Positions 1 to 64,000 of a DNA stretch of 64,000 nt are shown one piece after another. Where the stretch lies: assembly GCF_900217905.1 (NCBI RefSeq), contig NZ_OBMO01000009.1, positions 1 to 64,000 on the forward strand, given 5' to 3'. The DNA is from Alloalcanivorax xenomutans (lineage in GTDB: Bacteria; Pseudomonadota; Gammaproteobacteria; Pseudomonadales; Alcanivoracaceae). The first letter of the stretch is position 1. Every line of letters starts with the position of its first letter. The position numbers were made by a program, and so were the translations under genes. The notes beneath the pieces are model-generated. The model ran no database searches. It was not told the DNA's origin and saw only the letters and a list, made by a program, of their open reading frames with translations.

Positions 1-1
1 C

Positions 2-73
2 AAACTCGCTCGCATCGCCTTCGCCCTGATGAAGCACAAAACCACCTACCAATCGGAGACCCAAATCGCTTGA
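2..73 (+). CDS. IS110-family transposase, C-terminal fragment (cut by window edge)
   Basis: The window opens inside a reading frame that gives KLARIAFALMKHKTTY and ends at TGA (71-73). This resembles the last ~23 residues of IS110-type (DEDD) transposases, which commonly end in an N/RKLARIAFALM-like helix. Everything upstream lies outside the window, so family assignment rests on this short tail. Half of a REP palindrome begins about 18 bp after the stop, fitting the habit of some IS110 elements of inserting into REP sequences. Confidence 0.6.
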   Translation, partial: KLARIAFALMKHKTTYQSETQIA

Positions 74-90
74 TCTCCAACATAGAATCT

Positions 91-141
91 CCCACGGTGG
101 CTTCGTAGCACAATTGTAGGAGCCAGCCCTGCTGGCGAACC
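91..141. repeat. Half REP palindrome next to the IS110-type end
   Basis: CCCACGGTGGCTTCGTAG (91-108) matches the right half of the REP units found elsewhere (for example 4571-4587). It is followed by a second REP-like piece, GGAGCCAGCCCTGCTGGCGAA (split here as 119-139). The left half of the palindrome is missing and its place is taken by the transposase tail. Confidence 0.65.
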
Positions 142-159
142 GCTTTCCTCAACTCCTCA

Positions 160-3100
160 TCAACTCTCCGCCGGTTCCGGCAGTGCCTCCGTCCCTTCGT
201 CACCGTGCCCTTCGTTGCGGCCCAGCAGCATGTACATGGCCGGTACCACGAACAGGGTGAACAGGGTGCCGATGGTCATGCCGGCGGCCACCACCAGACC
301 GATGGCGAAGCGGGCGCCACCGCCGGGGCCCGCGGCGATCAGCAACGGAATCATCGCCAAGACCAAAGCGGCGGTGGTCATCAGCACCGGACGCAGGCGC
401 ACGGCGGCGGCGTGTTCGATGGCCTCCCGCTTGCCCATGCCCTCTTCCTGCATCTTGTTGGCGAACTCCACGATCAGAATCCCGTGTTTCGATATCACCC
501 CGATCAGAGTCACCAGCCCCACCTGCGTGTAGATGTTGAGCGTGGCCAGACCGAGGCTGACGAAGATCATGGCGCCGCACACGGACATGGGCACCGTGAT
601 CAGCATAATGATCGGATCACGGAAGGATTCGAACTGGGCCGCCAGAACCAGATAGATCACGATCAGGGCGAAGAAGAAGGTGATCATCAAATCGCTGCCT
701 TCCTTCTTGAACTGCCGCGACTGGCCGGAATAATCCACGCTGTAGCCGGGGGGAAGCACTTCCTGTGCCGCGCTTTCCAGGATGCCGAGCGCTTCGCCCA
801 GTGTCACCCCGGGGCGTTGTACGCCGGAAATGGTCACCGAGTTCAGCTGTTGGAAGCGTTTCAACTGTTGCGGCTGCACGGTTTCTTCCAGGCGCACCAG
901 AGTGGCCAGTGGAATCAGATCGCCGGAGCCGGTGCGAATGTAGTACTGCTGCAACTGCTCTGGCGTCAGCCGGTCGCCGCGCTGAACCTGGGGAATCACT
1001 TTGTAGGACCGGTTTTCCAGGGAAAAGCGGTTGGCGTAGGCGCCGGACAGCATGGCGCCCAGTTCCTGCGCCAACTGGCGCATGGTGATGCCCAGCGACG
1101 CGGCTTTCTCCCGGTCGATCAGAATGTTGTAGCGCGGTTTGTCGATCTTCAGGTCCGTGTCCAGGAAGATGAACTTGCGGCTCTCCTGGGCTTTGCCCAG
1201 GATCTGGTTGGCCAGTTCCTGCAGATTCTCGGTCGGTTCGGTGGTGCCGATGACGAATTCCACCGGCAACATGCCGCCGCCGCTGGGCAGGGACGGCGGG
1301 ACAAACACCGCTGATTGCAGACCGGCGATGCTGTTCACCTGCCCGGACAACTGTTCCTGGAATTCATTGGTGGTGACGTCCCGCTCATTCCAGCTGTCCA
1401 GTACGAAACCCGCCAGGGCGGTGTTGGAGGCGGCGGTGCCGGCGCCGCCGCCGAGACCATTGAGCAGGAAAATGTTTTCCACCGCCGGGGTGTCGGCGGC
1501 AATCTGTTCCAGCTCCCGGGTGAACGGCTCCAGATAGTCCAGCGTCACGTAGGGGTCGGCGGTAGCGGACACCAGCACAAAGCCCTGGTCTTCCTTGGGT
1601 TCCAGTTCGCTCGGCGAGGTGACGAACAGGAAGTAACAGGACACCAGAATGATCAGACCGAACACCAGCACCGTGGGCACGTCGTTCAAAGCGCCGTGCA
1701 GTCGCCGCTCATAGCTGCCGGCCAGTTTCTCGAACTGGCGATTCAGCCAGGCCTCGAAGCGATTGCCGCGATGCTCCGGGTCGTGGGCCTTGAGAATTTT
1801 GGCGCACATCATCGGCGACAGGGTCAGTGCCACCACGCCGGAGAGCAGCACGGCGCCGGCCAGGGAGAAGGCGAATTCCACGAACAAGGTGCCGGTGAGC
1901 CCGCCCATGAAACCAATTGGCAGGTACACCGCCACCAGTGTGGTGGTCATCGCCACCACCGGCCAGGCCAGCTCGCGCGCGCCTTTAAGTGCCGCGTCCT
2001 TGGGCGAGAGCCCTTCCTCTACATGGCGATGCACGTTTTCCAGAACAATAATGGCGTCGTCCACCACGATGCCGATGGCCAGCACCATGGCCAGCAGGGT
2101 CAGCAGGTTGATGGAGAAGCCCATCAGCAGCATCAGGAACAGCGCGCCGACCATGGAGAGCGGCACGGCGATGGCCGGGATCAGTACCGACCGCAGAGAA
2201 CCGAGGAACAGGTAGATCACCAGGATAACGATGATCACCGCTTCCACCAGGGTCTTCACCACCTCATCGATGGAGTCCTGGATATACTCGGTGCCGTCGT
2301 AAGGAATATTGCCTTCCAGGCCCTCCGGCATTTGCGGGAAGATCTCGTCTTCCAGAACCTTCCTTACCTCGGCGATCACGTCCAGGGAGTTGGCGTCCGG
2401 CGCCACTTCAATGCCCATGAACGTGGCCTTCTGGCCGTTGAAGGTCACCGAGGCGGCATAGGACTCCGAACCCAGTTCCACGTCGGCCACGTCCTCGAGA
2501 CGCACGATGGCATTGTCCTGGGCGCGGATTACCAGACGGCGGAAGCCGGCGACGTCGTTGAGGTCGGTTTCCGCCTTGAGATCCAGAGCCACATTGGTGC
2601 CCTTGGTGCTGCCCACCGCGGCGAGAACATTGTTTTGCTCCAGCGCGGCGTAAACGTCGGAAGGGGTAATGCCCAGCGCCGCCATGCGCTCCGGTTTCAA
2701 CCAGGCGCGCATGGCGAAGGTGCGGTCACCGAGAATTCGTGCCCGTTGCACGCCGTTGATGGTGGCCAGTTTCGGCTGCACCACGCGCACCAGATAGTCG
2801 GTGATCTGATTGTTGTCCAGCACCTCGGAGGAAAACGACAGGTACATGGCGGCGATATCATCGCCGATGGCCAGCTCCACCGTGGGGTCCTCGGACTCCT
2901 CCGGCAGTTCGCTGCGCATCTTGTTCACCTTGGCGACGATCTGCGTCAGAGTTTCGTTGGGATCCTGGCCCAGCCGTACATAAGCCTGGATTGAGGACGC
3001 CCCCTGCAGGGAGGTGGAAACCAGATAGTCGATGCCGTTCGCCGAAGCGATTTCCTGTTCCAGCGGCGTGGTGATAAAGCCCTGAATCAGATCCGCGTCG

Positions 3101-3261
3101 GCACCGGTATAGATCGTGGTGACGGTGATCACCGCGTTTTCCAGCTCGGGATACTGGCGCACGTTCAGTTCCGTGGCGGCGCGTAACCCGAGCAGGAAAA
3201 TAAACAGGCTGACCACCGAGGCCAGAACCGGTTTATTGATGAAGATATCCGTGAATTTCAT
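160..3261 (-). CDS. RND-family multidrug efflux permease (HAE1 type)
   Basis: Inner-membrane proton/drug antiporter of a tripartite efflux pump. The 1033-residue length is normal for the AcrB/MexB group. The first membrane helix is at about residues 10-30, with two large periplasmic loops and helix clusters near 340-490 and 865-1010. The paired aspartates of the proton relay are at D401-D402 (IGIVVDDAIIVLENV) and the TM10 lysine lies in ISKHGILIVEF near residue 930. The adaptor gene is 8 bp upstream on the same strand, so the two are surely co-transcribed. No outer-membrane channel gene is adjacent, so a TolC/OprM-type protein encoded elsewhere is probably recruited. The substrate cannot be read from the sequence. 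Confidence 0.95.
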   Translation of the reverse strand: MKFTDIFINKPVLASVVSLFIFLLGLRAATELNVRQYPELENAVITVTTIYTGADADLIQGFITTPLEQEIASANGIDYLVSTSLQGASSIQAYVRLGQDPNETLTQIVAKVNKMRSELPEESEDPTVELAIGDDIAAMYLSFSSEVLDNNQITDYLVRVVQPKLATINGVQRARILGDRTFAMRAWLKPERMAALGITPSDVYAALEQNNVLAAVGSTKGTNVALDLKAETDLNDVAGFRRLVIRAQDNAIVRLEDVADVELGSESYAASVTFNGQKATFMGIEVAPDANSLDVIAEVRKVLEDEIFPQMPEGLEGNIPYDGTEYIQDSIDEVVKTLVEAVIIVILVIYLFLGSLRSVLIPAIAVPLSMVGALFLMLLMGFSINLLTLLAMVLAIGIVVDDAIIVLENVHRHVEEGLSPKDAALKGARELAWPVVAMTTTLVAVYLPIGFMGGLTGTLFVEFAFSLAGAVLLSGVVALTLSPMMCAKILKAHDPEHRGNRFEAWLNRQFEKLAGSYERRLHGALNDVPTVLVFGLIILVSCYFLFVTSPSELEPKEDQGFVLVSATADPYVTLDYLEPFTRELEQIAADTPAVENIFLLNGLGGGAGTAASNTALAGFVLDSWNERDVTTNEFQEQLSGQVNSIAGLQSAVFVPPSLPSGGGMLPVEFVIGTTEPTENLQELANQILGKAQESRKFIFLDTDLKIDKPRYNILIDREKAASLGITMRQLAQELGAMLSGAYANRFSLENRSYKVIPQVQRGDRLTPEQLQQYYIRTGSGDLIPLATLVRLEETVQPQQLKRFQQLNSVTISGVQRPGVTLGEALGILESAAQEVLPPGYSVDYSGQSRQFKKEGSDLMITFFFALIVIYLVLAAQFESFRDPIIMLITVPMSVCGAMIFVSLGLATLNIYTQVGLVTLIGVISKHGILIVEFANKMQEEGMGKREAIEHAAAVRLRPVLMTTAALVLAMIPLLIAAGPGGGARFAIGLVVAAGMTIGTLFTLFVVPAMYMLLGRNEGHGDEGTEALPEPAES

Positions 3262-3269
3262 GAGCGACC

Positions 3270-4424
3270 TCAGCTGTTCGCCGGCTCGGGCGTGGCTTCC
3301 GCGGAAGGCTGTACGTCATTCTCAATGGCCACCGGTGCATCATTGCGCAACTTGAGCAAGCCACTGGTGGCAACGATTTCTCCGGGTTCCAGACCGGATT
3401 CCACCACCACCAGGTCGCCGCGCTGGCGGCCCAGTTTCACGAACCGCTTGCGCACTATCTTGCCGGCGCCGTCCCCGCTTTGCTGTTCGGCCTGTTCGCC
3501 TTCTTTCGCCGGCGCGTCCTGGATCACGAACACCGCGTTTCCGTAAGGGGCGTAGGCCACCGCCGTACGAGGGATCACCACCACCGGTTCGGATTGCGGC
3601 AACTGGATCGTTACGTTGGCGAACATGCCCGGACGCATACGCTGATCCGCGTTCTCGAAGGATGCCTGAATGGTGACGTTGCGGGTGGTCTCGTTGACGC
3701 CCGGTTCGATGGCGGTGATGGTGCCCTCGAACGTCTGATCAGGGTAGGCGTCCAGAGAAGCGCGGACGGTCAGGCCGGTTTCGATTTTGCTCAGCGTTTG
3801 TTCGGGCAGGGCGAAGTTGACGAAGATCGGATCCAGTTGCGCCAGGCTGACCACCGGGGTGCCGGGTTGCAGGTACTGGCCGATATCCACGCGGCGGATC
3901 CCAAGGACCCCGTCGAAGGGCGCGCGAATGGTCTTGTAGCTGAGCTGCTGCCGCTGCGCGTCCGCCTGGGCCATGGATTGATCCCGCTGGGCGCGCCGGT
4001 TGTCCAGCTCGGATTGCGAGATCGAGCCTTGCTTGAATAGCCGCTGATAACGATCGTATTCCTGGGCGGCCAACTGAGCGGTGGCTTGCAACGCCTTCAA
4101 CTGAGCCTGGTCGGCGCGGGATTCCAGCCGCACCAGCAGGTCGCCTTTTTTCACCTGGTCGCCGGAGGTGAACTCGATGGCCGCCACTTCGCCGCCGACC
4201 TGGCTGGTGACGTCGACGCCGTTGACCGCTTCCACGGTGCCCACCGCTTCCAGTGACAGCGCCCATTCGTCCCGGGTCGCCTCGGCGGTGGAGACGTTCG
4301 CCACCGGCATGGGCATATTGTCGAAGAAGCCCGTCATCATATGGTTGATGAACGCCTTCCAGCCAAAGATGGCGCCGAACAATACGCCAACGCAGACCAG
4401 CATAATCACCATGCGTTTTGTCAT
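3270..4424 (-). CDS. RND efflux periplasmic adaptor (membrane fusion protein)
   Basis: HlyD-type adaptor that links the RND permease downstream to an outer-membrane channel. It has an N-terminal membrane anchor (MVIMLVCVGVLFGAIFGW), a lipoyl-like half motif (SQVGGEVAAIEFTSG), a coiled-coil hairpin (LFKQGSISQSELDNRRAQ), the returning lipoyl half (IRAPFDGVLGI) and a C-terminal beta-barrel/MP domain. The start chosen is the ATG at 4424, giving 384 residues beginning MTKRMVIML. The frame is open to a TTG at 4445, but seven extra residues ahead of the anchor look unnecessary. The gene precedes the permease by 8 bp in one operon. Confidence 0.93.
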   Translation of the reverse strand: MTKRMVIMLVCVGVLFGAIFGWKAFINHMMTGFFDNMPMPVANVSTAEATRDEWALSLEAVGTVEAVNGVDVTSQVGGEVAAIEFTSGDQVKKGDLLVRLESRADQAQLKALQATAQLAAQEYDRYQRLFKQGSISQSELDNRRAQRDQSMAQADAQRQQLSYKTIRAPFDGVLGIRRVDIGQYLQPGTPVVSLAQLDPIFVNFALPEQTLSKIETGLTVRASLDAYPDQTFEGTITAIEPGVNETTRNVTIQASFENADQRMRPGMFANVTIQLPQSEPVVVIPRTAVAYAPYGNAVFVIQDAPAKEGEQAEQQSGDGAGKIVRKRFVKLGRQRGDLVVVESGLEPGEIVATSGLLKLRNDAPVAIENDVQPSAEATPEPANS

Positions 4425-4480
4425 GATCCAAACCCCGATGTGCAACCTGCTTGTTTAGATATTTTCGTTGCCTGCCAGCT

Positions 4481-4665
4481 TTCCACGGACCGGACTACGA
4501 AGCCGCTGTGGGAAGCGGCCTTGGCGCGAATGCGCCTGGGCCGTTGGTCATTCGCTTGCAAGCAAGCTTCCCACAGCGGCTTCGTAGCATGATCCGTGGA
4601 AGCCGGCTTGCTGGCGAATGGCGCGCTGGAGCTTGCAAGGCAGCATACAAGCTCCTACAGCGGCC
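4481..4665. repeat. REPIN-like palindromic repeat plus a degenerate extra copy
   Basis: A perfect 22-bp inverted repeat has its left arm at 4495-4516 (CTACGAAGCCGCTGTGGGAA...) and its right arm at 4566-4587. The loop carries the TTGGCGCGAA and TTCGCTTGCAAGCAA pieces. A further partial copy follows (GTGGAAGCCGGCTTGCTGGCGAA, 4596-4618, given in two parts: GTGGAAGCCGG and CTTGCTGGCGAA). It lies downstream of hemW and upstream of the efflux operon. Confidence 0.85.
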
Positions 4666-4872
4666 CTGATACCTGCCGATGGCTATGAATCATTTGGCGA
4701 ACCGGCGAAACCGGAAACGGATAAAGCTGCGTCCCTGTGGTTTTGATTTTTTCTTTCCTGGCTGGGTCGCTCGGGGCAAGGGCAAATCGACAAAGCGGAT
4801 CGGAATAATGAGGGCAAACCCGGCGGCCACGGCGTCCAGAATGCCCGAGTGTGCCCAGAAATCAGGCAGGCA
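4666..4872. other. Intergenic remainder, nothing recognised
   Basis: Together with the repeat before it, this fills the 448-bp gap between hemW and the efflux adaptor. Short frames exist, but they run into hemW antisense or have no ribosome-binding site. No convincing terminator or promoter was seen. Confidence 0.5.
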
Positions 4873-6030
4873 TCAAGAGGCAGAGAGGGATTCCCCAATA
4901 AGCGCCAACACGGTGTTGAGGTGGCGTAATCCCAAAGCGGTGCAAACGATTTGATCCGGATCCGGTTGCAGCAGGTCGCGTTCACGCAAGGGCGCCAGCA
5001 GGGCCGCGATGCGTTCCTGATCCACGCCGCTGTTTTGGCTCAATGTGCATGAGGGAACGCCGTTGGTCAGACGCAACGCGTTCATCAATGCTTCGAACAG
5101 AGGATCTTCTATGGCGGTGATACTACGGCGTGTCTGTTCCGGTGTCCGAAGATAGGCTTCCGGTTGCCGGGTTTTTTGATAGCGTAAACGTTGTCCGTCA
5201 CGGCGTGTCAGTTTGCCGTGGGCGCCGGCGCCGATCGCCAGATAGTCGCCGAAGCGCCAGTAGTTGAGATTATGACGGCAGCGGCGATCCGGCCGGGCAA
5301 AGGCGGAAACTTCATAACGCTCATAGCCATGGCGCCGCAACAGGGCAAACCCCTGTTCCTCGATGTCGGCCATGGTGTCCTCGTCCGGCTGGGTCGGAGG
5401 GGCGCGGTAGAAGGCGGTATTCGGTTCAATGGTGAGTTCATACCAGCTCAGGTGAGCGGGTGACAACTCGATGGCCGCTTGCAGATCCGCCAGCGCCTGG
5501 GCCGGCGTTTGTCCGGGCAGCGCGTGCATCAGATCCAGATTGAAATTATCGAAACCGGCGGCGCGGGCCAGGGCCACGGCACGGCGGGCTTCCTCGGGGC
5601 CGTGAATACGCCCAAGAGCCGCGAGCTGGCCGGGATCGAAGCTCTGTACGCCGATGGACAGGCGGTTGATGCCGGCCTCGCGGAAGCCTTCGAAGCGGCC
5701 CGCTTCCACGGTGCCGGGGTTGGCCTCCAGGGTGATTTCCACGTCGTTGGCCATTGGCAGGCGCTGGCGTAGGCCATCCAGCAGGCGCCGGTAAAAATCG
5801 GCGCTCATCAGGCTCGGTGTGCCGCCGCCGATAAAGATCGAAACAACGGGCCGGTCCAACTCACCTTCCAGCCAGCGCCGGTCCGCGTCGAGATCCGCCA
5901 GCAGGGCGTCGAGGTATTGGGTTTCAGGGAGTGTGTCGCGCTGATGGGAATTGAAATCGCAATACGGACATTTGCGCACGCACCAGGGTACGTGCACGTA
6001 TAACGCCAGGGGCGGCCGCTCCGGGGTCAC
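4873..6030 (-). CDS. hemW: HemW, radical SAM heme chaperone
   Basis: Formerly annotated as an oxygen-independent coproporphyrinogen III oxidase. Proteins of this clade bind heme and deliver it to respiratory enzymes. The 385-residue length is typical. The [4Fe-4S] cluster motif CX3CX2C is at C17, C21 and C24 (PWCVRKCPYCDF), without the extra cysteine of true HemN. A glycine-rich SAM-binding segment, IFIGGGTPSLM, is near residue 67. The GTG start at 6030 overlaps the rdgB stop by 4 bp (GTGA), showing tight coupling in the metX-metW-rdgB-hemW operon. This order is known from pseudomonads. Confidence 0.93.
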   Translation of the reverse strand: MTPERPPLALYVHVPWCVRKCPYCDFNSHQRDTLPETQYLDALLADLDADRRWLEGELDRPVVSIFIGGGTPSLMSADFYRRLLDGLRQRLPMANDVEITLEANPGTVEAGRFEGFREAGINRLSIGVQSFDPGQLAALGRIHGPEEARRAVALARAAGFDNFNLDLMHALPGQTPAQALADLQAAIELSPAHLSWYELTIEPNTAFYRAPPTQPDEDTMADIEEQGFALLRRHGYERYEVSAFARPDRRCRHNLNYWRFGDYLAIGAGAHGKLTRRDGQRLRYQKTRQPEAYLRTPEQTRRSITAIEDPLFEALMNALRLTNGVPSCTLSQNSGVDQERIAALLAPLRERDLLQPDPDQIVCTALGLRHLNTVLALIGESLSAS

Positions 6031-6629
6031 GGCAGTGGATGCTCCCGCAGTTGCGCGATCAGCTGCTGCAGAGCGCGAGCGCGATGGCTGACGCGGTTTT
6101 TCTCTTCCGGCGGCATCTCGGCGGCGGTGCGGCCGTCACCACTGATCTGAAAGTGCGGATCGTAGCCAAAACCGAACTCGCCGCGTGGTTCAAGAACGAT
6201 TTCCCCTTCCCAACTGCCCTGGCAGACCAGCGGCGTCGGATCCTCGGCGTGGCGCATCAGTACCAGCAGCGCCTGATAACGGGCGGTGCGGGGAGCGTCG
6301 GGCAGGTCGCCGAGCATCTCCACCAGCAAGGCGTTGTTTTTCGCGTCGCTGGCACCGACACCGGAGAAGCGGGCGGAATAAATACCGGGGGCGCCGTTGA
6401 GGGCGTCCACTTCCAGGCCGGAGTCGTCGGCAATGGCCGGCAGGCCGGTGTGCCGGGCGGCATTGCGGGCCTTGAGAATGGCGTTCTCGACGAAGGTCAG
6501 ACCAGTCTCTTCCGCTTCCGGCACATCGAAATCGCTCTGCGGCACGATGGTCATGTCCAGCGGCGCCAGAATGGCGTTCATTTCCTCCAGCTTCTTGCGA
6601 TTGCCGGAAGCCAGAACCAGGGTTGCCAT
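6027..6629 (-). CDS. rdgB: RdgB/HAM1-type XTP/dITP diphosphatase
   Basis: House-cleaning pyrophosphatase that hydrolyses dITP, XTP and ITP to monophosphates, keeping deaminated purines out of nucleic acids. The N-terminal LASGNRKKLEEM is the substrate-binding SGN-K motif. IADDSGLEVDALNGAPG carries the catalytic aspartate, and GYDPHF and SHRARAL are the other family signatures. The 200-residue length is normal. It starts with ATG at 6629, 26 bp after metW, and overlaps hemW by 4 bp at its end. Confidence 0.95.
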   Translation of the reverse strand: MATLVLASGNRKKLEEMNAILAPLDMTIVPQSDFDVPEAEETGLTFVENAILKARNAARHTGLPAIADDSGLEVDALNGAPGIYSARFSGVGASDAKNNALLVEMLGDLPDAPRTARYQALLVLMRHAEDPTPLVCQGSWEGEIVLEPRGEFGFGYDPHFQISGDGRTAAEMPPEEKNRVSHRARALQQLIAQLREHPLP

Positions 6630-6655
6630 GGTCTCTCCTTGAATAGGGGGGGCGG

Positions 6656-7285
6656 TTACCGGGTCACCCGATAGATGGCGATCTCGCCGAACAGATTTGG
6701 CAGCAGCCGGGGCAGGGTGCTGCTGCGGTGATCGCGGTTGACCACTTCCCGCTGAATGATGCGGATGTCGTTTTTGCGACAGTGCGTCTCGAAGTCATTC
6801 ACCGTGCACAGATGAATGTTGGGGGTATCGTACCACTCATAAGGCAGCGCGGAAGACACCGGCATGCGGCCCTTGAAGGCGAGATAACTGCGCACCCGCC
6901 AGTGGCCGAAGTTGGGAAAGGTGATGATCGCCTCGCGACCTACCCGCAACATTTCCGCGAGGATGCGGTCCGGGCGTAACACCGCCTGCAGGGCCTGGGT
7001 CATCACCACGTAATCGAAGCGGTCGTTCTGGAAGTTGTCCAGGCCATTGTCCAGATCCTGCTCGATCACGTTGACGCCGTTCTCGAAACAGGCGGCCAGG
7101 TTGTCCTGGTCGATCTCCAGGCCGTAACCGCGCACCCCTTTGTTTGCTTTCAGGTACGCCAGCAGCGCGCCGTCACCGCAACCCAGGTCCAGCACCGTGG
7201 CATTGCGCGGAATCCAGTCGCTGATCAGGCTCAGGTCGTTACGCTCCGGCATCCACTCGCGGATCCGCCGTACATCATTGGCCAT
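6656..7285 (-). CDS. metW: MetW, SAM-dependent methyltransferase-like protein of methionine biosynthesis
   Basis: Class I methyltransferase fold protein with motif [16 protein letters not shown] near residues 30-45. In proteobacteria with metX, MetW is encoded beside it and is needed for, or supports, MetX acyltransferase activity. That is family knowledge; nothing here proves the partnership beyond adjacency. I prefer the ATG at 7285 ([12 protein letters not shown]), but in-frame ATGs at 7291 and 7300 are also possible. All of these starts overlap the metX 3' end at 7275, so translation is coupled. Confidence 0.93.
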
Positions 7286-8432
7286 CGGCATCCACCTCAT
7301 CGGCCACCCGGCGCAGGTAGGCGCCGAACAGTTTCACATACTCCGGGATCGGCAGCAGGAACGCATCGTGCCCCTTGGGCGTATCGACCTCGGCGTAGCT
7401 CACGTCCCGGCCCACATGGGTCAGAGCGTTGACGATCTCGCGGCTGCGCTCCGGCGAGAAGCGCCAGTCGGAATTGAAGGACATCACCAGGAAGCCGCAA
7501 CGGGTACGCTCCAACGCTTGTTCCAGGGTCCCGCCCTGCTCGCGGGCGGGATCGAAGTAATCCAGCGCCTTGGTCATCAGCAGGTAGGTATTGGCGTCGA
7601 AATTGCGGGAGAAGGTTTCGCCCTGGTGACGCAGATACGACTCCACCTGGAATTCCACATCGAAACCGAAATGGAAGCGGCCGGAGCGCAAGTCGCGACC
7701 GAATTTCATGCGCATGGCGTCGTCGCTGAGATAAGTGATGTGCCCGACCATGCGCGCCAGGATCAGGCCCTGACGGGGATAGGTATCGTGCAGATAATAG
7801 CGGCCGCCATGGAAGTTCGGATCGGTGAGAATGGACTGCCGGGCCACCTCGTTGAAGGCGATATTCTGCGCCGACAGTTTGGGCGCCGCGGCAATGACCA
7901 CGGAATGGCGCAGGCGCTCCGGGAAATCAATCGCCCATTGCAGGGCCTGCATGCCGCCGAGGCTGCCGCCAACCACCGCCGCCCATTGCTCAATGCCCAG
8001 TGCATCCGCCAGCCGCGCCTGGCTCTTGACCCAGTCCTTCACCGTCATCATGGGAAAATCCGGGCCCCAGAGCTGGCCGGTCTCCGGATTGGTGGAGGTG
8101 GGGCCGCTGGAACCGTGGCAGCCACCCAGATTGTTCAGGCACACGACGAAGAAACGGTTGGTGTCGATGGGCTTGCCCGGGCCGATGCAGCTGTCCCACC
8201 AGCCCGGACGTTTCTCGTCCATGCTGTGATAGCCCGCGGCGTGGTGATGGCCGGACAGGGCATGGCAAATCAACACCGCGTTACTGGCGCTGGCATTGAG
8301 GTTGCCGTAGGTCTCGTAGACAAGATCGTAGGATGGCAACTGACGCCCACATTCCAACTCCAGCGGCTGGTCCACATGGAGGGTATGGGGCTGTACCAGG
8401 CCCACGGAGTCCTGGGGGATTGATTCGGGCAT
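7275..8432 (-). CDS. metX: MetX, homoserine O-acyltransferase
   Basis: Alpha/beta-hydrolase-fold enzyme that activates homoserine for methionine synthesis. The nucleophile is S157 in [13 protein letters not shown]322 (NSDWRF) and H355 (GHDAFLL) complete the triad. The 385-residue length and the motif [20 protein letters not shown] fit MetX. Many gammaproteobacterial members use succinyl-CoA rather than acetyl-CoA, and I cannot settle the acyl donor by eye. It is the first gene of the metX-metW-rdgB-hemW operon and starts with ATG at 8432. No SAM riboswitch was recognised upstream. Confidence 0.94.
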
Positions 8433-8532
8433 TTCGGGTCATCATCCAAAGGTGAGGCAAAGTCTATCGACCCCCCCCAAGGCATGCAATGCGGCCACCC
8501 CGGTATCGTGGTCCATGGACTCCGGGTTACCA

Positions 8533-8656
8533 CGCCGCTGTGGGAGCTTGCCTGCAAGCGAATCGGGCTCCGAGCCCCAAAAAATTCGCTTGCAGGCAAG
8601 CTCCCACGGCGGCTTCGTAGTGTAATCTGTGGGAGCCAGCTTGCTGGCGAATACGG
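8533..8656. repeat. REPIN-like palindromic repeat between divergent genes
   Basis: Left arm 8535-8563 (CCGCTGTGGGAGCTTGCCTG...CGAAT) pairs with right arm 8584-8612, with one mismatch near the tip (ACGGCGG versus ACAGCGG). The 20-bp loop is different from those of the other copies. A partial third piece (TGTGGGAGCCAGCTTGCTGG) follows at 8628-8647. The unit occupies the middle of the 263-bp gap between metX and the divergent MFS gene, close to where promoters should be. Confidence 0.85.
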
Positions 8657-8695
8657 CTTCCGGTGTTGGGACATTCGCTTGGGTGAAAAGGGGAC

Positions 8696-10021
8696 ATGAT
8701 GAGCAACGGGAACGTTCATGGCGCGGGGACGCGGGCAACGGTGGACCGCCTTTATGCCCTGGTCGCCAACGACGAGGATGCGCGTACCTGTACCGATATC
8801 AGTGAAGAAGCCTGCCGCGAGGTGCCAGGCAACTTCTTCAAGATCATTGTCGCCAATCTGCTTTCCAAGGTCGGAGATCTGCTGATCAATCCGAAAACCA
8901 TCCTCGCCTGGCTGATCGGCGCGGTGGGGGCGCCGGGGTTTCTCACCGCCGCCTTGGTGCCGATCCGCGAATCCGGATCGCTGATTCCGCAGTTGCTGAT
9001 CGGCGCCTGGATGCGCCGGCATCCGGTGCGCAAGGGGTTCTGGGTGCTGGGTTCGGTGATCCAGGGGATCTGTGTTCTGGGCATGGCGTTGTCGGTGTGG
9101 CAGTGGCAGGGGTTGGCCGCCGGTCTGGCCATCGTCGGTTTGCTGGTGGTGTTCAGTCTCGGGCGGGGCTTCTGCTCGGTGGCGATGAAGGATGTGCAGG
9201 GCAAATGCATTCCCAAGGCCCGGCGCGGCCGTCTTACCGGCCTTGCCGCGACCCTGTCCGGTCTGGTGACCCTCGGGGTTGGCGTGGTGCTGTTCCGCGG
9301 TGGCCAGGATCCGGGCATGGTGTTCTATTCGGTGTTGCTGGTGGGGGCGGCCCTGGCGTGGCTGCTGGCGGCGGGAGTATTCGCCTCGGTGGATGAATTC
9401 GCCGGCGAAACCGCGGGTGGCGGACACGCCCTGAGGGATGCCTGGCGCAGCCTTGGGTTGCTGATCAGCGATGCGCCTTTCCGTAACTTCGTGATCGCCC
9501 GGGCTCTGCTGATGGCGTCCGCTCTGGGTTCGCCGTTTCTGGTGGTGCTGGCGCAGAAACAGAATTCCGGCGCCGCGTTGCTGGGTGGGTTTCTGGTAGC
9601 GTCGAGTCTGGCCAGTACCGTCTCCGCCAGTGTCTGGGGGTTCATGGCCGACGCCTCCAGCCGCAAAGTGATGATTCGCGGTGGCGGTCTGGCCTCGGCC
9701 ACCTGCCTGCTGGTGGCGGTGTTGGCCCTGGCCGGCGAAGGCGCCGCCGCCTGGTTTTATCCTTTTGCCTTCTTCGTGCTGGCTATTGCCCATGCCGGTG
9801 TGCGTATCGGCCGCAAGACCTATCTGGTGGACATGGCCGGTGGCACCAAGCGCACCGACTACACCGCGGTGAGCAATACCGTGATCGGTGTGCTGCTGCT
9901 GGTGGCCGGTGGTATCAGCGCGGTGGTGTCGCTGCTGGGCACTGAGTGGGCGTTGATCAGCCTCGGTGCGATGGGCGTGCTGGGGACGCTGTGGTCGTGG
10001 AAGTTACCGGAGGTGGAGTAG
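8696..10021 (+). CDS. MFS transporter, substrate unknown
   Basis: Integral membrane protein of 441 residues with about twelve hydrophobic segments and the general pattern of the major facilitator superfamily. Examples are GSVIQGICVLGMAL and the second-half segment GGFLVASSLASTVSASVWGF, followed by the loop MADASSRKVMIRGGG between helices. The soluble N-terminus of about 55 residues is longer than in most MFS proteins and contains a conserved-looking piece (DEDARTCTDISEEACREVPG). Tandem ATGs at 8696 and 8699 follow AAAAGGGG; the second has better spacing. It is divergent from metX and stands alone. No substrate can be inferred. Confidence 0.8.
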   Translation: MMSNGNVHGAGTRATVDRLYALVANDEDARTCTDISEEACREVPGNFFKIIVANLLSKVGDLLINPKTILAWLIGAVGAPGFLTAALVPIRESGSLIPQLLIGAWMRRHPVRKGFWVLGSVIQGICVLGMALSVWQWQGLAAGLAIVGLLVVFSLGRGFCSVAMKDVQGKCIPKARRGRLTGLAATLSGLVTLGVGVVLFRGGQDPGMVFYSVLLVGAALAWLLAAGVFASVDEFAGETAGGGHALRDAWRSLGLLISDAPFRNFVIARALLMASALGSPFLVVLAQKQNSGAALLGGFLVASSLASTVSASVWGFMADASSRKVMIRGGGLASATCLLVAVLALAGEGAAAWFYPFAFFVLAIAHAGVRIGRKTYLVDMAGGTKRTDYTAVSNTVIGVLLLVAGGISAVVSLLGTEWALISLGAMGVLGTLWSWKLPEVE

Positions 10022-10157
10022 AGCGCTGTCGTGGGTTGACTGAGTGTGGATAGGGCGCTGTTTTTTCGGCCTTGGCGTCACGGTGACCTGTGCTAGGATT
10101 TGCGCTTCGGCCTCGATTTGGGGGAGGCCGGATCACAATAACCAACGGAGGGAAACC

Positions 10158-10760
10158 GTGAAAAAATCAATTGTCCAAATACCCGTTGCTCTGGCCGCTA
10201 TCGCGGCGACGCTGTCCCCTCTCGCCCATGCCGAGGACCCGCGCCTGCTGGTCGGCGGCTCGCTGATGCGTGACGAGAGTAATCTGGATGAGGTGGTGGA
10301 AAGTATTGATCCGCTCATCCGTGCCAGTGCGCCTGATGCGGAATGGGGGACGGACCTTTATGTGGGGGTCGCCTTCAATCAGTATTTTCAGGTCCGTTTC
10401 GGGCATCGCCTGTTTGGTGATTCCGAAACCCGGATTTACGGCGGCAAGATGGAGGTGGAAGCGGACGGGGTCTATGTGGCTCTGGATGGTCTGATGCCGG
10501 TGACGGAACGGTTGTCACTGGGGGGGACGCTCGGCATACAGAGTGTGGACGTCACCCTGAAAGTCAGCGATGGCTACAACGGCTTTAAGGACGATGACGA
10601 TGCCCGTGATTTCTTCTACGGCTTGCGGCTGCAGTATCTGGTAACCGACCAGCTCGCGCTGACCGCGGCCTATAATCGCTACAAGTTCGAGATCGACGCC
10701 AACGGCGTGGATGATCTGGAATATGACAGCGTGGGGATCGGCGCTCAATACCGGTTCTAG
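10158..10760 (+). CDS. Small outer-membrane beta-barrel protein (porin-like)
   Basis: A secreted protein of 200 residues with a Sec signal peptide (KKSIVQIPVALAAIAATLSP, then LAHA before the predicted cut near residue 25). Alternating strands follow and the protein ends in QYRF, with the terminal phenylalanine that BAM-dependent barrels need. The length suggests an 8-stranded barrel of the OmpW/OmpA-barrel kind. The GTG start at 10158 is chosen because GGAGGG sits 6-11 bases upstream and the signal peptide begins there; the frame is open further upstream without a ribosome-binding site. Function unknown. Confidence 0.8.
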   Translation: MKKSIVQIPVALAAIAATLSPLAHAEDPRLLVGGSLMRDESNLDEVVESIDPLIRASAPDAEWGTDLYVGVAFNQYFQVRFGHRLFGDSETRIYGGKMEVEADGVYVALDGLMPVTERLSLGGTLGIQSVDVTLKVSDGYNGFKDDDDARDFFYGLRLQYLVTDQLALTAAYNRYKFEIDANGVDDLEYDSVGIGAQYRF

Positions 10761-10775
10761 GCATTACTGACCGGA

Positions 10776-10872
10776 CTACGAAGCCGCTGTGGGAGCTTGG
10801 TCCGGGCGGCGGGCCGCTGCAAGCGAATCTTTTTCCGAGAGCCCATTCGCTTGCAGGCAAGCTCCCACGGTG
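10776..10872. repeat. REPIN-like repeat with a disrupted left arm
   Basis: The right arm (10844-10872) is intact. In the left arm the normal GGGAGCTTG-C-CTGCAAGCGAAT is broken: between GGGAGCTTG and CTGCAAGCGAAT there are 17 G/C-only-plus-T bases (GTCCGGGCGGCGGGCCG, 10800-10816) where the other copies have one base. It lies between the convergent barrel gene and trmB. Confidence 0.8.
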
Positions 10873-10901
10873 GCCTTAAGGACCGAGCCACGGTTCGCTG
10901 G

Positions 10902-11618
10902 TTATACCGCCTCGAACAACAGATCCCAGACGCCATGCCCAAGCCGCTCGCCGCGGCGTTCGAACTTGGTTTCCGGCCGCCAGGCGGGGCGTTCGGAAAA
11001 CTGGCCGGTGCCGGCGAGATTGCGGAAGCCCGGTGCCTGGTTCATTACCGCCATCATGTGTTGCGCGTAGTCTTCCCAGTCGGTGGCCATGTGCAGCGTG
11101 CCGCCTTCCTTTAATTTGCCGCGCACCAGCGCCACCCACTCCGGTTGGACAATGCGGCGCTTGTGATGCTTCTTCTTGTGCCACGGATCGGGGAAATAGA
11201 GCTGCACCCGTGACAGGCTGTGATCGGGGATGCACAGTGTGAGGATGTCCACCGCGTCATCGCAGTAGCTGCGCAGGTTGCTCAGACGCTGTTCCTCGAT
11301 CTCCATCAGCAGCGCGCCGACACCGGGCCGGTGCACTTCCACGCCAATAAAATCCTGCTCCGGGGCGGCCGCCGCCATGGTGGCGAGGGAATGGCCCATG
11401 CCGTAGCCGATCTCCAGTACCCGGGGGGCGTCGCGGCCAAACACCGCTTCCGGTTCCAGCTGGCCGCCGGCACGTTCCAGACCATAACGCGGCCACAGTG
11501 TTTCCAGGGCGTGACGCTGGCCAACGGTAAGGCGGCCTTCACGTAGAACGAAGCTGCGCACCTTGCGCATCACCTTGCCGGTGACCGGGTCTTTGTCCTG
11601 GTTGATGAAATCGAGCAT
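10902..11618 (-). CDS. trmB: tRNA (guanine-N7-)-methyltransferase TrmB
   Basis: Methylates G46 in the variable loop of tRNAs using SAM. Motif I is [18 protein letters not shown], the acidic SAM-ribose contact follows in [10 protein letters not shown], and the family hallmark [15 protein letters not shown] is present. The 238-residue length is typical. It lies 5 bp downstream of thiG and is probably the last gene of a DUF423-thiS-thiG-trmB transcript. ThiG-TrmB adjacency is also seen in pseudomonads. Confidence 0.96.
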
Positions 11619-11623
11619 GGCGA

Positions 11624-12403
11624 TTACCGGCTCACGCCATCCAGCGGCGAGGACGCGGCGGCATAGGCCTTGCGTGGCATGCGGCCGGCCAGGAAGGATT
11701 CGCGGCCGGCTTCGATGGCCTTGCGCATGGCGGAGGCCATCAGAACCGGCTTGTTCGCATGGGCCACGGCGGAGTTCAGTAGCACACCGTCACAACCCAG
11801 CTCCATGGCGATGGCGGCGTCGGAAGCGGTGCCCACCCCGGCATCGACGATGATCGGCACTTCCGCCTCTTCCAGGATCAGGTGGATATTGTGCGGGTTG
11901 AGGATGCCAAGGCCGGAGCCGATCAGCGAGCCCAGCGGCATCACCGCCACGCAGCCCATGGATTCCAGTTCCTTGGCCACGATCGGGTCGTCGTTGGTGT
12001 ACACCATCACCTTGAAGCCGTCGTCCACCAGGGTTTGGGCGGCTTTCAGGGTGTGGGTGATATTCGGATACAAGGTCTTCTGGTCGCCCAGCACTTCCAG
12101 TTTCACCAGGTCATGACCGTCCAGCAGTTCCCGTGCCAGCTTGCAGGTGCGCACCGCGTCGTCGGCATTGAAGCAGCCGGCGGTGTTGGGAAGGATGGTG
12201 TACTTGTCCGGGCTGACGAAGTCCAGCAGGTTGGGTTCGTCGGCGTTCTGCCCGATATTGGTACGGCGAATCGCCACGGTGACGATTTGCGCGCCGCTCT
12301 CCTCGATGGCCGATCGGGTCTCCTCGAAATCCTTGTACTTGCCGGTGCCGATCAGCAGCCGGGAGGAATAGGTTTTTCCTGCGATATCGAGTAGGTCGGA
12401 CAT
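11624..12403 (-). CDS. thiG: Thiazole synthase ThiG
   Basis: Forms the thiazole phosphate moiety of thiamine from deoxyxylulose phosphate, a glycine-derived imine and ThiS thiocarboxylate. The Schiff-base lysine is K101 in LVKLEVLGD, counting from the ATG at 12403 ([21 protein letters not shown]). The phosphate-binding glycine segments [11 protein letters not shown] and [17 protein letters not shown] are present. An in-frame start 54 bp further upstream would add a non-conserved tail and overlap thiS, so it was not used. It is preceded by thiS, its sulfur carrier. Confidence 0.96.
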
Positions 12404-12453
12404 GATGGCCTCGGTTGAGATGGGTGGGTTAAGGAGAAGGGGGAGCCGGAGGC

Positions 12454-12657
12454 TCACCCACCCCCTATGGCGTGCACGATTTCCACGACATCCCCGTCGC
12501 TCAGCAGATGATCGGCGTGGGCGCTTTTGGGGACGATATCCCGGTTCACTTCCACCGCCAGCCGTCGTCCGCTCAGGTTCAGGGCCTGAACCAGGTCGGC
12601 CACGGTACGGCCGGAAAGGGAAAAGGGTTCGCCGTTAACGGTCAGGGTGGTCATCAT
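12454..12657 (-). CDS. thiS: Sulfur carrier protein ThiS
   Basis: Ubiquitin-like carrier of 67 residues whose C-terminal Gly-Gly is adenylated and thiocarboxylated to feed sulfur to ThiG. The chain ends VHAIGGG, one glycine more than the usual ending. It begins immediately after the DUF423 stop (TGA directly followed by ATG); tandem ATGs at 12657 and 12654 are both usable. No thiF, thiH or thiO gene is adjacent, and no TPP riboswitch was recognised in this transcript. Confidence 0.93.
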
Positions 12658-13029
12658 TCAATCCACGGAACGGAACAAAGCCCAGGCCAGCATCAGCCAG
12701 CCCACGATCAGGGCGACACCGCCAAGGGGTGTGATCGCGCCGAGCCAGCGTTGGCCGCTGAGTACCAGTACATACAGGCTACCACTGAACACCACCATGC
12801 CGGCAAACATCACCCAACCGGCGGTGATGGCGGCGCCGGCGGAGAATTGACGGGCCAGCAGGCCAGCCAGCAACAGGGCCAGGGCATGATAGAAGTGGTA
12901 TTGGCTGGCGGTCTCCCAGATGGCCAGATCGGCGGGACTGACCCGTGCCTTGAGACCGTGGGCGCCGAACGCGCCCAGCATCACCGCGAGGGCACCGTTG
13001 AGCGCGCCGAGAGTGAGTAACGCATTCAT
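12658..13029 (-). CDS. DUF423 family membrane protein (YgdD-like)
   Basis: Small membrane protein of 123 residues with about four hydrophobic helices. It starts with LGALNGALAVMLGAFGAHGLK, whose GAFGAHGL core is the DUF423 signature. Function is unknown for the family. The stop abuts the thiS start with no gap, so thiS translation is probably coupled to it. A TATAAT hexamer on this strand at 13094-13099 may serve the whole operon. Confidence 0.9.
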   Translation of the reverse strand: MNALLTLGALNGALAVMLGAFGAHGLKARVSPADLAIWETASQYHFYHALALLLAGLLARQFSAGAAITAGWVMFAGMVVFSGSLYVLVLSGQRWLGAITPLGGVALIVGWLMLAWALFRSVD

Positions 13030-13093
13030 TGAGAGTCATCCCTCATGCGTGGGTGATCGGGAGAGTGTCGCCGGGTAGCGGAAAAACGCCGGG

Positions 13094-13099
13094 ATTATA
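13094..13099 (-). promoter_or_regulatory. Candidate -10 box for the DUF423-thiS-thiG-trmB operon
   Basis: An exact TATAAT on the minus strand, 65 bp upstream of the DUF423 start and just after the hairpin that follows rpoH. No good -35 hexamer is found 16-18 bp upstream, so this is a tentative call. Confidence 0.4.
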
Positions 13100-13105
13100 A
13101 CGCAA

Positions 13106-13125
13106 ACGCCACCCGGAGGTGGCGT
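13106..13125 (-). terminator. Hairpin downstream of rpoH, probable terminator
   Basis: Perfect 8-bp stem ACGCCACC/GGTGGCGT with a 4-base loop, followed on the minus strand by TTTGCGTT. It lies about 75 bp after the rpoH stop and before the -10 of the next operon. The T-run is imperfect. Confidence 0.55.
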
Positions 13126-13198
13126 GCAAAAGGCAGAAAAAGCAAACAAAGCAAAAGTAACAAAAACAAAATCAGCGCATTACGGGTTCGTGCAACGA

Positions 13199-14062
13199 TC
13201 AGGCAGCTATGGCGTTACGCAGCTTTTTGATCGCGTTGTTCTCCAACTGGCGGATCCGCTCGGCGGACACGCCGTACTCATCAGCCAGCTCTTGCAGGGT
13301 GGACTTGCTGTCCGCCAGCCAGCGGCGTTCGAGAATGTCGCGGCTGCGATCATCCAGCGCCAGCAGGGCGGAGCCCAGCTTGCGGGAGTTACGGTCCTGA
13401 TCGTCCTGCTCGGCAAGCAGTTCAGCGGGGTCGCTGTTGTCGCTGTGCAGGTACGCGGCCGGTGACGGAATGGTGTTGTCCTCATCGTCGTTGATGGGGC
13501 CGTCGAAGCTGGCGTCATAGGCGCCCAGCCGACCTTCCATTTCCTTCACCTGTTCCGGGGTTACCCCCAGATCATCGGCTACCCGGGCGGCTTCTTCCGG
13601 CGTCAACCGGCCCAGACGTTTCTTCTGACCACGCAGATTGAAGAAAAGTTTCCGCTGGGCCTTGGTGGTGGCCACTTTGACGATACGCCAGTTACGGATC
13701 ACGTATTCGTGAATCTCCGCTTTGATCCAATGCACCGCGAAGCTGACCAGGCGCACACCCTTGGCCGGATCAAAGCGTTTCACCGCCTTCATCAGACCCA
13801 CGTTGCCTTCCTGGATCAGATCGCCCAGCGGCAGACCGTAGCCGGTGTAGCTGCGTGCGATATGCACGACAAAGCGCAGATGGGCCAGTACCAGATTGCG
13901 GGCGGCATCCAGGTCTTCCTGAAAGTACAACCGCTCCGCCAGTACCCGCTCTTCCTCGGCACTGAGCACCGGCACGGCGTTGACCGCGCGGATATAGGCG
14001 TCCAGGTCATTACCCGGTACCGCCAGCGGCATGGCCTGTGCACGTTGCAGTTGTGTGTTCAT
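13199..14062 (-). CDS. rpoH: RNA polymerase sigma-32 factor RpoH
   Basis: Heat-shock sigma factor of 287 residues. It has region 2 ([19 protein letters not shown]), the RpoH box [11 protein letters not shown] specific to sigma-32, and a region 4 helix-turn-helix ([20 protein letters not shown]). The ATG at 14062 ([15 protein letters not shown]) is chosen because AGAAGGGA precedes it; the frame remains open 39 bp upstream. The ftsY-ftsE-ftsX-rpoH order is widely conserved. Unusually, a perfect CIRCE operator lies 31-61 bp upstream of the start, suggesting repression by HrcA in addition to the usual post-transcriptional control. Confidence 0.96.
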
Positions 14063-14091
14063 GTATCCCTTCTCCCTTTTGGATGGGAAAG

Positions 14092-14121
14092 ATATTAGCA
14101 CTCGGTCCCTTTGAGTGCTAA
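14092..14121 (-). promoter_or_regulatory. Candidate sigma-70 promoter of rpoH
   Basis: On the minus strand TTAGCA (14116-14121) and TAATAT (14092-14097) are separated by 18 bp. The latter is preceded by TGC, resembling an extended -10. The whole promoter core lies within the CIRCE palindrome. The hexamer matches are moderate, so this is inference. Confidence 0.45.
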
Positions 14122-14123
14122 TA
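14093..14123. promoter_or_regulatory. CIRCE element (HrcA operator) upstream of rpoH
   Basis: The sequence is TTAGCACTC (14095-14103), a 9-bp spacer, then GAGTGCTAA (14113-14121): an exact match to the CIRCE consensus TTAGCACTC-N9-GAGTGCTAA. The inverted repeat extends to 11 bp per arm (TATTAGCACTC/GAGTGCTAATA). It sits between rpoH and ftsX, ending 31 bp before the rpoH start codon. HrcA binding is established for this motif; action on rpoH here is inferred from position. Confidence 0.93.
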
Positions 14124-14266
14124 AGGGTTTTGGTTCCCCGCTATCGTCGGAATCAATAATGACCCCGCTCTCCCCATCGGACCCCGATCTGGATCAATGA
14201 TTCCATGGTTGGATGACGAATGGATGTAACGGGAAGTAAAAAAGCAGGATCGCGAACTCGGATATG

Positions 14267-14316
14267 GCTACGAAGCTCCCACAGCGGCCTCGTAGTCCGG
14301 TCTTTGGATAGCCGGC
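14267..14316. repeat. Degenerate REP unit
   Basis: GGCTACGAAGCTCCCACAGC (14267-14286) followed by GGCCTCGTAGTCCGG preserves the outer ends of the repeat, CTACGAAG and CTCGTAG, with the central part deleted. It lies in the 264-bp gap between ftsX and rpoH, closer to ftsX. Confidence 0.6.
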
Positions 14317-14326
14317 TGTCCGGCGC

Positions 14327-15301
14327 CTAGAACTGCGGCTCGATCTCGCCCAGGTGCCTGCTCACCGCCAACCAGGCGCCGAGCAGGCCCAGGGCGCCGC
14401 TGAACAGCGGCAGGATCAGAGCGGTTGCCGGGGACATCCCTGTGAGCGAATGCTCACTTTTGTACAGATCCAGCAACTGATTGACCGGGCCGCCCAGCCA
14501 CCACAGGGCGGTGCCGACCAGGATCAGCGCCCCCAGCCCGCCGGCGAAACCGCAACAGAAGCCGCTATAAAGGAAGGGACGGCGGACAAAGCCGTCGGTG
14601 CCGCCGACGATCTTGATCACCACGATCTCTTCGCGGCGGCTCTCGATGGCCAGCCGTACCGTATTCACCACCACCAGCACCACGGCGGCGGCCAGGGCCA
14701 GGGTCAGCACGCCGATCAGGCGCTGCCCCAGCTCGATAATGGCATGCAGGCGCCGCACCCAGGCCACATCCAACTGTGCCAGATCCACTTCCGGCAGCTT
14801 CGACAGGCGTTGCTGCAGGGCCTCCAGCGCCGCCGGCTCATTGTTGGACGGGAACACCACGATCAGCGGCGGCAGCGGGTTGTCCGGCAGGGCTTCGAGC
14901 ACGTCACCGAAACCGGATTGTTCACGGAATTCATCCAGCGCCTGCTGGCGGGTGATGACTTCGGTGTCCGCCACGCCGTCCAGGGCTGCCCAATCCTTGG
15001 CCAGAGCCCGTTGCCGCTCCTCGTTGACATCCATCTTCAGAAAGACGGACAGATGGGCGCGGCCATCCCAGCCCTGGGTGATGACCCGGGCGTTGTCCAG
15101 CAGCACCGACAGGCCGGTGGGCAGGGCCAGGGCGATGGCGATCACCAGGATGGTGAGCAGAGTACTGCCGGGAGTACCGCGCATGCGCCCCAGCGCGTCC
15201 GCCAGCGAGTCCCGGTGATGGTGCCGCCAGGCGGTGAAATGATCGCCCAGGGAGGTGCGGGCGCTGCGGGCGCCGGCGGGGCGTTTCGGGTTACGCGCCA
15301 T
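14327..15301 (-). CDS. ftsX: Cell division protein FtsX
   Basis: Membrane partner of the FtsE ATPase; the complex controls septal peptidoglycan hydrolysis through periplasmic activators. 324 residues, with a basic cytoplasmic N-terminus, a first helix (LLTILVIAIALALPTGLSVL), a periplasmic domain and three C-terminal helices. The start at 15301 (MARNPKRPAG) is chosen because it overlaps the ftsE stop by 11 bp; the frame is open to 15340 inside ftsE. Confidence 0.95.
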   Translation of the reverse strand: MARNPKRPAGARSARTSLGDHFTAWRHHHRDSLADALGRMRGTPGSTLLTILVIAIALALPTGLSVLLDNARVITQGWDGRAHLSVFLKMDVNEERQRALAKDWAALDGVADTEVITRQQALDEFREQSGFGDVLEALPDNPLPPLIVVFPSNNEPAALEALQQRLSKLPEVDLAQLDVAWVRRLHAIIELGQRLIGVLTLALAAAVVLVVVNTVRLAIESRREEIVVIKIVGGTDGFVRRPFLYSGFCCGFAGGLGALILVGTALWWLGGPVNQLLDLYKSEHSLTGMSPATALILPLFSGALGLLGAWLAVSRHLGEIEPQF

Positions 15302-15992
15302 ACCAGTCTCCCGCGGCCGGGGTGGCGCTCTCGACGCCATCGTGGATCAGATTGCCTTCGCGCAGAGTCAGCAGGCGGTGGCGGTAGCGGGCGATCAGCG
15401 ACAGGTCATGGGTGGCGATCAATACCGCCACGCCAACCCGGGCGAAGTCGTGGAACAGGTCCATGATTTCCGCGGACAGGGCCGGGTCCAGGTTGCCGGT
15501 GGGCTCGTCGGCCAGTAGCAGAGGTGGCTTGTTGACCACCGCCCGGGCGATGCCCACCCGCTGCTGTTCGCCGCCGGAGAGCATGATCGGATTCTGCTTC
15601 TCCTTGCTGAGCAGGCCCACTTTGTCGAGGGCGGCGCGCACCCGTTTGCCGATATCCGCCTTGGGGAAACCGGCGATCACCAATGGCAGGGCCACGTTGT
15701 CGAACACACTGCGATCGAACAGCAACTGGTGGTTCTGGTGGACCATGCCGATTTTGCGGCGCAGCAAAGGGATATGGCGGTTGCCGAAGCCATTCAGGTT
15801 TTGCCGGCCGACGAAGATCTGCCCCTGAGTCGGGCGCTCGATCATCATGATCAACTTGAGCAGGGTCGATTTGCCGGCGCCGGAATGGCCGGTAAGAAAG
15901 GTGAGCTGCCCGGCGGGCAACTCGAACGACACCCTGCGCAGGGCATCCTTGCCGCTGGCGTAGCGCTTGCTGACCCGGTCGAATTTGATCAT
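15291..15992 (-). CDS. ftsE: Cell division ATP-binding protein FtsE
   Basis: ABC-type ATPase of 233 residues. Walker A is GHSGAGKST (35-43), the signature is LSGGEQQR and Walker B is PLLLADEPTGNLD. The FtsE-specific opening MIKFDRVSKRY is present. It overlaps ftsX by 11 bp and follows ftsY by 37 bp in one minus-strand operon. Confidence 0.96.
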   Translation of the reverse strand: MIKFDRVSKRYASGKDALRRVSFELPAGQLTFLTGHSGAGKSTLLKLIMMIERPTQGQIFVGRQNLNGFGNRHIPLLRRKIGMVHQNHQLLFDRSVFDNVALPLVIAGFPKADIGKRVRAALDKVGLLSKEKQNPIMLSGGEQQRVGIARAVVNKPPLLLADEPTGNLDPALSAEIMDLFHDFARVGVAVLIATHDLSLIARYRHRLLTLREGNLIHDGVESATPAAGDWYGA

Positions 15993-16029
15993 GGATGCTG
16001 GTCTCGTTGAGCGTGCTGGGGAGCTTCGA

Positions 16030-17235
16030 TCAGGAGGTCACGTCCTCGAACAGGGCCTGCACGAATTCCTCGGCGTTGAAGGGCCGCAGATCCTCCAGGC
16101 GTTCACCGACACCAATGAAGCGGATCGGCAGACCGGTGCGTTTGGCCAGAGCGAACAGGATACCGCCTTTGGCGGTGCCATCCAGTTTGGTCAGCACCAG
16201 GCCGGTGACACCGGCGGTCTCACGGAATTCCAGGGCCTGGTTGATGGCGTTCTGGCCGGTACCGGCGTCCAGCACCAGCAGCACCTCGTGGGGCGCTTCC
16301 GGGGACAGCTTCTTCATCACCCGGGTGACCTTGGACAGCTCCTCCATCAGGTTGCCGCGAGTATGCAGGCGGCCGGCGGTGTCGGCGATCAGTACATCCG
16401 CCTGGCGGGACTGGGCGGCCTGCACCGCGTCATAGATGACACTGGCGGAGTCGGCGCCGGTATGCTGCGCCACCACCGGAATATCGTTGCGCTCGCCCCA
16501 TACCTGCAATTGCTCCACGGCGGCGGCGCGGAAGGTGTCGCCGGCGGCCAGCATCACATTGCGGCCCTCCGCCTTGAAGCGGCAGGCCAGCTTGCCAATG
16601 GTGGTGGTCTTGCCGACGCCGTTCACGCCCACCATCAGGATCACGTGGGGTTTGTGCGCGCCGTCGATGACCAGAGGCTGATCCACCGGCACCAGCAGCT
16701 TGCGCAGTTCTTCCTGCAGCGCTTCATAGAGGGCATCGGCATCCACCAGCTCCTGGCGGCCGACGCGCTCGGTCAGCGCCTGGATGATCACGTCGGTGGC
16801 TTCCACGCCGACGTCCGCCACCAGCAGCTGGGTCTCGATCTCCTCGAAGATCTCGTCGTCGATCTCCTTGGCGCCCACCAGCAGATCCGCCAGACCCTTG
16901 CCCAGGTTCTTGCTGGTCTTGCTCATGCCCGCTTTCATGCGGGCCCAGAAACCGGCCTTGTCTTCTTCCTCGCTCGCTACCGGCGCGGTGGCTGGAGGCT
17001 CGGGCGCGGCCACGGGTTTCTCCGGTTCCGCGCTTTCCGCGGGCTCCGGTGTGGTTTCACGCCGCTCCGCCGGAGGGGCGGTGGAGGCCGGTTCGCTGGA
17101 CTCTGTCTCGTCCGCGGCGGGTCCGGCCGGAGCCGCTTCCTCGCGGTCGCGGCGGAACATGCGCGAGAAGAAACCGCCTTTCTTTTGTTCCTTCTCGGCA
17201 GGGTTATCGTCGTCGCGGGAAACTTCGTCGTTCAT
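16030..17235 (-). CDS. ftsY: Signal recognition particle receptor FtsY
   Basis: SRP receptor GTPase that docks ribosome-nascent chain complexes at the membrane. The 401 residues begin with a low-complexity acidic/proline region (about 1-95, rich in E, P and A), typical of the A domain. The NG domain follows with G1 GVNGVGKTTT (203-212), DTAGRLHT (285-292) and TKLDGTAKGG near 355. The C-terminus carries GVGERLEDLRPFN. It is divergent from the M16 peptidase pair and leads the ftsY-ftsE-ftsX operon. Confidence 0.96.
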   Translation of the reverse strand: MNDEVSRDDDNPAEKEQKKGGFFSRMFRRDREEAAPAGPAADETESSEPASTAPPAERRETTPEPAESAEPEKPVAAPEPPATAPVASEEEDKAGFWARMKAGMSKTSKNLGKGLADLLVGAKEIDDEIFEEIETQLLVADVGVEATDVIIQALTERVGRQELVDADALYEALQEELRKLLVPVDQPLVIDGAHKPHVILMVGVNGVGKTTTIGKLACRFKAEGRNVMLAAGDTFRAAAVEQLQVWGERNDIPVVAQHTGADSASVIYDAVQAAQSRQADVLIADTAGRLHTRGNLMEELSKVTRVMKKLSPEAPHEVLLVLDAGTGQNAINQALEFRETAGVTGLVLTKLDGTAKGGILFALAKRTGLPIRFIGVGERLEDLRPFNAEEFVQALFEDVTS

Positions 17236-17493
17236 GATCAGTCGTATCCATCGGGTTGTCCGGCCGCGGCCGGAAGAACCCGCCCTGGTGGCGGATTCGG
17301 AAAAAGCGTCGCCCGCGTCGGCGGGCGAGCGGGTATCCTACCACTGTCGCGGAGCCTGTTCATGGCCTATGCGACGCCACCGTGAACGCGGTATGGCGGC
17401 CGCTGCCCAACCGGCCGTTGGTGAATAAGGGGGGAGCCGGCGCGCTGGTGGTGTGAGTCCGGCATTTCCGATCAGAGTATGAGAGGACGTTTG

Positions 17494-18843
17494 ATGAGAA
17501 TCCTGGTGGTAGCGTTAGTGTTGGGGATGTTGTCATCCCTGGCCCGGGCGGACTTGCCGACCCACGAATTCAGTCTGGATAACGGTCTGCGCGTGCTGGT
17601 GCGCGAGGATCACCGGGCGCCGGTGATCACCGTGATGATCTGGTTCAAGGCGGGCAGCATCGACGAGGCCCCCCATGAAACCGGGCTGGCCCATTTACTC
17701 GAGCACATGATGTTCAAAGGCACCAAACATCTGGGACCGGGAGAATACTCACGGATCGTGGCCCGCTTTGGCGGTAGCGACAACGCCTTCACCAGTTACG
17801 ATTACACCGCTTATTTCCAGCAGTATGAGTCCTCGCGTCTGCCCCTGGCGCTGGAGCTGGAAGCGGAGCGCCTCAAGAATCTGGAGATCGACGACCAGGA
17901 GTTCCATCGTGAGCTGCAGGTGGTGATGGAGGAGCGCCGGCAGCGCACCGACGATAACCCCAATGCTCTGGCCTGGGAGAAGTTCCAGGCGGTGGCGCGG
18001 CCCGGCACCGGTTACGCCCACCCGATCATCGGCTGGCGCGACCTGCTGGCCCAGCTGCAACCGGAGCAGGCGCGCAGCTGGTTCCAGCGCTATTACGTGC
18101 CGTCCAACGCCACCCTGGTGATTGCCGGCGACGTCACCGAGGAACAGGTACGGCCACTGGTACAACGCTTTTTCGCCAAGCTGCCGGCCGGGGAGACGCC
18201 GCCAAGGCCGAAACTCAGTCTCGAGCCGCCCGCCGGAGAGCGGCGCCTGTCCCTGCGTCTGCCGGTAAAAGTGCCGGCCCTTTACATGACCTATAACGTG
18301 CCGTCGCTGACCACCGCCGAGGACAAGAAAGTGTTCTATACCCTGACCATGCTGGCCGGGGTTCTGGATGGCGGCCTCAGCGCCCGCATTGAAACGGAAC
18401 TGGTGCGGGGGCAGCGTCTGGCCGCTGGCGCCGGCGCTGGTTACAGCGGTTTGCAGCGGGGCAGTGGGACCTTCACCTTCACCGCCACGCCCAATCCGGA
18501 GGTAACCCTGGAGCAGTTGGAACAGGCCTTGCTGGATCAGATCCGTGCCCTGGCCGAAACGCCGCCCAGTGCGCGGGAAATGGAACGGGTGCGCGCCAGT
18601 GTCACCGCCAGCCAGGTGTATCAGCGGGATTCGGTGATGGGCCAGGCCATGGAACTGGGCATGCTGAGCACACTGGGTCTGGATTGGCGGCTGGCCGGCG
18701 AGTTCGAGGCCAACCTTGCCAAGGTCACCGCCGAGGATGTGCGGGACGCCGCCCGCCGGTGGCTGGTGGATGAGCGCCGCACCACCGCCTTTGTGTTGCC
18801 AGAGAAGGCGCAGCCAGAGAATGCACAGCCGGAGGAACAATAA
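17494..18843 (+). CDS. M16-family zinc metallopeptidase (catalytic partner)
   Basis: Secreted peptidase of 449 residues with a signal peptide (ILVVALVLGMLSSLARA). The inverted zinc motif HXXEH is HLLEH at 67-71 and a distal glutamate is available at E146/E147 (VVMEERRQR). The ATG at 17494 is preferred over the one 15 bp upstream because GAGGA sits 8-12 bases before it. The stop overlaps the start of the next gene (TAATG). In pseudomonads the same pair precedes rsmD. The enzyme probably works in the periplasm on unfolded peptides; its substrate is unknown. Confidence 0.9.
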   Translation: MRILVVALVLGMLSSLARADLPTHEFSLDNGLRVLVREDHRAPVITVMIWFKAGSIDEAPHETGLAHLLEHMMFKGTKHLGPGEYSRIVARFGGSDNAFTSYDYTAYFQQYESSRLPLALELEAERLKNLEIDDQEFHRELQVVMEERRQRTDDNPNALAWEKFQAVARPGTGYAHPIIGWRDLLAQLQPEQARSWFQRYYVPSNATLVIAGDVTEEQVRPLVQRFFAKLPAGETPPRPKLSLEPPAGERRLSLRLPVKVPALYMTYNVPSLTTAEDKKVFYTLTMLAGVLDGGLSARIETELVRGQRLAAGAGAGYSGLQRGSGTFTFTATPNPEVTLEQLEQALLDQIRALAETPPSAREMERVRASVTASQVYQRDSVMGQAMELGMLSTLGLDWRLAGEFEANLAKVTAEDVRDAARRWLVDERRTTAFVLPEKAQPENAQPEEQ

Positions 18844-20255
18844 TGCGCGCGATGAAAGTAGCGATTTGGAGTGTGATGTGCGCGTGGTTGTTGGCCGGCT
18901 GCGCCAGCTTCCCCGCCTCGGAGCGGCAGGTGCGCCAGGCGGAGCCGGCGGCGCCGGAGCTGGATATCCAGTCCTGGCATACCTCCGGAGGCGCCCGGGT
19001 GATGTTCGTCCAGAGCGAGGCGCTGCCCATGCTGGATGTGCGTCTGGTAATGAACGCCGGAGGCGCCCGTGACGGCGATCTGCCGGGGCTGGCGGCCATG
19101 ACCAGCGCGCTGATTGGCGAGGGGGCCCAGGGGTTGAGCGTGGACGATATCGCCCGGGGGTTCGAGGACAAGGGCGCGCAGTTTTCCTCTGGCAGTTACC
19201 AGGACATGGCCGTGATCAGCCTGCGTACCCTGTCCGAGCCGCAATGGCGGGACCCGGCTCTGACCCTGCTGGCGCGGGTGGCGGGCCAGCCCACTTTCCC
19301 GCGGGACGCTCTGGAGCGCATTCGCACCCAGATGCTGCAGGGACTGAAAATGGAGCGGCAGGTGCCGGGCCCGCAGGTTCAGAAAGCATACCAGAAGCTG
19401 CTGTTCGGCGATCATCCCTATGGGCATGCGGAGGGTGGCACCTTGGAGAGCCTGCCGCGTATTCAGCGTCAGGATCTGGTGGATTACCACCAGCGCTATT
19501 ACACCGCCGGCAATACCGTCATCGCCCTGGTTGGCGATGTCAGCCGGGCACAGGCCGAGCGGATCGCCCAGCGTCTCAGCGATGCTTTGCCACAAGGCGG
19601 CGCGGCGCCGGCGTTGCCCCGCGCCAGGACGCTGTCCGCCCGCAAAGTGGAACATCTGACTTTTCCGTCCACCCAGACCCATATTCTGCTCGGCAACCAG
19701 GCCACCTGGCGTGGTGATCCGGACCATGTCGCCTTGTATGTGGGCAATTACATTCTCGGCGGCGGCGGCTTCGCTTCCCTGCTGACCCAGGAGGTGCGCG
19801 AAAAGCGCGGCTATGTGTATGGCATTTCCAGCCACTTCAAACCCATGGCCGCCGGCGGTCCGTTCACAGTACAACTACAAACCGCCAACGATAATGCCAG
19901 CGATGCGCTCGCTCTGACCCTGGATCAGATCCGTCGTTTCATCGCCGAAGGGCCCAGCGAGGAAGAGCTGGCCATGGCCAAGGACAACATTCTTGGTGGC
20001 ATGGCACTGGAAACCGCCGACAACAGCGATATCATCGGCCAGCTCGGCGCCATCGGCTTCTACGATCTGCCTCTGGACTATCTGCAACGGTTCAACCAGC
20101 AGGTGCGGGATCTGACCGTGGCGGACATTCAGGCGGCAATGCGGAAGGCGGTGGATCCGGATCATCTGGCGATTGTCAGTATCGGCCCGGAAGCGCCCGC
20201 CCTGCCCGCCATGCAAACGGTCGAAAGTAATGAAAGCCAAGGGAAAGACCAGTAA
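18843..20255 (+). CDS. M16-family lipoprotein, non-catalytic partner
   Basis: 470 residues with a lipoprotein signal ending LLAGC (C20). The fold is M16 (second-half signature GGGGFASLLTQEVREKRGYVYG), but no HXXEH motif exists: where it should lie the chain reads PGLAAMTSALIGEGAQG. This suggests a catalytically silent subunit that pairs with the preceding enzyme, as in other two-gene M16 systems. It overlaps the upstream gene by 1 bp and rsmD by 26 bp. Confidence 0.88.
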   Translation: MRAMKVAIWSVMCAWLLAGCASFPASERQVRQAEPAAPELDIQSWHTSGGARVMFVQSEALPMLDVRLVMNAGGARDGDLPGLAAMTSALIGEGAQGLSVDDIARGFEDKGAQFSSGSYQDMAVISLRTLSEPQWRDPALTLLARVAGQPTFPRDALERIRTQMLQGLKMERQVPGPQVQKAYQKLLFGDHPYGHAEGGTLESLPRIQRQDLVDYHQRYYTAGNTVIALVGDVSRAQAERIAQRLSDALPQGGAAPALPRARTLSARKVEHLTFPSTQTHILLGNQATWRGDPDHVALYVGNYILGGGGFASLLTQEVREKRGYVYGISSHFKPMAAGGPFTVQLQTANDNASDALALTLDQIRRFIAEGPSEEELAMAKDNILGGMALETADNSDIIGQLGAIGFYDLPLDYLQRFNQQVRDLTVADIQAAMRKAVDPDHLAIVSIGPEAPALPAMQTVESNESQGKDQ

Positions 20256-20805
20256 AGGGCAGGTGCGGATCATCGGTGGCGAATTTCGCGGCCACCGTCT
20301 GCACTTCGTCGACCAGGGGGGCGATCTGCGCCCCTCCGGGGACCGCCTGCGCGAGACCCTGTTCAACTGGTTGCAATGGGAGTTGTCCGGGGCCCGGGTG
20401 CTGGATCTGTTCGCCGGCTCCGGAGCTCTGGGCGCGGAAGCGCTGAGCCGAGGTGCCGAGCGTGCCATCCTGGTGGAGAAAAAAAAGGAGCGCTGTTCCG
20501 ACCTGTCCCGCCAACTGCGCCCCTTGTTCGGGGAGCGGGTGGTGATACAGTGCGCCGACGCTTTGAAATGGTTGCCGAGGACGGCGGAGCGCTTTGATCT
20601 TGTGTTCGTTGACCCGCCCTATGATCTGGGGCTGGCGGAACCCGCCTGCCGCGCCCTGGAGGCGCTCAAGCTGCTGATGCCGGAGGCGTTGATCTACGTC
20701 GAATCCCGGCGCCAGGACGGAGCGCCGGAAGTGCCGGAGAATTGGCGGCTGCTGAAGGAAAAGAGCGGCGGCGACGTGCTGGCCCGGCTGTTCCAGCGGG
20801 AATGA
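20230..20805 (+). CDS. rsmD: 16S rRNA (guanine(966)-N2)-methyltransferase RsmD
   Basis: Methylates G966 in 16S rRNA during 30S assembly. Motif I is VLDLFAGSGALGAEALSRGA and the catalytic motif is DPPY (FVDPPYDLGL). The start used is the ATG at 20230 (MKAKGKTSKGQVRIIGG), giving 191 residues. The frame is open 57 bp upstream inside the M16 gene, but conserved sequence begins at VRIIGGEFRG. Last gene of the M16-M16-rsmD operon. Confidence 0.95.
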   Translation: MKAKGKTSKGQVRIIGGEFRGHRLHFVDQGGDLRPSGDRLRETLFNWLQWELSGARVLDLFAGSGALGAEALSRGAERAILVEKKKERCSDLSRQLRPLFGERVVIQCADALKWLPRTAERFDLVFVDPPYDLGLAEPACRALEALKLLMPEALIYVESRRQDGAPEVPENWRLLKEKSGGDVLARLFQRE

Positions 20806-20819
20806 TGACTGGGATAAGG

Positions 20820-20918
20820 GCGCTACAAGGCCGCTGTGGGAGCTTGCCTGCAAGCGAATGGGCACTGAAGCCCGAAAAAATTCGCTTGCAGGCAAGCTCC
20901 CACAGCGGCTTCGTGGTG
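20820..20918. repeat. REPIN-like palindromic repeat
   Basis: A perfect 29-bp inverted repeat: left arm 20831-20859, right arm 20880-20908, around a 20-bp loop. Outer edges CTACAAGG and GGCTTCGTGG are slightly degraded. A trailing single unit (GTGCCAGCGAATTGCGAA) follows at 20933-20950. It lies between rsmD and the Ca/Na exchanger gene. Confidence 0.87.
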
Positions 20919-21013
20919 ACCCGGAACTGCGGCGTGCCAGCGAATTGCGAATAGCAGCGGTCCTCTTCATGGAAGAAGGGAGCGCGAGGTTTCAAAAACA
21001 CTGAGGAAAGTAT

Positions 21014-21982
21014 ATGTGGCTTGCCGTGGCGGCAGTGGTTGCCGGCCTGATTGTTCTTGTCTGGAGTGCTGACCGGTTTGTTGATGGCGCCGCCACCACG
21101 GCCCGTTACGCGGGCATGCCGTCCTTGCTGATCGGCATGGTGGTGATCGGTTTTGGCACCTCGGCGCCGGAAATGGTGGTATCCGCCCTGGCCGCCGCGG
21201 ATGGCAATCCGGGGTTGGCATTGGGTAACGCCTACGGCTCCAACATCACCAATATCGCTTTGATCCTCGGCCTGGTGGCGGCGATCAGTCCGATCGCCGT
21301 GCATTCCTCTGTGCTGCGCAAAGAACTGCCCATACTGCTGGTGATCACTCTGCTGTCCGCGGCGCTGATCCATGACGATCTGGTCAGCCGCATGGACGCG
21401 GTGGTGTTGCTGCTGGTCTTCGCGGCGCTGATGGGGTGGTCCATCTATCAGGGCATGCGGGGAGAAGGCGACCCTCTGGGTGGAGATGTGGACCAGGAGG
21501 CGTTCGCCCATCCGATGAGCAAGGGACGGGCTCTGTTCTGGATGCTGCTGGGGCTGGCCTTGCTGGTGGTCAGCTCCCGTATTCTGGTCTGGGGCGCGGT
21601 GGAAATTTCCCAGGCGCTGGGGGTCAGTGACCTGATCATCGGTCTGACCGTGGTCGCCATCGGCACCTCCCTGCCGGAACTGGCCTCCAGCCTGGTGGCC
21701 ATCCGCAAAAACGAGCACGATCTGGCGCTGGGCAATGTGCTAGGCTCCAACCTGTTCAATACCCTGGCGGTGGTGGGGATCGCCGGCGCGATCCATCCGG
21801 TGGCGGTGGAACCGGCGGTGCTTTATCGGGACTGGGCGGTGATGACCGGCCTGACCCTGCTGCTGTTCGTGTTCGGGTATGGCTTCCGTGGCCGGGGGCG
21901 AATCAATCGCTTGGAAGGCTCGGTATTGCTGGTTATTTATCTGGCCTACACCGGTTATCTTGTGACCACCATGGTGCCTTGA
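21014..21982 (+). CDS. Calcium/sodium exchanger-family protein (YrbG-like)
   Basis: Cation antiporter of the CaCA superfamily, 322 residues, about ten helices. The two inverted alpha repeats are clear: GFGTSAPEMVVSALAA with NAYGSNITNIALILG in the first half, and AIGTSLPELASSLVAI with NVLGSNLFNTLAVVG in the second. The acidic E of each (S/L)PE motif coordinates the cation. GAGGAAAG precedes the ATG. It is not followed by the kdsD/lptC genes that flank yrbG in enterobacteria. Confidence 0.92.
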   Translation: MWLAVAAVVAGLIVLVWSADRFVDGAATTARYAGMPSLLIGMVVIGFGTSAPEMVVSALAAADGNPGLALGNAYGSNITNIALILGLVAAISPIAVHSSVLRKELPILLVITLLSAALIHDDLVSRMDAVVLLLVFAALMGWSIYQGMRGEGDPLGGDVDQEAFAHPMSKGRALFWMLLGLALLVVSSRILVWGAVEISQALGVSDLIIGLTVVAIGTSLPELASSLVAIRKNEHDLALGNVLGSNLFNTLAVVGIAGAIHPVAVEPAVLYRDWAVMTGLTLLLFVFGYGFRGRGRINRLEGSVLLVIYLAYTGYLVTTMVP

Positions 21983-22068
21983 CGCGGTGACGATGGCGGC
22001 GAGCAAAAGAAGGTGGGCCGCCGGGGGGCGCCCGGCCGTGAAAGCCACGGCGAAAAGAGGACAATGGA

Positions 22069-23223
22069 ATGCGTGAGCGTCTGGAGCAGCAGTCTTTTCT
22101 GGCTTTTCTGATTCTGGTGACGGTGGCCTTCTTGTTGCTGCTGCGCCCTTTTTATGCGCCGGTGTTCTGGGCCTTCGCGGTGGCACTGATCTTTTTTCCG
22201 ATGCAGCGCCGTCTGTTGGCGCGCTGGCCGGGGCGGCGCAATCTGGCCGCCATGATCACCTTGCTGTTGAGCATCGTGGTGGTGGTCATCCCGGTGCTGG
22301 TGGTGGCGGCCTCCTTCATCCGGGAAGGGCTGGCGGTGTATGACCGCGTGCAACAGGGGGAATTTGATCCGGCCAGCTATCTGCAAAAACTGGAGATGGC
22401 CTTCCCTTCCGCCCATTACTGGTTGCAACGTCTGGGGGTGGATTTCTCCGATCTGGGCGCGCAGTTGATGTCGGGCCTGAAGGCCGCCGGCCAGTTCCTG
22501 GCCAAGCGGGCGCTGGATGTGGGGCAGAATACGTTCCAGTTCTTCGTCAATCTCGGCCTGATGTTGTATCTCACCTTCTTCCTGCTGCGTGACGGCCCCG
22601 CTCTGGTGAACCTGTTGATCCGGGCGTTGCCGCTGGGCGATGACCGGGAGCGGATGATTTTCAGTAAGTTCGCCGAAGTGACTCGCGCCACGGTGAAGGG
22701 CAACCTGGTTATCGCGGTGATACAGGGGGCACTGGGGGGCCTGATCTTCTGGATCCTGGGTATGCCGGCGGCGGTGTTGTGGGCGGTGGTGATGGCGCTG
22801 CTGTCGTTGATTCCGGCCCTGGGGGCCAGTCTGGTCTGGGTGCCCGTGGCGCTTTATATGTACGCCGTCGGAGACGTCACCGAGGCGCTGATTCTGGTGT
22901 TGTTCGGTGTATTCGTCATCGGACTGGTGGATAATCTGTTGCGCCCGGTCCTGGTGGGCCGGGACACCAAGCTGCCTGACTATCTGGTGCTGTTTTCCAC
23001 CCTGGGTGGATTGACCCTTTTCGGCATCACCGGTTTCGCCTTGGGGCCGTTGCTGGCGGGGCTGTTCGTCTCATTCTGGCAAATCTTCATTCAGGAGTTC
23101 AATGTGGAGCCGGCCGGGAACCTGGCCGCCACGGACGGGTCCACTGAGGAACAATCGGTGCCGGAAACCGAAGTCCGGATTCCGGGGGGAAATAAGGACG
23201 ACAACGGTAATAACGAGGGATAA
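22069..23223 (+). CDS. AI-2E/PerM-family permease
   Basis: Membrane protein of 384 residues. Two N-terminal helices (LILVTVAFLLLLRPFYAP) are followed by a long amphipathic region and a C-terminal helix cluster with the family motif PALGASLVWVPVALYM and LVDNLLRPVLVGRDTKLPD. Family members are putative exporters or ion/solute antiporters; the AI-2 role is established for very few, so no substrate is assigned. The hydrophilic tail (about 345-384) is acidic. Its stop overlaps the next start (TAATG). Confidence 0.88.
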   Translation: MRERLEQQSFLAFLILVTVAFLLLLRPFYAPVFWAFAVALIFFPMQRRLLARWPGRRNLAAMITLLLSIVVVVIPVLVVAASFIREGLAVYDRVQQGEFDPASYLQKLEMAFPSAHYWLQRLGVDFSDLGAQLMSGLKAAGQFLAKRALDVGQNTFQFFVNLGLMLYLTFFLLRDGPALVNLLIRALPLGDDRERMIFSKFAEVTRATVKGNLVIAVIQGALGGLIFWILGMPAAVLWAVVMALLSLIPALGASLVWVPVALYMYAVGDVTEALILVLFGVFVIGLVDNLLRPVLVGRDTKLPDYLVLFSTLGGLTLFGITGFALGPLLAGLFVSFWQIFIQEFNVEPAGNLAATDGSTEEQSVPETEVRIPGGNKDDNGNNEG

Positions 23224-24026
23224 TGATGAAATTCCTGCTGCTGCCCATGCTGCTGCCTTTTTTGATGGCCATGACCATGTCCGGTTGCGAGGACGAGGAT
23301 GGTGATGGCGGCGGCCGCTTCCGGTCCGAGGCCACGATTCACTATTACAATCAAATTACCAGTCAGGGTGCGGCGGATGAGAACAATCTGACCGCGAATA
23401 TCACACTGGAAAACGAAGACGAGAGCGACAGCGCCACTGGGATCGGCTACTCACGGGAAAGCGAAGGCCCGGAATTGTCCGTGCGTATCGATGATACCAA
23501 CGACAATGAAGACAACAGCGTGTCATTTGAAGGCGTTAATCCCAACGGAGGGCAGCTTTTCCGTGAGCGCCTGCGCCTGGCCAATGACACCCGCTACACG
23601 GCGGTGTCTTACGGTGATACCTCCACGGGTAACACCGACGCGCTGGTGATCCAGCAGGATCAAAGTGATGTGGAATCCGGTTCGTCCCGTTTCCGGGTGA
23701 TCAACACGGTGGACCCGGACAATGTCGGCGCCTTCTCCTTTGATCTGCGCTATAACGATGCCGGTTCCGGCAACTACTTCGCTTCCGACCTGGATCGTGG
23801 CGAGGATTCCGGCTATCAGACCACCAATGCCGGAGGCCTTAATCTGGTGGTGGTCAGCAATGGCTATTCCCCTGAGCGCGTCCTGGCTCGGGTGGACTGT
23901 TCATTGAGCGGCGGGCGCGCCTACGATGTGATCCTGGCGGCGAGCGATCCTCTGAACCCGCCGTTGACCGAGGGGGAGGCGGAGGACGGACTGGTTATTT
24001 ATTGCCATCCTCATGAACGCGACTGA
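23223..24026 (+). CDS. Hypothetical lipoprotein
   Basis: 267 residues with a lipoprotein signal peptide ending MSGC (C22), then an acidic run EDEDGDGGG. The rest is strongly acidic and Asp/Asn-rich, with motifs such as DDTNDNEDNSVSF, which fits an all-beta secreted domain. The pattern resembles DUF4397-like beta-sandwich lipoproteins (RFRVINTVDPDNVGAFSF, with RVINTVDP and a later LVVVSNGY), but I am not certain. It overlaps the permease gene by 1 bp, so the two are co-expressed. Function unknown. Confidence 0.7.
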   Translation: MMKFLLLPMLLPFLMAMTMSGCEDEDGDGGGRFRSEATIHYYNQITSQGAADENNLTANITLENEDESDSATGIGYSRESEGPELSVRIDDTNDNEDNSVSFEGVNPNGGQLFRERLRLANDTRYTAVSYGDTSTGNTDALVIQQDQSDVESGSSRFRVINTVDPDNVGAFSFDLRYNDAGSGNYFASDLDRGEDSGYQTTNAGGLNLVVVSNGYSPERVLARVDCSLSGGRAYDVILAASDPLNPPLTEGEAEDGLVIYCHPHERD

Positions 24027-24111
24027 TTGACCTGATTCGCCCGTGGTGATCGCCGCGGGCGCAAGCCCCGCCACACTACTCGCCCGCTATGGCGCCCGCC
24101 CGGCTCCGGTA

Positions 24112-24117
24112 TATACT
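24112..24117 (+). promoter_or_regulatory. Candidate -10 box of ppnP
   Basis: TATACT inside GGTATATACTCG, 47 bp upstream of the ppnP start. No strong -35 was found at 17 bp. Confidence 0.35.
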
Positions 24118-24163
24118 CGCGCTCCTTTGATCCTGTTCCCATCCCGTTCCGTGGAGACCGTCG

Positions 24164-24445
24164 ATGTTCAAGGTTAACGAGTATTTCGATGCCAAGGTGG
24201 CGTCCATTGCCTTCCAGACCGAGGATAAGCCCGCCACCGTCGGCGTCATGGCCCCGGGCGACTATGAATTCGGCACCAGCCAGCATGAAACCATGACCGT
24301 GGTCAGCGGTGCCCTTACCGTGCAACTGCCGGGCGCGGAGGACTGGCGCACCTACGCCGCCGGCGAGACCTTCGAAGTGGAGGCCGATCAGCGCTTCCAG
24401 GTGAAAGTGGCGGTGGATACCGCTTATCTGTGCCTGTACGGCTGA
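24164..24445 (+). CDS. ppnP: Pyrimidine/purine nucleoside phosphorylase PpnP
   Basis: Cupin-fold protein of 93 residues (DUF1255), the standard length. It phosphorolyses several nucleosides to base and ribose-1-phosphate. Family signatures seen: [13 protein letters not shown] at the N-terminus, [18 protein letters not shown] and [15 protein letters not shown]. It starts with ATG after GTGGAGACC. A stand-alone gene, but functionally close to codBA 1.4 kb downstream (base salvage). Confidence 0.94.
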
Positions 24446-24459
24446 TCGAAAAACGCGGT

Positions 24460-24531
24460 ATTCGCTGGCAAGGCAGCTTCCCACGGAGGGATACTACGGA
24501 GCCGCTGTGGGAAGCTGCCTTGGCAGCGAAT
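24460..24531. repeat. REP pair in inverted order
   Basis: ATTCGCTGGCAAGGCAGCTT (24460-24479) plus CCCAC pairs with GTGGGAAGCTGCCTTGGCAG (24507-24526) plus CGAAT, one mismatch. Compared with other copies the two units face the opposite way: GCGAAT ends are outside and GTGGG ends inside. It lies between ppnP and the patatin gene. Confidence 0.8.
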
Positions 24532-24626
24532 CGGCGTGTGGAAGTGCTCGCCCCATGCTCCCCCACTTTTGCCCCACCTCCCCATTCTGATTAGTATTCC
24601 CTGCTTTCCAACGCCAGGAGTTGACG

Positions 24627-25742
24627 GTGCCCGCTATCCATACCCGCGAACCGGCCCTGATCCTTCGTGCCGGTGATGAGGCCATCGCGCACATCCGCGA
24701 GCATGGGCTGCGCGCGGAAGACATCGAGGTGCTGCCCGGTGCCGCCGGCGGGCCCAAGGGAATCGGGATTGCTGGTCTGGATCAGGCTATTTTCGGCGAC
24801 TTTTTGTCGCGGGCGCCGCGCCGGCGCACCTTGATCGGGGCCTCCATCGGCAGCTGGCGCTTCGCCGCCGTGGCCAGTGGCAAGGATGGCGCCGCGCGCT
24901 CCGGGGCGCTGGCGCGGCTGGCGGAGCTGTATACCCGCCAGCGTTTCCCCAAAGGCATTACCGCCCACGAGGTCACTCGCCGTTGTGCCGCCATGCTCTC
25001 CGAGCTGCTTGATGAGCAGGACCACACCATCCTCGACAACCCGGACTATCGTTTGGTGGTGGTGGTGATCCGCAGCCGTGGCCTGATGACGCGGGACGGC
25101 GGCCTGGGGTTGGGGTTGGGACTGGCCGGAGTGATTGGCGGTAATTTACTGAGCCGCCGGGCGCTGGGTGCTTTCATGGAGCGTGGCCTGGTCTACACCG
25201 GTGGCCAGGACAACCTGCCGTTGGCGCCGCTGGCGGATTTCGCCACCCACCATGTGCCATTGACCGCCGACAACCTGCGTGCCGCCCTGCTGGCCAGCGC
25301 CGCCATTCCCATGGTGCTGGAAGGGGTGCGGGATATTCCCGGGGCCCCGCCAGGCGTCTACCGGGATGGCGGCATGCTCGATTACCATCTGGACTTGCCG
25401 TACCGCACGGAAGGGCTGGTGTTGTATCCGCATTTCACCGACCGGGTGATTCCCGGCTGGTTCGACAAGCCGCTGCGCTGGCGCAATGGCGACCCCGGGC
25501 GTTTGTCCCGCACCGTATTGGTGTCGCCGTCACCGCAGTATCTGGCCAGCCTGCCGCATGGCAAGCTGCCGGATCGCACCGACTTCAAGCGTTATCTCGA
25601 TGATGACGCCGGCCGTGAACGCTATTGGCGCATGGCCATCGATGAAAGCCGGCGCCTGGGAGATGAATTTTTGCAACTGGTGGAGAGCGGTCGTTGCGCC
25701 GATCGCCTGCATCCTCTGCTGGGCCGCCGGCCCGCGAACTGA
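24627..25742 (+). CDS. Patatin-like phospholipase family protein
   Basis: Serine lipid acyl hydrolase fold of 371 residues. The oxyanion loop is GAAGGPKGIG (38-47), the nucleophile S73 lies in GASIGSW and the catalytic aspartate D247 in YRDGGML, forming the Ser-Asp dyad. I use GTG at 24627, six bases after CAGGAG; a TTG two codons earlier directly abuts the ribosome-binding site and is unlikely. Substrate and physiological role are unknown. Next gene, codB, starts 59 bp downstream. Confidence 0.88.
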   Translation: MPAIHTREPALILRAGDEAIAHIREHGLRAEDIEVLPGAAGGPKGIGIAGLDQAIFGDFLSRAPRRRTLIGASIGSWRFAAVASGKDGAARSGALARLAELYTRQRFPKGITAHEVTRRCAAMLSELLDEQDHTILDNPDYRLVVVVIRSRGLMTRDGGLGLGLGLAGVIGGNLLSRRALGAFMERGLVYTGGQDNLPLAPLADFATHHVPLTADNLRAALLASAAIPMVLEGVRDIPGAPPGVYRDGGMLDYHLDLPYRTEGLVLYPHFTDRVIPGWFDKPLRWRNGDPGRLSRTVLVSPSPQYLASLPHGKLPDRTDFKRYLDDDAGRERYWRMAIDESRRLGDEFLQLVESGRCADRLHPLLGRRPAN

Positions 25743-25801
25743 TTTGGCCCGCAGGTTGCACGGCCAGGCTCCGTGTTTTCCTCATAGTCACGGAGTTTGT
25801 C

Positions 25802-27058
25802 ATGTCCTCATCCGATGATTACCCGCTGAGCGCTGTTCCCGAGGACCAGCGTAAGGGGTTGCTGTCCACCTCGGTGGTGCTGCTCGGCTTCACGTTCTTC
25901 ACCGCCACCATGTGGGCCGGCGGCAACCTGGGGACCGCGTTCTCGTTCCCTGAACTGCTCATGGTGATCCTGGTGGGCAACCTGCTGCTGGGAGCCTACG
26001 CCGCCGCGCTGGCCTATATTGCCTGCCGCAGCGGACTGAACACCGTGCTGATGGGGCGCTACTGTTTCGGGGAGAAGGGCAGCAAGCTGTCTGACTGCTT
26101 GCTGGGCTTTACCCAGATCGGCTGGTACGCCTGGGGTACCGCCACCATCGCCATTGCTCTGGTGAAGATGACGCCGCTGCCGCAATGGCTGGAGTTGCCG
26201 TTGATGGTGGTGTTCGGCTTTGGTTTTTGTGTCACCGCCATGGTGGGGTATCGCGGGCTGGACTGGCTGTCCCGGTTCGCGGTGCCGGCCATGCTGCTGT
26301 TCATCGGTGTCAGCCTCTACCGGGGCGTGGTCGATGTGGGCGGATTCGAGGCGCTGAGCGCTCGCGCCGGCGGCGGTGATATGGGCTTTGCCGCCGCCAT
26401 CACGGTAGTGATTGGCACTTTTGTCAGTGGCGGTACCATGGCGACCAACTGGAGCCGCTTTGCCCGCAATGGCCGTATCGCGGTGATCGCCACCCTGGCG
26501 GCGTTCTTCCTCGGCAACGGTTTGATGGTGCTGGTCGGCGCCATGGGCACGCTGATTTACCAGCAGGCCGATATCGTCGACGTGATGATTACCCAGGGCT
26601 TCGTGGTGCTGGCGCTGTTGATGCTGTTCCTGAACATCTGGACCACTCAGGACAATACCATCTATAACTTCTCGGTGGCCGGCTGCAATCTGCTGCGCAC
26701 CGACCGGCGTCGTGTGGTAACCGTCGCCGGGGCCGGTATTGGTACGCTGCTGGCGGTGTTCGGCATGTACGATCTGCTGGTGCCGTTCCTGATCCTGCTC
26801 GGCACCTTCATTCCGCCGCTGGGCGGGGTGATCATGGCCGACTTCTGGGTGCGTTTCCGCGGCCAATACCCTTCTCTGGAGGGTACGGTATTGCCGGCTT
26901 TCCAATGGTCTGGTCTGGGCGCCTACGCTCTCGGCGCCCTGGCGGCCTGGAGCTCGCCGGTATTGCCGCCGGTGGTCGGGGTGGGGGTGGCCTTCCTGGC
27001 CCATGCCCTGATTTCCCGCCTGTTTCCAGCGGCGGAGGGCGTCCCGGAGCAATCGTGA
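25802..27058 (+). CDS. codB: Cytosine permease CodB (NCS1 family)
   Basis: Proton- or sodium-coupled importer of cytosine with about twelve helices and 418 residues, normal for CodB. The N-terminal DYPLSAVPEDQRKGLLSTSVV and the segment TMWAGGNLGTAFSF match the family. The ATG at 25802 is used; the frame extends upstream into the patatin gene but with no conserved sequence. Pairing with codA 36 bp downstream supports the cytosine assignment. Confidence 0.93.
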   Translation: MSSSDDYPLSAVPEDQRKGLLSTSVVLLGFTFFTATMWAGGNLGTAFSFPELLMVILVGNLLLGAYAAALAYIACRSGLNTVLMGRYCFGEKGSKLSDCLLGFTQIGWYAWGTATIAIALVKMTPLPQWLELPLMVVFGFGFCVTAMVGYRGLDWLSRFAVPAMLLFIGVSLYRGVVDVGGFEALSARAGGGDMGFAAAITVVIGTFVSGGTMATNWSRFARNGRIAVIATLAAFFLGNGLMVLVGAMGTLIYQQADIVDVMITQGFVVLALLMLFLNIWTTQDNTIYNFSVAGCNLLRTDRRRVVTVAGAGIGTLLAVFGMYDLLVPFLILLGTFIPPLGGVIMADFWVRFRGQYPSLEGTVLPAFQWSGLGAYALGALAAWSSPVLPPVVGVGVAFLAHALISRLFPAAEGVPEQS

Positions 27059-27094
27059 GCTTTTTTCAGCCTTGAGCCCGTTTTTGGAGTGATC

Positions 27095-28351
27095 ATGGAA
27101 ATCGTCAACGTCCGTCTGCGTCAGCAACCTGATCTGTACACTTTGCGTATCGAGGAGGGGCGCTTCGCCGCCATCGAGCGCCAGCCGGGTTCGGTGGCGG
27201 CGGCACAGGGGCAGCGGGATGGTCAGGGACGGTTGGCCTGTGCGCCTCTGGTGGAACCGCACATCCATTTGGACGCGGCCTTTACCGCCGGTGAACCGGC
27301 CTGGAACCAGAGCGGCACCCTGTTCGAAGGCATCGAGCGCTGGAGCGAACGGCGCCCCATGCTCAGCAACGAGGACGTGCGCCAGCGCGCGCTACGCACC
27401 ATGGAACTGCTGGTGGGACGGGGTGTGCAGCACATCCGCACCCACGCCGACACCACCGATCCGGACCTGGTGGCGCTGCGGGCGTTGTGCGAACTACGCG
27501 ATGAATTGAAGGATTATATCGACCTGCAGGTGGTGGCGTTTCCCCAGGAGGGGCTTCTGTCCAGCCCGGGTGGGTTGGAGCGCATGGAGCAGGCGCTGGA
27601 AATCGGCGCCGACGTGGTCGGCGGCATTCCCCATTTCGAGTTCACCCAGGAGCTGGGCAACGCCTCGATGAAGAAAGTCATCGAACTGGCGATCCGTTAT
27701 GACCGGCTGGTGGACGTTCACTGCGACGAGATCGACGATCCCAATTCCCGTTTCCTGGAAGTGCTGGCCAGCGAGGCGCTGTTCAACGGGCTCGGCGGGC
27801 GTGTCACCGCCAGCCACACCACCGCCATGCATTCCTATGACAACGCCTATTGCTCCAAGCTGTTCCGGTTGCTCAGGCAGTCCGGCATCAACTTCATTTC
27901 CTGTCCCACCGAGAGCCTGCATTTGCAGGGGCGTTTTGATAATTATCCGAAACGGCGCGGCCTGACCCGGGTGAAAGAACTGAACGCGGCGGGCATCAAT
28001 GTGTGCTTCGGCGAGGACTCCATTTTTGACCCCTGGTATTCCCTCGGCAACGGCAGTTTGCTGCGAACGCTGGATTTCGGGCTGCACATCTGCCACATGA
28101 TGGGCTATCAGGACTTCAGCCGGGCGTTGGACCTGATCACCGACAACAGCGCGCGAACCCTGAACATCCATGACCGCTACGGCATCGCCGTGGGTAAGCC
28201 GGGTAATTTCATTCTGCTCGATGGCGAAGACGACTATTCGGTGCTGCGGCGTCAGGGCGAGGTGCTGCTCTCGGTGCGCGGCGGCAAAGTGATCATGGAG
28301 CGCGAACCTTCCCGCCTGCTGACGCCCGCCTATCTGCCCGGCGCGGAATAA
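27095..28351 (+). CDS. codA: Cytosine deaminase CodA
   Basis: Metal-dependent amidohydrolase converting cytosine to uracil and ammonia. 418 residues. Metal and catalytic residues are visible in PHIHLDAAF (HxH), VDVHCDEIDDP, SHTTAMHSYDNAY and CFGEDSIFDPW. ATG at 27095 is preferred because TTTTTGGAG ends five bases earlier; a GTG at 27089 overlaps that ribosome-binding site. Together with CodB and PpnP this gives a pyrimidine salvage set. Confidence 0.94.
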   Translation: MEIVNVRLRQQPDLYTLRIEEGRFAAIERQPGSVAAAQGQRDGQGRLACAPLVEPHIHLDAAFTAGEPAWNQSGTLFEGIERWSERRPMLSNEDVRQRALRTMELLVGRGVQHIRTHADTTDPDLVALRALCELRDELKDYIDLQVVAFPQEGLLSSPGGLERMEQALEIGADVVGGIPHFEFTQELGNASMKKVIELAIRYDRLVDVHCDEIDDPNSRFLEVLASEALFNGLGGRVTASHTTAMHSYDNAYCSKLFRLLRQSGINFISCPTESLHLQGRFDNYPKRRGLTRVKELNAAGINVCFGEDSIFDPWYSLGNGSLLRTLDFGLHICHMMGYQDFSRALDLITDNSARTLNIHDRYGIAVGKPGNFILLDGEDDYSVLRRQGEVLLSVRGGKVIMEREPSRLLTPAYLPGAE

Positions 28352-28423
28352 TCCGCGCCGGGAATCTGTGCTACTCTTGCTCACCGCTTCCGCGATTCGC
28401 TGGCACGCACACGACAAAGGCAA

Positions 28424-28515
28424 CTACAAGGCCGCTGTGGGAGCTTGCCCGCAAGCGAATTGGACTCGCTTCTGAAGAATTCGCTTGCGGGCAAGCTCCC
28501 ACAGTGGCTTCGTAG
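28424..28515. repeat. REPIN-like palindromic repeat
   Basis: A 30-bp inverted repeat: left arm 28431-28460 (GCCGCTGTGGGAGCTTGCCC...), right arm 28479-28508, one mismatch at the outer edge. Compared with other copies the core carries a compensatory change (GCCCGCAAGC/GCTTGCGGGC), which keeps the pairing. It lies between codA and the MATE gene. Confidence 0.87.
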
Positions 28516-28576
28516 CCCCTCCCGTGGGAAGGGCTGATCAACAGCGACAACCTGACTCTCAACCCTTGACCGATTC

Positions 28577-29911
28577 GTGCAATCACAGTCTCTGACACGC
28601 CAAATATGGCGGCAAACCTGGCCGATGACCCTGGGCGTGATGTCGCTGCTGGGGTTCAATCTGGTGGACAGCGTTTTCGTTGCCCGCCTGGGCACCGAGC
28701 CGCTGGCGGCGCAGTCGTTTACCTTCCCGCTGGTGTTTCTCAGCATTGGCGTGCAGGTCGGCGTGGGCATCGCCATCGCCGCGCTGATCTCCCGTGCCAT
28801 CGGCGCGGGCGAATCACATCGGGCCGGGCGCCTGGGATTGCTGGTGCTGGCCGGCGGTGGTGGGCTGATGGCGTTGTTACTGGCGCTGCTGTGGCTGGTG
28901 CAGGAACCGGCTTTCTCTCTGCTCGGCGCCAGTGAGTCGATTCGTGAGCTGATCCGGCCATTCTGGACCGTGCAGGTGGTGGCGTCCTGGCTGGGCGCCC
29001 TGGCGTACTTTGGCTACAGTCTGTTCCGGGCGCACGGTAATACCCGTTTTCCCGGCACCATGATGGTGCTCACCAGCCTGATCAACCTGTGTCTGGACCC
29101 GTTACTGATCTTCGGCATCGGCCCCTGGCCGGGGCTGGGGCTTATCGGCGCCGCCTGGGCGTCTTTGCTGGCGTTTGGCTGCGGTGTGCTGGTGGTGGCC
29201 TGGGCGCTGCGCGGCCGTGGCTGGCTGGAGCGGGTGGGGGCCTGGCGGGAAGCGCGTGCCTCGGCGCTGCCGTTCGCCCATATCGCCGGCCCGGCCATGA
29301 TCAGCCAGTTAATGCCGCCGCTGGCCTCGATGCTGGCCACCGGCCTGGTGGCGCGCCTCGGCGAAAGCGCGGTGGCGGCGTGGGGGCTGACCAGCCGTCT
29401 GGAGAGCTTTTCCATCGTCCTGGTGCTGGGTATGACCATGGCGTTGCCGCCCTGGCTGGGCCGTTGTTACGGTGCCGGCAACTGGGCCGAGGTGGAGCGG
29501 CTGATGGCCAGCGCGGCGCGCATGGTGCTGTTCTGGCAGCTGGCGCTGGGCGTGGTCTTCGCCCTGGCGGCACGGCCATTGGCGTCGGCACTGGTGGCCA
29601 GCGGGGAAGTGCGGGACACCCTTACTGTCCTGATTCGTGTCCTGCCGCCCAGTTATGGCCTGCTGGGGGTCTGTATGCTGGTGGTTTCGGCCAGCAACGC
29701 CCTGGGCTGGCCCTGGCGGGCCATGGGGATCTCGTTCCTGCGCCTGTTCGCCTGTTATCTCCCCCTGCTGTGGTTGGGATCGGTGCTGGCCGGTTTCACT
29801 GGCCTCGCGCTGGGGGCGGCCCTGGGCAATGGATTGGCTGGGGTGATGGCCTGGCGAATGTACCGGGGCGCGGTGGCGCCGAAGCTTGTCGGCCGGACGT
29901 CTGAGGCCTGA
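28577..29911 (+). CDS. MATE-family efflux transporter
   Basis: Multidrug/toxin extrusion family protein with twelve helices and 444 residues. The first half begins WPMTLGVMSLLGFNLVDSVFVARLGTEPLAA and the second repeat begins HIAGPAMISQLMPPLASMLA, the typical two-fold arrangement. The start is a GTG at 28577 without an evident ribosome-binding site, so the exact start is uncertain; an ATG 48 bp inside (M17) is an alternative. Substrate unknown. Confidence 0.9.
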   Translation: MQSQSLTRQIWRQTWPMTLGVMSLLGFNLVDSVFVARLGTEPLAAQSFTFPLVFLSIGVQVGVGIAIAALISRAIGAGESHRAGRLGLLVLAGGGGLMALLLALLWLVQEPAFSLLGASESIRELIRPFWTVQVVASWLGALAYFGYSLFRAHGNTRFPGTMMVLTSLINLCLDPLLIFGIGPWPGLGLIGAAWASLLAFGCGVLVVAWALRGRGWLERVGAWREARASALPFAHIAGPAMISQLMPPLASMLATGLVARLGESAVAAWGLTSRLESFSIVLVLGMTMALPPWLGRCYGAGNWAEVERLMASAARMVLFWQLALGVVFALAARPLASALVASGEVRDTLTVLIRVLPPSYGLLGVCMLVVSASNALGWPWRAMGISFLRLFACYLPLLWLGSVLAGFTGLALGAALGNGLAGVMAWRMYRGAVAPKLVGRTSEA

Positions 29912-30033
29912 AGTCCGGCTTTCTTCAAAAATTCGTCGTCTTTTGCACTTGGCAGGCCCGCCGGTATGGGGAAAAGTGTTCGGATGCCTGTTGGCGTATC
30001 ACAAGAACATAAGAAAGTGCACAAGGAGAGACC

Positions 30034-31383
30034 ATGAACCTGAGATCCGCGATCCGAGCCCCTCTGGCCGCCGCCGTGCTGTTGGCGGGCACTGCTGTTC
30101 ATGCCGCCGATACCGGTCTGGTGGAACGGGTGCAGCAGCTGGCCGAAGCCCAGAGCGGCGACCTGGAAAAGACCTTCAAGCATCTGCATGCCAATCCGGA
30201 ACTGGGGTTCCATGAAACCGAGACCGCCGCCATGGTGGCCAAGCGCCTCAACAAGCTTGGGTATAAGGTGCACACCGGTATCGGCGGTACCGGCATCGCC
30301 GCGGTGCTCGAGAACGGTGACGGTCCGGTGGTCATGTTCCGCAGCGATATGGATGCGCTGCCGGTGAAGGAAGACACCGATCTGCCTTATGCCAGCGACA
30401 AGCAGGTGACCCTGCCCGACGGCAGCCAGACCTATGTCATGCACGCCTGTGGCCATGACAGTCATGTCAGCTGGTTGTTGGGGATCGCCAAGGTGATGAA
30501 GGAAACCCGCAAGGACTGGTCCGGCACCCTGGTGCTGGTGGCGCAACCGGCGGAAGAGTTGATCGAAGGCGCCCAGGCCATGGTGGACGACGGGCTTTAC
30601 GACAAGGTGCCTGAGCCGGAATTGCTGATCGCCGCCCACGTCTTCCCGATCTGGGCATCGGGCACGGTGGCGGTGCGCGCTGGCCGCCGCATGGCTGGCT
30701 CAGATGCTCTGGATGTGACCCTGCATGGCGTCGGCGGCCACGGCTCCTCGCCGCAGCACACTGTTGATCCGGTGGTGCTGGGAGCTCGTTCGGTGATGGC
30801 CTACCAGACCATTGTCAGCCGTAATGTGGATCCGCAACAGCCGGCGGTGTTGACCGTGGGCAGTGTTCAGATCGGTGAGGCCAACAACGTGATTCCGGAT
30901 AACGGCGTGCTCAAGCTGAACCTGCGCTGGTACGAGAAGCCGGTGCGCGAACAACTGATCAGCGCGATCAAACGGGAAACCAACGGTCTGGCCAAGGCTG
31001 CCGGAGTCCCCGAGGACCGTATGCCGGAATACACCATGAAAGGGTACGCCGAGCCGGTCTATAACGATGAAGCCTTGGTGGACTGGGCCAAGCCGGTGCT
31101 GGCCTCGGTGTTGGGTGAGAAGGCGCTGATGCCGGGCTTCCCGCCGGTAATGGGGTCCGAGGATTTTCCGCTGCTGGTATCCGGTCTGGAGAATACCAAG
31201 ACGCTGTTCATGGAAGTGGGCGGGGGCGCTCCGGACGTGACCAAGGTCTACATGGAAACCGGTAAGCTGCCACCGCTGAACCATAACCCGAAGTTCGAGA
31301 TCAAGAACCCGGCGCTGGCGATCACCACCGCGGTGAAAGCCGGCAGCATGCTGCTGCTGGATTCGTTGAAGCCGAAGGGCTGA
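30034..31383 (+). CDS. Secreted M20-family amidohydrolase
   Basis: Zinc hydrolase of the M20D (hippurate/N-acyl amino acid hydrolase) kind. 449 residues with a signal peptide (LAAAVLLAGTAVHA, cut near residue 24), so it acts in the periplasm or outside. Metal-binding motifs: SDMDALPV (104-111), HACGHD with C139 and H141, and QPAEE with E174/E175. The dimerisation lid follows (DVTLHGVGGHGSSPQ) and the distal metal ligand region is PVMGSEDFPLL. Clear ribosome-binding site AAGGAG. Substrate unknown; N-acylated amino acids or amides are likely from family knowledge. Confidence 0.88.
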   Translation: MNLRSAIRAPLAAAVLLAGTAVHAADTGLVERVQQLAEAQSGDLEKTFKHLHANPELGFHETETAAMVAKRLNKLGYKVHTGIGGTGIAAVLENGDGPVVMFRSDMDALPVKEDTDLPYASDKQVTLPDGSQTYVMHACGHDSHVSWLLGIAKVMKETRKDWSGTLVLVAQPAEELIEGAQAMVDDGLYDKVPEPELLIAAHVFPIWASGTVAVRAGRRMAGSDALDVTLHGVGGHGSSPQHTVDPVVLGARSVMAYQTIVSRNVDPQQPAVLTVGSVQIGEANNVIPDNGVLKLNLRWYEKPVREQLISAIKRETNGLAKAAGVPEDRMPEYTMKGYAEPVYNDEALVDWAKPVLASVLGEKALMPGFPPVMGSEDFPLLVSGLENTKTLFMEVGGGAPDVTKVYMETGKLPPLNHNPKFEIKNPALAITTAVKAGSMLLLDSLKPKG

Positions 31384-31410
31384 TACCGCGGGTCAGCCAA
31401 ACCCCACTAG

Positions 31411-31498
31411 GGCGCTGCTGTAGGAGCTTGCCTGCAAGCGAATTGTTTGGGTCGAAAGCCGATTCGCTTGCAGGCAAGCTCCTACAGTGGCTTCGTGG
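31411..31498. repeat. REPIN-like palindromic repeat
   Basis: A 30-bp inverted repeat: left arm 31414-31443, right arm 31462-31491, around an 18-bp loop. This copy has TAGGAGC instead of TGGGAGC on one side and CTCCTA on the other, again a compensated change. It is located between the convergent M20 gene and fghA. Confidence 0.87.
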
Positions 31499-31531
31499 CG
31501 TGGCTCACGAGCCGCGATCCTGTTTGACCCT

Positions 31532-32383
31532 TCAGGCGCTGCGCAGATGATGCGCGTGATAGCGCAAATGGTCGTCGATAAAGCTGGCGATGAAGAAATA
31601 GGAATGGTCGTAACCGGGTTGCATGCGCAATGTCAGCGGCACTTCCGCTTCCTTGCAGGCGGCCTGTAAGGCTTCCGGCCGCAGCTGTCCGTCCTGGTAG
31701 AAATTATCGGCGTCCCCCTGATCAACCATCAACGCCAGATTGCTGCCACGGCTTTTTACCAGTTCACAGGCATCCCATTCCCGCCAGTTGGTCTGATCCT
31801 TACCTAAATATCCGCTGAACGCGGACTCGCCCCAGGGACACTGGCTCGGGTTGCAGATCGGGGCGAACGCGGACACCGAAGTGTAACGCCCCGGGTTCTT
31901 GAGGGCGCAGATCAAAGCGCCATGCCCGCCCATGGAGTGGCCGCTGATGGCCGCCTTGCCATTCAGGGGGAAGTGCGCTTCCAGCAGCGCCGGCAGCTCC
32001 CCGGTAACGTAGTCGTACATATGGTAGTGCCGGTTCCAGGGGGATTCGGTGGCGTTGATATAGAAGCCGGCGCCGGAGCCGAAATCATAGCGATCGTGTT
32101 CTCCGGGGAGATCGGTGCCACGGGGGCTGGTATCCGGGCAGACGATGGCAATGCCCAGCTCCGCGGCTATGCGCTGGGCGCCGGCTTTCTGCATGAAGTT
32201 TTCGTCGGTGCAGGTGAGGCCGGACAACCACCACAGCAAAGGCACGGATTTTTCTTCCGCCGCCGGTGGCAGGTAGATGGCGAAGATCATTTCGCAGTAC
32301 AGCGCTTCACTGCGATGCTTGTAGCGTTTCAGCCAGCCGCCGAAGGACTTGGTGGCGGAGATCAGCTCCAGCTCGTCGGACAT
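31532..32383 (-). CDS. fghA: S-formylglutathione hydrolase
   Basis: Second enzyme of glutathione-dependent formaldehyde oxidation; releases formate and glutathione from S-formylglutathione. Esterase-D fold, 283 residues, nucleophile S150 in SGHSMGGHGA. LWWLSGLTCTDENFMQKAG and PDTSPRG are family signatures. ATG at 32383 (MSDELELISATKSF) follows AAGGAGGGAAAACG; the frame extends 33 bp further without conservation. It is 60 bp downstream of frmA in the same operon. Confidence 0.95.
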   Translation of the reverse strand: MSDELELISATKSFGGWLKRYKHRSEALYCEMIFAIYLPPAAEEKSVPLLWWLSGLTCTDENFMQKAGAQRIAAELGIAIVCPDTSPRGTDLPGEHDRYDFGSGAGFYINATESPWNRHYHMYDYVTGELPALLEAHFPLNGKAAISGHSMGGHGALICALKNPGRYTSVSAFAPICNPSQCPWGESAFSGYLGKDQTNWREWDACELVKSRGSNLALMVDQGDADNFYQDGQLRPEALQAACKEAEVPLTLRMQPGYDHSYFFIASFIDDHLRYHAHHLRSA

Positions 32384-32443
32384 CGTTTTCCCTCCTTCGT
32401 GGGAGAGGCCGGGCACGCCGGGCCTCTCCGGCCAACAGATACT

Positions 32444-33676
<1,233 letters not shown>

Positions 33677-33710
33677 TTATGGCGCAATTGATTATTGCCT
33701 GGGAGCAACA

Positions 33711-34583
33711 ATGCAGCATTGGGATCGTATCGAGGCGTTCGTGGAAGTGGTGCGACGCGGGTCCTTTGCCGGTGCCGCCAAGCGATTGGGGGTGTCCAGT
33801 TCCCATGTCAGCCGGCTGGTGGCACGCCTGGAAACCCAGCTGGAAACCCAGCTCTTGTACCGTACCACCCGGACCTTGAAGCTCACCGATGCGGGTTCGG
33901 TGTATTTCGAGCACTGCGCCCAGTTATTCGACGGTTTCCAGGAGGCCCTGGCGGCGATTGGTGATTATCAGCAACAACCTTCCGGGGTGCTGCGGCTGAC
34001 CTGCGCTTCCACCTTCGGTGAGAAGTACATCGCGCCGGTGGTTAATGACTTCCTCGCGCGACACAGCCGTTTGCAAGTCCATATGGAGTTCACCAACCGC
34101 CGTGTGGATATCGTTGATGAAGGCTTCGATGTGGCGATCCGCACCGGTGCCCTGCCGGATTCGTCCTTGATCGCCCGGCGCCTGTGCGACCGCCGGGAGT
34201 ACATTGTTGGCTCGGCGGAGTATTTCGAACGGCACGCCCGCCCCCATACCCTGGGGGAACTGGCGGCGCACAATTGCCTGCACGGTTCCCTGGATCACTG
34301 GACCTTCGATGTGGAGGGTCAGCATCGCACCCAACGGGTCCAGGGCGGCTGGCGTGCCAACTCCGGCCTGGCGTTGCTTGACGCGGTGCGCAAGGGGCTG
34401 GGGCTGGCGCAGTTACCGGATTACTACGTGGAAGAAGATCTGGCCTCCGGGCGGCTGGTGTCGGTATTGGACCAATACGCCTGTGCCCACACCGCGGTGT
34501 GGGTGGTTTATCCCCGCCACCGGCACCTGTCGCCCAAGGTGCGTCAATTCGTCGATTTCCTCATCGAGAACCGGATTCGCTAG
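33711..34583 (+). CDS. LysR-family transcriptional regulator, divergent from frmA
   Basis: 290 residues. The N-terminal winged helix-turn-helix (RIEAFVEVVRRGSFAGAAKR, then LGVSSSHVSRLVARLE) is followed by a substrate-binding-like effector domain. ATG at 33711 is chosen because the HTH begins right after it and GGGAG precedes it. The divergent layout with frmA-fghA suggests regulation of formaldehyde detoxification. The inducer cannot be read from the sequence. Confidence 0.92.
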   Translation: MQHWDRIEAFVEVVRRGSFAGAAKRLGVSSSHVSRLVARLETQLETQLLYRTTRTLKLTDAGSVYFEHCAQLFDGFQEALAAIGDYQQQPSGVLRLTCASTFGEKYIAPVVNDFLARHSRLQVHMEFTNRRVDIVDEGFDVAIRTGALPDSSLIARRLCDRREYIVGSAEYFERHARPHTLGELAAHNCLHGSLDHWTFDVEGQHRTQRVQGGWRANSGLALLDAVRKGLGLAQLPDYYVEEDLASGRLVSVLDQYACAHTAVWVVYPRHRHLSPKVRQFVDFLIENRIR

Positions 34584-34618
34584 CGCCGCTCCCTGGCTGT
34601 CTGCACCTCCCTGCTCCT

Positions 34619-35086
34619 TCAGTGACGCATGGCGAAGGAGATGGATTCCGGTCGGCTCAATTTGAGGAAATCCCCCATGCCCATCTTGATCACCTCCGTA
34701 TGGGAGCCGGCATTGAACGCCAGCCAGTCCTGCTTGAGCAGGCTTTCATCAATGAAGACGCGCATGTTGTAAAGGGGGCCGAACGGCGGTTCGCCGCCCA
34801 CTTCGCAGAGTGGGAAACGGTCCCTGAACTGATCTTCCCGGGCCAGGGACAGATGGCGGGCGCCCAGGGCCTGGCGCAGACGGTCCGGGTCCACATACTC
34901 ATTGGCGGGCAAGACCGCCATGGCCAGCTCGCCATCCACGGACACGATCACCGTTTTCGCCATGTGATCACCGGGGATGTGCGTGGATTGCGCGGTCTGC
35001 GCCGCGGTGGCGGTGGGGGGATGGTTATAGCAGTGGTAGTTCACCTGGTTGCTGTCGAGCAACTCGGTCAAAGCGCGTACGGCCAT
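34619..35086 (-). CDS. YbaK/aminoacyl-tRNA deacylase-type protein
   Basis: 155 residues, single YbaK/ProX-like editing domain. Such proteins deacylate mischarged tRNAs (for example Cys- or Ala-tRNAPro). Characteristic pieces: AAQTAQSTHIPGDHMAKTVIV with the substrate-lysine after HMA, and CEVGGEPPFGPLYN for the GxxPPFG loop. ATG at 35086 follows an ideal AGGAGGTG; the longer upstream frame is ignored. Which tRNA is edited is unknown. It reads in the same direction as the methyl-cycle genes but sits downstream of metF. Confidence 0.87.
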   Translation of the reverse strand: MAVRALTELLDSNQVNYHCYNHPPTATAAQTAQSTHIPGDHMAKTVIVSVDGELAMAVLPANEYVDPDRLRQALGARHLSLAREDQFRDRFPLCEVGGEPPFGPLYNMRVFIDESLLKQDWLAFNAGSHTEVIKMGMGDFLKLSRPESISFAMRH

Positions 35087-35212
35087 GATGCACCTCCTGC
35101 CGGTAGCGAAAACCGTGTTTCCTCCAGAATAGGAAGGGCGGGCCGGTGGGGAAAATACCGTTGGGCTATATGGGCATATCGGCATACAACCGCGGGGCAT
35201 GAGCCCGCGAGG

Positions 35213-35228
35213 GGCGGCCGAAGCCGCC
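35213..35228 (-). terminator. Stable stem-loop downstream of metF
   Basis: GGCGGC/GCCGCC with a TTCG loop on the minus strand, 19 bp past the metF stop. The UUCG tetraloop is very stable, but no T-run follows, so it may only stabilise the 3' end. Confidence 0.35.
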
Positions 35229-35246
35229 TCCGGGGGCGGGGCGGGA

Positions 35247-36074
35247 TTACAGGCCCAGATTGTCCAGAATGCGCAGGCTCGCCTGGGCCTGGTTCATGGT
35301 GTAAAAGTGCAGGCCCGGCGCGCCCATGGCCAGCAGGCGCTCGCACAAGCGCGTCACCACTTCCTCGCCGAAGGCTTTCACCGCCTGCTCATCGTCCTTG
35401 ATGTCGTCCAGCTTGCTGCGCAGCCAGCGTGGAATGTCGGCGCCACAGACGCCGGAAAAGCGGATCAGATTGGCCACATTGAGGATCGGCATGATGCCCG
35501 GGTAGACCGGAGCGTCGCAGCCGGTGCGGCGCAGGGCGTCCATGTAGTAGCCGTAGGCGTCGGCGTTATAGAAGTATTGGGTCAGCCCGCTGTTGGCACC
35601 GGCATCGATCTTGCGTTTGAAGTGAGCGATGTCGTCCTCGAAGCTGCGCGCCTGCGGGTGCATTTCCGGATAGGCGGCCACTTCCAGAGTGAAATGGTCG
35701 CCGGTTTCCTCGCGGATCAGGCGGACCAGGTCATCGGCGTATTTCACTTCGCTTTGCGCGTAGCCCATGCCGGAGGGCAGATCGCCGCGCAGAGCGACGA
35801 TACGGCGCACGCCGCTGTCACGGTAACCGCGCACCAACTCCAGGATTTCCTCCCGGCTCTGGCCGATGCAGCTCAGGTGTGGCGCGGTATCGGCGTGCTG
35901 CTCGCGCAGTTTGCCGACCATTTCACGGGTATTGTCACGGGTGGAGCCGCCGGCACCGAAGGTGCAGGAAAAAAAGGCCGGCTTCTTCGCCAGCAGCTTT
36001 TGCTGTGTGGTCAGCAGTTTGGTACGTCCTTCATCCGTTTTCGGTGGGAAGAACTCGAAACTGATGCGTTTCAT
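35247..36074 (-). CDS. metF: 5,10-methylenetetrahydrofolate reductase MetF
   Basis: FAD-dependent TIM-barrel enzyme making 5-methyl-THF for methionine synthesis. 275 residues; the N-terminus SFEFFPPKTDEGRTKL holds the catalytic glutamate, and RDSGVRRIVALRGDLPSG and NSGLTQYFYN are family motifs. Third gene after metK and ahcY on the minus strand, so the cluster covers SAM synthesis, SAH hydrolysis and methyl supply. The 135-bp gap to ahcY holds two direct copies of TTCATACAGA. Confidence 0.95.
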   Translation of the reverse strand: MKRISFEFFPPKTDEGRTKLLTTQQKLLAKKPAFFSCTFGAGGSTRDNTREMVGKLREQHADTAPHLSCIGQSREEILELVRGYRDSGVRRIVALRGDLPSGMGYAQSEVKYADDLVRLIREETGDHFTLEVAAYPEMHPQARSFEDDIAHFKRKIDAGANSGLTQYFYNADAYGYYMDALRRTGCDAPVYPGIMPILNVANLIRFSGVCGADIPRWLRSKLDDIKDDEQAVKAFGEEVVTRLCERLLAMGAPGLHFYTMNQAQASLRILDNLGL

Positions 36075-36209
36075 TCGGTGCCTCGCATTGCGAGGCGCCT
36101 GACGCGTGATGCCGGGCGCAAACCATCGCGGTCCTGTTCATACAGACCTTTTCATACAGAAAAGGACGGCGATTTGTTGTTTGCGTCCGGCCCTCGGCGT
36201 CCGACGCCT

Positions 36210-37598
36210 TTAGTACTTGTAATGATCCGGCTTGTACGGGCCGTCGACGCTGACGCCGATGTAGTCGGCCTGTTCGGCGGTCAGCCTGGTCACCACGCCA
36301 CCAAAGCCCTGCACCATGTACATGGCCACTTCTTCGTCGAGATGCTTGGGCAGCACTTCCACCTTCAGCATCTTTTCCTTTACCGCGTCGGAATGGTTGG
36401 CGTAGCCCTGATCGAACAAGTACATCTGGGCCAGTACCTGGTTGGCGAAGGAGCCGTCCATGATCCGGCTGGGGTGGCCGGTGGCGTTACCCAGGTTCAC
36501 CAGGCGGCCTTCGGAAAGCAGCAGCAGGAAGTCGCCATTCGCTTTGTCGCGCCATACCTTGTGGACCTGGGGCTTCACCTCTTCCCATTCCCAGGTCTTG
36601 CGCATGAAGGCGGTGTCCACTTCATTGTCGAAATGGCCGATGTTGCACACCACCGCGCCTTTCTTCAGCGCCTTGAGCATGTTGGCGTCACAGACGTTGA
36701 AGTTACCGGTGGTGGTGACCAGCAGATCGGTGTTGCCGAGCAGATCGGTATTGATGGAGGCGGCGGTGCCGTCGTTGACGCCATTTTTATAAGCGCTCAC
36801 CACTTCAAAGCCGTCCATGCAGGCCTGCATGGCGCAGATCGGGTCGATCTCGGTCACTTTGACGATCATGCCTTCCTGGCGCAGGGACTGGGCGGAGCCC
36901 TTGCCCACGTCACCGTAGCCCACCACCAGTGCTTTCTTGCCGGAGAGCAGGTGGTCGGTGCCGCGTTTGATGGCGTCGTTGAGCGAGTGACGGCAACCGT
37001 ACTTGTTGTCGTTCTTGCTCTTGGTGACGGAGTCGTTCACGTTCACCGCCGGTACCTTGAGGGTGCCTTTCTTGAGCATGTCATACAGACGATGCACGCC
37101 GGTGGTGGTTTCCTCGGTGATGCCGTGGATGTTATCCAGCATCTCCGGGTAGGTATCGTGAATATAGGCGGTCAGGTCGCCGCCGTCGTCCAAAATCATG
37201 TTGGCGTCCCACAGATTGCCGTTACCGTCGCGGCAGGTCTGTTCGATACACCACATGTACTCTTCCTCGGTCTCGCCCTTCCAGGCGAACACCGGCACAC
37301 CCGCGGCGGCGATGGCGGCGGCGGCGTGATCCTGGGTGGAGAAAATGTTGCAGCTGGACCAGCGCACTTCCGCGCCCAGTTCCTTCAGCGTTTCGATCAA
37401 CACCGCGGTCTGAATGGTCATGTGAATACAGCCGATGATGCGGGCGCCTTTCAGCGGTTGCTCGGCACGATACTTATCGCGGATCGCCATCAGCGCCGGC
37501 ATCTCGGTTTCCGCGATCTCGATTTCCGCGCGGCCCCACTGGGCCAGGGAGATATCCGCGACCTTGTAATCCTGCAACGTTTCCGGTTGTGCGTTCAT
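36210..37598 (-). CDS. ahcY: Adenosylhomocysteinase AhcY
   Basis: Hydrolyses S-adenosylhomocysteine to adenosine and homocysteine with a bound NAD. 462 residues. Seen: [16 protein letters not shown] and [15 protein letters not shown] (substrate), [12 protein letters not shown] (catalytic lysine), [16 protein letters not shown] (NAD) and the C-terminal KPDHYKY tail. ATG at 37598 ([11 protein letters not shown]) follows GGAGAGAG; the frame is open 12 bp further. Regulated by an SAH riboswitch in its leader. Confidence 0.96.
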
Positions 37599-37600
37599 TG

Positions 37601-37627
37601 CTCTCTCCATTCGTGGTTAGCGAATGG
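37601..37627 (-). promoter_or_regulatory. Hairpin overlapping the ahcY ribosome-binding site (expression platform)
   Basis: On the minus strand CCATTCG (complement of 37621-37627) can pair with CGAATGG (complement of 37607-37613), a 7-bp stem with a 7-base loop. Its 3' arm takes the first two G of GGAGAGAG. Its 5' arm shares two bases with the riboswitch pseudoknot strand, so the two structures exclude each other. Confidence 0.55.
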
Positions 37628-37697
37628 GCGCCGTTGAAATGTCGCGCCGTTCCCCCGAGCCTCGCGGCCCTCGCCGCTGCAGCGCCCCTCGGGGGAG
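37624..37697 (-). ncRNA. SAH riboswitch in the ahcY leader
   Basis: On the minus strand, P1 is CCCCCGAG (37695-37688) pairing with CTCGGGGG (37659-37652). The conserved core GAGGGGCGCTGCAGCGG lies in the 5' half, followed by GAGGCTCGG at the P1 closing side and CAACGGCGCCC at the 3' end. GGGCGC near the 5' end can pair with GCGCCC (complement of 37626-37631), forming the H-type pseudoknot of this riboswitch class. It lies between metK and ahcY, exactly where SAH riboswitches are found in pseudomonads. Confidence 0.9.
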
Positions 37698-37712
37698 TGG
37701 CGGAGTTCGTCG

Positions 37713-38861
37713 TCAGAGCGCGTTCTTCAGCGCGTCCGCCTTGTCGGTGCTTTCCCAGCTGAAGCCTTCCCGGCCGAAATGGCCGTAGCTGGCGGTGGGG
37801 CGGTAGATCGGACGGCGCAGGTCGAGCATTTCGATGATGCCGCGCGGACGCAGATCAAAGTGCTCGCGTACCAGTTGCGCGATCTTGTCGTCGCTGATCT
37901 TGCCGGTGCCGAAAGTGTTGATGGAGATGGAGGTGGGCTCGGCCACGCCGATGGCGTAGCTCACCTGAATCTCGCACTTGTCGGCGAGGCCGGCGGCGAC
38001 GATATTCTTGGCCACGTAGCGGCCGGCGTAGGCGGCGGAACGGTCCACTTTGGACGGATCCTTGCCGGAGAAAGCACCGCCGCCGTGGCGCGCCATGCCG
38101 CCGTAGGTGTCGACGATGATTTTGCGTCCGGTCAGGCCGCAATCCCCCATCGGGCCGCCGATGACGAAGTTGCCGGTGGGGTTGATGTGGTAGAGCGTAT
38201 CCTTGTGCAGCCAGTCCGCCGGCAGCACCGGTTTGATGATCTCTTCCAGCACCGCTTCGCGCAGATCGCTCAGCTTGATCTCCGGAGCGTGTTGGGTGGA
38301 CAGTACCACCGCTTCCACCGCTACCGGCTGGCCGTTTTCGTAGCGCAGCGTGATCTGGCTCTTGGCGTCCGGACGCAGCCACGGCAGGGTGCCGTTCTTG
38401 CGCAGTTGCGCCTGGCGCTCCACCAGACGGTGAGAGAAATAGATCGGTGCCGGCATCAGCGTGTCGGTTTCATTGGTGGCGTAGCCGAACATCAGACCCT
38501 GGTCGCCGGCGCCGAGGTCTTTGTTGTCCGCCTCATCCACGCCCATGGCGATGTCCGCGGACTGTTTGCCGATACCGTTGAGCACGGCGCAGCTGGCGCC
38601 GTCGAAGCCCACATCGGAGCTGTCGTAACCGATGTCCAGGATCACCTGGCGGACGATGTCTTCCAATTCAACGTAGGTATTGGTGCGCACTTCCCCGGCG
38701 ACAATCGCCATACCGGTTTTCACCAGTGTTTCCACGGCCACGCGGGCGTGGGGATCGTCGGCGATGATGGCGTCCAGAATCGCATCGGAAATCTGGTCGG
38801 CCATTTTGTCCGGGTGGCCTTCGGAGACCGACTCGGAGGTAAAGATGCTGTATTCACTCAT
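37713..38861 (-). CDS. metK: S-adenosylmethionine synthetase MetK
   Basis: Makes SAM from methionine and ATP. 382 residues. [19 protein letters not shown] (N-terminal ATP site), [12 protein letters not shown] (signature 1) and [16 protein letters not shown] (signature 2) are intact. ATG at 38861 after GGGAGTAAACCGGTA. It follows the ArsR-methyltransferase regulator by 45 bp and leads into the riboswitch and ahcY. Confidence 0.97.
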
Positions 38862-38906
38862 TACCGGTTTACTCCCTCGATTGGGGGTTGACGTTCCACA
38901 CGGACC

Positions 38907-39920
38907 TCAGAGTCTGTTGTCGATCTCTGCGCCACCGCGTTGAAAACTGCGCACTTGCACCTGGAACCCGTTGCGCAGGGCCAGGAACAAACTATCGCGC
39001 AAAACCAGGCCGGCACGACCAGCCCAACTCACCAGATCGGCTTCGTCGAAGCCGAGCCAGAAATCACCGCAGGCCTCCACGGCCCACTTTTGGTTATGAC
39101 GACACAAATCGGTGACCACCACCACCCCGCCCGGAGTTAATTGCTGGGCGGCGGCCTGCAAAGCGGCGGCGGGGGAGGCCAGATGGTGCAGCACCATGTT
39201 CATCACCACGGCGTCCACCGGCGGTAGGGCCGCTCCCGCCTCCGGCCATTCGCCCAGTATCAGACGCACATTGTCCAGGCCCTGTTCCGCCACTTCCCGG
39301 CGGGCCCGCTCCAGCATGGCCTCGGCGTGATCCAGGGCCAGCACCTGCTCGAAACGCTGTGCCAGCGGCACCAGGAAACGGCCGTCGCCGGGCCCGATCT
39401 CCAGCACCGTGCCGGTGCCGCCGGCGGCCGGACTGCCCGCGGCCCGATCCAATAACTCGCAGGCCTGCTCGGCGTACTGTTCGTGTTCGGCGATCAGGTC
39501 CTGATGGCGTGCCAAATCATCCGCGTGACGCACGAAAAACGCCCGGCTCTGGGCCGCCCGCTGCGCCTGCACGCCTTTCAGGCGCTGCGCCGTCACCGTA
39601 TCCAGCGGGGTCTGATCCAGTTGCTCGAACAAAGCCCCGTGCAGAGCGCCGGTCCGGGTATCCGCCGGCGGCAGACGGCGCCGATAGAAGATGGAATTCC
39701 CCTCCCGGCGCTTCTCCACCAGACCGGCCTGGGCCAGCACCTTGAGGTGATGACTCATGCCCGACTGCTTCATGGCCATGATCTCGCACAGCTCCAGCAC
39801 GCCGAAGCTGTTCTGGCCGAGCACCTGCAAAACCTCCAGACGCAAACCGTCGCCGGCGGCCTTGAGAAAGACCGTCAGACCGTCGAGTCCGGATTGTGTG
39901 GCTTCAGCGGGTGCCGTCAT
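38907..39920 (-). CDS. sahR: ArsR-family regulator fused to a SAM-dependent methyltransferase domain (SahR-like)
   Basis: 337 residues. The N-terminal ArsR winged helix (residues ~15-85) contains LCEIMAMKQSGMSHHLKVL, the recognition helix, but no metal-binding CVC motif. The C-terminal half is a class I methyltransferase fold with motif I VLEIGPGDGRFLVPLA. Regulators with this layout next to metK/ahcY are known as SahR in proteobacteria and respond to SAH. I infer the same role from location and domain order. A 16-bp palindrome (39952-39967) sits 31 bp before the start and may be its own operator. Confidence 0.72.
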   Translation of the reverse strand: MTAPAEATQSGLDGLTVFLKAAGDGLRLEVLQVLGQNSFGVLELCEIMAMKQSGMSHHLKVLAQAGLVEKRREGNSIFYRRRLPPADTRTGALHGALFEQLDQTPLDTVTAQRLKGVQAQRAAQSRAFFVRHADDLARHQDLIAEHEQYAEQACELLDRAAGSPAAGGTGTVLEIGPGDGRFLVPLAQRFEQVLALDHAEAMLERARREVAEQGLDNVRLILGEWPEAGAALPPVDAVVMNMVLHHLASPAAALQAAAQQLTPGGVVVVTDLCRHNQKWAVEACGDFWLGFDEADLVSWAGRAGLVLRDSLFLALRNGFQVQVRSFQRGGAEIDNRL

Positions 39921-39951
39921 GGCGGCGAGTGTAGCCTATTGCCGTGAGTGC

Positions 39952-39967
39952 ATCAAAATAAATTGAT
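39952..39967. promoter_or_regulatory. Candidate SahR operator
   Basis: ATCAA-AATAAA-TTGAT, a perfect 5-bp inverted repeat in an AT-rich pocket of otherwise GC-rich DNA, just upstream of the regulator gene. A further ATCAA half-site is at 40001-40005. Assignment to SahR is inference. Confidence 0.45.
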
Positions 39968-40192
39968 ATAGGTTGGATGGGGCGTCCGGCGTACTCCGTG
40001 ATCAATATGAACAAAACGCCCAAAACACAAAGAACGCCCATTATCGCCATTACATTTCACACTTTTTCAGTGGGGGGTAGCGTGCCGGCTGTAGAGAAAC
40101 ACTTGTTTCTCCGTTCAAGGCCGGGTGGCGCCTCCGTCTCCCCGGTGGCCGGTGCGCCGCGGCGCGCATAAACAAAAGAAAAGGAACGCCCG

Positions 40193-41452
40193 ATGATGCG
40201 AAGCTCCATGACTTTGGTGCTGGTGTTTGTTGGCCTCTGGTTGAGCGCCGGAGTCCGTGCCGACGATGACCTGTCCCGCCTCAAGCAGCAGATCGAGGAA
40301 CTGAATCAAAAGGTCGATGCGCTCAGTCAGCGCGAAACCGCCGCCTCGCCTTGGGACGGCCTTGAGATCGGTGGTGCTCTGCAACTCGACTACAACCATT
40401 TCGATGGCGCCTACAACGCAACCCATGAGGGCCGTACCGGCTCTGATCTGTTCCCTCGTCGGGTGCGCGCCTATATCGGCTCCGAGCACGGTGACTGGGA
40501 CTACAAGCTGCTGATGGACTTCTCCGAGGATGCCGAGATCGTCATGGCGCGCCTGCGCTACAGTGGTTTCGAGCGTGGCCCGGTGGTCCAACTGGGGAAA
40601 CTGCGTGAGGACATTTCGCTGGAAGCGTTGTCCAGCAGTGCCCATCTGGTAATGATCGAGCGGTCCAGTCTGGCCAATACCGTCTCACCCTATTTTCGCT
40701 GGGGCGCGTCGGCTTATCAGTTTTTCCCTTCCAGTGGCCTGCGCTATGCCTTCGGCGTGTATAAGAATGACGCCTTCGGTGACAGCGGCAAGGACGACAG
40801 CGAGCGTCTCAACTACGCTACCAGTGGCCGGCTCACCTGGGCTCCCAAACGTGATCAGGGGCAGGTGCTGCATCTGGGGTTCTGGGCTTCCTACCGGGAC
40901 ATGTCCGGCGATGAGCTGAGTGCGTCCTGGGCCCGTGGCGAGGTTCGCGAAACGCCCGTCAGACTGGTGGATTACGCCGCCGGTGGCGCGCCAGTGGCGG
41001 TGGACCACCTGACCCAGCAGGGGCTGGAGCTGGCGGCTCAATGGCACAGTCTGCTGTTCCAGGCGGAATACGCCCGCCGTGAACTGAGCACCGAGGATAG
41101 CGCTTCCGACCTGGACGGACGGGATTTCGACGGCTATTCCGCCTCACTTAGTTACTTTCTCACGGGGGAATCCCGCGCCTATAAGGCCAGCCAGGGCGTA
41201 TTCCGGCAGCCGGACGGCGTGCGCAATGCCTGGGAAGTGGCGGCGCGCACCTCGCGGGTGGACGCCAGCAGCGCCAACCAGGGCACCGATGTCACCAGCC
41301 ACACCCTGGGCCTGTCCTACTACTACGACGCCAATCTGAAATTCATGCTCAATCTGATCCGTTCCCGGGTCAGTGGTCCCGGCGCGCCCGCGCTGGTGGG
41401 CAGTGAGCGTGATGCCAATGCCGTGGTGTTGCGGACGCAATACCAATTCTAG
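40193..41452 (+). CDS. Phosphate-selective-porin (OprO/OprP) family outer-membrane porin
   Basis: 419 residues with a signal peptide (LVLVFVGLWLSAGVRA), a short N-terminal coiled coil that can trimerise (DDLSRLKQQIEELNQKVDAL), and a 16-strand-type barrel ending in QYQF. The family name suggests phosphate, but this gene lies 9 bp before tctC and so probably serves entry of a tricarboxylate or other anionic substrate across the outer membrane. A pair of ATGs at 40193 and 40196 follow AAAAGGAACG. First gene of the tct operon. Confidence 0.88.
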   Translation: MMRSSMTLVLVFVGLWLSAGVRADDDLSRLKQQIEELNQKVDALSQRETAASPWDGLEIGGALQLDYNHFDGAYNATHEGRTGSDLFPRRVRAYIGSEHGDWDYKLLMDFSEDAEIVMARLRYSGFERGPVVQLGKLREDISLEALSSSAHLVMIERSSLANTVSPYFRWGASAYQFFPSSGLRYAFGVYKNDAFGDSGKDDSERLNYATSGRLTWAPKRDQGQVLHLGFWASYRDMSGDELSASWARGEVRETPVRLVDYAAGGAPVAVDHLTQQGLELAAQWHSLLFQAEYARRELSTEDSASDLDGRDFDGYSASLSYFLTGESRAYKASQGVFRQPDGVRNAWEVAARTSRVDASSANQGTDVTSHTLGLSYYYDANLKFMLNLIRSRVSGPGAPALVGSERDANAVVLRTQYQF

Positions 41453-41461
41453 GAGGTTGCC

Positions 41462-42439
41462 ATGACGTTGCCTGCTCACGCCGGTTGCCGGCGTCTGTGT
41501 CGCGGTCTGCTGGTGCTGTCGATGATGCTCGGGGCCGTGGCGGCCCGGGCGGATCTCCATTTTCTGGTGCCTGGCGGCCCCGGCGGCGGCTGGGATACTA
41601 CTGCCCGGGCCGCCGGCGAGGCACTGATCAAGTCCGGCCTGGAGAGCAATGCCTCGTTCCAGAATATGTCCGGTGGCGGGGGCGGCCGCGCTATTGCCTA
41701 CATGATCAAAATGGGCACCAAGCAGGGCGACATGGTGATGATCAATTCCACCCCCATCGTGCTGCGGGCCCTGTCCGGGCAAATCCCCAACAGCTTTCGT
41801 GATCTCAAGCCGGTGGCCAATCTGATCGCCGACTACGGCGCCTTCGTGGTGACCGCCAACTCGCCTTATCAGAGTTGGGAGGAAGTGATGGACGCTTACC
41901 GCCGCGATCCCCGCCTGGTCAAAGTGGCCGGCGGTTCCGCCCGCGGCAGCATGGATCACCTGGTGGCGGCGCAGGCGTTCCAGGCCTCCGGGGGCGACGG
42001 CCGCAAGCTGGCGTACATTCCCTATGACGCGGGCGGCCAGGCCAAAGCCGGGTTGTTGTCCGGGGAAGTGCAACTGCTGTCCACCGGTTTCAGTGAAGCG
42101 CTGGAGCTGATGCGCTCCAGTGATGCCCGTATTCTCGCCATCACCGCGCCGGAGACCATCGCCGACTACCCGGAGATTCCGACCCTGAAATCGCTGGGTT
42201 ACCCGATGAGTTTCGTCAACTGGCGGGGGCTGTTCGCCGCTCCGGATACCCCGGACGCAAAAGTGGCGGCGTACTCCGCGGTATTCCGCAAACTGCTCGA
42301 GACCCCTGAGTGGGAAGCGGTACGCAAGCGCAACGGCTGGCTCAACAACTACGAGACGCCGGAGCGATTCCTCGAATCCCTGAAACAGCAGGAAGAACAG
42401 ATGGCGCGAGTGATGCGTGATCTGGGCTTCATCCGCTGA
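41462..42439 (+). CDS. tctC: Tripartite tricarboxylate transporter substrate-binding protein TctC
   Basis: Periplasmic binding protein of 325 residues with a Sec signal peptide (cut near AARA, residues 27-30). The pocket loop VPGGPGGGWDTTARAAGEAL is the family hallmark and binds carboxylates. The C-terminal region (VNWRGLFAAPDTPD) is typical. Here the chain has FQNMSGGGGGRAIAYM, the usual lid. AGGAGG precedes the start. The ligand could be citrate or another di/tricarboxylate; unproven. Confidence 0.92.
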   Translation: MTLPAHAGCRRLCRGLLVLSMMLGAVAARADLHFLVPGGPGGGWDTTARAAGEALIKSGLESNASFQNMSGGGGGRAIAYMIKMGTKQGDMVMINSTPIVLRALSGQIPNSFRDLKPVANLIADYGAFVVTANSPYQSWEEVMDAYRRDPRLVKVAGGSARGSMDHLVAAQAFQASGGDGRKLAYIPYDAGGQAKAGLLSGEVQLLSTGFSEALELMRSSDARILAITAPETIADYPEIPTLKSLGYPMSFVNWRGLFAAPDTPDAKVAAYSAVFRKLLETPEWEAVRKRNGWLNNYETPERFLESLKQQEEQMARVMRDLGFIR

Positions 42440-42449
42440 AGGAGAGGAC

Positions 42450-42914
42450 ATGTTCATCACCAAAGATCGCATCGGTGCTTTTCTGTTTCTGGTGTTCTCC
42501 TGTGCCTATGGCGTTTACGCCTGGCAAATCCCGTTGTTGCCCACCGAGCAGGGCATCGCGGTCAGTGCGTCGACCTTGCCGAAAATCTATGCCGTGGTCG
42601 GGGTAGTGGTAAGCCTGCTGGCGCTGGCCGGGTCCTTTCTGCAACAGGCGGCGCGGCCGCAAGGTGGCTCCGGTGCGCTGGCACTGGGGCGCACGGTGCT
42701 GCTGTTGGTACTGATGGTGCTCTACGCCCTGATGCTGGATCCGCTCGGCTTCCTGCTGGCCACCGAAGTGTTCCTGCTGGCCGGCTACCTGTTGATGGGT
42801 GAATACCGCCCGAAGGTGCTGTTCTGGGCCTCGGTGCCGGTGGTGGTGGTGTTCTGGTTGATCATGACCCGTGTGCTGGGGATTTACCTGGCGCCGGGCA
42901 CGCTGTGGAGCTGA
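42450..42914 (+). CDS. tctB: Tripartite tricarboxylate transporter small membrane subunit TctB
   Basis: 154 residues with four hydrophobic helices, matching the TctB/DUF1468 family; conserved pieces include GIAVSASTLPKIYAVVG and DPLGFLLATEVFLLAGYLLMG. ATG at 42450 after GGAGAGG. 10 bp after tctC and 4 bp before tctA. Confidence 0.9.
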   Translation: MFITKDRIGAFLFLVFSCAYGVYAWQIPLLPTEQGIAVSASTLPKIYAVVGVVVSLLALAGSFLQQAARPQGGSGALALGRTVLLLVLMVLYALMLDPLGFLLATEVFLLAGYLLMGEYRPKVLFWASVPVVVVFWLIMTRVLGIYLAPGTLWS

Positions 42915-42918
42915 GACC

Positions 42919-44520
42919 ATGATAGAAGGCATGTTGACCGGTTTGTCCGCGGCGTTGAGCTGGCAGGGCATCCTCTACGTAATGATGGGGTGCCTGGTGG
43001 GCACCTTTATTGGCATGTTGCCAGGGCTGGGGCCGATCACCGCCATCGCCCTGATGATTCCGGTGACCTACAGTATCGACCCTTCCTACGGCATGATCCT
43101 CATGGCCGGAGTGTACTACGGTGCGATTTTTGGCGGCTCCACCTCGTCGATTCTGATCAATGCGCCGGGGGTGGCCGGTACCGTGGCGACCTCTTTCGAT
43201 GGCTATCCCCTGGCGCGCAAAGGGCAGGCTGGCAAGGCGCTGGCGCTGGCCGCTTATGCCTCGTTTTCCGGCGGTACCCTGGCGGCGGTATTCCTGATGG
43301 TGGCGGCGCCGCTGCTGGCCAAGGTGTCGCTGAGCTTCTGGTCGGCGGATTATTTCGCGCTGATGGTCATGGGGCTCACCGCCATCGCCGCGTTCTCCAA
43401 TCGGGGGCAGTTTCTCAAGGCGGTGATGATGACCCTGCTTGGCATCATGCTCGCCACCGTTGGTATCGACCCGTCCTCCGGCGCCGAACGGTTCACCTTC
43501 GGCTCCAGCGATCTGCTCGACGGCATCAGCTTCCTGCTGGTGGCGATGTCGATCTTTGCCTTGTCCGAGGCACTCTCCGGCGTACTGCGCCCGGATCATA
43601 AAAAATTGCCGGGAGCAATTTTAAACGTTGCTTCAGCAACGGCCCGCAGGGTGGCCGCCAGGGACGGTGGCCATAAAAAAGCGCCGGCGCCGTCCTCGAA
43701 GATGGGCGATCTGCGCTTGAGCAGGGAAGAGGTCAAGGACGTGGTGCCGGTGATCGGCCGTTCCTCCATTCTTGGTTTTCTGATAGGCATTCTGCCCGGT
43801 GCCGGTGCCACCATTGCCAGCTTCCTGGCCTACGCCACCGAGCGCAATCTGGCCCGGGGCGAGAAGAAGAAACAGTTTGGGCAGGGTTCCCTGCGTGGTC
43901 TGGCGGCGCCGGAAACCGCCAACAACGCCGCGTGCACCGGCTCCTTCGTGCCGCTGCTGACCTTGGGTATTCCCGGTTCCGGCACCACGGCGGTAATGCT
44001 TGGCGCTTTGATTGCCTACGGACTGCAACCCGGTCCGTTGTTGATGCACGATAACCCGGATGTGTTCTGGGCGGTGATCATGTCCATGTATGTGGGCAAC
44101 GTGGTGCTGCTGTTCCTCAACCTGCCAATGATCCCGTACATCGCCAAGACGCTGGCGCTGCCGAAACCGCTACTGACCGTGCTGATCCTGTTCTTCAGCC
44201 TGATCGGTGTGTATCTGGTGTCGTTCAATACCTTCGATCTGTATCTGATGGTGGGCTTCGCGGTGTTGTCGCTGATATTGAGGCAGTTGAATTTCCCCAT
44301 GGCACCGTTGATTCTGGGCTTTATTCTCGGCGGCATGCTGGAGAGTAATTTCCGCCGGGCGATGATGATCGCCGACGGTTCCATCGCGTTCCTGTGGGAG
44401 CGGCCGCTGACCCTGTGCATCACGCTGGTGTCCCTGGCGCTGCTGCTGGTGCCGCTGATGGATTTCCTGCGCGGACTGAAACGGCCGGCGCCGGAGGCGG
44501 AGCTGTCCGATAACCTGTAA
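42919..44520 (+). CDS. tctA: Tripartite tricarboxylate transporter large membrane subunit TctA, carrying an in-frame 25-residue insert
   Basis: 533 residues and about twelve helices. The family motif GMLPGLGPITAIALMIP is near residue 33, GGSTSSILINAPGVAGTVAT follows, and the second half has GILPGAGATIASFLAY and LGIPGSGTTAVMLGAL. Most TctA proteins are about 500-510 residues. The excess is explained by residues 230-254, encoded by a 75-bp palindromic insert (43597-43680 with flanking repeats) in the loop before KMGDLRLSREE. Taking it out restores HKK-APAPSS and 508 residues. Expected to be still functional, since the loop is hydrophilic and the frame is kept. Confidence 0.92.
   Translation: MIEGMLTGLSAALSWQGILYVMMGCLVGTFIGMLPGLGPITAIALMIPVTYSIDPSYGMILMAGVYYGAIFGGSTSSILINAPGVAGTVATSFDGYPLARKGQAGKALALAAYASFSGGTLAAVFLMVAAPLLAKVSLSFWSADYFALMVMGLTAIAAFSNRGQFLKAVMMTLLGIMLATVGIDPSSGAERFTFGSSDLLDGISFLLVAMSIFALSEALSGVLRPDHKKLPGAILNVASATARRVAARDGGHKKAPAPSSKMGDLRLSREEVKDVVPVIGRSSILGFLIGILPGAGATIASFLAYATERNLARGEKKKQFGQGSLRGLAAPETANNAACTGSFVPLLTLGIPGSGTTAVMLGALIAYGLQPGPLLMHDNPDVFWAVIMSMYVGNVVLLFLNLPMIPYIAKTLALPKPLLTVLILFFSLIGVYLVSFNTFDLYLMVGFAVLSLILRQLNFPMAPLILGFILGGMLESNFRRAMMIADGSIAFLWERPLTLCITLVSLALLLVPLMDFLRGLKRPAPEAELSDNL
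43597..43680. mobile_element. In-frame palindromic insertion element in tctA
   Basis: The 9-bp direct repeat CATAAAAAA occurs at 43597-43605 and 43672-43680, 75 bp apart. The segment holds three stem-loops: AAAATTGC/GCAATTTT (43602-43609 with 43615-43622, loop 5), CGTTGCT/AGCAACG (43626-43632 with 43635-43641) and GGCCGCC/GGTGGCC (43653-43659 with 43666-43672, one G-T pair). Its low-GC start differs from the host gene. It has no reading frame of its own beyond the host frame. The structure resembles palindromic elements such as the Rickettsia RPE that insert in genes without breaking the frame, but it is not that sequence. Confidence 0.8.
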
Positions 44521-44543
44521 ACCCTTGCTGGCCGGGAGGAACC

Positions 44544-46166
44544 ATGCGTCGCAGGCGTATTCAACGGTTGGAAACCCGGCTGATTCTCTGGGTGCTGGCA
44601 TTCAGTCTGCTGCAGGTGGTGCTGTTCGCTGCTCTGGGGCAGTACCTGCTGGAGCGGGGTGTGCGGGAGGAGGCCGGCCGCAAGGCGCTGGACCTGGCGC
44701 AACTGGTGGCGGAGTTGCCGCAGGTGCGCCAGGCGCTGGTGGCCGGCATCGGCTCCCCGGCCGGTGACGCACTGGCGCCGTTCATCGATCACCTCTGGCG
44801 GCGAACCGGCGCGGACTTCATCGTGGTTGGCGACACCCGGCTGCGGCGGCTGGCGCATCCGCAGCCCGACCGTCTGGGTAAGACCATGCAGGGCGGTGAC
44901 AGTCAGGAGGTGCTGGCCGGTAACACCATTATTTCCGAAGCTCGGGGTTCCCTGGGCTTTTCCGTGCGTGGTAAGGCGCCGGTGCTGGATGCTGGCGGCA
45001 ATGTCATCGGTCTGGTATCGGTGGGGTTTCTCAACCGTTCGGTGGAATCCATCGTCGCCGGGCGCTATCTGCAATGGCTGCCGGTGGTGCTGGCGGTGTT
45101 CCTGGTGGGCATTCTGTCCTCGCTCTGGATCGCCCGCCGTGTGCGCGCCGCTTTGTTCGGTTGGCAGCCCCATGAAATCGCCCGGGTATTCGCCGAGCAG
45201 AGCGCCATGCTGGATACGGTGCGCTCGGGCATTGTCGCTCTGGATCTGGACGGCTGGGTGCAGCGCAGCAATCGCCGGGCCCGGCAATTGTTGGGGGTGG
45301 ACACATCACAGGAAAGCGCGCTGCACTTGCGGGATCTGTTCCCCGACCAGGCCGGTTTTCTGTTGCGGGATGTGGAGCAGGTGCTGGATGGCGTGGAGTT
45401 GTACGCCGCCGGCCAGGAACTGGTGCTGTTCCGGCGGCCGTTGCGGGTGGGCGGCACGGTGCGCGGCGTGTTTCTGAGTTTCCGTCCTCAGGACGAAGTT
45501 GCCCATGTGAGTCAACAACTGGCCCAGGTGGAAGCGTTCGCGGAGCTGCTGCGGGTGCAGACCCATGACTATTCCAACAAACTCAATACCCTGGGCGCGT
45601 TGATCCAGATGGGCGCCTACGGCAAGGCGGTGGAGCTGATCGGCCTGGAAAGCCAGGGCCATCAGGCCATGGTCAACCGGCTGCTGGACAGTACCGGGGA
45701 GCCGCTGCTGGCGGGATTGTTGTTGGGCAAATATCACAAGGCCAAGGAGCAGGGTGTCTCGTTCGAGGTGGCGGAAGAGAGCGTGCTCGACGCGGCGGCG
45801 CCCAAAGCCCTGCTGGAGCGGCTGGTGTCGATTCTCGGCAACCTGATCGACAACGCCATCGAAGCGGCGCGCGTCGGGCCGCGCCAGCCGGCGCGAGTTC
45901 GGGTGACGTTCGACGATCTTGGTGACCATCTGATCTTCGATGTGGAAGACAGTGGAGAAGGGTTGCACCGAGAACGGCTGGAGGCGCTGTTCCGGCCGGA
46001 CTATTCTTCCAAGAGCGGGCGTCAACACGGTGTCGGCTTGTATCTGGTGAAGACCTACGTGAGTGCCCTGAAGGGCACTCTGGAAGTGGGTCAGGCCGAT
46101 CTGGGCGGCGCCCGGTTCACGGTGTACCTGCCCCGCCGGCCAACGGACGAGGACAACCGGTCATGA
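44544..46166 (+). CDS. CitA/DcuS-type sensor histidine kinase
   Basis: 540 residues: first membrane helix (12-35), an extracytoplasmic PDC/PAS-like sensor (about 40-172), second helix (178-196), a cytoplasmic PAS domain (about 215-315), then the dimerisation helix with phospho-acceptor H341 in THDYSNKLNTLGALIQMG. The ATPase has N box GNLIDNAIEAA, G1 DSGEGL and G2 HGVGLYLVKTY. Such kinases sense citrate, C4-dicarboxylates or similar. Position right after tctA (23 bp) and before a CitB-type regulator indicates that it senses the substrate of the Tct system. Confidence 0.92.
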   Translation: MRRRRIQRLETRLILWVLAFSLLQVVLFAALGQYLLERGVREEAGRKALDLAQLVAELPQVRQALVAGIGSPAGDALAPFIDHLWRRTGADFIVVGDTRLRRLAHPQPDRLGKTMQGGDSQEVLAGNTIISEARGSLGFSVRGKAPVLDAGGNVIGLVSVGFLNRSVESIVAGRYLQWLPVVLAVFLVGILSSLWIARRVRAALFGWQPHEIARVFAEQSAMLDTVRSGIVALDLDGWVQRSNRRARQLLGVDTSQESALHLRDLFPDQAGFLLRDVEQVLDGVELYAAGQELVLFRRPLRVGGTVRGVFLSFRPQDEVAHVSQQLAQVEAFAELLRVQTHDYSNKLNTLGALIQMGAYGKAVELIGLESQGHQAMVNRLLDSTGEPLLAGLLLGKYHKAKEQGVSFEVAEESVLDAAAPKALLERLVSILGNLIDNAIEAARVGPRQPARVRVTFDDLGDHLIFDVEDSGEGLHRERLEALFRPDYSSKSGRQHGVGLYLVKTYVSALKGTLEVGQADLGGARFTVYLPRRPTDEDNRS

Positions 46167-46876
46167 CCTATTCAGTAGTGATCGTGGAGGATGAAAGCGA
46201 GGTGGCCCGGCTGCTGGCGGAATACCTGCAGCGGGACGATCAGTTCCGGGTCACCGCGGTGGTTGGCGATCTGGCTGGCGGACGGGCCTTGCTGGAGCGT
46301 TACCAGCCCGATCTGCTGCTGCTCGACGTCTACCTGCCCGATGGCAGCGGCCTGGACCTGCTGGCGGAGTTGCGCGCCGCAGGCCACGGTTGTGAAGTGA
46401 TGATGGTGACCGCCGCTTCCGAAGTGGCCGCTTTGGAAAGGGCCTTGCAGTTGGGAGCCTTTGACTTCCTGGTGAAACCGGTGCTGTTGCAGCGGCTGGA
46501 CCGGGCATTGAACACTTTCATGCAACGCCAGCGGCGCTTGCGCCAGTCACCGGCGATCACCCAGTCCATGGCCGATGCACTGTTTTCCCGGGACGCGGAG
46601 GGCGAACCGGCGGCCCCGACGAAGGGCGGGCAGGCACGCCTGCCCAAGGGGATCGATGCGCTTACTCTGTCCCGGGTTCGGGCGGTGCTGGCCAAGGTTC
46701 CCCGGGACTTTCTCAATGCCCAGGAGGTGGGCAAGCGTGCCGGCGTCAGTCGCTCCACCGCCCGCCGCTATCTGGAATACCTGCTCCAGCGCCACGAACT
46801 GGAAGCCGATCAGACCTACGGCAGCATTGGTCGCCCGGAGCGCCGTTACCGGCCTCTGTCCCGTCAGGACGGTTAG
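46163..46876 (+). CDS. CitB/DcuR-type response regulator
   Basis: 237 residues. Receiver domain with phospho-acceptor D55 (LLLLDVYLPDGSG), acidic pocket VEDE near residues 8-11 and the conserved lysine in LVKPV. A linker is followed by a C-terminal helix-turn-helix (VGKRAGVSRSTARRYLEYL). Overlaps the kinase gene by 4 bp (ATGA). Probably activates the porin-tctCBA operon directly upstream. Confidence 0.92.
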   Translation: MTYSVVIVEDESEVARLLAEYLQRDDQFRVTAVVGDLAGGRALLERYQPDLLLLDVYLPDGSGLDLLAELRAAGHGCEVMMVTAASEVAALERALQLGAFDFLVKPVLLQRLDRALNTFMQRQRRLRQSPAITQSMADALFSRDAEGEPAAPTKGGQARLPKGIDALTLSRVRAVLAKVPRDFLNAQEVGKRAGVSRSTARRYLEYLLQRHELEADQTYGSIGRPERRYRPLSRQDG

Positions 46877-46898
46877 GCCGGCGCCGGGTCCTTCTGAT

Positions 46899-47642
46899 TC
46901 AGGAAAAAGCATGTGAAAGGATAAACGCGGTGGTGAAACCGGCGGCGGTGATCAGTCCGGCCGCGTTATGGGTTTCATCGAAGGCCTCGGGAATCATGGT
47001 GTCGGCGATCATGGCCAGCATGGCGCCGGCGGCGACCCCCTGGGCCACGGCAATGTACTGCGTCGGCGCGTTATCGAAGAGAAGGTAGCCGCCCACGGCG
47101 CCGAGGCCGCATAACAAAGCGATGGCCGTCCACAGTCCGAACACATAGCCGAACGACATGCCGGCCCGTTTCATGCCGACGGTACTGGACATGCCCTCGG
47201 GCACGTTGGAGAGGAAGATGGCGGCGACGATCGGGATCGATACGCCATTACCCTCGAGCAGGCTCAGGCCGATCACCATGGACTCCGGTATGCCGTCGAA
47301 CACGGAGCCCAGAGCGATGACCAGGGCGGCACTGGCCGTGGCGGCATTGGATTTATTCGATCGCTTACGGTGGCGGGCGCCGTTGTTGGCGAGGATGACG
47401 GCACCGCCGGTGAAGGCGGCGGCGCCGGCCAGAAAGCCCGCCGCCGAAGCCAGCAAGCCGCCTTTGTGCAACGCCTCATCCATAAGATCGAAGGCGATGG
47501 CGGAAACCAGAACACCGGAGCCAAACGCCATCACCGCCGCGGTCACCCGAGCCGGCGGCCTGGTGAACCAGCCCAGCAGTGTGCCAACCAGCAGGGCACT
47601 GCCTCCCGCCAGTCCCCAGAGCAAGGCGGTCATCAGATGCAT
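46899..47642 (-). CDS. ZIP-family divalent metal transporter
   Basis: 247 residues and eight helices. The paired signatures of ZIP helices 4 and 5 are present in altered form: VFDGIPESMVIGLSL (usual H-x-x-x-E replaced by D-x-x-x-E) and AIFLSNVPEGMSS (N-x-x-E-G). This is the variant seen in the ZIP subgroup with permissive substrates. The ATG at 47642 follows GAGGCATCCACC; a longer frame enters the upstream gene and lacks conservation. Metal specificity cannot be told. Confidence 0.85.
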   Translation of the reverse strand: MHLMTALLWGLAGGSALLVGTLLGWFTRPPARVTAAVMAFGSGVLVSAIAFDLMDEALHKGGLLASAAGFLAGAAAFTGGAVILANNGARHRKRSNKSNAATASAALVIALGSVFDGIPESMVIGLSLLEGNGVSIPIVAAIFLSNVPEGMSSTVGMKRAGMSFGYVFGLWTAIALLCGLGAVGGYLLFDNAPTQYIAVAQGVAAGAMLAMIADTMIPEAFDETHNAAGLITAAGFTTAFILSHAFS

Positions 47643-47667
47643 GGTGGATGCCTCGTCAACATCAAGG

Positions 47668-48933
47668 TTATTGCGACTGGAATACCAGCACGCGATTGTT
47701 TCCAATCTCGGAAACCAGCAGCTTGTCCTGGTGAAAGTAGACGCCCGCGGGGAAGTTCAACACGCGGGCCGAGGCGGCGCCGTCATCCTCGCCGTCCTGG
47801 TCGTCGTCGTTTGCTTGATTGTGGGCGAAATCGCTCTGCCCCAACACGATATCGGCCTGTTGGAAGTGGCTGCTGGGGAAGCTGTTCCAGATCAGAACAC
47901 GATGATTGCGGCTGTCGGCGACCGCCAGTTGCTCGCCATTGGAATCAATGCCGTAGGGGGTGTCCAGAGTGTCCACGGAGTCGGTGGCCGAGGTGAAATC
48001 CTCCTGGCCCAGCACGATATCAGCGGGTTGGAAGTGGCTGGTGGGGAAGGTGTTCCAGATCAGCACCCGATTGTTGTCATTGTCAACCATCGCGAGTCGT
48101 TGACCGTCCGTCCACAGGCCTGTGGGGTAATCGAACGCACGGGCGGAATGGAGGACGCTGCCGCCACCGGGATTGTCCTCATCTGGGGCGCAGCGGGTAA
48201 AGTCGGGCTGGCCCAGCACCAGATCCGCGGGCTGGCCGTGGGTGGTGGGCAGAGCGTTCCAGATCAGCACTCGATTGTGGCCGGAGTCGGCCACCACCAG
48301 CTTGCCGTCCACTGTGAAGGTGGCGGCTTCGGGGCCGTTCAGGTGGGTGGCATCGCAGGTGTCGTCCTGAGAATCGAAGTCCGCCTGCCCGACCACGACA
48401 TCGGGTTCGGCTCCGCCGCTGGTGGGGACCGTGTTGTAAATCAAGACGCTGTTGCCGTCGCCGTCCGCCACCACCATTTTGCCGCCCGTTATCGAGACCT
48501 CTTCCGGGCGGGACAGCTCACCCGGTTCGCTGCTGGTGAAATCCGGCTGGCCCAGCACGAAATCGGCGGCGGCGGTGTTGACGGTGGGGAGGGCGTGGTA
48601 GCCCAGCACCCGGTAGTTGTCGGTGTCACTGATGAACAGCGCGCCGGAAGCGCTTACCGCCGGATTGCCGTACGGGGAGGCCAGAGAGTCGGCGGCCGGT
48701 GTGTAATAGTCCGTCCCCTTGTTGGGGCCGGTGCCGGTGAAGTCGGCCTGGCCGATAACGATGTCGGCCGGCTGGAAATTGCTGAGGTTCAACAGCGGCG
48801 GGAGGTTTTCGCCACCCCCGCCGGAACCGCCGCCCCCTCCGCCTCCCCCGCAAGCCGGGAGAGTGAGGGCGGCGGCCAGGCCCAATACCGTCAGGCCGCG
48901 CGGTGCCATGTTGATGAAGTCCTTGTCGCTCAT
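47668..48933 (-). CDS. NHL-repeat-like six-bladed propeller lipoprotein
   Basis: 421 residues with a lipoprotein signal (LAAALTLPAC, C28) and a poly-glycine linker (GGGGGGGGSGGGGE). Six tandem units of about 55-65 residues follow, each starting with D(I/L/V/F)VLGQxDF and ending near NRVLIWNxxPT: the starts read DIVIGQADF, DFVLGQPDF, DVVVGQADF, DLVLGQPDF, DIVLGQEDF and DIVLGQSDF. This predicts a closed six-bladed beta-propeller. Strong ribosome-binding site AAGGAAG. It lies 25 bp before the ZIP gene in the same direction. Function unknown. Confidence 0.85.
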   Translation of the reverse strand: MSDKDFINMAPRGLTVLGLAAALTLPACGGGGGGGGSGGGGENLPPLLNLSNFQPADIVIGQADFTGTGPNKGTDYYTPAADSLASPYGNPAVSASGALFISDTDNYRVLGYHALPTVNTAAADFVLGQPDFTSSEPGELSRPEEVSITGGKMVVADGDGNSVLIYNTVPTSGGAEPDVVVGQADFDSQDDTCDATHLNGPEAATFTVDGKLVVADSGHNRVLIWNALPTTHGQPADLVLGQPDFTRCAPDEDNPGGGSVLHSARAFDYPTGLWTDGQRLAMVDNDNNRVLIWNTFPTSHFQPADIVLGQEDFTSATDSVDTLDTPYGIDSNGEQLAVADSRNHRVLIWNSFPSSHFQQADIVLGQSDFAHNQANDDDQDGEDDGAASARVLNFPAGVYFHQDKLLVSEIGNNRVLVFQSQ

Positions 48934-49172
48934 CGATCTTCCTTGTGCGTTTTGGCGGATACAGTCTTTTTTAGGGTTACCACAAATGAGTCGGGCTCAC
49001 GAGGTTGCAGCTCGCTTCGAGGATGGGTTTTACAAAGTGGTCGCCGTCCCGGAAGGGGCGGACAGGGCGATGTTCCGGCGTTCGGGGCCGGTCACCGCTT
49101 TATTTGCCCGCGACTCGCCCATGGGCGACAATAGCGCCCCTTTTTCAGCCACCAGTCAGTTTGGAGCCCTGC

Positions 49173-51179
49173 ATGTCCAGTGCCCCCGCCAGCCGTGATC
49201 TCGCCAATGCCATCCGTGCGCTCAGCATGGATGCGGTCCAGCAAGCCAATTCCGGCCACCCCGGCGCGCCCATGGGCATGGCGGACATCGCCGAAGTGCT
49301 CTGGCGCGGTTTCCTCAAGCACAATCCCGGCAATCCGCAATGGCCGGATCGGGACCGCTTCGTGCTGTCCAACGGCCACGGTTCCATGCTGCTGTACAGC
49401 CTGCTGCACCTGACCGGCTACGGCGTCAGCCTGGAAGACATCAAGAACTTCCGGCAGCTCGGCAGTCCCACCGCGGGTCATCCGGAATATGGTGACGCGC
49501 CGGGCATCGAGACCACCACCGGCCCGCTGGGGCAGGGCATCGCCAACGCCGTGGGCATGGCGCTGGCGGAGAAGGTGCTGGCGGCGCAGTTCAATCGCGA
49601 AGGCCACCGGATCGTCGATCACCATACCTACTGTTTCCTGGGTGATGGCTGCATGATGGAGGGGATTTCCCACGAAGTGGCGTCCCTGGCCGGCACTCTG
49701 GGGCTGGGCAAACTGATCGCTTTCTATGACGACAACGGCATTTCCATCGATGGCGAGGTGGAAGGCTGGTTCACCGACGACACAGTGGAACGCTTCCGCG
49801 CCTACGGCTGGCAGGTGATCCCCAATGTGGACGGCCACGATCCGGAAGAGATCCGCATGGCGGTGGAAACCGCGCGCAAGAACAGCGAACAGCCCACCCT
49901 GATCTGCTGCAAGACCATCATCGGCTTCGGCAGCCCCAACAAGCAGGGCAAGGAAGAATCCCACGGCGCCGCGCTGGGCGAGGACGAAATCGCCCTGACC
50001 CGTGAAGCCCTGGGGTGGCGGCATGGTCCGTTCGAGATTCCCGAGGATATTCGCCAGGCCTGGGACGCCCGCGACACCGGTGCCGGGCAAGAGGCCGAAT
50101 GGCAGGCCCGGTTCGACGCCTACCGGGCGGAATTCCCGGAACTGGCGGTCGAGTTCCAGCGCCGTATGGACGGCAAGCTGCCCACCGGATTCGATCAGGC
50201 CGCCCAGGCCTTCATCAAGGCGTGTCAGGAAAAGGGCGAGAAAGTGGCCAGCCGCAAGGCCAGCCAGAATGCCCTGGACGCCTACGGTCCGCTGCTGCCG
50301 GAACTGCTCGGTGGCTCCGCTGATCTGGCCGGTTCCAACAACACTTTGTGGAAAGGCTGCAAGGCAGTGAACGCCGCCGACGCCAGCGGTAACTATGTGC
50401 ATTACGGGGTGCGCGAGTTCGGCATGACCGCGATCATGAATGGCGTTTGCCTGCACGGTGGCCTGCGCCCTTACGGCGGCACCTTCCTGGTGTTCATGGA
50501 ATACGCCCGCAACGCCGTGCGCATGGCGGCGCTGATGCACCAGCCCAATATCCTGGTCTACACCCATGACTCCATCGGTCTGGGCGAGGACGGCCCGACC
50601 CACCAGCCCATCGAACAGCTGGCCAACCTGCGCATGACGCCGAACATGAGTACCTGGCGCCCCTGTGACACGGTGGAAACGGCGGTGGCCTGGAAACACG
50701 CTCTGCAGCGCCAGGACGGCCCTACCGCGCTGATCTGTTCCCGCCAGGGGCTGGCCTGCATGCCCCGGGACGAGAGCGTTCTGGCCCAGGTGGAAAAGGG
50801 GGGCTATACCCTGCTGCAAACCGGGGAAGGCACCCCGGACGCGCTGATCATCGCCACCGGCTCGGAAGTGGAACTGGCGGTGAAAGCCGCGGAAACGCTG
50901 GGCGCCGCTGGCCGCAATGTACGCGTGGTGTCCATGCCCAGCGTCGATGCTTTCCTGTCGCAAAGCGCGGATTATCAGGAAAGCGTGCTGCCGGCGGCGG
51001 TCAGGGCGCGGGTGGCGGTGGAAGCCGCCATCACCGATTACTGGTATCGCTTTGTCGGTCTGGACGGCAAGGTGGTGGGCATGACCGGGTTCGGGGCTTC
51101 CGCCCCCGCCGGAGACCTGTACAAGCATTTCGGCATCACCGCCGAGGCGGTGACAGAGGCCGTGGAGAGCCTGCTTTGA
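49173..51179 (+). CDS. tkt: Transketolase
   Basis: Thiamine diphosphate enzyme of the pentose phosphate pathway, 668 residues. [20 protein letters not shown] at the N-terminus, the TPP motif [20 protein letters not shown] with the metal-binding N in [10 protein letters not shown], and the pyrimidine-binding [10 protein letters not shown] region are all intact. ATG at 49173 ([13 protein letters not shown]) after TTTGGAGCCCTGC; the open frame upstream is not conserved. First gene of the tkt-epd-pgk-fba cluster. Confidence 0.97.
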
Positions 51180-51216
51180 GAAGAGAGAGTCCGACGCTCG
51201 GCGTCCGACCATTGTC

Positions 51217-52233
51217 ATGAAAGTCGCCATCAACGGATACGGTCGTATCGGGCGCTCTTTCGTCAGGGCCCTGGCGGAGCGCTGGGAGCGGGGTTGGCAG
51301 GCGCCGTTTGCCCTGACGGCGATCAACGACCTCGGTGAGGCGGAGGATCTGCTGTACCTGACCCGCTACGACACCACCCACGGCCGTTTGCCGCAGGAAG
51401 CCAGCCTGCGGGACGGCCGTTTGTCTCTGGCGGAGCAGACGCCCTTGCTGCTTAACGAGCCGCAACCGGCGCGTCTGCCCTGGCGGGAACTGGGCGTGGA
51501 TCTGGTGTTGGAATGCTCCGGGCATTTCCGCGCTTACCGGGACGCCGCGGTGCATCTGGAGGCCGGTGCCGGGCGGGTGATTCTCGGCGCGGTGCCGTTC
51601 GACCACGCTGATCAGGTGGTGGTGTACGGTGTCAATCAGGAGCAGGTGGGCAGCGGTGACCGCATCCTTTCCGCGGCCTCCTGCACCACTCACTGCATCG
51701 CCCCGCTGCTGCGGGCGCTGCACGCGGATTTCGGGGTGCGTCAGGCGCTGATGCAGGAAACCCACGCCTACACCTCCGATCAGACCCTGCTGGATCACGT
51801 GCACCGGGATCCCCGCCGTGGCCGGGCCGGCGCGCAAAACATCGTGCCCACCACCAGCAGCGCCATCGGCGCGGTGCAGCAGGTATTGCCGGAATTAGCC
51901 GGGCGTATCAGCGGTCACAGTATTCGTGTGCCGACGCTCAACGTGGCCATGGTGGAACTGACTCTGTCCCTGGAACGCCCCCCGGGCGGCAACGATCTGG
52001 ATCCCTGGCTGCGCCGGCTGGCGGCGGACAGCAATGGCCTGCTGGGCTACAACGACCAGCCGCTGGTCAGCGCCGATTTCAACCACCGGCCGGAGTCCGC
52101 CATCATCGACGGCTCCTTGAGCCGGGTGCAGGGCGAACTGGTGCAATTGGTGGCCTGGTACGACAACGAGTGGGGTTATGCCAACCGGCTGCTCGACTGG
52201 GTAAGTGAGTTGTCCAGGGCGTCGAACGTCTGA
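51217..52233 (+). CDS. epd: Erythrose-4-phosphate dehydrogenase / GAPDH-family enzyme
   Basis: 338 residues, NAD-binding GYGRIGRS at 8-15, catalytic cysteine in [14 protein letters not shown] and histidine in [10 protein letters not shown]-like segment ([14 protein letters not shown]). The C-terminal [12 protein letters not shown] is the family end. Epd rather than Gap is preferred because of the tkt-epd-pgk-fba order and the sequence [15 protein letters not shown], close to enterobacterial Epd. It may feed pyridoxal phosphate synthesis, and dual activity cannot be excluded. An inverted repeat GGGCGTC/GACGCCC covers its stop codon. Confidence 0.85.
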
Positions 52234-52306
52234 CGCCCGGCGGAATCTTCGAACCGACAAGTTTTCATCATCCCGGATGGATGGTTTTAGACGAGGTAGC
52301 AAGACC

Positions 52307-53470
52307 ATGAACTTCAAACGCATGACCGACCTGGATCTGAAGGGCAAGCGGGTACTGATCCGTGAAGACCTGAATGTGCCGGTCAAAGAGGGCAAGGTCA
52401 CCAGTGATGCACGCATCCGTGCTTCCCTGCCGACCATTGAGCACGCGCTGAAGGCCGGTGCCCGGGTGATGCTGATGTCCCACCTGGGCCGCCCCAGTGA
52501 AGGGGAGTACGAAGAGCAGTTTTCCCTGAAGCCGGTGGCCGAACACCTGGGAACCCTGCTGGGCCGGGAAGTGCCGCTGGTGAAGGACTGGCTCGACGGT
52601 GTCGACGTGGCGGAGGGCGAGGTCGTGCTGTGCGAGAACGTGCGGTTCAATAAAGGCGAAAAGAAGGACGACGAGGCGTTGTCACAGAAGATGGCGGCGC
52701 TGTGTGATATCTATGTGATGGATGCCTTCGGCACCGCGCACCGTGCCCAGGCGTCCACCCATGGGGTGGGCAAGTTCGCCCCGGTCGCCTGTGCTGGTCC
52801 GCTGCTGGCCAATGAGCTGGATGCGTTGTCCAAGGCGCTGGACAACCCGGCCAAGCCGCTGGTGGCGATCGTCGGCGGTTCCAAGGTGTCCACCAAACTG
52901 GAGGTGCTGGAAGCGCTGGCCGACAAAGTGGATCAACTGATCGTCGGCGGTGGCATCGCCAATACCTTCCTGGCGGCGGAAGGGTTGCCGGTGGGCAAAT
53001 CCCTGCATGAGCCGGATTTGCTCGACGCGGCTCGCAAAATCGCCGCCAAGGTGCACATTCCGCTGCCGGTGGATGTGGTGGTGGCCACGGAATTTTCCGC
53101 CGACGCGGAAGCGGTGACCAAGAAGGTGGAAGAGGTGGGCGAGGACGATATGATCCTCGATGTGGGCCCGCAGACCGCCCACGTCTTCGCCGCGCTGATG
53201 AAGGAAGCCCGCACTATCATCTGGAACGGCCCGGTGGGCGTGTTCGAGTTCGATCAGTTCGGTGAGGGCACCCAGGAAATGGCCGAGGCCATCGCCGACA
53301 GCGAAGCATTCTCCATCGCCGGTGGCGGTGACACCCTGGCCGCGGTGGACAAGTATGAAATCGCCGACCGCATCAGCTACATTTCCACCGGCGGCGGCGC
53401 CTTCCTGGAGTTCGTGGAAGGCAAGACCTTGCCCGCGGTGGCCATGCTCGAGGCCCGGGCCAAGGATTAA
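52307..53470 (+). CDS. pgk: Phosphoglycerate kinase
   Basis: 387 residues. [13 protein letters not shown] (N-terminal substrate signature), [28 protein letters not shown] and [12 protein letters not shown] (nucleotide site) identify the enzyme. ATG at 52307 after GAGGTAGCAAGACC; the frame extends into epd. Glycolysis/gluconeogenesis, between epd and fba. Confidence 0.97.
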
Positions 53471-53558
53471 GTCAGATCGTGAGAGCGCGGAGGCCCGCTG
53501 ACCGGGCCCGCTCCCACGGAGTTTGTTCAGACAAACGGATTGCGAAGGAGAATTCCCC

Positions 53559-54623
53559 ATGGCACTGATCAGCATGCGCCAATTGCTGGACCACGCCGCC
53601 GAGCACGGCTACGGCGTTCCGGCGTTCAACGTGAACAACCTGGAACAGATGCGCGCCATCATGGAAGCGGCGGATAAAACCAATTCCCCGGTGATCGTGC
53701 AAGCCAGCGCCGGTGCCCGCAAATACGCCGGTGCCCCGTTTCTGCGTCACCTGATTCTGGCGGCGGTAGAAGAATTTCCCCATATCCCGGTGGTGATGCA
53801 CCAGGATCATGGCACCAGCCCCGCCGTGTGCCAGCGTTCCATCCAACTGGGCTTTTCCTCGGTGATGATGGATGGCTCCCTGGGTGAGGACGGCAAAACC
53901 CCCACCGACTACGAGTACAACGTGCGGGTGACCCGACAGGCGGTGGATATGGCTCACGCCTGCGGCGTCTCGGTGGAAGGGGAACTGGGCTGCCTGGGCT
54001 CCCTGGAAACCGGCCAGGCCGGCGAGGAAGACGGCATCGGCGCTGAAGGCACCCTGAGCCATGAGCAGATGCTCACCGACCCGGAAGAGGCGGCGGACTT
54101 CGTCAAGGCAACCCATGTGGACGCCCTGGCCATCGCCATCGGCACCAGCCACGGTGCCTACAAGTTCACCCGTCCGCCCACCGGCGACATTCTGGCCATC
54201 GAGCAGATCAAGGCGATCCACGCCCGTATCCCGGATACGCATCTGGTCATGCACGGTTCCTCTTCCGTACCGCAGGACTGGCTCGCCATCATCAACGAGT
54301 TCGGTGGCGAGATCCCGGAAACCTACGGGGTGCCAGTGGAAGAGATTCAGGAAGGTATCAAGTACGGGGTTCGCAAGGTCAATATCGACACCGACCTGCG
54401 CCTGGCGTCCACCGGTGCCATCCGCCGCTTCCTGGCCACCAACAAGGCCGAGTTCGATCCGCGCAAGTACCTGAAGGAATCCGTGACCGCCATGCGTGAT
54501 ATCTGTATCGCCCGGTACGAAGCGTTCGGTACCGCCGGTAACGCCGACAAGATCAAGCCGGTAAGTCTGGAAGTGATGTTCCAGCGTTACGAAGACGGCG
54601 AACTGGACCCGCGCGTCAAGTAA
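53559..54623 (+). CDS. fba: Class II fructose-1,6-bisphosphate aldolase
   Basis: 354 residues. Zinc ligands lie in [12 protein letters not shown] (first histidine), [11 protein letters not shown] region and THGAYK-like TSHGAYKF; catalytic residues follow in [10 protein letters not shown]. The Calvin-type subgroup (fba/cbbA) is suggested by length and [16 protein letters not shown]. Ribosome-binding site GAAGGAG eleven bases before the ATG at 53559. Last gene of the tkt-epd-pgk-fba cluster. Confidence 0.96.
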
Positions 54624-54630
54624 GCCCCTA

Positions 54631-54700
54631 ATTCGCTGCCGGCCTCTTTCCACGGTGGAGCTACAGAGCCGCTGTGGGAAGCGGCCTTGGCAGTGAATCG
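54631..54700. repeat. Degenerate REP pair
   Basis: AATTCGCTGCCGGCCTCTTT (54631-54650), CCACGGTGGAGCTACAGAGC and CGCTGTGGGAAGCGGCCTTG keep the ends and the GTGGGAAG core. The order matches the copy at 24460, with GCGAA-like ends outside. Downstream of fba. Confidence 0.65.
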
Positions 54701-54807
54701 TGCATCTCCTGTCCTCAACCCTCCCTTCCCCATCGCCTTTCTTCTTGCTGTGCTGGCTTGCCTGAAAATGCCGTCCGCTTGGCGGATACTCCAGCGGGCG
54801 CTATGAT

Positions 54808-54843
54808 GGTTACCTGGTGTTACACATAACAATAGTCGTAACT
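54808..54843. promoter_or_regulatory. Candidate operator cluster upstream of the TetR gene
   Basis: Words GTTAC at 54809-54813 and 54819-54823 and the reverse GTAAC at 54838-54842 are concentrated in this AT-richer stretch. The same words surround the promoter of the gene downstream of tetR (55518-55550). They may be TetR-binding sites for both genes; inference only. Confidence 0.3.
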
Positions 54844-54879
54844 CATCTAAGCGACGCGAAATTTTCAGGGAGAGCCTCC

Positions 54880-55506
54880 ATGGCGATCGACAGTTGTGAA
54901 AACCTGCCCGGACAACGCGGGCCCGCCGACCACGAGCGGCGTACACAGATTCTGCAGGTGGCGGATGAACTGTTCCGAGTGCACGGTTACCGCAAGACCT
55001 CGGTGACCGACATCGCCAAGGCGATCGGAGTGTCCAGCGCCTATCTGTATCGCTTTTTCGATTCCAAACAGGCGATTGGCGAGTCGGTTTGCGCGCTGGC
55101 GCTGTCGACCATGGGTGAGGCCATCCGCGCTGTCGCCGAGCGCGACGCCTCCGCCACTCAACGCCTGCGCGACATGCTGCACACCTTGCTTTCCGAGGGG
55201 ATGCGGCTGTTTCTCAAGGAGCGGTGCATACACGATATTGTTGTTGTCTCCATTGAGAATCAGTGGGCGGTCACCGAAGAACACAATAATGAGATCTACG
55301 AGGCGATCGAGAAAATCGTCTCGGACGGCCGTGAAAGCGGGGAGTTCGAGCGCAAGACGCCATTGGATGAGGTTTGCATGGCGATCCGCGTCACCGCCGC
55401 CGCTTACGCTCACCCGGTGCTGCTCAACCGGCTGGGGAACACCGAGGAGATGGAAACCAAGCTGGCGGCGGTCACCAACCTGATTCTCCGGAGTCTGGCG
55501 CCCTGA
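54880..55506 (+). CDS. TetR-family transcriptional regulator
   Basis: 208 residues. N-terminal TetR helix-turn-helix: ILQVADELFRVHGYRKTSVT followed by DIAKAIGVSSAYLYRFFDSKQ (split), typical of the family. The C-terminal ligand domain is unassigned. ATG at 54880 after CAGGGAGAGCC; the frame is open 63 bp upstream but conservation begins near residue 15. The next gene downstream has a near-perfect promoter with GTTAC words, so it may be the target. Confidence 0.9.
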   Translation: MAIDSCENLPGQRGPADHERRTQILQVADELFRVHGYRKTSVTDIAKAIGVSSAYLYRFFDSKQAIGESVCALALSTMGEAIRAVAERDASATQRLRDMLHTLLSEGMRLFLKERCIHDIVVVSIENQWAVTEEHNNEIYEAIEKIVSDGRESGEFERKTPLDEVCMAIRVTAAAYAHPVLLNRLGNTEEMETKLAAVTNLILRSLAP

Positions 55507-55517
55507 AAATAATCGCG

Positions 55518-55555
55518 AGTTACAAGTTGACAATAACGTAACCTGTAACTATACT
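55518..55555 (+). promoter_or_regulatory. Sigma-70 promoter with inverted repeat before the 151-residue secreted protein gene
   Basis: TTGACA (55527-55532), 17-bp spacer, TATACT (55550-55555): an excellent match. AGTTACA (55518-55524) and TGTAACT (55544-55550) form an inverted repeat that spans the -35 and the spacer, and CGTAACC lies between. A repressor bound here would block the polymerase. The neighbouring TetR is the obvious candidate. Confidence 0.75.
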
Positions 55556-55642
55556 GGCTCCATCAGCGTGGGAGACCAGCAAGCACTCGCGAAATCGCCC
55601 TGACCTCCCGCGACATTCCCTGAATGTGAACGTGAGGAAAGG

Positions 55643-56098
55643 ATGATGAAAAACGTAGCCCGTTTGTCCGTTGCCGCCCTGGTCGTTGCTGGTCTGGCTG
55701 CCGCACCGCTGGCCCAGGCCAACAGCTTCGAAGATCAGGTTCGTGCCGATTACCTGAGCGCCCGTGAGCAGATCGACTCTCCGGCGCTGATTGACGGCCA
55801 GGTGCAAAGAGCCGCCAGCGATCGCCTGCAAGCAGAGCAGCGTGGTCAGTCCCAGGGTGAAGGCCGTGACTTCCTGAGCGTCCGTGAAAATATCGACTCC
55901 CAGGACTACATCGCTTACCGCTCCCAGGAAGCTCAGCACAATCTGGCGGTCGCCAAGGAACGTGCTCCCCTGGCCAGCCAGACTCCGGTGGATCACCTGG
56001 GTCACCGCCTGAACCTGGACTCTCCGGAGAATCTGCAACGTGTCATCTCCGAAGTGCAGGCTCAGCAAGCATTGCGGGCCCAGCAGGCACAGCTGTAA
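55643..56098 (+). CDS. Small secreted repeat protein, family unrecognised
   Basis: 151 residues with a signal peptide (LSVAALVVAGLAAAPLAQA, cut near residue 26). The mature part has three repeats about 40 residues apart with the pattern D-Y/F-x3-R-x2-I/L-D-S-P/Q-x2-I/L: DYLSAREQIDSPALI (36-50), DFLSVRENIDSQDYI (76-90) and HLGHRLNLDSPENL (118-131). Linkers are Gln/Ala-rich and probably helical. The gene at 57759-58193 has the same repeat. Strong promoter and GAGGAAAGG ribosome-binding site suggest high expression. I do not recognise a known family. Confidence 0.75.
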   Translation: MMKNVARLSVAALVVAGLAAAPLAQANSFEDQVRADYLSAREQIDSPALIDGQVQRAASDRLQAEQRGQSQGEGRDFLSVRENIDSQDYIAYRSQEAQHNLAVAKERAPLASQTPVDHLGHRLNLDSPENLQRVISEVQAQQALRAQQAQL

Positions 56099-56163
56099 GG
56101 GACTCGCCAGCAAACTCCGTGGAGTTTGTGATACTCCGCCCGGCTTCCTTGGCCGGGCCCATC

Positions 56164-56187
56164 AAAGCGCCCTTGACCGGGCGCTTT
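56164..56187 (+). terminator. Rho-independent terminator
   Basis: Perfect 9-bp stem AAAGCGCCC/GGGCGCTTT with a 6-base loop followed by GTGGTT. 66 bp after the stop of the secreted protein gene; the closing TTT is part of the stem. Confidence 0.65.
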
Positions 56188-56269
56188 GTGGTTCGGGCGA
56201 TGGCGTGCCGGGCACGGAGTGCCTATCATTGACGGTTGTCATACACCGCCTGAATCGAGTTTCCCGCCT

Positions 56270-57247
56270 ATGTCGATACCGTTTTCCCGCGACGCCATCA
56301 CCCGCAGTTGGCATCCTCTGAATTGGGAACGGTTCGCCCCTCTCGATGACCCCAGCCTGGACTATGTCAGCTACTACGGCATTGATTTCGCCGCGCGGCT
56401 GCCGCGGCTGGAGCACGGCTTCGGCTATTTCGATGCCGCCGGCCATACTCTCGGCATCCACGTCTGGCGCCCCCCGTCGCCGAAGGGCTCGGTGTTCGTA
56501 TGCCACGGTTACTTCGATCACGTCGGTCTTTACGGTCATGTCATTGGGCATCTGTTGGAAAAAGGCTTCGCCGTGGTCGCCTATGATCTTCCGGGGCATG
56601 GCCTCAGTTCCGGTCCGCCGGCGGATATCGACGACTTCAAGGTGTATCGGGACGTGCTGGAGCAGTGTCTGAGCCTGGCCCGGACACATTTGCCCAAACC
56701 CTGGCATGTGGTGGCGCAGAGCACCGGCGGCGCCATTGTCATGGATTTCCTTCTGCATCACCGGTTCGACGCGGGCAGGGCGCCGTTTGAGCAGGTTATT
56801 CTGCTGGCCCCCCTGGTGCGTCCATTCAAATGGGGCACCGCCCGCTGGCTGCATACCCTGATTCGTCCTTTTGCACGCTCGATAAAGCGGGTTTTCACCA
56901 TTAACTCCGGAGATCCCGATTTTCTGGATTTCCTGGAAAACCGGGACCCCCTGCAGCCCCGGCGGCTGCCGGCCAGCTGGGTGACCGCGCTGAAGCGCTG
57001 GTTGCCGGGATTCGAGCGGGCGGCCCCGGTGCCGTTGTCGCCGGTGGTGATTCAAGGCGATCAGGATGAGACGGTGGACTGGCGCTACAACCTGGATATT
57101 ATCCGCCGCAAGTTCCAGGAGCCCCGCATTCATATCCTGGAGGGTGCCCGCCATCAGTTGGCCAATGAGCAGGCGGATTATCGGGAGCGCATCTTTCGTA
57201 TCATTGACGATTGTCTGAACGTGCCGGAGCACACTGCCCGGCCGTAA
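56270..57247 (+). CDS. Alpha/beta hydrolase (lysophospholipase-like)
   Basis: 325 residues. The fold is clear from FVCHGYFDHVGLYGHVIGHL (oxyanion/HG motif), AYDLPGHGLSSGPPADIDDF and the nucleophile elbow VVAQSTGGAIVMDF, in which serine sits in an AxSxGG rather than GxSxG setting. A late aspartate (QGDQDETVDW) and histidine (EGARHQLAN) complete the triad. ATG at 56270 (MSIPFSRDAITRSWHP); no strong ribosome-binding site. Proteins of the serine aminopeptidase S33/lysophospholipase type are close. Substrate unknown. Confidence 0.85.
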   Translation: MSIPFSRDAITRSWHPLNWERFAPLDDPSLDYVSYYGIDFAARLPRLEHGFGYFDAAGHTLGIHVWRPPSPKGSVFVCHGYFDHVGLYGHVIGHLLEKGFAVVAYDLPGHGLSSGPPADIDDFKVYRDVLEQCLSLARTHLPKPWHVVAQSTGGAIVMDFLLHHRFDAGRAPFEQVILLAPLVRPFKWGTARWLHTLIRPFARSIKRVFTINSGDPDFLDFLENRDPLQPRRLPASWVTALKRWLPGFERAAPVPLSPVVIQGDQDETVDWRYNLDIIRRKFQEPRIHILEGARHQLANEQADYRERIFRIIDDCLNVPEHTARP

Positions 57248-57320
57248 GCCTGAAGGCCTGGGATTTTACCTTGTGTTACTTGCTTGTCTCGGTGGGAAAT
57301 CTGGGACAATGGTGCTAACC

Positions 57321-57388
57321 GGATACAAGTACTGTCCGGATACAAGTACTGTCCGGATACAAGTACTGTCCGGATACAAGTGCCGCCC
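57321..57388. repeat. Four tandem 17-bp repeats
   Basis: Unit GGATACAAGTACTGTCC occurs exactly at 57321-57337, 57338-57354 and 57355-57371, and in a diverged form at 57372-57388; GGACACGGTGCCCGG follows. Each unit has an AGTACT centre. They lie directly upstream of the small secreted protein gene at 57425 and could be regulatory or slipped-strand repeats. Confidence 0.9.
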
Positions 57389-57424
57389 GGACACGGTGCC
57401 CGGGCGCGAGCAGGAGGTAACGCC

Positions 57425-57712
57425 ATGAAGTTCAAACCAGTATGGATGGCCATGGGCGTGATGCTGGTGACGATGGCAGCGCCGGCGCTGGCTCAGTTGG
57501 ATAACCGGGCTATGCCATCCGCGGACCCCGCCACCCAGGCGGAACAGCGGCGGCAGGATTTGCAGAACCGCCTGGACAGTCAGCGCCGCGCCGCGGAAGA
57601 GCGGCGGAAAACCCAGCAGCAGCGAGCGGATGAACGGATGGAGGCCGCCGAGCAGCGCCGTAAGGAAATGGAACAGGAAGCGTTGCGTCGTCGCGAGGCG
57701 TTGACGCGATAG
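57425..57712 (+). CDS. Small secreted charged coiled-coil protein
   Basis: 95 residues with a signal peptide (VWMAMGVMLVTMAAPALA, cut after about residue 24). The mature part is highly charged and helical, with Arg/Gln/Glu-rich heptads (AAEERRKTQQQRADERMEAA), so a periplasmic coiled coil is predicted. ATG at 57425 is fixed by an AGGAGG eight bases upstream; the frame is open further but only through the tandem repeats. Function unknown. The next gene converges and shares a terminator. Confidence 0.75.
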   Translation: MKFKPVWMAMGVMLVTMAAPALAQLDNRAMPSADPATQAEQRRQDLQNRLDSQRRAAEERRKTQQQRADERMEAAEQRRKEMEQEALRRREALTR

Positions 57713-57715
57713 CGC

Positions 57716-57742
57716 AAAAGCCCCGGGGTGACCGGGGCTTTT
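57716..57742. terminator. Bidirectional terminator
   Basis: Perfect 11-bp stem AAAAGCCCCGG/CCGGGGCTTTT with loop GGTGA. It has T-runs on both strands and lies between two converging genes, so it serves both. Confidence 0.9.
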
Positions 57743-57758
57743 CGTTTCGGGAAACGGT

Positions 57759-58193
57759 TTACTCTTTCGGTTTGATCGCGCCTTCCTTCATTTCCTGCAG
57801 ACGCTCCTTGATCTGGTCCGGGTTATCCAGGTTTTCCCGATCCTTGGCGTAGTCCGGGCTTTGCATGTCCTTACCCATTTCCTTGGCTTCCTGGCGGGCC
57901 TTGTCCCGGGCTGCCCGGCCTTCCTCAAGCCGCTCCTCGATATTCTTGTCGATCTTGCTGCGGTCCTCACCGTAGTTTCTGGCCTTGTCCGAAACGCCTT
58001 CGGCGGCACGCCGCTTGGACTCGGTTTCGGCTTCGATTGCCTTTTTGTATTCCTTGGAGATGTGTTCCGGGCTGTCCAGATTGCGGCGTTCGGTGGAGTA
58101 ATCCCGCCCGGACGTGTCGTCAGCCATCGCGAGCGGCGCCGCCACGACACCGAGAGTAGCGAAGAGAAGGGGAATGAATGCTGACCGTTGCAT
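57759..58193 (-). CDS. Small secreted repeat protein, paralogue of the 55643 gene
   Basis: 144 residues with a signal peptide (IPLLFATLGVVAAPLAMA, cut after residue 24). Three repeats recur every 41-42 residues: DYSTERRNLDSPEHI (31-45), NYGEDRSKIDKNIEERL (73-89) and DYAKDRENLDNPDQI (114-128). Linkers are Lys/Glu/Ala-rich helices (AIEAETESKRRAAEG). The motif is the same as in the 151-residue protein at 55643. AAGGAG precedes the ATG. Function unknown. Confidence 0.75.
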   Translation of the reverse strand: MQRSAFIPLLFATLGVVAAPLAMADDTSGRDYSTERRNLDSPEHISKEYKKAIEAETESKRRAAEGVSDKARNYGEDRSKIDKNIEERLEEGRAARDKARQEAKEMGKDMQSPDYAKDRENLDNPDQIKERLQEMKEGAIKPKE

Positions 58194-58553
58194 GAGTCGT
58201 CTCCTTGTAGATCAATGGTTACTCCCTGAACATTCCGTGGAGTAGCGCTTTTTTGGATTCATTGTTTTAGTTCACCGCGGAGGCCGGCATGGGGCGGTCC
58301 GTACCGGCGACACGGTGATATGTTCAAGATGCGCGAACTGTACAAAAATTCAAGTCATACATTAGTAAAAAAGAATATCGAGGCTGGTGGAGCGCTGCCG
58401 TGGGCGGCTTGCCGTGGCAGTGAATCAGCGTGCCAGCATCGCCGGCCTTCAGCACGTGTACCGCGGGGTGGTGACACTCACGGGGGGCGTATTGGCGCAA
58501 TATTCAGGTTAAACTGGGCGATCGTCGTGGAATTAATCGGTTTGAGGTAGGAA
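58194..58553. other. Intergenic region between the repeat-protein gene and rpiA
   Basis: 360 bp without a supported gene. It must hold divergent promoters. There is an AT-rich patch (58335-58378) and, at 58384-58437, a worn REP unit (GTGGAGCGCTGCCGTGGGCG and GCAGTGAATC). A short plus-strand frame through the REP was rejected. Confidence 0.6.
58384..58437. repeat. Degenerate REP remnant
   Basis: GTGGAGCGCTGCCGTGGGCG, GCTTGCCGTGGCAGTGAATC still resemble GCTGTGGGA...GCTTGCC...GCGAATC of the intact units. Confidence 0.5.
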
Positions 58554-59207
58554 ATGGATCAGAATGCGTTGAAGCGGAGGGTGGCGGAAGCCGCCTTGCG
58601 TCATGTGCCTGAAGGCGAGGTCATCGGTGTGGGTACCGGCTCCACGGCAAACTGTTTTATCGATGCCCTGGCGACCATGAAGGATCGCCTGGCCGGCGCC
58701 GTGGCCAGTTCCGAAGCCACCGCCGAGCGGTTGCGTGGACACGGTATCGAGGTGTTGGAGCTGAATCAGGTGGACAGTCTGCCGCTGTACGTGGACGGTG
58801 CCGACGAAGTCAACGATCACCGGGAGATGATCAAGGGTGGTGGCGGCGCCCTGACCCGCGAGAAAATCGTGGCGGCGGTGGCCGAGCGGTTTATCTGTAT
58901 TGTCGACGGTTCCAAGCAGGTCAAACGCCTGGGCGGCTTCCCGTTGCCGGTGGAGGTGATCCCCATGGCCCGTTCCTACGTAGCGCGCCGGCTCGCCGCG
59001 CTCGGCGGGCAGCCCCAGTACCGGGAGGGTTTTGTCACCGATAACGGCAATCTGATTCTCGATGTGCGCAATCTGGATATCCTCAACCCCATCGAGCTCG
59101 AAGAGAAAATCAATAATATTACCGGGGTCGTCACCAATGGCCTGTTCGCCCGCCGTCCCGCCGACCTGGTGCTGGTTGGCCGTGGCGACGAGGTGATCTC
59201 GATTTGA
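58554..59207 (+). CDS. rpiA: Ribose-5-phosphate isomerase A
   Basis: 217 residues. The substrate loop is [15 protein letters not shown] (residues ~22-36); catalytic residues lie in [25 protein letters not shown] (in two parts: VDGADEVND and [11 protein letters not shown]). The C-terminal metal of the motif [12 protein letters not shown] and RPADLVLVG follow the family. Pentose phosphate pathway. ATG after GAGGTAGGAA; stand-alone gene. Confidence 0.97.
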
Positions 59208-59563
59208 GTTGAAAACGGAGCATCGCGGTTCATGGCCGCGATGCCCGTAATCGTTTTAATCCCACCCTCACCATTGCGCCTGAAAACGGCAATCAGGCTG
59301 CCTCAATTCTTTCTTCCGACCCCCGTCACAGAGCGACACGGTCTGTTACAGCTGCTAACCATCCGCCATCCCTGAGTACGGTTTTCCACCTTTTTTCATA
59401 CGCCAATGTCTGTGCACATTTGTTTTACTGAGATTGCATAGAAAGGAAGTTCTGAATATCGCCTTGTCCCCATTATTCGGAGCTTTCTAAAAAAGGGGGC
59501 CGGTAATCGCTCCGCGCCCGACCTGGATTACACAACAACAATGATCCGTACCGGAGGCAGTGT
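59208..59563. other. Intergenic region before the FadL gene
   Basis: 356 bp. It starts with a hairpin (59220-59244), then a long AT-richer stretch with no frame, terminator or operator that I recognise; it must hold the promoter of the FadL-lipoprotein pair. I do not see a FadR-like site. Confidence 0.55.
59220..59244 (+). terminator. Hairpin after rpiA, probable terminator
   Basis: 9-bp stem GCATCGCGG/CCGCGATGC with a 7-base loop, 13 bp past the rpiA stop. The following CCGTAATCGTTTT has only a delayed T-run. Confidence 0.6.
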
Positions 59564-60913
59564 ATGTTCGGACTTTCCCCCCTGCGTCGCGGTGGCATCG
59601 CGGCCCTGTCCCTTTCGGTCGCCGCTTCGATTGCTGCCCCGGCCTTCGCCGCCATGGGTAACACCGCCAGCAGCTATGGCCTTTTTCCTGGTGATGTGGC
59701 ATCCGCTCAGGCCCTTTCCATGTTCAATCCGCAGGCGTCGTCGCTGTACTACAACCCGTCCTATCTGATCAAGGATCCCCGTGGTGAGCTGACCATCGGC
59801 TTCCTGCACGCCGAGCAGGAACTCGATGGCAAGAGTTTGGGGGGCGCCGCTCCGGCCACACGCGACGGCAACCTGCTCGATGACAGCCGCAGCCAGCAGC
59901 AATTGATCGCGCTGAAAACCGATCTGTCCAGCATCACCAAATTCGAGCATCCGATTTACTTCGCCATCATCGCCGGCGTGGAAAAATACGGGAAAGAAAT
60001 GCTTTCCTTCAATTCCAGCACGTCCATGGGCGGGCAATACATGGAGTACGGTCGTCAACCGTTATTCCTGAATATCGGCGGTGGTACCGAGTTGCTGCAC
60101 GGGATCGCCGTCGGCGCCTCCGCGCACGTCTCCCTGCGTTCCGACGCGAAGCTGGTGGCCAGCTCCAATCTGGCCGGTGAAACCCAGTACGAAACGCTCG
60201 AGGTCAACGCCAAACCGGTGATCCGGCCGGTGCTCGGCGTCACCCTGGACTGGGGCAAGCTGATCTGCGGCAAGGGCGACTGCATCACCAATGGCCTGGA
60301 AACCGCGTTTGCTTTTCGTGGCCATACCGAGGCACGCACTTCGGTGGACTCGCGCATCACCATTCCCGGCACCGTGCCGTCTCCGGGTATCGCGTTGCTG
60401 ATCGATACCGTGGATTCCTACCAACCGGATATTTACAGCGCCGGGGTGCAGTACCGTTTCAATGACCGGCTGCGTGCCGGGGTGACGGTGGAACGGCAGA
60501 ACTGGTCGGACCTGATGGAAGTGCTGGAGGACGACACCGTCAAGGATCAGGCGGACATTCACTTCAAGGACATCACCGTGCCCCGGGTGGGGGTTGAGTG
60601 GAGCGCGCTCAAGAACGTGAGCCTGACCGCCGGCGTGGCGTTCCGGGAATCACCGATGGAAAGCGACCGCAGCCTGGACGTCAATTATCTGGACGCGGAC
60701 AAGACCATCTATGGCGTCGGCGGTTCCTGGACCATCGAGCAGCCCCCGGTTCTCGCGTACCCCATGCGGGTGGATTTCGGTTACCAGTTCCACGATATCG
60801 ACCAGCGCAAGTTTGATCTGACCAGCGACCGGGCTCCGGTGAATCCCTACGAAACCATCGAAACCGGCGGCGAAGTCCATGTATTCAGCGGTTCCGTCAC
60901 CCTGAAGTTCTGA
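59564..60913 (+). CDS. FadL/TodX-family outer-membrane transporter
   Basis: 449 residues. Signal peptide up to APAFA (about residue 29), N-terminal hatch-like segment with SMFNPQASSLYYNPS corresponding to the FadL NPA motif, then a 14-strand-type barrel ending in LKF. Proteins of this family import long-chain fatty acids or hydrocarbons. Strong ribosome-binding site GGAGG. Co-transcribed with a lipoprotein gene 11 bp downstream. The substrate is unproven; the proposed alkane or lipid role is inference. Confidence 0.88.
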   Translation: MFGLSPLRRGGIAALSLSVAASIAAPAFAAMGNTASSYGLFPGDVASAQALSMFNPQASSLYYNPSYLIKDPRGELTIGFLHAEQELDGKSLGGAAPATRDGNLLDDSRSQQQLIALKTDLSSITKFEHPIYFAIIAGVEKYGKEMLSFNSSTSMGGQYMEYGRQPLFLNIGGGTELLHGIAVGASAHVSLRSDAKLVASSNLAGETQYETLEVNAKPVIRPVLGVTLDWGKLICGKGDCITNGLETAFAFRGHTEARTSVDSRITIPGTVPSPGIALLIDTVDSYQPDIYSAGVQYRFNDRLRAGVTVERQNWSDLMEVLEDDTVKDQADIHFKDITVPRVGVEWSALKNVSLTAGVAFRESPMESDRSLDVNYLDADKTIYGVGGSWTIEQPPVLAYPMRVDFGYQFHDIDQRKFDLTSDRAPVNPYETIETGGEVHVFSGSVTLKF

Positions 60914-60924
60914 GGAGTGGTGTC

Positions 60925-63900
60925 ATGCGAAGTAAACTGATCATTGCCGCCTGCGCCGGTATCCTGGCCGGCTGCGGGGGCGGCGGTAGCAGCAATCCGA
61001 GTTTTGACGGGCCCCAGTACAATCCCAAGGCGTTGTATTTCAACTATCCTTTCGACGGGCAGGCCTATGTGGCGCCGTCCGCTCCGGTGGTGCTGGAATT
61101 CAGCGATCCCCTGGAGGTCACCGAGGACAACTTCCGCTTTACCGGGCCTGATGGCGAGGCGGTGCCTTTTGCAATGAAGGTCATGAACGGCGGCCGCAAC
61201 GTGGTGTTGCAGCCGACCGCGCCGCTGGCGCCGATCAGTGATTACAAGGTCGCCATCATCGACCTGGCCCCGGATGGCCGGGTGGTTAATTTCCGCGACG
61301 GCGAATTGAACTTCTCCACCCGTCCCGCCCTGGAAGGGCCGCTGTCGCAACAACGTGCTTCGGACACCTTCGAGATCAGCGAAATTTTCCCGGACGATGA
61401 TCAGTTTCCCACCGTGGATTTCTCCACCTTCCGGCTGCGTACCTCCCAGCCGCTGGATCCGTCTTCCGTGGCGTATGGGGACACCGTCAGCCTGACGCGG
61501 AGTGGTGAACTGGTGCCGGCCCTGGTCCTGAGCGGCCGCGATACGCTTACCGTGGATCCGCTGGAGGACATGACCCCGGGGCAGGAATACGTGTTGACGG
61601 TGAGCGGGCTCACCAGCGCCTCAGGGGAAACCCTGGCGCCATTCGAGCGCACCGTGACACCGTTGAATACCAAGTCCAGCACCGGTGAACGGGAAGTGCT
61701 GGTGACCGAGGCGCCGGCCACTCACGACACCCTTGGCTGTCTTGAGGAGGGCGATCTGCGAACCTCCGAACTGACCGGCGATCCGATCAACTGTGTGCCG
61801 TTGATCAGCACCCTGCTGGCCAATGGCACCGCGTCCAAGCAATCCGGTGATATCTACGCCGAACTGGCGTTCCCGCCCAGCTTTCCGGACGTGACGCCGC
61901 TGCGCATCAAACGGGGCGGCATCCTGGTGGGTGAACCGCTGGATGTGTTGATCGGCGGGGAAGTGCCGGTGGGCTTCGACTCCGGCGCGGTGACCATCCA
62001 GGTGATGTCGGACGCCACCGGTTACCTGTTTCCCAATCCCAACTCCGATTCCCCCGACGCCGCCAAGAACGTGCGTCTGTTCATGGATCTCGCCGCCAAC
62101 ACCAAGGATGCCCGTGCCAACGGCGCCTTCACGCAGAACCTGATGCACGTGGAGTTGGTGGGCAAGGCGATCGTCGAGGACGGCAAACTGGTCACCGACG
62201 CGCTCACCGTGGTGGAGCCAAGGGTGTTGGGCGTGGAAAACAGTCACGGCGTGCTGAGCTTCCATATGGAGTCCTATCGCGACCAGGAAAACGCGCCGCC
62301 GCAGCCAGCGGATACGGTGCCGCCCACCTTGCTGGTGATGGACGACAATGGTGAGCAGCGGCTGTCCTGGACGCCGGGAGACGTGGCCGACCGTGCCGTG
62401 CCCGGTGAACCGATCACCCTGCTGTTTAGCGAGGCGCTGGACCCGCTCAGCGTTCGACCCGGCGAGACCGTCCGGTTGACCAAGGGCGGTGCGGCGGAGT
62501 CGTTCTCCTGGAGCCTGGACGGCAACGCCCTGGTGATCCAGCCGGCATCGCCGCTGGCTTTCGGCGTTCCCTATGAAATCAGTGTCACCAACGGCCTGAC
62601 CGATTTGGCCGGCAATGGGCTGCAGGTGCTGGATCCGCTGACCGGCCTCAACACCATTGGATTCACCATGCCGGAATACGTGGTGGAGCAGGACGGCGAG
62701 GATGTGCGCCGCGCTCCGTTCGCCATGGTGGTCTATCCGGGCTTCCCCTGCGCCAGCAGCCCCGCCACGGCATCCGATATCGCCGCCGGTGTGCAGGGCG
62801 TGTGCCTGTCATCGAGTTCCGAAGCCGAGCAGGTGGAAGTGGACGAGCTGCCGATCGTCGGCATGCCGTCGAACCGGCCGATCCGGGTACGGTTTTCCCA
62901 GAACATGGACGCCGACAGCCTGACTTTGGGCACCGCCTGCGGTCAGGGCGCTTTCCGTGTCGAGCGGCTCGGCGAGGATGGCACCTGCCAGAGCGTGGTG
63001 GACGGCGAACTGCGGGTGGAGACTCGCGCTCTGACCTTCGTACCGGAATTGCCCTGGGAAGAGGGCGCCTTGTACCGCTATACCCTGGCTTCGCAAAGCG
63101 CCGGCTGTAGCGGTGAGGTGATCTGTTCCAGCGACGGGCTGCCTCTGCAGACCGCCCTGCTGGAAGGCAGTGATGCCAAGGCCGGCGGTCCCAACATGGA
63201 CATTCTGTTCCGCGGCGCCGGCGCCGTGACCACGGTGTTCCAGGAATTGAGCAACCTGCCGAGTGTCGACGCCAACAGTAACTTTGCCGTTGACGAAGGC
63301 GAACCGAGGGTGCCGGCGGGTACTCCGAATCCGGCGACGCCGGCCAACGCCACGCTGATCCGCCCCAACGGCGATGGCGGCGGCGGCTTGGTCAGCACCG
63401 CCAACACCGGTTGCGGATTCGAGGGCACGCCGCCCTATACCGAGGAAAATCAGATCGATTGCGACAGCGAGCGGATTCTGTACCTCACCGGTGACCTGAA
63501 CACGGAGATCCTCAATTACGATGCCGAGGCGGGCGGTGTCCCGGTGGTGATTTATCCGACCACCGTGGCGCTGAGCAACCTGGATGCCACCGCGGTGATC
63601 GGGTTGGATCTGGACACCTCCGACGGTGACAACTCGCTGACGGACCTGCCGATTATCGGCGGCCTGCTTGGCGGGCTGGTGCAAACGCTCGGGGATGTCC
63701 TCGATATCCTGGGGCTGGAAGAGGCCGTGCTCGGTCAGGTGGGTAACCTGGGGCTGGTGCCGATCGAGACCCACACCGGCCCGAACATCATGCGGGTGCG
63801 CTACAATGAGGATGCCGACGGCAATCGCACCACGCCGCCAGTGGGGCACATCATCGCTACCCCGGACGGGCCGGTGTTCCGGATCACCTTTGATCTGCTG

Positions 63901-64000
63901 TTCGACGCGCCGGAGCTGAGTCTGCCGCTGGGTCTGCAGCACAACGTGAAAAGCCTGCCGATCGATAACGTGCAATTGGAGGGGCCACTGGACTTCCTGC
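60925..64000 (+). CDS. Large surface-type lipoprotein with Ig-like (Big_5-like) domains, 3' end outside the window
   Basis: At least 1025 residues; no stop before the window edge. A lipoprotein signal peptide ends LAGC (C17), then GGGGSSNPSF linker. Several Ig-like segments of the Big_5 pattern occur: APVVLEFSDPLEVTEDNF, EPITLLFSEALDPLSV and RPIRVRFSQNMDADSL, each near a new domain. No GxSxG lipase motif was noticed in the visible part. ATG at 60925 after GAGGAGTGGTGTC. It follows the FadL gene by 11 bp, so the two probably act together at the outer membrane. Confidence 0.82.
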   Translation, partial: MRSKLIIAACAGILAGCGGGGSSNPSFDGPQYNPKALYFNYPFDGQAYVAPSAPVVLEFSDPLEVTEDNFRFTGPDGEAVPFAMKVMNGGRNVVLQPTAPLAPISDYKVAIIDLAPDGRVVNFRDGELNFSTRPALEGPLSQQRASDTFEISEIFPDDDQFPTVDFSTFRLRTSQPLDPSSVAYGDTVSLTRSGELVPALVLSGRDTLTVDPLEDMTPGQEYVLTVSGLTSASGETLAPFERTVTPLNTKSSTGEREVLVTEAPATHDTLGCLEEGDLRTSELTGDPINCVPLISTLLANGTASKQSGDIYAELAFPPSFPDVTPLRIKRGGILVGEPLDVLIGGEVPVGFDSGAVTIQVMSDATGYLFPNPNSDSPDAAKNVRLFMDLAANTKDARANGAFTQNLMHVELVGKAIVEDGKLVTDALTVVEPRVLGVENSHGVLSFHMESYRDQENAPPQPADTVPPTLLVMDDNGEQRLSWTPGDVADRAVPGEPITLLFSEALDPLSVRPGETVRLTKGGAAESFSWSLDGNALVIQPASPLAFGVPYEISVTNGLTDLAGNGLQVLDPLTGLNTIGFTMPEYVVEQDGEDVRRAPFAMVVYPGFPCASSPATASDIAAGVQGVCLSSSSEAEQVEVDELPIVGMPSNRPIRVRFSQNMDADSLTLGTACGQGAFRVERLGEDGTCQSVVDGELRVETRALTFVPELPWEEGALYRYTLASQSAGCSGEVICSSDGLPLQTALLEGSDAKAGGPNMDILFRGAGAVTTVFQELSNLPSVDANSNFAVDEGEPRVPAGTPNPATPANATLIRPNGDGGGGLVSTANTGCGFEGTPPYTEENQIDCDSERILYLTGDLNTEILNYDAEAGGVPVVIYPTTVALSNLDATAVIGLDLDTSDGDNSLTDLPIIGGLLGGLVQTLGDVLDILGLEEAVLGQVGNLGLVPIETHTGPNIMRVRYNEDADGNRTTPPVGHIIATPDGPVFRITFDLLFDAPELSLPLGLQHNVKSLPIDNVQLEGPLDFL

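Follow-up and report, generated by a model that had tools for sequence, protein, structure and literature searches.

Closest described systems

Judged by sequence, two described entities appear to be the closest known relatives of the palindromic element considered here: RtT RNA (Rfam RF00391), which we take to be that of the E. coli tyrT operon, and the spacer that follows the 5S rRNA gene between two terminators in the rrn operons of E. coli and Salmonella, presumably the rrnB T1-T2 spacer. The rrn terminator spacer is carried in many cloning vectors.

Two further groups of repeats are relevant for their behaviour. Rickettsia palindromic elements (RPEs) are palindromic and are found both between genes and in frame within genes (PMC10969869, PMC2229807). 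They measure 105-150 bp and have terminal inverted repeats as well as long stem-loops; of the first-reported copies, nearly half lie in ORFs (PMC10969869). REPs measure 20-40 bp, most of them have a GTAG or CGTC tag, and they flank the gene in inverted orientation, RAYT genes being described as having two such inverted REPs around them (PMC2817692).

The insertion in tctA

The window is the whole 64,000-nucleotide stretch of DNA that was analysed, in which tctA is preceded by tctC and tctB and encodes a protein of 533 aa with a Pfam TctA assignment (Table 1). The 9-bp sequence CATAAAAAA occurs at 43597-43605 and again, at a spacing of 75 bp, at 43672-43680; this exact repeat had been reported in the initial annotation, as had the loss of 25 codons on removal of one repeat together with the insert, and both observations were borne out, an open frame of 508 codons remaining once the 75 bp are taken away. 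Alignment of TctA to its relatives, a check proposed in the same annotation, revealed that the extra in-frame 75 bp is absent from all three near-identical orthologues, namely those of G006, G007 and G008, the three closest relatives of the genome under study (G000), with which tctA shares 94-96% DNA identity over the gene and 99% protein identity. The 25 extra residues were likewise found in none of the 23 homologues compared in a scan of the genome-contig collection, which returned 25 loci, L186 and L187 being left out as matches over a short stretch only and two of the 23 being the records of G007 and G008. The empty sites read GATCAAAAAAAGG in G006, GACGGCAAAAAAGCG in G007 and GACGGCAAAAAGGCG in G008, and all three hold an A5-A7 run, the 9-bp repeat itself being absent there.

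When G000 is compared with G006, G007 and G008 over 494 codons, synonymous codon differences number 63, 51 and 64 and non-synonymous ones 2, 3 and 5, so that tctA is under purifying selection; the comparison concerns a single genome, in which the periods before and after the insertion are inseparable. A structure model of the protein is weak, with a mean pLDDT of 62.4 and low confidence at residues 224-263. The palindromic feature in tctA exceeds chance, because the unit recurs at 44 loci of the genome and three orthologues show the empty site; the earlier proposal of a small palindromic element inserted in frame is supported, and the insertion is a recent one.

Predicted structure of the element

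The copies show a fold of three main hairpins with compensating changes, and the hairpins covary strongly. In an alignment of 25 copies, 97.8% of the cells of the four-helix structure are paired compared with 90.4% in shuffles, percentages that are biased towards the structure by its having been drawn from the same 25 sequences. Double-changed pairs number 15 of 24 against 6.3 in the shuffles, a value reached by 0 of 500 shuffles, and shifting the partners by 1-3 columns lowers pairing below 50%. Over 69 distinct rows there are 57 G.U and 23 A.C cells, an excess of G.U that favours the top strand as the one that would be folded, with the reservation that these cells are non-independent and that one pair supplies 18 of the 57 G.U. 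As regards the three stems of 8, 7 and 7 bp listed in the initial annotation, the first (8 bp) and the third (7 bp with one G.T) stand, and the second is corrected to 6 bp.

Table 1. Features of the element and its surroundings in the window
Feature	Position	Strand	Remarks
tctA	42919..44520	+	533 codons; 25 extra codons in a variable-length linker between two predicted helices
Palindromic element, full-length copy	43600..43680	+	Model positions 1-81, 104 bits; insert plus target A-run
Host CAT codon making the repeat look 9 bp long	43597..43599	+	Orthologues have CAA (G006) or GGC (G007, G008)
Left A6 run (target A-run)	43600..43605	+	A5-A7 run at the empty sites of G006, G007 and G008
Stem-loop 1, 8 bp, loop CGGGA	43602..43622	+	Arms 43602-43609/43615-43622; 5' arm uses the flanking A-run; 6/8 pairs double-changed
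Stem-loop 2, 6 bp	43626..43641	+	Arms 43626-43631/43636-43641; both-side changes in 3/6 pairs
CCC/GGG mini-stem, 3 bp, in the conserved GGCCCGNAGGG box	43643..43651	+	Arms 43643-43645/43649-43651; 1/3 pairs double-changed, 2 invariant
Stem-loop 3, 7 bp, one G.T, loop ANGGAC	43653..43672	+	Arms 43653-43659/43666-43672; 5/7 pairs double-changed
Right end of the element, CATAAAAAA	43672..43680	+	Recurs among copies
SAH riboswitch	37619..37696	-	60 bits against a cut-off of 37

Copies in the genome, the genus and the class

The initial annotation had suggested a search for further copies. BLAST with 84 bases found 32 places in the own genome, and a covariance model trained on 25 copies, of which one came from Salmonella and one from E. 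coli, gave 64 matches there at E <= 1e-3 (the weakest at 30-34 bits), which collapse to 44 loci, several being tandem with a spacing of ~75 bp and up to five units. All 13 genus genomes contain matches at E <= 1e-5 when 150 candidates are scored per genome, with 77 in G008, 61 in G000, 42 in G007, 34 in G006, 12 in G001 and 1-6 in the others. At least 114 of 369 genomes of the class have a match at the same threshold, a lower bound obtained with stricter filters and 12 candidates scored per genome. These data show a dispersed family that is polymorphic between close species. In the plasmid and phage collections, the search returned matches of ~80% identity only (14 and 5 records, respectively); among three of these records that were opened, two had no annotated feature at the position and one match lay behind 5S rRNA, with no sign of a plasmid or phage carrier. 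The open-licence literature searched yielded no description of the family as a dispersed repeat. The family is widespread and barely described. In G008, a 92-bp REP/BIME-like repeat in a long tandem array adjoins the element (L082 1427-2308, coordinates from the reverse strand).

By a rough longest-ORF pick, 16 of the 44 loci are spanned by an ORF of at least 80 codons. Six G000 loci were read further for their position relative to genes, and three loci, tctA included, lie in coding sequence, which is a minimum for the 44; each copy adds 75 bp (25 codons) and keeps the frame, and the three are read differently. The tctA copy is sense to its gene, the C31:12581 copy is antisense in the gene of a MIMNNSD... 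protein (+75 bp relative to G006 and G007), and the C4:55358 copy is sense in another frame (+75 bp relative to G006, a copy being present in G007 and G008 as well). Tandem spacing is not always 75 bp, and selection for in-frame cases is therefore the simple reading of the kept frames. A sense 3'-UTR role finds no support, as gene orientation is unbiased at the 44 loci, where a crude longest-ORF caller placed the left and right genes as -/+ in 13, +/- in 12, +/+ in 8 and -/- in 8, 3 being unclear.

Target sites

Joined flanks of 18 of the 44 loci were searched against G006, G007 and G008, and the nine with matches were aligned. Six gave clean empty sites (C25:29452, C38:46820, C22:68083, C14:49756, C31:12581 and C4:55358), whereas C25:79443, C30:32839 and C7:84529 did not align cleanly, despite flank matches that ran unbroken in the joined-flank search. 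A run of 4-8 A's is present at tctA and at five of these six sites, from all of which the 9-bp repeat is absent; C4:55358 has no such run. At the right end of the element, CAYAA is found at 27 of 44 loci, compared with CAYAAA on the left at 9 of 44. The 9-bp repeat, which the initial annotation had taken for a target duplication made by transposition, is therefore not supported as a conventional duplication of this kind, as the target is an A-run rather than 9 bp and the left CAT is a codon position of the host. The element also departs from a classical DDE-type MITE, for no terminal inverted repeats and no duplication of constant length were seen: its ends are A-runs in direct order, and the flanks share the A-run only.

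At C14:49756, an intrinsic terminator, AAAAAGGCCGCCCC...GGGCGGCCTTTTT, provides the A-tract that forms the empty site of G006 and G007. A strict scan, whose definition was fixed to the junction and chosen after a looser T-run scan had been seen, asked for a GC-rich hairpin beginning no more than 2 bases from the element. Such a hairpin adjoins the right end at 15 of 44 loci and the left end at 2 of 44, compared with 1.4% for random positions and 4.1% for those that follow other A5+ runs. The signal from T-runs of the terminator type beyond the hairpin was weaker than that of the hairpin alone (7 of 44 downstream versus 1 upstream). The element thus enters a run of 4-8 A's at most resolved sites, and a third of the loci lie right before a GC-rich hairpin.

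A candidate mobilizing enzyme

The likeliest enzyme, although we hold the assignment at somewhat less than even confidence, may be a REP-type Y1 (IS200-like) transposase whose gene adjoins element copies in the four high-copy genomes. In G000, G006, G007 and G008, this gene lies ~0.1 kb behind one or two element copies of the same orientation; its product scores 26.1 bits with the Pfam model (cut-off 23) and 38.7 with the NCBIfam REP-associated transposase model, below the cut-off of 80. Across 389 genomes, Y1 proteins of more than 90% identity were found in these four only, which carry 34-77 copies, whereas the other nine genus genomes, with 1-12 copies, have Y1 homologues of at most 48% identity. 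Against such a role, the four genomes are close relatives sharing the same Y1 locus, so that the link counts as one evolutionary event; the copies stand on one side of the gene, unlike the two inverted REPs described for RAYT genes (PMC2817692); the HUH motif reads NQVH in place of NHVH in all four genomes and is degenerate; and an element match at E < 0.1 was absent from all 26 further Y1 loci that were examined.

Across L228-L231 and the homologues L232-L257, the Y1 transposases of the genus often have the first His of HUH replaced (NQVH, DRIH, NEVH), and Y1 loci of other families have NHVH or NHIH in 13 of 14 cases, one giving no motif. Behind the Y1 gene, all four genomes have CATAAAAAA standing alone, a sequence that resembles the right end of the element (L067 1482-1490, minus strand).

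Proposed mode of movement and competing explanations

A recent insertion into tctA of a non-autonomous, hairpin-rich repeat of ~75 bp is very probably the correct reading of the locus. The element entered the AAA AAA codon pair, and since this copy is an addition of exactly 75 bp that reads through without a stop, TctA gains 25 residues in a variable linker and its frame is left open. It would move in trans as a single top strand, stem 1 making use of the target A-run, and, ending in A6, may itself be a target, from which tandem arrays of ~75 bp would follow; within coding sequence it would be tolerated rather than useful. Several observations weigh against this reading. One-ended fragments exist, which precise cut-and-paste would not give; C4:55358 is a clean empty site without an A-run; the excess of G.U over A.C is subject to the non-independence mentioned above; and gene orientation around the copies is unbiased. 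Set beside an IS200/IS605-type non-autonomous element, the repeat has the hairpins, but its junctions within the A-run are not placeable to the base. An explanation without any mobile element, in which TctA simply varies by tandem repeats or indels or has been extended in one lineage, would accord with the differing linker length among distant TctA paralogues, but is refuted and keeps next to no probability, given that the inserted DNA matches 63 other places in its own genome and that, by the rough longest-ORF pick, 28 of the 44 loci are unspanned by an ORF of at least 80 codons.

The one-ended fragments bear on two other modes of movement. In G000, G006 and G007, right ends without the left motif number 15 of 41, 17 of 32 and 16 of 28 (48 in total), and left ends without the right motif 20 of 46, 11 of 26 and 18 of 30 (49 in total), a reversed control pattern giving only 1-2 matches per genome; at E <= 1 the model fails to match eight right-only loci, of which some could have arisen by chance. 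In a copying mode of movement with priming at the 3' A6, the element would pair, as RNA or as a single strand of DNA, through A6 with a T-rich 3' end and be copied 3' to 5', resembling a small bacterial poly-A retroposition. The A6 at the 3' end, the top-strand pairing bias and the location of relatives downstream of tRNA and 5S genes, presumably a transcribed position, would fit, as would right-end fragments with variable 5' loss, many of them by eye directly at terminators; a full-copy score above 60 bits persists in 1 of 30 right-only against 6 of 16 left-only cases. These cases (30 of the 48 and 16 of the 49) were hand-picked and uncontrolled, and 5' truncation, strong as evidence at first look, was rejected as such in view of the symmetrical raw counts; we regard this route as possible but rather unlikely. 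Hairpins can stall replication, and a process with no enzyme of its own, in which replication slippage or template switching between A-runs copies the unit and unequal exchange makes the tandem arrays, would account for the A-run on both sides, the arrays and both kinds of one-ended copies. Full-unit insertions are nevertheless frequent at distant loci, with seven clean empty sites among the ten aligned, tctA included, which suggests an efficient process, and slippage seems to us an improbable, if real, contender.

Relationship to known systems

The initial annotation had expected a new family in this clade, which proved too narrow a view, as at least 114 of 369 class genomes match and a relative is already present in Rfam as RtT. 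With RtT, the element has stem 1, stem 2 and the GGCCCGAAGGG box in common. Among 40 loci scanned, RtT was the sole Rfam family to exceed its cut-off on an element, in the class relative L105, which scores 60.3 bits with the element model and 46.9 with RtT (cut-off 45). The tctA copy itself gave a non-significant 13.9 bits with RF00391 in the scan of the window (E 4), far under the cut-off, and RtT was above cut-off in 0 of 13 genus genomes, a scan in which E. coli served as control. An RtT-like copy behind tRNA-Tyr in the own genome (G000:C2:109709-109823; L159 1497-1615, minus strand) scores 42.8 bits with RtT and 20.4 with the element model; it shares stems 1-2 and the box with the element, lacks stem 3 and ends in a repeat of the tRNA 3' end. 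RtT-type copies lie behind tRNA genes with a tRNA 3'-end repeat, whereas the tctA element is dispersed, A-flanked and situated in a coding gene.

Besides G000, 113 genomes of the class have a match, and from these the 29 best-scoring loci were read, each from a different genome. In nine of them (L093, L098, L104, L105, L106, L111, L112, L114 and L117), the left flank ends in GTTCG(A); in eight of these nine, the right flank starts with (A)ATCC like a tRNA T-arm, L112 having a second copy instead, and an intact tRNA (Gln, Ser, Tyr or Arg) lies upstream in eight, L114 being near a contig end. These nine relatives sit within the T-loop (GGTTCGA|ATCC) of an apparent partial tRNA copy, and in some of them the left arm seems able to pair with the 3' end of the tRNA.

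Element matches were also present in 3562 of 5426 E. coli genomes, with a median of 2 places per genome with any, and in three annotated enteric records that were opened they lie 84-92 bases behind 5S rRNA. One Salmonella stretch, read base by base, has its copy between two terminator-like hairpins, and behind the copy the 3' end of 5S is repeated. The rrn spacer shows ~80% identity over query positions 12-81, and its stems 1 and 3 are changed on both sides yet still pair; it differs in its post-5S position in the records opened and its median of 2 places per genome, and it is not known to be mobile. Common descent of the element, RtT and the rrn spacer is likely. It is a more speculative and, in our judgement, unlikely proposition that one ancient gammaproteobacterial mobile element has left fixed copies of itself in the rtT repeats of E. 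coli and in the rrn T1-T2 spacer and, in other places, would still be jumping into genes, tRNA T-loops (GGTTCGA|ATCC) and the A-tracts of terminators, its movement consisting in the copying of a structured single strand with priming at the 3' A6.

The family links three things so far separate, namely the poorly understood RtT tRNA-operon RNA, the rrn terminator spacer and a dispersed repeat favouring A-tracts before hairpins. It also shows that short palindromes can make proteins longer with the frame unbroken in organisms other than Rickettsia, here with empty sites in close relatives, and its movement can be tested through the copy numbers of sister species, which run from 1 to 77.

The likeness to Rickettsia palindromic elements drawn in the initial annotation holds in effect: the element is palindromic and stands in frame within three protein genes, each lengthened by 75 bp. 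It works like an RPE, of which it may be no more than an analogue, and differs in its length of ~75 bp and in having at least 3 of 44 loci in genes, as opposed to nearly half of the first-reported RPE copies. With the REP/BIME and RAYT systems, it shares a short hairpin repeat and a Y1 gene adjoining its copies; neither a GTAG nor a CGTC tag was seen at the ends of the element, which spans 81 positions flanked by A-runs, and its copies lie upstream of the Y1 gene only, in the same orientation, rather than as two inverted flanking copies. By sequence and predicted fold, the element groups with RtT and the rrn spacer, and appears as their dispersed variant with a target of its own.
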